This document shows, piece after piece, positions 1-16,120 of a DNA stretch of 16,120 nucleotides. A model generated the notes under the pieces. It did not search any database. It saw only the letters and a list, made by a program, of their open reading frames with translations, and was not told the origin of the DNA. A program made the translations under genes and the position numbers. Within the stretch, counting starts at the first letter, position 1, and each line of letters starts with the position of its first letter. Source of the DNA: Candidatus Hydrogenedentes bacterium CG07_land_8_20_14_0_80_42_17 (GTDB lineage Bacteria; UBA8481); assembly GCA_002780065.1 (NCBI GenBank), contig PEWQ01000068.1, positions 1 through 16,120 on the forward strand, read 5' to 3'.

Positions 1-51
1 TATTTGAAATTGCAAATTGAAAAGTGCAAATTGAAAATTTCATTTTTCAAT
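1..51. repeat. A+T-rich short direct repeats and hairpin at 3' end of secreted-protein gene
   Basis: Two copies of TGCAAATTGAAAA lie at 11-23 and 25-37 (period 14). An inverted repeat with 8-bp arms (ATTGAAAA at 30-37, TTTTCAAT at 44-51, 6-base loop) spans the stop codon of the minus-strand gene that ends at 47. On the minus strand the hairpin could slow transcription at the gene end, but it is almost purely A+T and lacks a clear U-tract, so I do not call it a terminator. The repeats may belong to a dispersed intergenic repeat cut by the window edge. Confidence 0.4.
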
Positions 52-1756
52 ACTTCATCAAAAGTTCTTCAGTCCTTTTTAAAATTTCAGCTTCTTCACT
101 GGATATTCCTGCTCCTCTTGAATCAAAAAGTTCATAAAGTTTCTGCAGAGTTTCACGTTCGACAGCATCAAGTCCCTGACCACCCGAGCCTAATTGCAAT
201 TCATTCTTTTTAACCGGATAGATATTCAAATCCGAAAGGCCATTCAAGTCAATTCGTCCTTTGTGCGTTCCTTCACTGTCATAACTAATACTAATCAAAT
301 ACATTCCTGAACCTCTGGTAGCCACTCTCTCTGCTTCCCAGCCTCTGCCTTTTGATGCTACATTCCAAAGAATCGTGCTATCTGGAGCAATAACCCTTAT
401 TGAATTAAATTTTCCAATTTCACCCCAACCGGTAAATACCTCAATAAGGAAAGAAGCTTCATTTGAAACCTTGATATAACCCTCGAACGACGAATCTTTA
501 GCAACCTCGAAAGCAACAGGGCAACGCTGTCCTGAGTCAACTCCAGAATTAGAAATAGTCTTGTTCTGAGTTCCAAAAGACAGAGCACCAATTGCTTGCA
601 CTTCAATATTAAAATCGCTCTCATCAATTCTTTTATATGCTCCGACTCTAATGTAATAAACACCTGATTCCACTCTGTCCAATGAAACACGTTCCAAACC
701 TGAACCATCTTCCCTGCTTACAGAGCGAATATTTCCGAGATCATCGTAAATCCACAGATCAATGTCTTTGTCAGTTTGGGTCCCACGTATTTCTACTTTC
801 AAAGATCCCTCATTCGAAAAAGCTATCGAATACCAGGCAGAGCCTGCAATGCCTTCTCCTGCTCTACCTACTGCTTTGTAACCATTTCCAATTCTCAAAG
901 CTTTTCCATTAGACGGATCGACGATTGATTTCGAAATATTAATTTTTTTTGTAGATATTGTATAGCCTGAAACTTCTCCCTGCTTGAAACCGAAAACCCT
1001 TACATAAATTATTTCGCCGGGTTTAACCCTGACAACACTCGATTCAAGTTTGCTTCCTTCATTTTCCGACCAACCGAGGCGTCTGCCGTTAGCGTCTTGT
1101 ACCTCTACGTCAAGATCAGCGGCGGCATTCATGCCATTAAGAGTTATCAGCAGTCCTTCACCTAAAGCAAAAGAAGTTCCAGCGGTTTGAATCTTCCACC
1201 AAGACTCATTCTCAGAGCCGTATCCTGCATTCCCTGAACCATTTGCTCCATCAATAAGAAGTTCGAGAGCGCGGTCGCGAGTGTTCGGTTTCGGAGGTTC
1301 AACAGCATTGGGAGCAACAATAACTTTTATTGCGCGGCCGTTCGAAAAAATAGTTTCATCCGTCCTCAAAGTAATTTCATTGAACATCTCGCTTGCTCGT
1401 TTACGATCAAAACAAAAGAGCAAATAATATGTTCCTGGAGCAGAAGGAGCAGCAATATCGATATCGACATTGGTCTGATCCGAACCTCCAACCGAGTTCA
1501 GAAACACCTTCATTGATTCCTGACGCTTATCCCACGATGGAAGCCAAACGCCGGTATGAGTTCTAAAAAAAGAAGAAGAAGATGTCGAGATTAACAAAGT
1601 TCCGAAAATTCTTGAACCAGGTTTCACACTTATCGTATTGACCGAAAAACCGTTTAGATTCACCGCATCAATTACAAGACCTCTATCCGCATAAACAGGA
1701 GAAGCAACGATTAAAAAGATGAATGTTAGCAGAACGGCAATTCTACAAGTTCTCAT
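47..1756 (-). CDS. Secreted protein with repeated pre-peptidase-C-like beta domains
   Basis: The 569-residue product begins with a clear Sec signal peptide (about residues 1-23, hydrophobic core ending SPVYA), so it should be exported. An N-terminal beta-rich region (about 25-150) is followed by two segments that resemble bacterial pre-peptidase C-terminal (PPC) domains, about 155-275 and 280-390. They show the usual 'D(L/I)D(V/L)..DA.G' and 'G.YY(I/V)RV' patterns. A third, more diverged beta segment spans about 395-500. A charged helical tail closes the protein. No peptidase catalytic motif is visible, so it is more likely a binding or structural surface protein than an enzyme. It starts 3 bp after the trxA stop and is probably the last gene of the asd-trxA operon. 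Its ribosome binding site is weak (AGG about 10 bases upstream). Export is well supported; the exact role is unknown. Confidence 0.7.
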   Translation of the reverse strand: MRTCRIAVLLTFIFLIVASPVYADRGLVIDAVNLNGFSVNTISVKPGSRIFGTLLISTSSSSFFRTHTGVWLPSWDKRQESMKVFLNSVGGSDQTNVDIDIAAPSAPGTYYLLFCFDRKRASEMFNEITLRTDETIFSNGRAIKVIVAPNAVEPPKPNTRDRALELLIDGANGSGNAGYGSENESWWKIQTAGTSFALGEGLLITLNGMNAAADLDVEVQDANGRRLGWSENEGSKLESSVVRVKPGEIIYVRVFGFKQGEVSGYTISTKKINISKSIVDPSNGKALRIGNGYKAVGRAGEGIAGSAWYSIAFSNEGSLKVEIRGTQTDKDIDLWIYDDLGNIRSVSREDGSGLERVSLDRVESGVYYIRVGAYKRIDESDFNIEVQAIGALSFGTQNKTISNSGVDSGQRCPVAFEVAKDSSFEGYIKVSNEASFLIEVFTGWGEIGKFNSIRVIAPDSTILWNVASKGRGWEAERVATRGSGMYLISISYDSEGTHKGRIDLNGLSDLNIYPVKKNELQLGSGGQGLDAVERETLQKLYELFDSRGAGISSEEAEILKRTEELLMKY

Positions 1757-1759
1757 TAA

Positions 1760-2092
1760 TTAATTGCCTAGAGCTTCATCTATTTTACGAATCAATTCCG
1801 ACTTAGGAAGCGCTCCGACTATTTTGCCTACAGCGTCCTTTCCTTTGAAAATAAACAACGCTGGAATCCCCCTAATGCCCAATTCTGAAGCATATTGCTG
1901 GTTTTCATCCACATTGTATTTTCCGATCTTAAGCTTACCTGCATATTCAGAAGCAATCTCTTCGAGAATAGGAGCAATCATACGGCAAGGTCCGCACCAC
2001 GGCGCCCAAAAATCGACTAGCACAGGGTTCTTCGATTGATACACGTCAGACTCAAAATTGTTGTCAGTCACAGTCAAAATATTTTCAGACAT
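1760..2092 (-). CDS. trxA: Thioredoxin
   Basis: A 110-residue cytosolic dithiol-disulfide oxidoreductase that reduces protein disulfides and is itself recharged by thioredoxin reductase (not in this window). The canonical active site WCGPC is at residues 32-36, with Cys33 and Cys36 as the redox pair. The buried Asp27 (VDFWA) and the cis-proline loop (GIPAL, Pro77) are also present. Length and order of motifs match classical Trx1. The start at 2092 is supported by a strong GAGGAG Shine-Dalgarno that overlaps the final Glu-Glu codons of asd, only 5 bp upstream, so translation is likely coupled to asd. There is no signal peptide. Identification is very secure. Confidence 0.96.
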   Translation of the reverse strand: MSENILTVTDNNFESDVYQSKNPVLVDFWAPWCGPCRMIAPILEEIASEYAGKLKIGKYNVDENQQYASELGIRGIPALFIFKGKDAVGKIVGALPKSELIRKIDEALGN

Positions 2093-2097
2093 TTTAA

Positions 2098-3114
2098 TTA
2101 CTCCTCGAGCAAAAGCTCTGCAATTTGTACTGCATTCGTTGCGGCGCCTTTCCGCAGTTGATCTCCAGAAATAAAGAATGCAAGCCCGTTATCCGACGAA
2201 GAATCTCTTCGAAATCTTCCGGCAAAAACCAAATCTTGTCCTGAAGTTTCCAGCGGCATGGGAAAATAATTTTTCTCACGATCGTCCACTACCTTAACTC
2301 CAGGCGCTTTCGAAAGAATTTCTCTTGCCTCTTCCGGAGAAATCTTCATTTCGAAATCAGCATTAATTGACTCGGCATGAGATCTAAAAACAGGGACCCT
2401 AGCGCAGGTTGCCGAGATACGAATCGTCGAATCGCCGAAAATTTTGTGCGTTTCTTTGCGCATCTTTGTCTCTTCCTCATTATAACCGTCGTCTCCGATT
2501 TTGGAATTATGCGAAAAGAGATTGAATGCAATAGGATGCGGAAAAATATTCGGAGAAGCTTTTTTCCCTTCGAGAACTTCCTTGGTCTGATTTTCCAATT
2601 CGTAGATTGCTTTTGCTCCCGCACCGGACACTGCCTGATAAGTTGAGACAATAAATCGTTTCACTTTTGCTCTCTTATGAAGAGGCCAAAGAGGAACTAC
2701 AGCAATTATTGTAGAGCAATTTGGATTCGCGATTATTCCTTTCGGACGAATTTTAATCGCAGAAGGATTAACTTCGGGAACCACAAGAGGAACTTCAGGA
2801 TCCATCCGAAACGCAGAGGAATTATCGACAACTATGCAACCGGCAGAGGCAAATTTTGGAGCGAATTCCTTAGATCTAGAACCTCCGGCAGAAAATAGAG
2901 CAATATCTATTCCTTTGGGATCGGCATTAGCAAGGTCTTCTACAATATACTCTTTTCCACAATAAGTTATTCTCTTTCCCGCCGAGCGTTGAGAAGCCAT
3001 AACCCGAAGATTTTTAATCGGGAAATTTCGTTCCGCCAGCACAGTCAAAAATTCCTGCCCAACTGCGCCAGTCACGCCTACAACAGCCACATTAACAGAT
3101 TTACCCAAAGCCAT
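2098..3114 (-). CDS. asd: Aspartate-semialdehyde dehydrogenase
   Basis: Catalyses NADPH-dependent reduction of aspartyl-4-phosphate to aspartate semialdehyde, the branch-point step toward lysine/diaminopimelate, threonine and methionine. The 338-residue product has the nucleotide-binding GVTGAVG at residues 13-19, the 'FSAGGSRS' loop near 74-81, 'DNSSAFRM' near 97-104, and the catalytic cysteine in NPNCSTI (Cys133). 'YQAVSGAGAKA' and a C-terminal 'RKGAATNAVQIAE' are further family hallmarks. I prefer the ATG at 3114 because AAAGGTG at 3121-3127 lies 6 bases before it. In-frame GTG (3123) and ATG (3120) codons are possible but overlap or abut that site. Coupled to trxA downstream. Confidence 0.95.
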   Translation of the reverse strand: MALGKSVNVAVVGVTGAVGQEFLTVLAERNFPIKNLRVMASQRSAGKRITYCGKEYIVEDLANADPKGIDIALFSAGGSRSKEFAPKFASAGCIVVDNSSAFRMDPEVPLVVPEVNPSAIKIRPKGIIANPNCSTIIAVVPLWPLHKRAKVKRFIVSTYQAVSGAGAKAIYELENQTKEVLEGKKASPNIFPHPIAFNLFSHNSKIGDDGYNEEETKMRKETHKIFGDSTIRISATCARVPVFRSHAESINADFEMKISPEEAREILSKAPGVKVVDDREKNYFPMPLETSGQDLVFAGRFRRDSSSDNGLAFFISGDQLRKGAATNAVQIAELLLEE

Positions 3115-3120
3115 AGCCAT

Positions 3121-3127
3121 CACCTTT
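3121..3127 (-). promoter_or_regulatory. Ribosome binding site deciding the asd start
   Basis: AAAGGTG on the minus strand is 6 bases upstream of the ATG at 3114. The in-frame GTG at 3123 lies inside this site, and the ATG at 3120 has no spacing from it, so the 3114 start is favoured. Confidence 0.6.
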
Positions 3128-3139
3128 CATTAATCGAAA

Positions 3140-3172
3140 TGAATTTTACTCAATAATTTGAGTTAAAATTCA
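3140..3172. repeat. Long inverted repeat between kinase and asd
   Basis: A near-perfect palindrome of two arms (TGAATTTTA-CTCAA and TTGAGTTAAAATTCA) around a TAAT loop, with a single unpaired T. One arm contains the stop codon of the kinase gene and the other runs into the asd leader. On the minus-strand transcript the stem would be followed by only a short T run, so it is a poor intrinsic terminator. It could be an operator, a processing site or a partial attenuator separating kinase from asd expression. Confidence 0.5.
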
Positions 3173-4030
3173 TTGACGTATTACTTCAACAAGTTCTTTA
3201 AAAATTTTATTCTCATTCTTTCCAAGCGTCAAGCCGAGGAACTTCTCCTCACCCATACTGCTCTCCAAAATAGAGAGAGAATCAAGCTGATAATAGCCGC
3301 CGCACGAAACAGCCATGAGAGCAGAAATCGGAGCTTTTGAAAGAGTGTAAATCTGAGATTCTTCAAAAGGTTTAACCTCTACGAAAATAATTCTCGACAA
3401 TTCAGCAGTTTTTCCAAATTCAGCTTTGCGCCTTCTGGAACTTTTTTTTCGCTTCTCAAATTCTAACCTAAATCTTGTAAACGGATTCTGAAGTTCGAAA
3501 GAAGGAACGGCTTTAATAATACTTTTTCCTTCTATTTCTTCTTTCCATAAAAGTATTCTGTCATCAGATAAAAACTCAAACCCCTCGCTGGATAATCTCT
3601 CTGCAATTGTGCTCTTGCCGCTCCCGCTGCGGCCGGCGAAGAGAACTGCTTTTCCATTGAATAATACGCTTGAAGCATGAATGGGCACAATCCCAAATTC
3701 CGACAAGGCGTAAAGAATCGCCGGAACAACAATTGAGGAAAGTCTGTCAGAACGATTAGGCGCAGAAGGAATAATTGTAAATATTTCCAGTTGTGCAGAA
3801 ATTGAACTTAATTTTTTTCTGCAAACTTTTGTCTGAGACAGTCCAAAAGCTCTTCCAATTTCAACGGCGGAAGGCGGAGCTTTTTCAGCCGGCCGAATAG
3901 AAATTTCTATTCTACAGTCAGGAAGTGCGTTTCCTTCAAACGACCTAATAAAATACGGAAGTGTTTCTTCCTGAGAATTTTCAGGAAGATAAAGATTAAC
4001 CTTTGCGTTTCCGAATTGAAAATGTATCAT
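3170..4030 (-). CDS. HPr-kinase-like P-loop ATPase
   Basis: The 286-residue product has an unrecognised N-terminal part (1-110). It is followed by a P-loop domain resembling the C-terminal catalytic domain of HPr kinase/phosphorylase and stand-alone 'HprK-related' kinases: 'PIHASSV' at 117-122, Walker A GRSGSGKST at 133-141 and 'FLSDD' at 153-157 where the family has its second acidic motif. No signal peptide or membrane segment is seen. Its target is unknown: no HPr, PqqD-like or PTS gene is nearby. It may head the asd-trxA operon (55 bp gap with an inverted repeat). The start at 4030 is only 11 bp from the ATG (4042) of a divergent remnant, so its promoter must lie in that coding sequence. 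In the ancestral arrangement it stood back to back with the large NHL gene now at 5441. Confidence 0.7.
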   Translation of the reverse strand: MIHFQFGNAKVNLYLPENSQEETLPYFIRSFEGNALPDCRIEISIRPAEKAPPSAVEIGRAFGLSQTKVCRKKLSSISAQLEIFTIIPSAPNRSDRLSSIVVPAILYALSEFGIVPIHASSVLFNGKAVLFAGRSGSGKSTIAERLSSEGFEFLSDDRILLWKEEIEGKSIIKAVPSFELQNPFTRFRLEFEKRKKSSRRRKAEFGKTAELSRIIFVEVKPFEESQIYTLSKAPISALMAVSCGGYYQLDSLSILESSMGEEKFLGLTLGKNENKIFKELVEVIRQ

Positions 4031-4172
4031 TAAATAAAGTTATGAATTATTTTAGAATAATTGCAATCAAATTATTTTTACCGGCAATTTTAATTTCTAT
4101 TTCAGGAATTGTTGCAGAGGGGCTGGATGCAGTATCAATCAAAAATTACTTTATCTTCGACAAAGACAGAGG
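3942..4172. repeat. Direct repeat copy A of the kinase/NHL-gene junction
   Basis: About 230 bp matching 4893-4909 plus 5358-5571. From 3951 the copies align without gaps at a constant offset of 1399 bp. I count 13 mismatches in the first 200 aligned bases (3951-4150, about 93.5% identity), then divergence rises over the last 20 or so. A stretch of 53 bp (4014-4066, equal to 5413-5465) is identical and holds both start codons and the intergenic spacer. Copy A carries the 5' part of the intact kinase gene and the first 43 or so codons of the large NHL gene. Confidence 0.9.
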
Positions 4173-4191
4173 AAAGCGCAGGGTGAGGTGA
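4042..4191 (+). pseudogene. Truncated 5' remnant of the large NHL/TPR gene
   Basis: Encodes 49 residues beginning MNYFRIIAIKLFLPAILISI. The first 43 or so match the N-terminus of the 1332-residue protein at 5441 with seven substitutions; the last few codons come from inserted G+C-rich DNA. It retains the hydrophobic export segment but nothing else. Its TGA (4189-4191) lies inside the GAGGTGA ribosome binding site of the DUF433 gene that starts at 4196, so translation of the remnant may feed the inserted cassette. Confidence 0.85.
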
Positions 4192-4195
4192 AAGC

Positions 4196-4426
4196 ATGAA
4201 CTGGGAAGAAAGAATCGTCGCCGATCCGAAGGTCATGGTGGGAAAACCGGTCATCAAGGGAACGCGCATGACCGTGGAATTCATCACCGACCTTCTAGCC
4301 AACGGCTGGACCGAGAAGCAGATCATGGAGCACTATCCGCATGTGACGCACGAGGACATTCTCGCCTGTCTCGCCTTTGCCAACGAACTCGTGCGGGTGG
4401 AGAAGGTATACCAGGTTGCTGGCTGA
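4196..4426 (+). CDS. DUF433 antitoxin-like protein
   Basis: A 76-residue protein of the DUF433 family (helix-turn-helix-like), widely found as the upstream partner of DUF5615 PIN-like proteins. The family signature is clear: 'RI..DP.V..GKPVI.GTR..VE', then a helical region 'LANGWTEKQIMEHYPHVTHEDILACLAFA'. It starts at an ATG with GAGGTGA 4 bases upstream, and its stop is 3 bp before the next gene, so the two are co-translated. By analogy it should bind and neutralise the partner and possibly autoregulate through DNA binding. That role is inferred from family context. Codon use is G+C-rich, unlike the flanking chromosome. Confidence 0.85.
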   Translation: MNWEERIVADPKVMVGKPVIKGTRMTVEFITDLLANGWTEKQIMEHYPHVTHEDILACLAFANELVRVEKVYQVAG

Positions 4427-4429
4427 CCC

Positions 4430-4804
4430 GTGCGTTTTCTCGCCGACGAAAACTTCGACACCCTTGTAGTCAAGACGCTTCGCGAGGCTGGGCATGACGT
4501 GTCGTGGATCCGCGACATTGCGCCCGGTGCGCCGGATGAAGAGGTCTGGGATCACGCCGTGAAAGAGAATCGAATTCTTCTGACCTTTGACAAGGACTTC
4601 GGCGAGGTCGCCTTCGTTCGGACGCGCACCGTCATTCCGGGAATCATCCTCTTTCGCCTTCACGGCGTTCCGGCAGATGAGATCGTTGCAAAGATCACGG
4701 CCGCGATTACATCGCGCGAGGAATGGCTCGGCCATTTCAGCGTCGTGGACGATAAGCGAATCCGCATGACGCCGCTCAGACGGCCTCGGGTTCAGAAAGA
4801 TTGA
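4430..4804 (+). CDS. DUF5615 PIN-like protein, putative ribonuclease toxin
   Basis: A 124-residue protein matching the DUF5615 PIN-like family. Hallmarks are the N-terminal FLADENFD (Asp6, Glu7, Asn8) and 'ILLTFDKDFG' (Asp54, Asp56), the acidic residues expected to coordinate metal in PIN-type nucleases. 'PDEEVWDHAVKE' precedes them, as in homologues, and the length is usual. It starts at GTG 4430, 3 bp after the DUF433 stop, and has no strong ribosome binding site of its own, which fits translational coupling. The reading frame is complete and the acidic residues are present, so it is probably active. Toxicity and RNA cleavage are inferred from family membership. Confidence 0.82.
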   Translation: MRFLADENFDTLVVKTLREAGHDVSWIRDIAPGAPDEEVWDHAVKENRILLTFDKDFGEVAFVRTRTVIPGIILFRLHGVPADEIVAKITAAITSREEWLGHFSVVDDKRIRMTPLRRPRVQKD

Positions 4805-4899
4805 AGAACCGCTCCACCTGCGATAAAGATGATTCCGAGGAACTCCGGCGAGAGGTCGAGGAATTCGTGAAGCGCCGCAGGCCTCGGCCGATGACCTAA
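4756..4899 (+). pseudogene. Possible short coding remnant at the end of the cassette
   Basis: An open frame without an ATG runs from just after an in-frame stop at 4753 to a TAA at 4897-4899. Its last part, from about 4829, encodes a charged helix-like run (DDSEELRREVEEFVKRRRPR) before the stop. The final codons run into repeat copy B. It could be the 3' end of another cassette gene, or chance in G+C-rich DNA. I recognise no family. Confidence 0.25.
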
Positions 4900-4909
4900 T
4901 AAAATAAGG
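4893..4909. repeat. Left fragment of direct repeat copy B
   Basis: GACCTAATAAAATAAGG matches copy A at 3942-3958 in 16 of 17 positions. Its last 8 bases (AAATAAGG, 4902-4909) pair with AAATACGG at 5350-5357 as an apparent target-site duplication of the element at 4910-5349. Removing the element and one copy of the duplication restores a continuous copy B. Confidence 0.8.
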
Positions 4910-5349
4910 GTAACTATTCAGCCATTTTTAACCACCGAAATCGCCGAAGACGGCGAATAGGTAAATAATGAAGATCCCTCTCGAACATGAAGAATTGACG
5001 GGAAGAATTCGGCAAGCGGCCTTTGAGACTCACTGCTATTTTGGGAACGAGTTCCTGGAAAAGATATACGAGAACTCGCTCTCTCGACATCTCCGAAAGA
5101 TTGGATTAGGCGCTTTACAGCAAGAGCCCATCACGGTTCGCGACGAGGCGCAAGTGCATCATTATCTCAAAATCTCAAAGCTAACGGACTTGCTCTCGAA
5201 CTCCTCATTAACTTCGGGGCCGAAAAGCTCCAATTCAAAATGATAATTCGAACTCGGAAATGACAAAACCTTACTTCCAATTCGTCTCTTGTTCGGCGAA
5301 TTCGGCGGTAAAAACAGGTAAACGGTTACCAAGTGTGCTGAATAGTTAC
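4910..5349. mobile_element. 440-bp inverted-repeat element carrying a broken GxxExxY gene
   Basis: The ends are perfect 13-bp inverted repeats: GTAACTATTCAGC at 4910-4922 and GCTGAATAGTTAC at 5337-5349. Inside them a second imperfect inverted pair is visible: TTTTTAACCACCGAAATCGC on the left against TTTTTACCGCCGAATTCGCC on the right when read on the minus strand. The flanks are AAATAAGG and AAATACGG, an apparent 8-bp target duplication. The only gene inside is a decayed GxxExxY gene; there is no transposase. The element sits within repeat copy B, in a stretch that is pseudogene sequence there, so it arrived after the duplication. Confidence 0.8.
4968..5263 (+). pseudogene. Decayed GxxExxY protein gene
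   Basis: The N-terminal part matches the GxxExxY family: 'TGRIRQAAFETHCYFGNEFLEKIYENSL', where Gly-x-x-x-x-Glu-x-x-Tyr-like spacing and the flanking residues are recognisable. After 'ITVRDE' the sequence jumps straight to 'AQVHHYLK'. The middle section that in full-length members holds the PD-(D/E)XK-like 'DLLV...ELK' motif, roughly 30-35 residues, is missing. Then an 8-bp tandem duplication (TCTCAAAA/TCTCAAAG, 5165-5180) shifts the frame. Dropping 8 bases restores the typical C-terminus 'LKANGLALELLINFGAEKLQ' to a TGA at 5261-5263. In the uncorrected frame translation ends at 5243. The copy has lost its putative nuclease centre. Confidence 0.85.
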
Positions 5350-5429
5350 AAATACGGAAGTGTTTCTTCCTGAGAATTTTCTGGAAGATGAAGATTAACT
5401 TTTGCGTTTCCAAATTGAAAATGTATCAT
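5346..5429 (-). pseudogene. 5' remnant of the HPr-kinase-like gene in repeat copy B
   Basis: Encodes MIHFQFGNAKVNLHLPENSQ and a few more residues, matching residues 1-26 of the intact kinase with one change (Tyr14 to His). It then ends at a TAA formed by the terminal inverted repeat of the GxxExxY element. The next few kinase codons (Phe-Ile-Arg-Ser) can be found on the far side of the element at 4893-4909. Confidence 0.8.
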
Positions 5430-5571
5430 TAAATAAAGTTATGAATTATTTTAGAATAATTGCAACCAAAATATTTTTACCGGCTATTTTAATTTCTATT
5501 TCAGGAATTGCTGCAGTGGGGCTGGATGCAGTATCAATAAAAAACTATTTTGTTTTCAGCCGCGATAGAGA
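5358..5571. repeat. Right portion of direct repeat copy B
   Basis: Continues the match to copy A (3959-4172) after the element's target duplication. It contains the dead kinase 5' end and the live start of the 1332-residue gene. The upstream region now serving that gene is therefore this duplicated segment plus the end of the GxxExxY element. Confidence 0.85.
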
Positions 5572-8500
5572 GCAAAATACTCCGAAAGGGATCGGGCGCA
5601 TAGCAGTTTTTTCCGACGGCACTCTAGCAATAGCTGACGCAAGCAGCAGAAGAGTCATTCTTAGAAGAAACGATGGGCAAAGTAAAAGTATTTCGGTGCG
5701 GCCAGCCGCACTGGCAACCAACGGCAACATTCTTTACGTTGCTGAATCTAAATGCATAAGAAAATTTCTTAATGATGGAACTGAACTACCGACGCTGATC
5801 GACGATTCGATACTGAATTTTTCTTCTATCACGGGATTAGCTATCGACAATGCCGGAAACATTTATGCGTCCGATTACGGCCGAGATGTTGTATTCGTAA
5901 TTTCCCCAGACGGTCTTCCACTGACTGTCATCGGCAAAGACGCAAAAGATGAAGCCGAGCTTTCCAATCCGTCGGATGTTGCAGTAGACGTAAGCGGAAA
6001 TGTTTTTATTGCGGACAGAGGCAACAAAAGAATTGCCATTTATACATCAGGCGGAAGATACCGCGGGCAAATTGCGGAGATAAATAATCCATCGGCATTA
6101 ACAGTCGATACCGCCGGAATAATATATGTAGCGGATGCAAAAGAAAATCGAGTCTTGAGATTTTCGTTTCCCAATCATCCTCAAGGTGCGTTCGGAACTA
6201 GAGGCAAGGACAGGGGACAATTTCGAGATATAGTCGATCTTAAGATCGGAGTTGACGGGCTTCTGAGAATAGCTGACGCATCGAACCGTTCAATTCATGA
6301 GCTCTTCTGGCCGGCAACTGAAATTCCGAAGGAGAAACCCGAATACATTCTTTCCGCAAGATGGATCGGAGTGCATCCGAATAAAGCGGAGCCGATCGGA
6401 TGCGATGCTCTCGGAAGACTCGTCGTTGCAAAAGAAGAAAGAGTCTCAGTTCTTGACGAAAAAATGAATGAAGTAGCAGTTATTAATCAGAGAATGAAAA
6501 CTCCCTCTGCGGCTGTTGTAGATGCAAAATCAAGGCTATATGTAGCTGAAAAGGGAAAAGGTGAAATAAAAGTTTTCGACGAATCGTTGAACGAACTTTT
6601 TTCGTTTGGAAAAGGTTCTCGCGTCATATTTTTTAGAGGCGGCCCCGGCAAACTTATTGCTCCAAGCGCGCTTGCTATATCTCAAAAAGGCATTATTGCA
6701 ATTGTAGATAAAGAGAAGGTCGAGCTATTCAGTCCTGACGGAACTTACATGACAAGTGTAGGAGCAAATGGCGATAAGCCCGGCGAATTCGAAAAACCTG
6801 TCGGAGCCGCATTTGACGCCGAAGAAAATATTTTTATAGCTGATGCGAAAAACGGCAGATTACTAAAATATGATCAATCAGGAAATTACTCGGGTATAAT
6901 GGCCGAAGGAGTTGAGCCAGTAGCTCTAAAATCGGACAACAGCGGAAGGCTTTATTTGCTCGACGAGGCGGGACCGTGCATCAGAATTTATTCATCCAAC
7001 CTAATGCCGCTTCTTGAGATTGGAACAGACGGCATTGGTAAGGGCGGACTTCGTCGAGCAAATGCAATGGTTGTAGAAAATAACAGAATCTTCTTATCGA
7101 GACGCGACGGCATTATCGAGATAGCACTGGATTTACCGGCAACGCCGCCAAAAGAAATTTTTGTATCGCCTGAAATGCGAAGTGCAAAATTATCGTGGAT
7201 AAATCCGAATCAAAATTCATCATCATACGAAATTATTATCGATAGCTCTTCTGCCGCATTAACCTCAGAAACCGAATGCACAGTATCGAGTCTTGATGAA
7301 GAAAAAGAATATGAAGTTAAAGTTTTCGGAATAAATGAATTTGGGAGAAGAGGTTATGAATTTGCGCGCGCTATATTCAGAACAAGCGAACTAATTCTTC
7401 CCGTTCCGGAAGATATTCAAATTGGTTTTACTCATGATTTGAAAGGAATCAATATTTCATGGAGATGCGAATCGCAGGCGTTCGTAGCGGATTACATAGT
7501 AGAGGGAGCTGAAGATGTAAGGTATAATACCCTTACAAAAATTCAAAGCAATTCATGCACCATTCCATTTGGAATATCGAAGAGGTACCGAATTCGGGCA
7601 GTTGCAGACAACGGTAAAGTTGGTAATGCTTCAATTGAAACCATTCACTTTGCGGCAGAAGGCCGAAGCGCATTAGAACTTGGAATGTATTCGCTTGCAT
7701 TCGAACGATTGTCGCGCGCTGTATTGCAAGAGCCGGACAATGCGGCTGTGTGGAGATGGCTCGGGCTCGCCGGCGAAAAGCTCGAGCGTTACCGAGAATC
7801 CATGGATGCGTACGAACATGCGCAGAAGCTCAATTCTCAAGATACAGAAGCTCTAATCGGATTAGCGCGAGTTGCACTCTTGAAAGGCGATAGTATTGCC
7901 GCAACTAACGCTTTGCGATCCATACAAGTGAATTTTAAAGACGCAGAATATCTATATGTAGCAGGACTGGTATCACTTATGAATAGTGAATTCGACACTG
8001 CAGTCCAATTGCTCACATCAGCGGTTGCAATAAAGCCTGCGGCTGAACACAGAGATGCATTGCGGCGCGCAGAAGAGGCACGGAGATTATTTGGAGAAAA
8101 TAGACCGCGACTCGAAATTATCTCCTTCCAGATGGAACCAATCTTTCCTATTCTTTACAAAACTTATTTTTCAAAGCCTATCGGTTTCGCCGAGATCGTA
8201 AATTCCGGACGAGAGCCTTTAGAAAGAATTAGAGTTTCGGCATTCATCAAAAATGCAATGGATTTTCCATCCGACTCGGTCATTATTAGAATTGAACCGG
8301 GGGAAACAATTCTCATTCCAATTCGTGTTGAACTTTCCAATTCAGTTCTCGGTATAACTGAAAATGAAACCAAGCAGATTGAACTCAAGCTGACTTATTT
8401 TAGGTTTGGTGATCCGGTAGAAGTCAGAAAGACGGAACAGGTTAGAATATACGCTAGAACATCTTTAACATGGGAAGACCCATCAAGAATTGCCGGCTTT

Positions 8501-9439
8501 GTAACTCATCGCTCACCTGTAGTCGCCGAATTTGCCAGAAATATTTCCGCTTATTCTAATGAATTAAAGTTCGATGCAAATCTTCCTCAAAGACTGGCTC
8601 AAATTCTAAGAAACGCCTTAATTGAATTTGGTTTAAAATATCAATCCGATCCTCTTACGCCATATTCTAAAGTCTCTGAAGAGCACGGAGCAATCGATTC
8701 AGTCCAACTTCCTGAAGAAACTCTTCGCAACAAAGCAGGAGATTGTGACGATCTAGTTGTTCTATATTCGGCGCTCTTGGAGAATCTCGGCATAAGAACA
8801 ATGATTGCGGACCTGCCAGGGCACATCTTGCTCCTTATAGATTCTGAAATGCCGCCGGAAGCCGAAGAACTTATTTCGGAAAAAGGAAATTGCGTCGAAC
8901 ATGGCGGAAGCATATGGATTCCCATAGAGACAACACTCTTTAGCGGAACTTTTTCCGATGCAGTCAAGGCCAGCTCTGAAATGCTAAAAAAATACAAAGC
9001 GCATCCTTCCGAAATTAGATTTGTAGAGATTGCATCAGCATGGGAAAATTTTCCACCGGTAACAACAATGCCTACAGAATGGCGAGCTTCACTTCCTTCG
9101 AAAGATAAAATTATCGCGCGATCGCTAACAGATGATCTCAAGGCAAGAACCAAAATGGCAGAAGCTCTGGAAAAAAATTTAGTTATAGGGAATCCAAGCG
9201 ATTCAACTTCATTTAATAAGCTAGGAGTCTTATTTGCCAGATTTGGGCTATTAGATAGGGCTGAGGCATATTTCATGAGAGACGGAATTTCGGCCGCGGC
9301 TTTAAATAATATTGGAAATGTCGCTCTACTGCGAGGAGATAGAGATACTGCAATTTCATATTTCGAACGAGCGTTGCAATTGACATCGGATGAAGGCATA
9401 AGAAAAAATCTTGATAAAGCAAAAGGAGCAGGAAGATGA
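5441..9439 (+). CDS. Large exported NHL/fibronectin-III/TPR/transglutaminase-like protein
   Basis: A 1332-residue multidomain protein with a hydrophobic N-terminal export or anchor segment (about 8-28). Approximate order: NHL-type beta-propeller repeats at 45-560 (recurring 'D..G.(I/L)Y(I/V)AD...R(V/I)...'); two fibronectin-III-like domains at 567-740; TPR repeats at 740-880; a beta-sandwich region at 886-1010; a transglutaminase-like domain with 'GDCDDLV' (Cys1102), 'GHILLL' (His1128) and 'WIPIETT' (Glu1163 where the family often has Asp); and more TPRs from about 1259. I chose the ATG at 5441. An in-frame TTG at 5402 would lie in dead kinase sequence and add a charged leader. The ribosome binding site is weak. 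The stop overlaps the next start by 4 bp. It may organise or process envelope proteins, but no substrate can be read from the sequence. Confidence 0.82.
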   Translation: MNYFRIIATKIFLPAILISISGIAAVGLDAVSIKNYFVFSRDREQNTPKGIGRIAVFSDGTLAIADASSRRVILRRNDGQSKSISVRPAALATNGNILYVAESKCIRKFLNDGTELPTLIDDSILNFSSITGLAIDNAGNIYASDYGRDVVFVISPDGLPLTVIGKDAKDEAELSNPSDVAVDVSGNVFIADRGNKRIAIYTSGGRYRGQIAEINNPSALTVDTAGIIYVADAKENRVLRFSFPNHPQGAFGTRGKDRGQFRDIVDLKIGVDGLLRIADASNRSIHELFWPATEIPKEKPEYILSARWIGVHPNKAEPIGCDALGRLVVAKEERVSVLDEKMNEVAVINQRMKTPSAAVVDAKSRLYVAEKGKGEIKVFDESLNELFSFGKGSRVIFFRGGPGKLIAPSALAISQKGIIAIVDKEKVELFSPDGTYMTSVGANGDKPGEFEKPVGAAFDAEENIFIADAKNGRLLKYDQSGNYSGIMAEGVEPVALKSDNSGRLYLLDEAGPCIRIYSSNLMPLLEIGTDGIGKGGLRRANAMVVENNRIFLSRRDGIIEIALDLPATPPKEIFVSPEMRSAKLSWINPNQNSSSYEIIIDSSSAALTSETECTVSSLDEEKEYEVKVFGINEFGRRGYEFARAIFRTSELILPVPEDIQIGFTHDLKGINISWRCESQAFVADYIVEGAEDVRYNTLTKIQSNSCTIPFGISKRYRIRAVADNGKVGNASIETIHFAAEGRSALELGMYSLAFERLSRAVLQEPDNAAVWRWLGLAGEKLERYRESMDAYEHAQKLNSQDTEALIGLARVALLKGDSIAATNALRSIQVNFKDAEYLYVAGLVSLMNSEFDTAVQLLTSAVAIKPAAEHRDALRRAEEARRLFGENRPRLEIISFQMEPIFPILYKTYFSKPIGFAEIVNSGREPLERIRVSAFIKNAMDFPSDSVIIRIEPGETILIPIRVELSNSVLGITENETKQIELKLTYFRFGDPVEVRKTEQVRIYARTSLTWEDPSRIAGFVTHRSPVVAEFARNISAYSNELKFDANLPQRLAQILRNALIEFGLKYQSDPLTPYSKVSEEHGAIDSVQLPEETLRNKAGDCDDLVVLYSALLENLGIRTMIADLPGHILLLIDSEMPPEAEELISEKGNCVEHGGSIWIPIETTLFSGTFSDAVKASSEMLKKYKAHPSEIRFVEIASAWENFPPVTTMPTEWRASLPSKDKIIARSLTDDLKARTKMAEALEKNLVIGNPSDSTSFNKLGVLFARFGLLDRAEAYFMRDGISAAALNNIGNVALLRGDRDTAISYFERALQLTSDEGIRKNLDKAKGAGR

Positions 9440-10032
9440 AAAGAATAGCATTCATTCTTAGCGCTATAATATTTATCGGATTTAATTCAATCGTCTCAGC
9501 GGCGACTCCAAATAATATTCCTGAGTGGGCGGTCGCGGCGGCGGCCAGATGCCGAAAAACTTCTATACAAAATTTGTACTCGGCAATGTCGACTGCCGGA
9601 GTTCGCGGCGCAGAGGTTAGAGCTGAAGAGCTTTACTGGATGGAAGCGGGTAAAACTCCAAACGATTATCTTGAATCTGCGGAGTCGGCGGAGACGAGCG
9701 GAAATTACGAAGAGGCGGAAGAATATTACAAAAAGGTTCTGCTAAACGGCGGGTCGGGAAAAATCGCTTTGCGCGCCGGCATCGGAGTTTCTGTAATGAT
9801 GATGAGAAGAGGTCAAATCGAAGAAGCTATCAGAAGACTCGAAACCTCTTATCGCAGAGCAGACGAAGCTGAACTGCAATTTATTTCCGCAATGCCGCTT
9901 TCAATTGCTTATGCATCAAACAATCAAAAAGAAGAAGGAATTAAAATTCTTGAGGAAGTGATAAGAAGATACCCAAATAACTCCATTTCAGGAACTGCCG
10001 ATTCACTGCTAACAGTTCTGAAAAGTCAATAA
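9436..10032 (+). CDS. Small exported TPR protein
   Basis: A 198-residue protein with a signal peptide (about 1-22, ending IVSAA) and helical tetratricopeptide-type repeats. The clearest are 'YLESAESAETSGNYEEAEEYYKKVLLNG' (about 79-106) and 'AIAYASNNQKEEGIKILEEVIRRYPNN'-like sequence (about 160-185). It starts at an ATG that overlaps the previous stop (ATGA), with a strong GGAG/GGAAG ribosome binding site, so it is co-translated with the large NHL/TPR/transglutaminase-like protein and is probably its partner in the periplasm or envelope. It ends 82 bp before the convergent ExeA-like gene. TPRs mediate protein contacts; no specific function is recognised. Confidence 0.75.
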   Translation: MKRIAFILSAIIFIGFNSIVSAATPNNIPEWAVAAAARCRKTSIQNLYSAMSTAGVRGAEVRAEELYWMEAGKTPNDYLESAESAETSGNYEEAEEYYKKVLLNGGSGKIALRAGIGVSVMMMRRGQIEEAIRRLETSYRRADEAELQFISAMPLSIAYASNNQKEEGIKILEEVIRRYPNNSISGTADSLLTVLKSQ

Positions 10033-10114
10033 AAGTAGTATTTTGTCATTGCGGACGTCGAAGTTTAATAAGTCAAAAGGAAAAAGGAATGACACGTCTA
10101 TTCCTAATCACAAA

Positions 10115-11686
10115 CTACTTTTTCTTTTCGAATGACACTTTAAATATTGCAAGCATTGTTTCCGGACCAATAACTCCGTCTTCTCTCAGAAAAAATTCTC
10201 TCTGCAATTTTCTAACAGCTTCAACTGTTCCATTTCCAAAATAACCATTCGGTTCATTCAAAAGTAATTTTTCTTTGAAAAGATTTTTTTGAACAGAGAG
10301 TATATCTTCCCCGCGCATTCCACGACGTAATATTCGAGCAAAGTACGGTCTGTCCGGAACCAAATAGCTCACTTCCACATTCTGCATACTAATCTCCAAA
10401 GAAAGCTCTCCTCGCTCAAGAGACTCAATCTTCCAAACACCATTCTTAATATCAGTAATCAAAGCAGGTTCAGAATTAGACAAAATAGCATTGCCCGGAA
10501 TCAAAAGCGCAGGCAGACGAAGTCTTTCAATTGAAGCAGAAGATAATTTAACATTAAAAAGTTTAAGCCCTGTTGTAGATGCAATTGCAGAAAGTTTCAT
10601 TGCGTCAAAATCTTTCGACGCCGTGATATTGTAATGAGTTAATAATTTTCTTAGAGGAGAGATGATTTCGGCTCGTTCTTCGTTATTCACAGAAGCATCT
10701 ATATTTTTCTCAACTTTTTTCAAATTTACAGCTCGAAATATTCCAAACAAAAGAACGCAAAAAGCAATAAACACTATAACGATTCTCATTATTGAAATTC
10801 TACCGCTACTATCCGGCGGAGAATCCAGATGAGCAAAACCCTCAATAACAGTCTCTACAATATCTTTATCGATCGTCTCGCTTTGAATATCCGCTCCAAT
10901 GAGCAATGCCTGATCAGCAACGATATTTATTACTCTAGGTATTCCGCCGGAATATTTGTAAACAAGTTCCGTAGAAGCGCGCGTAAATTCAACCTTCCTA
11001 TCAGGCTCAGCGAGTTCTATTCTATGTTTGATATATGCGAATGTTTCTTCACAATCCATCGGCATCAGATGATAAGTTACGGCAACTCTGCTTCTTAATT
11101 GACGCAGTTCTTTTTTTGCAATAGTTTTCTGCAATTCAGGCTGGCCTATCAGAATTATCTGAAGCAATTTTTCCGTTTCGGTTTCGAGATTCGAAAGCAT
11201 GCGCAACGTCTCAAGAGACTCTATCGAAAGATTCTGCGCCTCGTCTATAAAGACTGCAACCATTCGTCCGCGCTCAAATTCTTCCAAAAGCACTGCATTG
11301 ACCGCGTCGATAATCTCCTTGATTCCCGCTCCTGCTATTCTATCCTTCTCTATTCCCAAATCCTCAGCAATAGCGCAAAGCAATTCACGCGGCTCAAGGC
11401 CGGTATTGAATATCACTGCACATCGAAGAGAATCTCCAATCATCGAGAGGAAGTGTCTTACCAGTGTAGTCTTCCCTGCTCCAACTTCACCGGTAATTAC
11501 TATAAAACCTTTTCCCTGAAATATTCCGTATTGCAGAGCCGAAAAAGCCTCTTCATACCTGCGGTGATTGAAGACCATTTGAGAATCAGGAGTGACATGA
11601 AACGGAATCTTTTTAAAGCCGTACCAATTATCATCGGGAATAATCGTCTTTTCATTATCAACCGATGCAAATATTTTTTCCGTCAT
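10115..11686 (-). CDS. ExeA-like AAA+ membrane ATPase with peptidoglycan-binding tail
   Basis: A 523-residue protein of the ExeA/GspA type. The cytoplasmic ATPase has 'WYGFKKIPFHVTPD' (21-34), Walker A GEVGAGKTT (66-74), Walker B VFIDEAQNL (145-153), sensor 'LIGQPEL' (179-185) and 'LRSRV' (197-201). One transmembrane helix follows at about 299-318. An extracytoplasmic region ends in a PG_binding_1-like domain (about 450-512: 'GEDILSVQKNL', 'GYFGNGTVEAVRKLQ', 'DGVIGPETMLAI'). In type II secretion such proteins help insert the secretin through peptidoglycan; no secretin gene is in view. The start overlaps the stop of the FlhG-like gene by 4 bp (ATGA). It could equally serve a pilus or exopolysaccharide system. 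Confidence 0.85.
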   Translation of the reverse strand: MTEKIFASVDNEKTIIPDDNWYGFKKIPFHVTPDSQMVFNHRRYEEAFSALQYGIFQGKGFIVITGEVGAGKTTLVRHFLSMIGDSLRCAVIFNTGLEPRELLCAIAEDLGIEKDRIAGAGIKEIIDAVNAVLLEEFERGRMVAVFIDEAQNLSIESLETLRMLSNLETETEKLLQIILIGQPELQKTIAKKELRQLRSRVAVTYHLMPMDCEETFAYIKHRIELAEPDRKVEFTRASTELVYKYSGGIPRVINIVADQALLIGADIQSETIDKDIVETVIEGFAHLDSPPDSSGRISIMRIVIVFIAFCVLLFGIFRAVNLKKVEKNIDASVNNEERAEIISPLRKLLTHYNITASKDFDAMKLSAIASTTGLKLFNVKLSSASIERLRLPALLIPGNAILSNSEPALITDIKNGVWKIESLERGELSLEISMQNVEVSYLVPDRPYFARILRRGMRGEDILSVQKNLFKEKLLLNEPNGYFGNGTVEAVRKLQREFFLREDGVIGPETMLAIFKVSFEKKK

Positions 11687-12774
11687 ATCGGGCGGCCTAA
11701 CAATCTTGAAGTAAATATTCTTCCGAGTGAAAGAAAATTATCACTCAAATCCAATTCCTTATTCGATAAAAGATTATTTGCAATCATATCGATGGATCTC
11801 GATGCCTGACATTTCGGGTCCGCAATTCTAAACGGACATTGAGTCCTAACAGCTCTTACAACAGCTTCGTCGCGCATTACGGAACCGAGATAGAATATTT
11901 TTATTCCGAGCAAAGACTCCGCATTTTTCACAAATTTCCGAGCAGTTTGAAGTCCTTCTGAAAGAGTTTCAACACGATTAATAATTATCATAGGTTTAAA
12001 TCTTGAAAGAGCCGTATTCCATATTTCTCTCAATTCTTTACTTCCGACTTTTTCAACATTTTGAGCCAGAATCTGAAAATTCCCTCTGGCCACAGTGTTC
12101 AATCTATCAAACTCAGATTTATATTCCGATAAAGATTCAAATTCACTTCTTATTCTACGAATAAGCGCATTTTTTATAAATGTGTAACCATTTCTGATTG
12201 AAGATGGTTCAGGATTCAATACAACTATTCCCGAAGAAGTCATTGAAAAGAAATCTAAAACCTCTTTAGATGCTGACGCTCCGAGATCGAATATAACAAG
12301 TTCCGCGTTCACTTTGGAGATTTGCCCCATCAGGCTTCGTCTCTGCTGATAATAAAGATTTCCTAAAATCAAAGAAGCTTCCTCAGCTCCGGCAATAAAA
12401 TCCAATTGAGGAAATCTTGTCGCAGTAATTAATTTATCAATATCGTCTATCGTCTTCTCAATTAAATTATTTATCGAAATATTCGGCCTAATTCCAAGCA
12501 CAAGGTCCGTGCTAGGCATGCCGAGATCTCCATCAATAAGCAAAACTCTTTTTTTAGTCCCGACAAATTTCAAGCCTGCCGCGATGCTGAGGTTGACAGC
12601 CATATTTGTTTTACCGACGCCGCCTTTTCCGGAAGCTATCGGAACAAGCCTGACAGAATCTTGAGAATGTAAATTTTTGGAATGAACTAACTCTACAGCC
12701 TTCTGCGAAGGCTTGAGTATTTCCGACCAGCGCGTCCGCGCCGCGTCTTTTAATTTTTCAAGAACTAAGCTCAT
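11683..12774 (-). CDS. MinD/ParA-family ATPase resembling FlhG
   Basis: A 363-residue deviant-Walker-A ATPase. GKGGVGKTN is at 49-57; the Asn after the Thr is the form seen in FlhG/FleN rather than the usual MinD Thr-Thr. The second motif is 'LLIDGDLGMPSTD' (78-90), comparable to FlhG 'DADLG..N.D', and the Walker B-like 'IFDLGAS' is at 161-167. An N-terminal extension of about 40 residues precedes the domain. FlhG proteins control number and position of flagella, and relatives place pili and other machines. The downstream overlapping ExeA-like ATPase suggests a role in siting an envelope complex. No flagellar gene is visible, so I give no symbol. There is no strong ribosome binding site; the 94 bp upstream contain two abutting inverted repeats. 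Confidence 0.8.
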   Translation of the reverse strand: MSLVLEKLKDAARTRWSEILKPSQKAVELVHSKNLHSQDSVRLVPIASGKGGVGKTNMAVNLSIAAGLKFVGTKKRVLLIDGDLGMPSTDLVLGIRPNISINNLIEKTIDDIDKLITATRFPQLDFIAGAEEASLILGNLYYQQRRSLMGQISKVNAELVIFDLGASASKEVLDFFSMTSSGIVVLNPEPSSIRNGYTFIKNALIRRIRSEFESLSEYKSEFDRLNTVARGNFQILAQNVEKVGSKELREIWNTALSRFKPMIIINRVETLSEGLQTARKFVKNAESLLGIKIFYLGSVMRDEAVVRAVRTQCPFRIADPKCQASRSIDMIANNLLSNKELDLSDNFLSLGRIFTSRLLGRPI

Positions 12775-12802
12775 CGTTTACATAGGATACATAAACTAAA
12801 GC

Positions 12803-12858
12803 AAATCCGAAAGAGATAATTTGGATTTCGTATAGACTCAATATTTTGCATCTATACG
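12803..12858. repeat. Two abutting inverted repeats between cysK-like and flhG-like genes
   Basis: AAATCC (12803-12808) pairs with GGATTT (12823-12828). CGTATAGA (12829-12836) pairs with TCTATACG (12851-12858). The two hairpins touch without a gap and each has a 14-base loop. On the minus strand they follow the stop of the cysK-like gene and precede the FlhG-like start. No U-tract follows, so they may be operator sites or an RNA structure rather than a terminator. Confidence 0.45.
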
Positions 12859-12868
12859 TACGATTACT

Positions 12869-13804
12869 TTACTCGAAGAATTTGCCGTCGAGCTGACCTA
12901 ATGGCGAACCGTTAAGAATAACAACAATGTCCTGATCAGGGTCGAACTCGGATAAAATAGAGAGCGTAGCGGAAATAACAGCTCCGCCTTCCGCTCCGAC
13001 TAGAATTCCTTCTTTACGAGCAAGCAGTTTAGCAGATTCTAAAGCTTCCTCTTTAGATACAGAAATGACTTTTGTTATGAGTCCCTGATTCAGCGAAGAT
13101 GGAACAAACCCTGCTCCTATTCCGCTTATATCATGAGAATGAGCCTTGCCGCCCGATAATGGATTCGATTCAGCAGGTTCAACGGCATATACCTTGAGTT
13201 TCGGATTGTATTCTTTCATTGCTAGAGCGCACCCGCTCAAAGTTGAACCGCTGTTTACTCCGACAACAATAGCGTCCACATCCTTACCAAGAACTTTAAC
13301 TATCTCTTCCGCAGTCTCTTTCTTATGAATGTCAGCACCAAGCTGAGATTCGTAAAGGCTGATTAAAACCCTGCTTCCCGGACTTTCGTTTACGATTTCA
13401 TTCGCCTTGCTTACCGCACCGCGCAAATGCTCATTCGAAGGAGTCTTTACAATTTCGGCTCCAAATGCACGAATAGCACGAGAATAAGCTTCATTTGCAT
13501 CTTCGAAAATTACTGCAACAAGCTTGTAGCCTAGAATAGCAGATATGCCGGCAGCCGCCACAGCACTAGGACCATCGCTCGGAATTACAATAGTTGAATC
13601 CTTTAGGAGTCGGCCGTCTTTCTCAGCTAGAGAAATTAAATGTCTAATCGTCCTGCTACTAGAAATATTCCACGGCAAAAGGTTTTCGAGTTTCAGAAAA
13701 ATCGAAGGACCTGGTTTCGGAGCTAATCTCGATGCTTGAAGAATAGGAGTGCCTTTCGTCAATTCCAATAAATCATCTGCAAGAACACAATTATTTATAC
13801 TCAT
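12869..13804 (-). CDS. Cysteine-synthase-fold protein lacking the PLP lysine
   Basis: A 311-residue intact homologue of CysK/CysM. Much of the fold is well kept: 'FLKLENLLP' (36-44), '[13 protein letters not shown]' region (110-122), '[13 protein letters not shown]' (208-220), 'GIGAGFVP' (228-235) and '[10 protein letters not shown]' (261-270). The cofactor site is not. Aligned by eye, the Schiff-base Lys of 'NPGGSVKDR' is Ser49 in 'LPWNISSSR'; the substrate loop 'TSGNTG' is SDGPSA (76-81); and the phosphate loop 'GTGGT' is NSGST (184-188). Only the Ser near the C-terminus (Ser300) seems kept. It is therefore probably not a PLP enzyme and may act as a binding or regulatory protein. Its ribosome binding site is strong (AAGGAGA), and it sits 67 bp downstream of thiG. 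Confidence 0.82.
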
Positions 13805-13840
13805 AATTACTTCTCCTTACTAAAATTTTCTTCATCTATA

Positions 13841-13860
13841 TCCGGAACAAATAATCCGGA
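13841..13860. repeat. TCCGGA hairpin between thiG and the cysK-like gene
   Basis: Two TCCGGA hexamers, each self-complementary, are separated by 8 A+T-rich bases. They can form a short stem on either strand. It lies 11 bases after the thiG stop and could dampen read-through or bind a dimeric regulator. It is not followed by a convincing U-tract. Confidence 0.35.
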
Positions 13861-13871
13861 CTATTCAAAAA

Positions 13872-14663
13872 TCAAAAATCTTTGACCGGAGTTGATGCGT
13901 TAGCATAAAGCTTCTTAGGAATACGTCCAGCAAGAAAAGCTTCTCGTCCCGCAACTATGGCTTGAGACATAGCTCTTGCCATTCTCACAGGATCTTTCGC
14001 TCCGGCAATTCCTGTATTCAATAGAACTCCGTCAATCCCGAGTTCCATTGCAGTGACAACATCGGAAGCCGTTCCAACTCCGGCATCAACTATAATCGGC
14101 TTTTCGATTTCTTCAAGTATAATTCTAATCTGATTCGGATTTAATATTCCCTGTCCGGAACCGATCGGAGCTCCAAGCGGCATAACCGCGGCAACGCCAA
14201 GCTTATCCAATTTTTTTGCAGTCACAGGATCGTCGTTTGTATAAGCCCAAACCTCAAATCCTTCATCGACAAGAATTTTTGCAGCTTTCAAAGTCTCTTC
14301 TACATCAGGCAGTAAAGTCTTCTGCTCGCCTAAAACTTCTAACTTAATCCGATCTCCAATTCCCATCTCGCGGGCCAATCTTGCAACTCGAATTGCCTCA
14401 TCAGCATTGTAGCAACCTGCAGTATTCGGCAGAAGCGTAAAATTAGAAGGAATAAAATCAAGAAGCGTTTTGCCATCTTTTCTTCCTAAATCCACTCGGC
14501 GTAAAGCTACTGTGACAACCTCACTGCCGGACTCTTCCAGCGCAGATTTCATTAGTTCCATTGTGGAATATTTGCCGGTGCCAACTATCAATCTCGAACT
14601 GTAAGATTTGCCGGCTACAATAAGATTACCGTCAACATTTCTATTCGAAATCGAAGCGTTCAC
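13872..14663 (-). CDS. thiG: Thiazole synthase
   Basis: Forms the thiazole phosphate of thiamin from 1-deoxy-D-xylulose 5-phosphate, dehydroglycine and ThiS thiocarboxylate, in the cytosol. The 263-residue TIM-barrel protein shows 'LIVGTGKY' (25-32), '[13 protein letters not shown]' (78-90), the catalytic lysine in RIKLEV (Lys107) with Glu109, 'YTNDDP', '[13 protein letters not shown]' and '[10 protein letters not shown]'. I chose GTG 14663: it overlaps the response-regulator stop as GTGA and has AAGGA 9 bases upstream. A TTG at 14693 would lengthen the protein by 10 residues and overlap its neighbour by 34 bp. No thiS, thiH, thiO or thiF is in the window. Confidence 0.93.
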
Positions 14664-15403
14664 AATCCAAATTCCTTCAGAGCCTGAACCCAATCCGGAT
14701 ATATCTCAAAATGCTTTGCAAAATTAGATTCCTTCAAAGTATTCAAATGCTCTTCGGTTTTCGTAATAAATTTAATTTCAATTTCGTTTTTCTTTGCAAT
14801 CTGCTGTAAGCGCGCCAGCTTTCCAAAAGAAAGCGTAGAAATTTCTCCGGTCAAAGAAAAATCCAAAAGAATCGATGTAGAACCTGTTTCAAAAAGTCTC
14901 TGAATCTGCCTTAATAGTTCCTCGTCTTTTTGATTTGGATATTCCTTTCCAATCAAAACCGTTGAAACTATCGGCCAAGATGATTTATTTTTCGGCTCTT
15001 CAATTTTTTCCGGTTCTCTCTTCGTTCCTGACTGCTGAATCAACTTGAGCGCCTTTTGCATAAGCTGATCCAGATTGAATGGTTTGACAATATAATCTTT
15101 AGCTCCAAGCTTCATAGCCTGCAAAATGTCATCCTCGGTTCCTTTTGCAGATACAACCAGAACAGGGATTGAAGAGGTTCTCTCATCAGAACGAAGTTTT
15201 TCAAGAACTTGAAAGCCGTCTATTCCCGGCATCATAATATCAAGAAGCATTAGATCAGGCTGATTGTTAATTGCCAATGTAATAGCCGCAAGACCATCCT
15301 GCGCCGACAAAATATCAAAACCTTTCCGCTTCAAATTAAACTCAAGAATGTTCCTAACATTTGTCTGATCATCGACTACAAGAATTGTGTTTCTTTCACT
15401 CAT
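14660..15403 (-). CDS. Response regulator: receiver plus STAS-like domain
   Basis: A 247-residue protein. The receiver domain (about 5-122) is complete: acidic pair Asp11/Asp12, phosphoacceptor Asp55 in LLDIMMPG, Ser85 in 'VLVVSAKG' and Lys107 in VKPF. After a charged linker the C-terminal region (about 150-247) resembles a STAS (anti-anti-sigma) domain: '[20 protein letters not shown]', then helix-rich sequence and '[14 protein letters not shown]'. The usual DSSG phosphorylation site is not kept (STLS instead). It therefore probably signals through protein contacts, not DNA binding. The start at ATG 15403 is set by GGAGGAG at 15408-15414; an ATG at 15418 lies upstream of that site. It overlaps the HEPN stop by 8 bp and thiG by 4 bp. 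No histidine kinase is in view. Confidence 0.85.
14673..14677 (-). promoter_or_regulatory. Ribosome binding site for thiG
   Basis: AAGGA on the minus strand, 9 bases before the GTG at 14663. It favours the GTG over the TTG at 14693, which lies upstream of it. Confidence 0.55.
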
Positions 15404-15812
15404 GAATCTCCTCCACATTTAACTTATTTCTGACAAATTTCTTTACTTTCTTTGCAATCGCAAAAGCCTCTTTAGCATCTTCTATTCCTGGCTGGAATGT
15501 GACATCCGGATAACGAATCTCTACTGCATAATCTGTAAGATTGTCAGCATCATTTAACTCATCTTTGAAAGAGGAATCTACATTCGCACATAATTCTAAC
15601 AAATTAATTATTTTATGACTTTTAGTAAAGTAAATTTGATGGTGTACTAAAAATGCCTTAATATACTTCTCTACGGCCTGCTGGCAATGAAAACAAACAG
15701 TTTCTGTGACAGGATTTTCAAAAGATAACTCCCTTTCTGAACTCAAAAGATCTTTATCCGCCTTCATTATCCATTTATTAACCAAACCTTTAATAATTTC
15801 ATCTTGATTCAT
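15396..15812 (-). CDS. HEPN-domain protein of an MNT-HEPN pair
   Basis: A 138-residue helical protein of the HEPN family. 'CFHCQQAVEKYIKAFLVHH' (40-58) is the typical 'H.Q.A.EK..KA.L' helix, followed by 'SHKIINLLELC' (65-75) and 'YAVEIRYPD' (95-103). The Rx4-6H ribonuclease motif is not seen: no His follows Arg100 at the right distance. This copy may be non-catalytic, or belong to the RYP subgroup. I start it at ATG 15812, which has GGAAAGG about 7 bases upstream; the open frame extends to 15878 but overlaps the MNT gene heavily. It overlaps the MNT end by 14 bp and the response regulator start by 8 bp, so the three are chained in translation. Confidence 0.82.
   Translation of the reverse strand: MNQDEIIKGLVNKWIMKADKDLLSSERELSFENPVTETVCFHCQQAVEKYIKAFLVHHQIYFTKSHKIINLLELCANVDSSFKDELNDADNLTDYAVEIRYPDVTFQPGIEDAKEAFAIAKKVKKFVRNKLNVEEIHE
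15408..15414 (-). promoter_or_regulatory. Ribosome binding site for the response regulator inside the HEPN gene
   Basis: GGAGGAG on the minus strand, 4 bases before the ATG at 15403, encoded within the last codons of the HEPN gene. It rules against the in-frame ATG at 15418 and ties response-regulator translation to the toxin-antitoxin-type pair. Confidence 0.75.
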
Positions 15813-16116
15813 AGATAACCTTTCCAAATTTATTTGCAGAATAGATAATAGTACCGATGATCTCTTTATATATTTCAAATTCTTTAATACTTTTTACAAT
15901 CACATCTACCGGAATTTTTAAATCAGACAGCATCTTTCTAACTTTACGATTTTCGATGTGTGCCGGCAAATTACTATCCTTAACAATTAACAGATCTATA
16001 TCACTTGCTTCTGTAGGAGTTCCGGTCGCATAAGAACCAAAAAGAATTATTTTATTAGGATTAAGATTTTCTGTAATTCGTCTTTTAATTTCATCTAATT
16101 GTGCTTGGGTCAACAT
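15799..16116 (-). CDS. MNT-type minimal nucleotidyltransferase
   Basis: A 105-residue nucleotidyltransferase of the pol-beta superfamily. The GSx10DxD signature is complete: Gly27-Ser28 in ILFGSYATG, then Asp39 and Asp41 in SDIDLLIV. A third acidic residue, Asp71, lies in 'IPVDVIV'. Paired with a HEPN protein, such enzymes act as antitoxins that nucleotidylate the partner, or as the MNT half of a defence-type module; that role is by analogy. The ATG at 16114-16116 is 4 bp from the window edge, so the ribosome binding site and promoter are outside, and an earlier start cannot be excluded. The coding sequence overlaps the HEPN gene by 14 bp. Confidence 0.88.
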   Translation of the reverse strand: MLTQAQLDEIKRRITENLNPNKIILFGSYATGTPTEASDIDLLIVKDSNLPAHIENRKVRKMLSDLKIPVDVIVKSIKEFEIYKEIIGTIIYSANKFGKVIYESR

Positions 16117-16120
16117 TAAG

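Follow-up and report, generated by a model that had tools for sequence, protein, structure and literature searches.

The 440-bp unit described here is, with a probability that we would put at about 0.8, a non-autonomous mini-transposon of the IS66 type, that is, a MITE or a mobile insertion cassette, which carries a gene of the GxxExxY family as a passenger. It lies between protein genes in the 16,120-nucleotide stretch of DNA that was analysed (the window), and the features observed in favor of this reading are the two ends, an 8-bp duplication, a restored target, the loss of the active site from the passenger gene, and related elements with perfect duplications. An IS66-family transposase, acting in trans, would have recognized the GTAACTATTCAG ends, the element would have been inserted after AAATACGG into the second of the two copies of an intergenic stretch, and the GxxExxY gene would have decayed later, by internal deletion and by an 8-bp tandem duplication. 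The features are listed in Table 1.

Table 1. Coordinates of the element, its contents and its surroundings, as positions in the window.
Feature	Position	Strand	Basis
First copy of the duplicated host intergenic stretch (paralogous empty site)	3942..4171	.	91% match
Second copy, start, interrupted by the element	4893..4909	.	16/17 match
Target duplication, left copy, AAATAAGG	4902..4909	.	7/8 equal to 5350-5357
Left terminal inverted repeat, GTAACTATTCAGC, IS66-type	4910..4922	+	Exact match; 12/13 equal to transposase-bearing IS66 ends of G048
Left inner arm, about TTTTTAACCACCGAAATCGCCGAAG	4925..4949	+	Sequence reading; flank comparison
Broken GxxExxY (PF13366 / TIGR04256) gene, N-terminal half only	4968..5243	+	Profile matches
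C-terminal GxxExxY remnant, NLKANGLALELLINFGAEKLQFKM, other reading frame	5171..5248	+	56% identity to the Jettenia protein, residues 99-123
Right inner arm, about TTTTTACCGCCGAATTCGCCGAAC on the - strand	5291..5314	-	Sequence reading; flank comparison
Internal end-like repeat, GTAACCGTTTACC, 20 bp inward of the right end	5317..5329	-	
Right terminal inverted repeat	5337..5349	-	Exact reverse complement of the left end
Target duplication, right copy, AAATACGG	5350..5357	.	Equal to the paralogous empty site
Second copy, remainder	5350..5570	.	91% match

Two exact inverted copies of a 13-bp sequence enclose the element, and when up to two mismatches are allowed these two ends are the only matches to the sequence in the window, with 0.21 matches expected. 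When the surrounding 2.5 kb were shuffled 300 times, an exact 13-bp inverted pair combined with an 8-bp direct repeat (at most one mismatch) never appeared. No transposase gene is present in the 440 bp, the sole content being the broken PF13366 ORF, and taking out the element along with one flank yields GACCTAATAAAATACGGAAGTGTTTCTTCCTGAGAATTTT, identical to the paralogous stretch that starts at 3942. An earlier, sequence-only reading had described a transposase-free unit bounded by perfect 13-bp ends and an 8-bp target duplication, whose removal rebuilds host sequence matching that at 3942. The exact pair of ends and the genuineness of such a transposase-free element are borne out, the duplication is confirmed at 7 of 8 positions (8 of 8 in two relatives from the genome designated G087), and the rebuilt sequence is identical to that at 3942 throughout, but the empty site is not an allele: what was matched there belongs to a longer, diverged duplication (3951-4171 versus 5350-5570, 91%), and the empty site is thus a paralogue. 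The second copy is interrupted by the element after its first 17 bp. This duplication (approximately 230 bp, 91%) takes in the intergenic stretch along with the beginnings of the two neighboring genes, and between its copies lies a DUF433-DUF5615 gene pair (4196-4804; G+C 57.6%), a segment that looks foreign, as if it had arrived with or through the duplication. Near the far end of the window, at 15396-16116, a nucleotidyltransferase-like gene is followed by a HEPN-like gene, and the two, to judge by their sequences alone, apparently form a toxin-antitoxin-like pair. A DNA similarity search against plasmids and a protein search of phage records gave no match, and a scan of viral contigs for the end-plus-gene pattern returned none.

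As to the type of the ends, IS66 elements are known for 8-bp duplications and GTAA-type ends (PMC11946415; PMC3281130). In one complete genome, G048, the transposase-bearing IS66 elements have the ends GTAACTATTCAGG/GTAACCATTCAGG and perfect 8-bp duplications, the window ends equal these at 12 of 13 bases, and a 200-bp element without a transposase possesses the same ends. What stands against the IS66 assignment is the single mismatch in the duplication and the ends themselves, which match perfectly over 13 bp and begin GTAACTA, while canonical IS66 ends are 20-30 bp long and begin GTAAGCG (PMC11946415); the transposase-bearing IS66 elements of G048, too, begin GTAACYA. The genome to which the window belongs (86.9% complete, 207 contigs) contains just a fragment of an IS66 transposase, near a contig end, and, at this level of completeness, no second copy of the element. 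A near match on its contig 145, GTAACTATTGAGC, was taken as chance and appears to sit within a gene.

The ORF inside the element matches PF13366 at 35.2 bits (cut-off 22), over profile positions 2-55 of 117, and scores 33.1 bits with TIGR04256, just below the cut-off of 35, for a gene that is partial. The nearest homologue found is an intact protein of Candidatus Jettenia ecosi (55% identity over 47 residues). Compared to the Jettenia gene, the gene in the window is missing about 91 bp, after which the frame changes: residues 60-98 of the homologue, including D70, E80, and K82, have no counterpart, and the C-terminal part (NLKANGLALELLINFGAEKLQFK) is read in a different frame from the N-terminal half, a shift apparently due to a tandem duplication of 8 bp (CTCAAAAT/CTCAAAGC). 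The window copy, the one PF13366 match in its genome, is a pseudogene, dead and with its catalytic D...ExK segment lost. The identification of the unit's only gene as GxxExxY therefore stands as far as the family is concerned, but it has to be amended to a pseudogene, with the active site gone and the frame shifted.

The structures of intact members of the family are predicted with confidence and match PD-(D/E)XK folds, in line with the suggestion of a PD-(D/E)XK-like motif in full-length GxxExxY proteins. D70, E80, and K82, which make up the D...ExK motif, are nearly invariant among 47 aligned members, and the predicted structure of the intact Jettenia member (pLDDT 97.5) finds PD-(D/E)XK nucleases as its top structural matches, SSO0001 (Z 10.3) among them, with a Z of 7.4 for the archaeal Holliday junction resolvase Hjc. 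Foldseek alone gave the model an E of only 2e-3, and by sequence no PDB chain matched the GxxExxY profile. A genome can encode as many as a dozen of these proteins, for which the literature searched yielded no function.

That GxxExxY can be the cargo of a small mobile element, as had been proposed, is supported by the window element and by at least one further family, in G087. A mini-element with the ends GTAAGTATTCAG/GTAAATACTCA occurs there in six places, its interior consisting of pieces of a GxxExxY gene, from which the family arose through internal deletion. Two of the copies have perfect 8-bp duplications (CTGTTGAT, GGCATCCT), and a third has a duplication matching at 7 of 8 positions (TATCCAGT/TATCCGGT). 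Two more elements of G087, of 200 and 97 bp, combine ends of the IS66 type with ACCAC-type inner arms and perfect 8-bp duplications, and their interiors gave no reported match to GxxExxY; shorter IS66-type elements without a recognized gene do therefore exist. Another example is the Jettenia copy, returned by a scan of public genomes for a pattern of end, arm, and gene motif. It is located in the gap between hisH and hisF, its left end starts with GTAACTATTCAG as does that of the window element, the first 36 bases of the two align at most positions, and the spacing to the arms is kept; its right end is degenerate (TTAACCACTCCGG), and its flanks agree at 6 of 8 positions only. For the left end alone, about 0.3-0.7 chance matches were estimated, making a chance hit possible, but beyond its left end this copy is also the closest homologue found for the window protein. 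The Jettenia genome encodes a paralogous hisH-hisF pair that is nearly gapless, and a comparison of hisH-hisF within the Jettenia family yielded only a 66% identical paralogue. A match of the contig scan in Sphingobacteriia (L079) was dismissed as chance, with no GxxExxY gene there.

The 13-bp ends are no explanation for the GxxExxY family as a whole. A test for two IS66-type ends with matching flanks singled out 3 of 68 GxxExxY loci at a flank length of 8 bp; lengths of 6, 7, and 9-12 bp gave none, and the three hits at 5 bp were noise. The proposal that the ends are general to these genes fails, as they are absent around most of the other loci. The inner arms are more widespread and offer the more promising lead. 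The window element contains a second, inner inverted repeat, overlooked in the sequence-only reading, with TTTTTAACCACCGAAATCGCCGAA near the left end and an imperfect reverse complement near the right, and in the folded element DNA both ends and arms pair (z -3.29). Most GxxExxY genes are flanked by short-period repeats, such as AACCACAGAGTCACAGAGGACAC, that are inverted on the opposite side, the motif varying by copy. With the arm score defined as the best ungapped inverted match between 220-bp flanks and a threshold of 14, the arms were detected at 43 of 67 GxxExxY loci; none of 90 windows taken at those loci reached the threshold, and among shuffled pairings 3.9% did. The repeat motif had the expected orientation upstream of 37 and downstream of 42 of the 67 genes; a wrong orientation was seen 5 and 6 times, respectively. 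Likewise, the S23/IVP genes (PF05635; L140-L169) have inverted, copy-specific heptamer arrays at 22 of 29 loci (0.7% when shuffled). Among the loci with the clearest arms, no target duplication was recognized by eye at the arms.

Repeats of this type are also found apart from the genes. The genus of G048 has approximately 80-100 matches to the GxxExxY flanking repeat per complete genome, part of which represent a purine-rich tract, while the ten inspected carry a ACCACAGAG-type core; in G048 itself a single GxxExxY gene was found. Such matches are dispersed in G048, G131, and G136 (for example, L182, L184, L186, and L191), many of them with a AACCACAGAGTCACAGAGGACACAGAG core. Sites in this genus that looked empty of a GxxExxY unit were rejected: a C-terminal gene remnant is retained at them, and they are thus deletions. 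A gene-less hairpin of the same type, TTCACCACGGAG...CTCCGTGTTCTCGTGGTGAA, is present on contig 145 of the window's genome (L003 850-912), and gene-less hairpins that share a repeat motif with GxxExxY genes directly adjoin these genes in L080, L019, L034, and L090.

The gaps orthologous to three GxxExxY loci of G098 were compared among family-level relatives, the Brocadiaceae. At the first site, G110 is empty and G116 is nearly empty, retaining TCTGTGGTTTC; one GxxExxY lineage, with CGCAGAG arms, occupies the site in seven genomes, a distant lineage with CACAGAT arms is found in others, and G112 and G100 have arms without a recognized gene. At the second site, GxxExxY is present in G098, G104, and G109 and S23/IVP in G114 and G115, and seven genomes have hairpins or repeat arrays without a recognized gene. 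At the third, GxxExxY is present in G098, G114, and G115, and G104 is nearly empty. At site B (L245-L256), the occupant of one and the same gap varies among the genomes of this single family, with GxxExxY units in some, S23/IVP units in others, and gene-less hairpins elsewhere. The comparison shows that units turn over at fixed sites, and it gives no direction, mechanism, or target duplication.

Units that are present, absent, or exchanged at orthologous sites, with arms that are inverted and copy-specific, would be compatible with mobilization of the element by the GxxExxY nuclease itself, cutting the arm hairpin or the target in the manner of a homing-type or resolvase-like selfish nuclease, and so would the structural matches of the Jettenia model to the PD-(D/E)XK superfamily and the near invariance of the three catalytic residues. 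We consider this unlikely. The window copy lacks the active site while its ends are still perfect. In G087, the copies with perfect duplications retain nothing but pieces of the gene, and for these, at least, something acting in trans is required; duplications of 8 bp indicate a DDE transposase of the IS66 type, and the inner arms show no recognized duplication. As the ends are IS66-type, movement can be explained by a known family of transposases, with no need for the nuclease. Of the two roles suggested by the sequence-only reading, the one of cargo is thus supported and the one of mobilizing nuclease is not.

More doubtful still is a nested insertion, in which a GxxExxY unit with its own arms landed by chance in an existing IS66-type mini-element, the outer ends then being uninformative with regard to GxxExxY. 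Most GxxExxY genes do have inner arms without IS66-type ends, and G048 has an armless IS66-type element, but the closest homologue found, the Jettenia copy, shares with the window element both the outer end and the spacing to the arm, the different G087 family joins IS66-type ends to GxxExxY arms in six places, and the two further G087 elements join such ends directly to ACCAC-type arms. That the ends and flanks arose by pure chance in A+T-rich intergenic DNA, a view for which the flank mismatch and the single copy in the genome might speak, is hardly credible in view of the shuffles, the agreement with real IS66 ends, the restored paralogous target, and the recurrence elsewhere. In the mini-transposon reading, GxxExxY genes would ordinarily be surrounded by such inner arms, which here are located within transposase-recognized ends, and the outer ends and arms have probably travelled together, since the Jettenia relative, of another lineage, keeps the left end, the spacing, and the arms.

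Among the known systems, the MITEs and mobile insertion cassettes of IS66, which are moved in trans, resemble the window element in GTAA-type inverted ends, an 8-bp duplication, no transposase, and a passenger or none. Unlike these, the window element has ends of the GTAACYATTCAG subtype that are only 13 bp long, and its passenger is a GxxExxY nuclease gene with inner arms of its own, a combination of which no description was found in the literature searched. The N-terminal half of this gene matches both GxxExxY (TIGR04256) and PDDEXK_3 (PF13366), and an intact relative matches PD-(D/E)XK folds, but, unlike the members of these families, the window copy is frameshifted and has lost the catalytic segment. 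The 23S rRNA intervening sequences with S23/IVP ORFs, in Leptospira and Coxiella, are likewise tiny units with inverted ends and one small ORF. In Coxiella, the intervening sequence carries an S23 ORF that is preceded by tandem GACAGAT heptamers (PMC4990558), comparable to the inverted heptamer arrays on both sides of the IVP genes in the genomes searched. The window unit differs in being intergenic and outside rRNA, in its protein family, and in its IS66-type ends. Finally, REP/BIME sequences with RAYT share with the GxxExxY units a small gene between inverted short repeats and, in some genomes, many gene-less copies, but GxxExxY (PF13366) is no HUH (Y1) transposase, and its arms are copy-specific repeats of short period.

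It is possible, though we would put it at somewhat less than even odds, that GxxExxY and S23/IVP genes both belong, as the coding portion, to a single widespread and so far unnamed class of tiny selfish elements, with inverted arms of copy-specific 7-10 bp repeats, gene-less hairpin derivatives, and swapping at shared intergenic sites, some units having picked up or kept IS66-type ends, by which an IS66 transposase can move them with 8-bp duplications. Neither GxxExxY genes in mini-elements nor the inner-arm pattern was found described in the openly accessible literature searched. The presence of GxxExxY genes in mobile mini-elements, with transposon ends or with their own arms only, offers a concrete reason for their copy number and scatter, and the inner-arm pattern common to GxxExxY genes, S23/IVP genes, and gene-less hairpins makes the spread of rRNA intervening sequences and similar tiny units directly testable.

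Follow-up and report, generated by a model that had tools for sequence, protein, structure and literature searches.

A homologue of cysteine synthase CysK that carries Ser in place of the Schiff-base Lys is encoded beside thiG in the window, by which we mean the whole analyzed stretch of 16,120 nucleotides. We are close to certain that this Lys-less CysK is a selected pseudoenzyme, devoid of covalent PLP binding and of cysteine synthase chemistry, and it is probably maintained as a non-enzyme helper protein. As for its task, we tentatively favor, at somewhat less than an even chance, a PLP-free CysK paralogue that has been selected to assist ThiS/ThiG, without catalysis of its own, in the thiazole step; we infer its partner and mechanism from gene linkage. 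The window is contig 58 of a draft genome that is 87% complete (G000), and in the genome set compared the phylum is represented by one other genome (G001, here the relative), which belongs to the same order and another family. The genes concerned are listed below.

12869..13804, minus strand: Lys-less CysK/PALP homologue of 311 aa, with Ser49 (AGT) at the Schiff-base Lys position
13872..14693, minus strand: thiG, intact (Pfam ThiG, 1e-106), 76% identical to the thiG of the relative
14660..15418, minus strand: response regulator whose C-terminal domain is STAS-like (Response_reg, 2e-30), first gene of the conserved block response regulator-thiG-Lys-less cysK

Elsewhere in the window, a HEPN and nucleotidyltransferase pair, probably a toxin-antitoxin module, is located at the contig end (15396-16116). 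A DUF5615 PIN-like ORF is accompanied at 4430-5243 by a short PDDEXK_3 ORF whose match is confined to the first half of the family model, and an XrtA/PEP-CTERM-type ATPase with a peptidoglycan-binding domain adjoins a MinD-like ATPase at 10115-12774.

Active-site sequence and predicted fold

The original prediction had described an intact CysK homologue, and its ORF, strand and coordinates proved exact. The frame is unbroken, and AAGGAG, located 7-8 bases 5' of the ATG, provides a good ribosome-binding site. The product matched Pfam PALP (PF00291) at 1e-53 (182.9 bits, cut-off 35). Its best NCBIfam match was CysK (TIGR01139) at 2.7e-68, with a score of 230.4 bits that is below the equivalog cut-off of 350.95 bits.

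Next, the sequence was aligned with 42 CysKs that represent a range of bacterial families. As predicted, Ser49 was aligned, free of gaps, to the Schiff-base Lys found in 42 of the 42 enzymes. The substrate loop TSGNTG was replaced by SDGPSA, in which Asp77 and Pro79 align with the Ser and Asn of TSGNTG, and the phosphate loop GTGGT was replaced by NSGST (residues 184-188); both readings had been made correctly in the original prediction. The change of the C-terminal DSGERYL motif to GSPLGQL had been absent from it. Furthermore, Leu150 had taken the place of the conserved substrate-site Gln. At 16 core cofactor and substrate sites, the choice of which rests on established CysK structural knowledge, the Lys-less CysK departed from CysK at 13 and the orthologue in the relative at 10, with at most one departure in each comparison enzyme. 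Losses were also enriched in the active-site loops, with 31 of 47 conserved columns lost compared to 21 of 66 elsewhere (Fisher p 5e-4), and with 27 of 47 compared to 17 of 66 in the orthologue (p 9e-4); these loops were hand-picked around known motifs, and the p-values are descriptive.

The AlphaFold2 model, built from a 44-row alignment, showed the full CysK fold (pLDDT 93, pTM 0.91) and was superposed on M. tuberculosis CysK (2q3d) with a Z of 43.0 and an rmsd of 2.1 Å over 305 residues. Foldseek and VIA-align returned CysK and its close relatives throughout among the matches listed. The orthologue was likewise modeled as a complete CysK fold (pLDDT 91). Another lysine at the Schiff-base position would have contradicted the original prediction, and a check of residues 38 to 62 found no further lysine. 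Lys38 was ruled out as a substitute, being itself a CysK-invariant residue. Since the alignment is gap-free there and the predicted helix 48-62 begins at the expected place, no other lysine fills this position.

We think it very unlikely that the protein works as an unusual PLP enzyme, with the cofactor bound non-covalently or through another lysine. The fold is kept, and the K41A mutant of a CysK retains PLP as an external aldimine (1d6s). However, the loss extends beyond the Lys to the O3' Asn and to most of the phosphate loop, and the orthologue also lacks the residue at the N1-contact position. By comparison, five further PALP proteins were found in the window's genome, all with lysine at the cofactor position.

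An orthologue in the related genome and signs of selection

A search for homologues sharing the variant and the thiG linkage, as had been suggested, led to the orthologue in the relative. It is about 47-49% identical (best match, 49% over 289 residues) and lies in the same order, response regulator-thiG-Lys-less cysK. It reads GGTSSDR, again with Ser for Lys, and TDGTTA for TSGNTG, and its phosphate loop is partly kept as HSGGT. The Ser codon is AGT in the window gene and TCG in the orthologue; a sequencing or assembly error behind the Lys-to-Ser change was ruled out by this independent genome, whose Ser belongs to a different codon class. In a tree, the two proteins formed one clade (SH-aLRT 100) separate from the canonical CysK of the window's genome, although both branches are long and the exact placement among CysKs is unsure.

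At the four-fold sites of conserved residues, third bases of the pair agreed at 13 of 65, which is the chance level and indicates saturation, with residue identity at 47%. Conservation of this non-canonical protein despite saturated synonymous sites shows that the gene is under purifying selection. The original proposal of a selected pseudoenzyme is thus well supported by an orthologue in another family with the same Lys-to-Ser change, by the thiG linkage and by the saturated synonymous sites. Identity to the counterparts in the relative was 47% for the Lys-less CysK, 76% for thiG and 50% for the response regulator. The faster evolution than that of thiG is what would be seen in a decaying relic carried along by its operon position. 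Nevertheless, the gene has stayed intact in both genomes across a distance that saturates synonymous sites, its product folds confidently and it has its own good ribosome-binding site; we consider decay extremely unlikely.

We also read the best-scoring loci from 386 genomes across bacterial families, among which no more Lys-less members were found. A scan of genome contigs gave one PALP protein, which bears the lysine, and viral contigs gave none. So far, the Lys-less form is known only from these two genomes, both of them drafts.

Gene neighborhood and the thiazole pathway

The order response regulator-thiG-Lys-less cysK is common to both genomes, as is a four-base overlap between the response regulator and thiG (ATGA or GTGA). 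In the window, thiG probably starts at a GTG slightly downstream of the listed TTG, in overlap with the stop codon of the response regulator (GTGA). This copy is the only full-length thiG found in the window's assembly. In the relative, the operon is longer and reads thiS-histidine kinase-response regulator-thiG-Lys-less cysK, with ATGA overlaps, and its thiS is genuine (TIGR01683, 72.8 bits, cut-off 37.45). In contrast, the block in the window lacks an adjacent kinase gene, and a dedicated thiS was found neither beside it nor elsewhere in the 87%-complete genome. At a further locus (L057), thiG is located ~0.9 kb from a normal CysK on the opposite strand.

In our preferred reading, the protein would serve the thiazole-forming step as an accessory or regulatory subunit, its CysK scaffold binding ThiG or thiocarboxylated ThiS. 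It may hold or gate the carrier instead of catalyzing, comparable to mycobacterial CysM receiving CysO. The operon includes a two-component system, and the linkage to thiG could therefore be co-regulation only.

The same linkage allows a sensor that reports the status of sulfide, cysteine or the carrier to the adjacent kinase and STAS-containing response regulator. The response regulator is conserved at the locus, the kinase is present in the operon of the relative, and a biosynthetically inactive CysK homologue, C. elegans CYSL-1, acts as a regulator that depends on sulfide (PMC5562914). However, the window has no adjacent kinase gene, and Asp77 and Leu150, in place of the CysK Ser and Gln, would abolish the carboxylate-binding site used by the C-terminal tails of partners. 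We regard such a sensor as unlikely; with the PLP-free enzyme discussed below, it is one of the two main alternatives to our preferred reading. The originally suggested sulfur-carrier-binding or sensing role is accordingly divided: the carrier link has gained weight, as thiS heads the operon of the relative, and sensing by the CysK tail route has become less likely owing to the carboxylate-loop changes. A STAS-like output is unusual for a response regulator, and it adjoins thiG in two families; the STAS match is weak in the window (E 0.013, below the cut-off) and above the cut-off in the relative (3.6e-5).

Gene presence in the two genomes was then tested family by family. ThiH and ThiO are the known glycine-imine sources, and neither was above its profile cut-off in either genome. 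Both genomes have thiG, so the pathway has a gap at the supply of glycine imine. ThiC was found in the relative only, and not in the 87%-complete genome of the window. The ThiH/ThiO gap bears on the suggestion that the rebuilt pocket is a PLP-free enzyme catalyzing a cofactor-independent step near ThiG, e.g., on glycine imine or a thiazole tautomer, which we judge unlikely. Ser48, Ser49, Asp77, Tyr151 and Ser185 are common to the pockets of both orthologues, the same new residue occupies 6 of the 9 jointly lost core sites, and the orthologue keeps part of its phosphate loop. On the other hand, no catalytic set is recognizable, the orthologues disagree at positions 79, 184 and 272, and an unrecognized oxidase or missing sequence may close the ThiH/ThiO gap. 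A broader form, in which the PLP-free CysK derivative serves ThiS/ThiG thiazole synthesis in this sparsely sampled phylum, either as a dedicated subunit or as an enzyme without cofactor, and possibly covers the missing step, seems similarly unlikely.

Cysteine synthesis appears to be served by other genes. The window's genome has CysE and a separate, normal CysK bearing the lysine. In the relative, neither a CysE above the cut-off nor a canonical CysK was seen; a Lys-bearing CysM-type gene adjoins genes for a JAB protease and for a carrier-MoeZ-rhodanese fusion. This cluster (L103:3101-5966, G001 contig C62) has the MoaD/CysO-like carrier, the MoeZ-like E1 and the rhodanese fused in one ORF. 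A separate cysteine route in both genomes fits with the Lys-less CysK being freed of cysteine duty. Another carrier cluster, in the window's genome (L104:5749-8227, G000 contig C124), comprises a ThiS-like carrier ending in GGGR, a PLP enzyme of the MetY/MetB type and a MoeB/ThiF enzyme, and breaks off at the contig end within a JAB protease; we take it to resemble the HcyS-MetY-HcyF-HcyD methionine cluster of Wolinella.

Comparison with known systems

The Lys-less CysK resembles O-acetylserine sulfhydrylase (TIGR01139) in its whole fold, its length and most scaffold motifs. It differs in that the Schiff-base Lys is absent, that TSGNTG, the substrate Gln, GTGGT and DSGERYL are altered and that its score is under the family cut-off. 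Annotation pipelines could easily call it a cysteine synthase, crediting an activity that is most likely lost.

Mycobacterial CysM is a PLP enzyme that accepts sulfur from CysO, a carrier of the ThiS fold. A possible likeness is that a PALP protein is linked to a ThiS-fold sulfur carrier: thiS is in the operon of the relative, and none was found beside the window gene. Unlike CysM, our protein is very probably no PLP enzyme, and the relative has its separate Lys-bearing CysM beside the carrier-MoeZ-type fusion. CysM-type PLP catalysis on O-phosphoserine is unlikely because the Lys is absent. A CysK without its Lys, conserved beside thiG and in one case with thiS, would join two sulfur-carrier pathways built on the same ThiS fold; it also offers a defined protein pair for testing.

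CYSL-1 is likewise an inactivated CysK homologue with a non-enzymic role. It is said to keep the bisulfide site and to bind a C-terminal Ile tail, and in the known moonlighting mode of CysK the active site takes up the C-terminal Ile of a partner (PMC5562914). Compared with CYSL-1 by its description, our protein has Asp in the carboxylate loop and a different gene linkage. Tail binding in the style of CysE or CYSL-1 looks unlikely because both orthologues have Asp77 in this loop and Leu150 for Gln. M. tuberculosis Rv3778c is an expressed relative of PLP enzymes without the PLP lysine and was judged non-catalytic (PMC12910592); as a cysteine-desulfurase relative, it belongs to a different fold class. 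Among the papers found, none was on point for Lys-less cysteine synthase pseudoenzymes, and the literature searched contained no bacterial CysK that lacks the Lys and is conserved with thiG. Inactivated relatives of PLP enzymes are already known from CYSL-1 and Rv3778c, and the thiG-linked bacterial Lys-less CysK is new to that literature.
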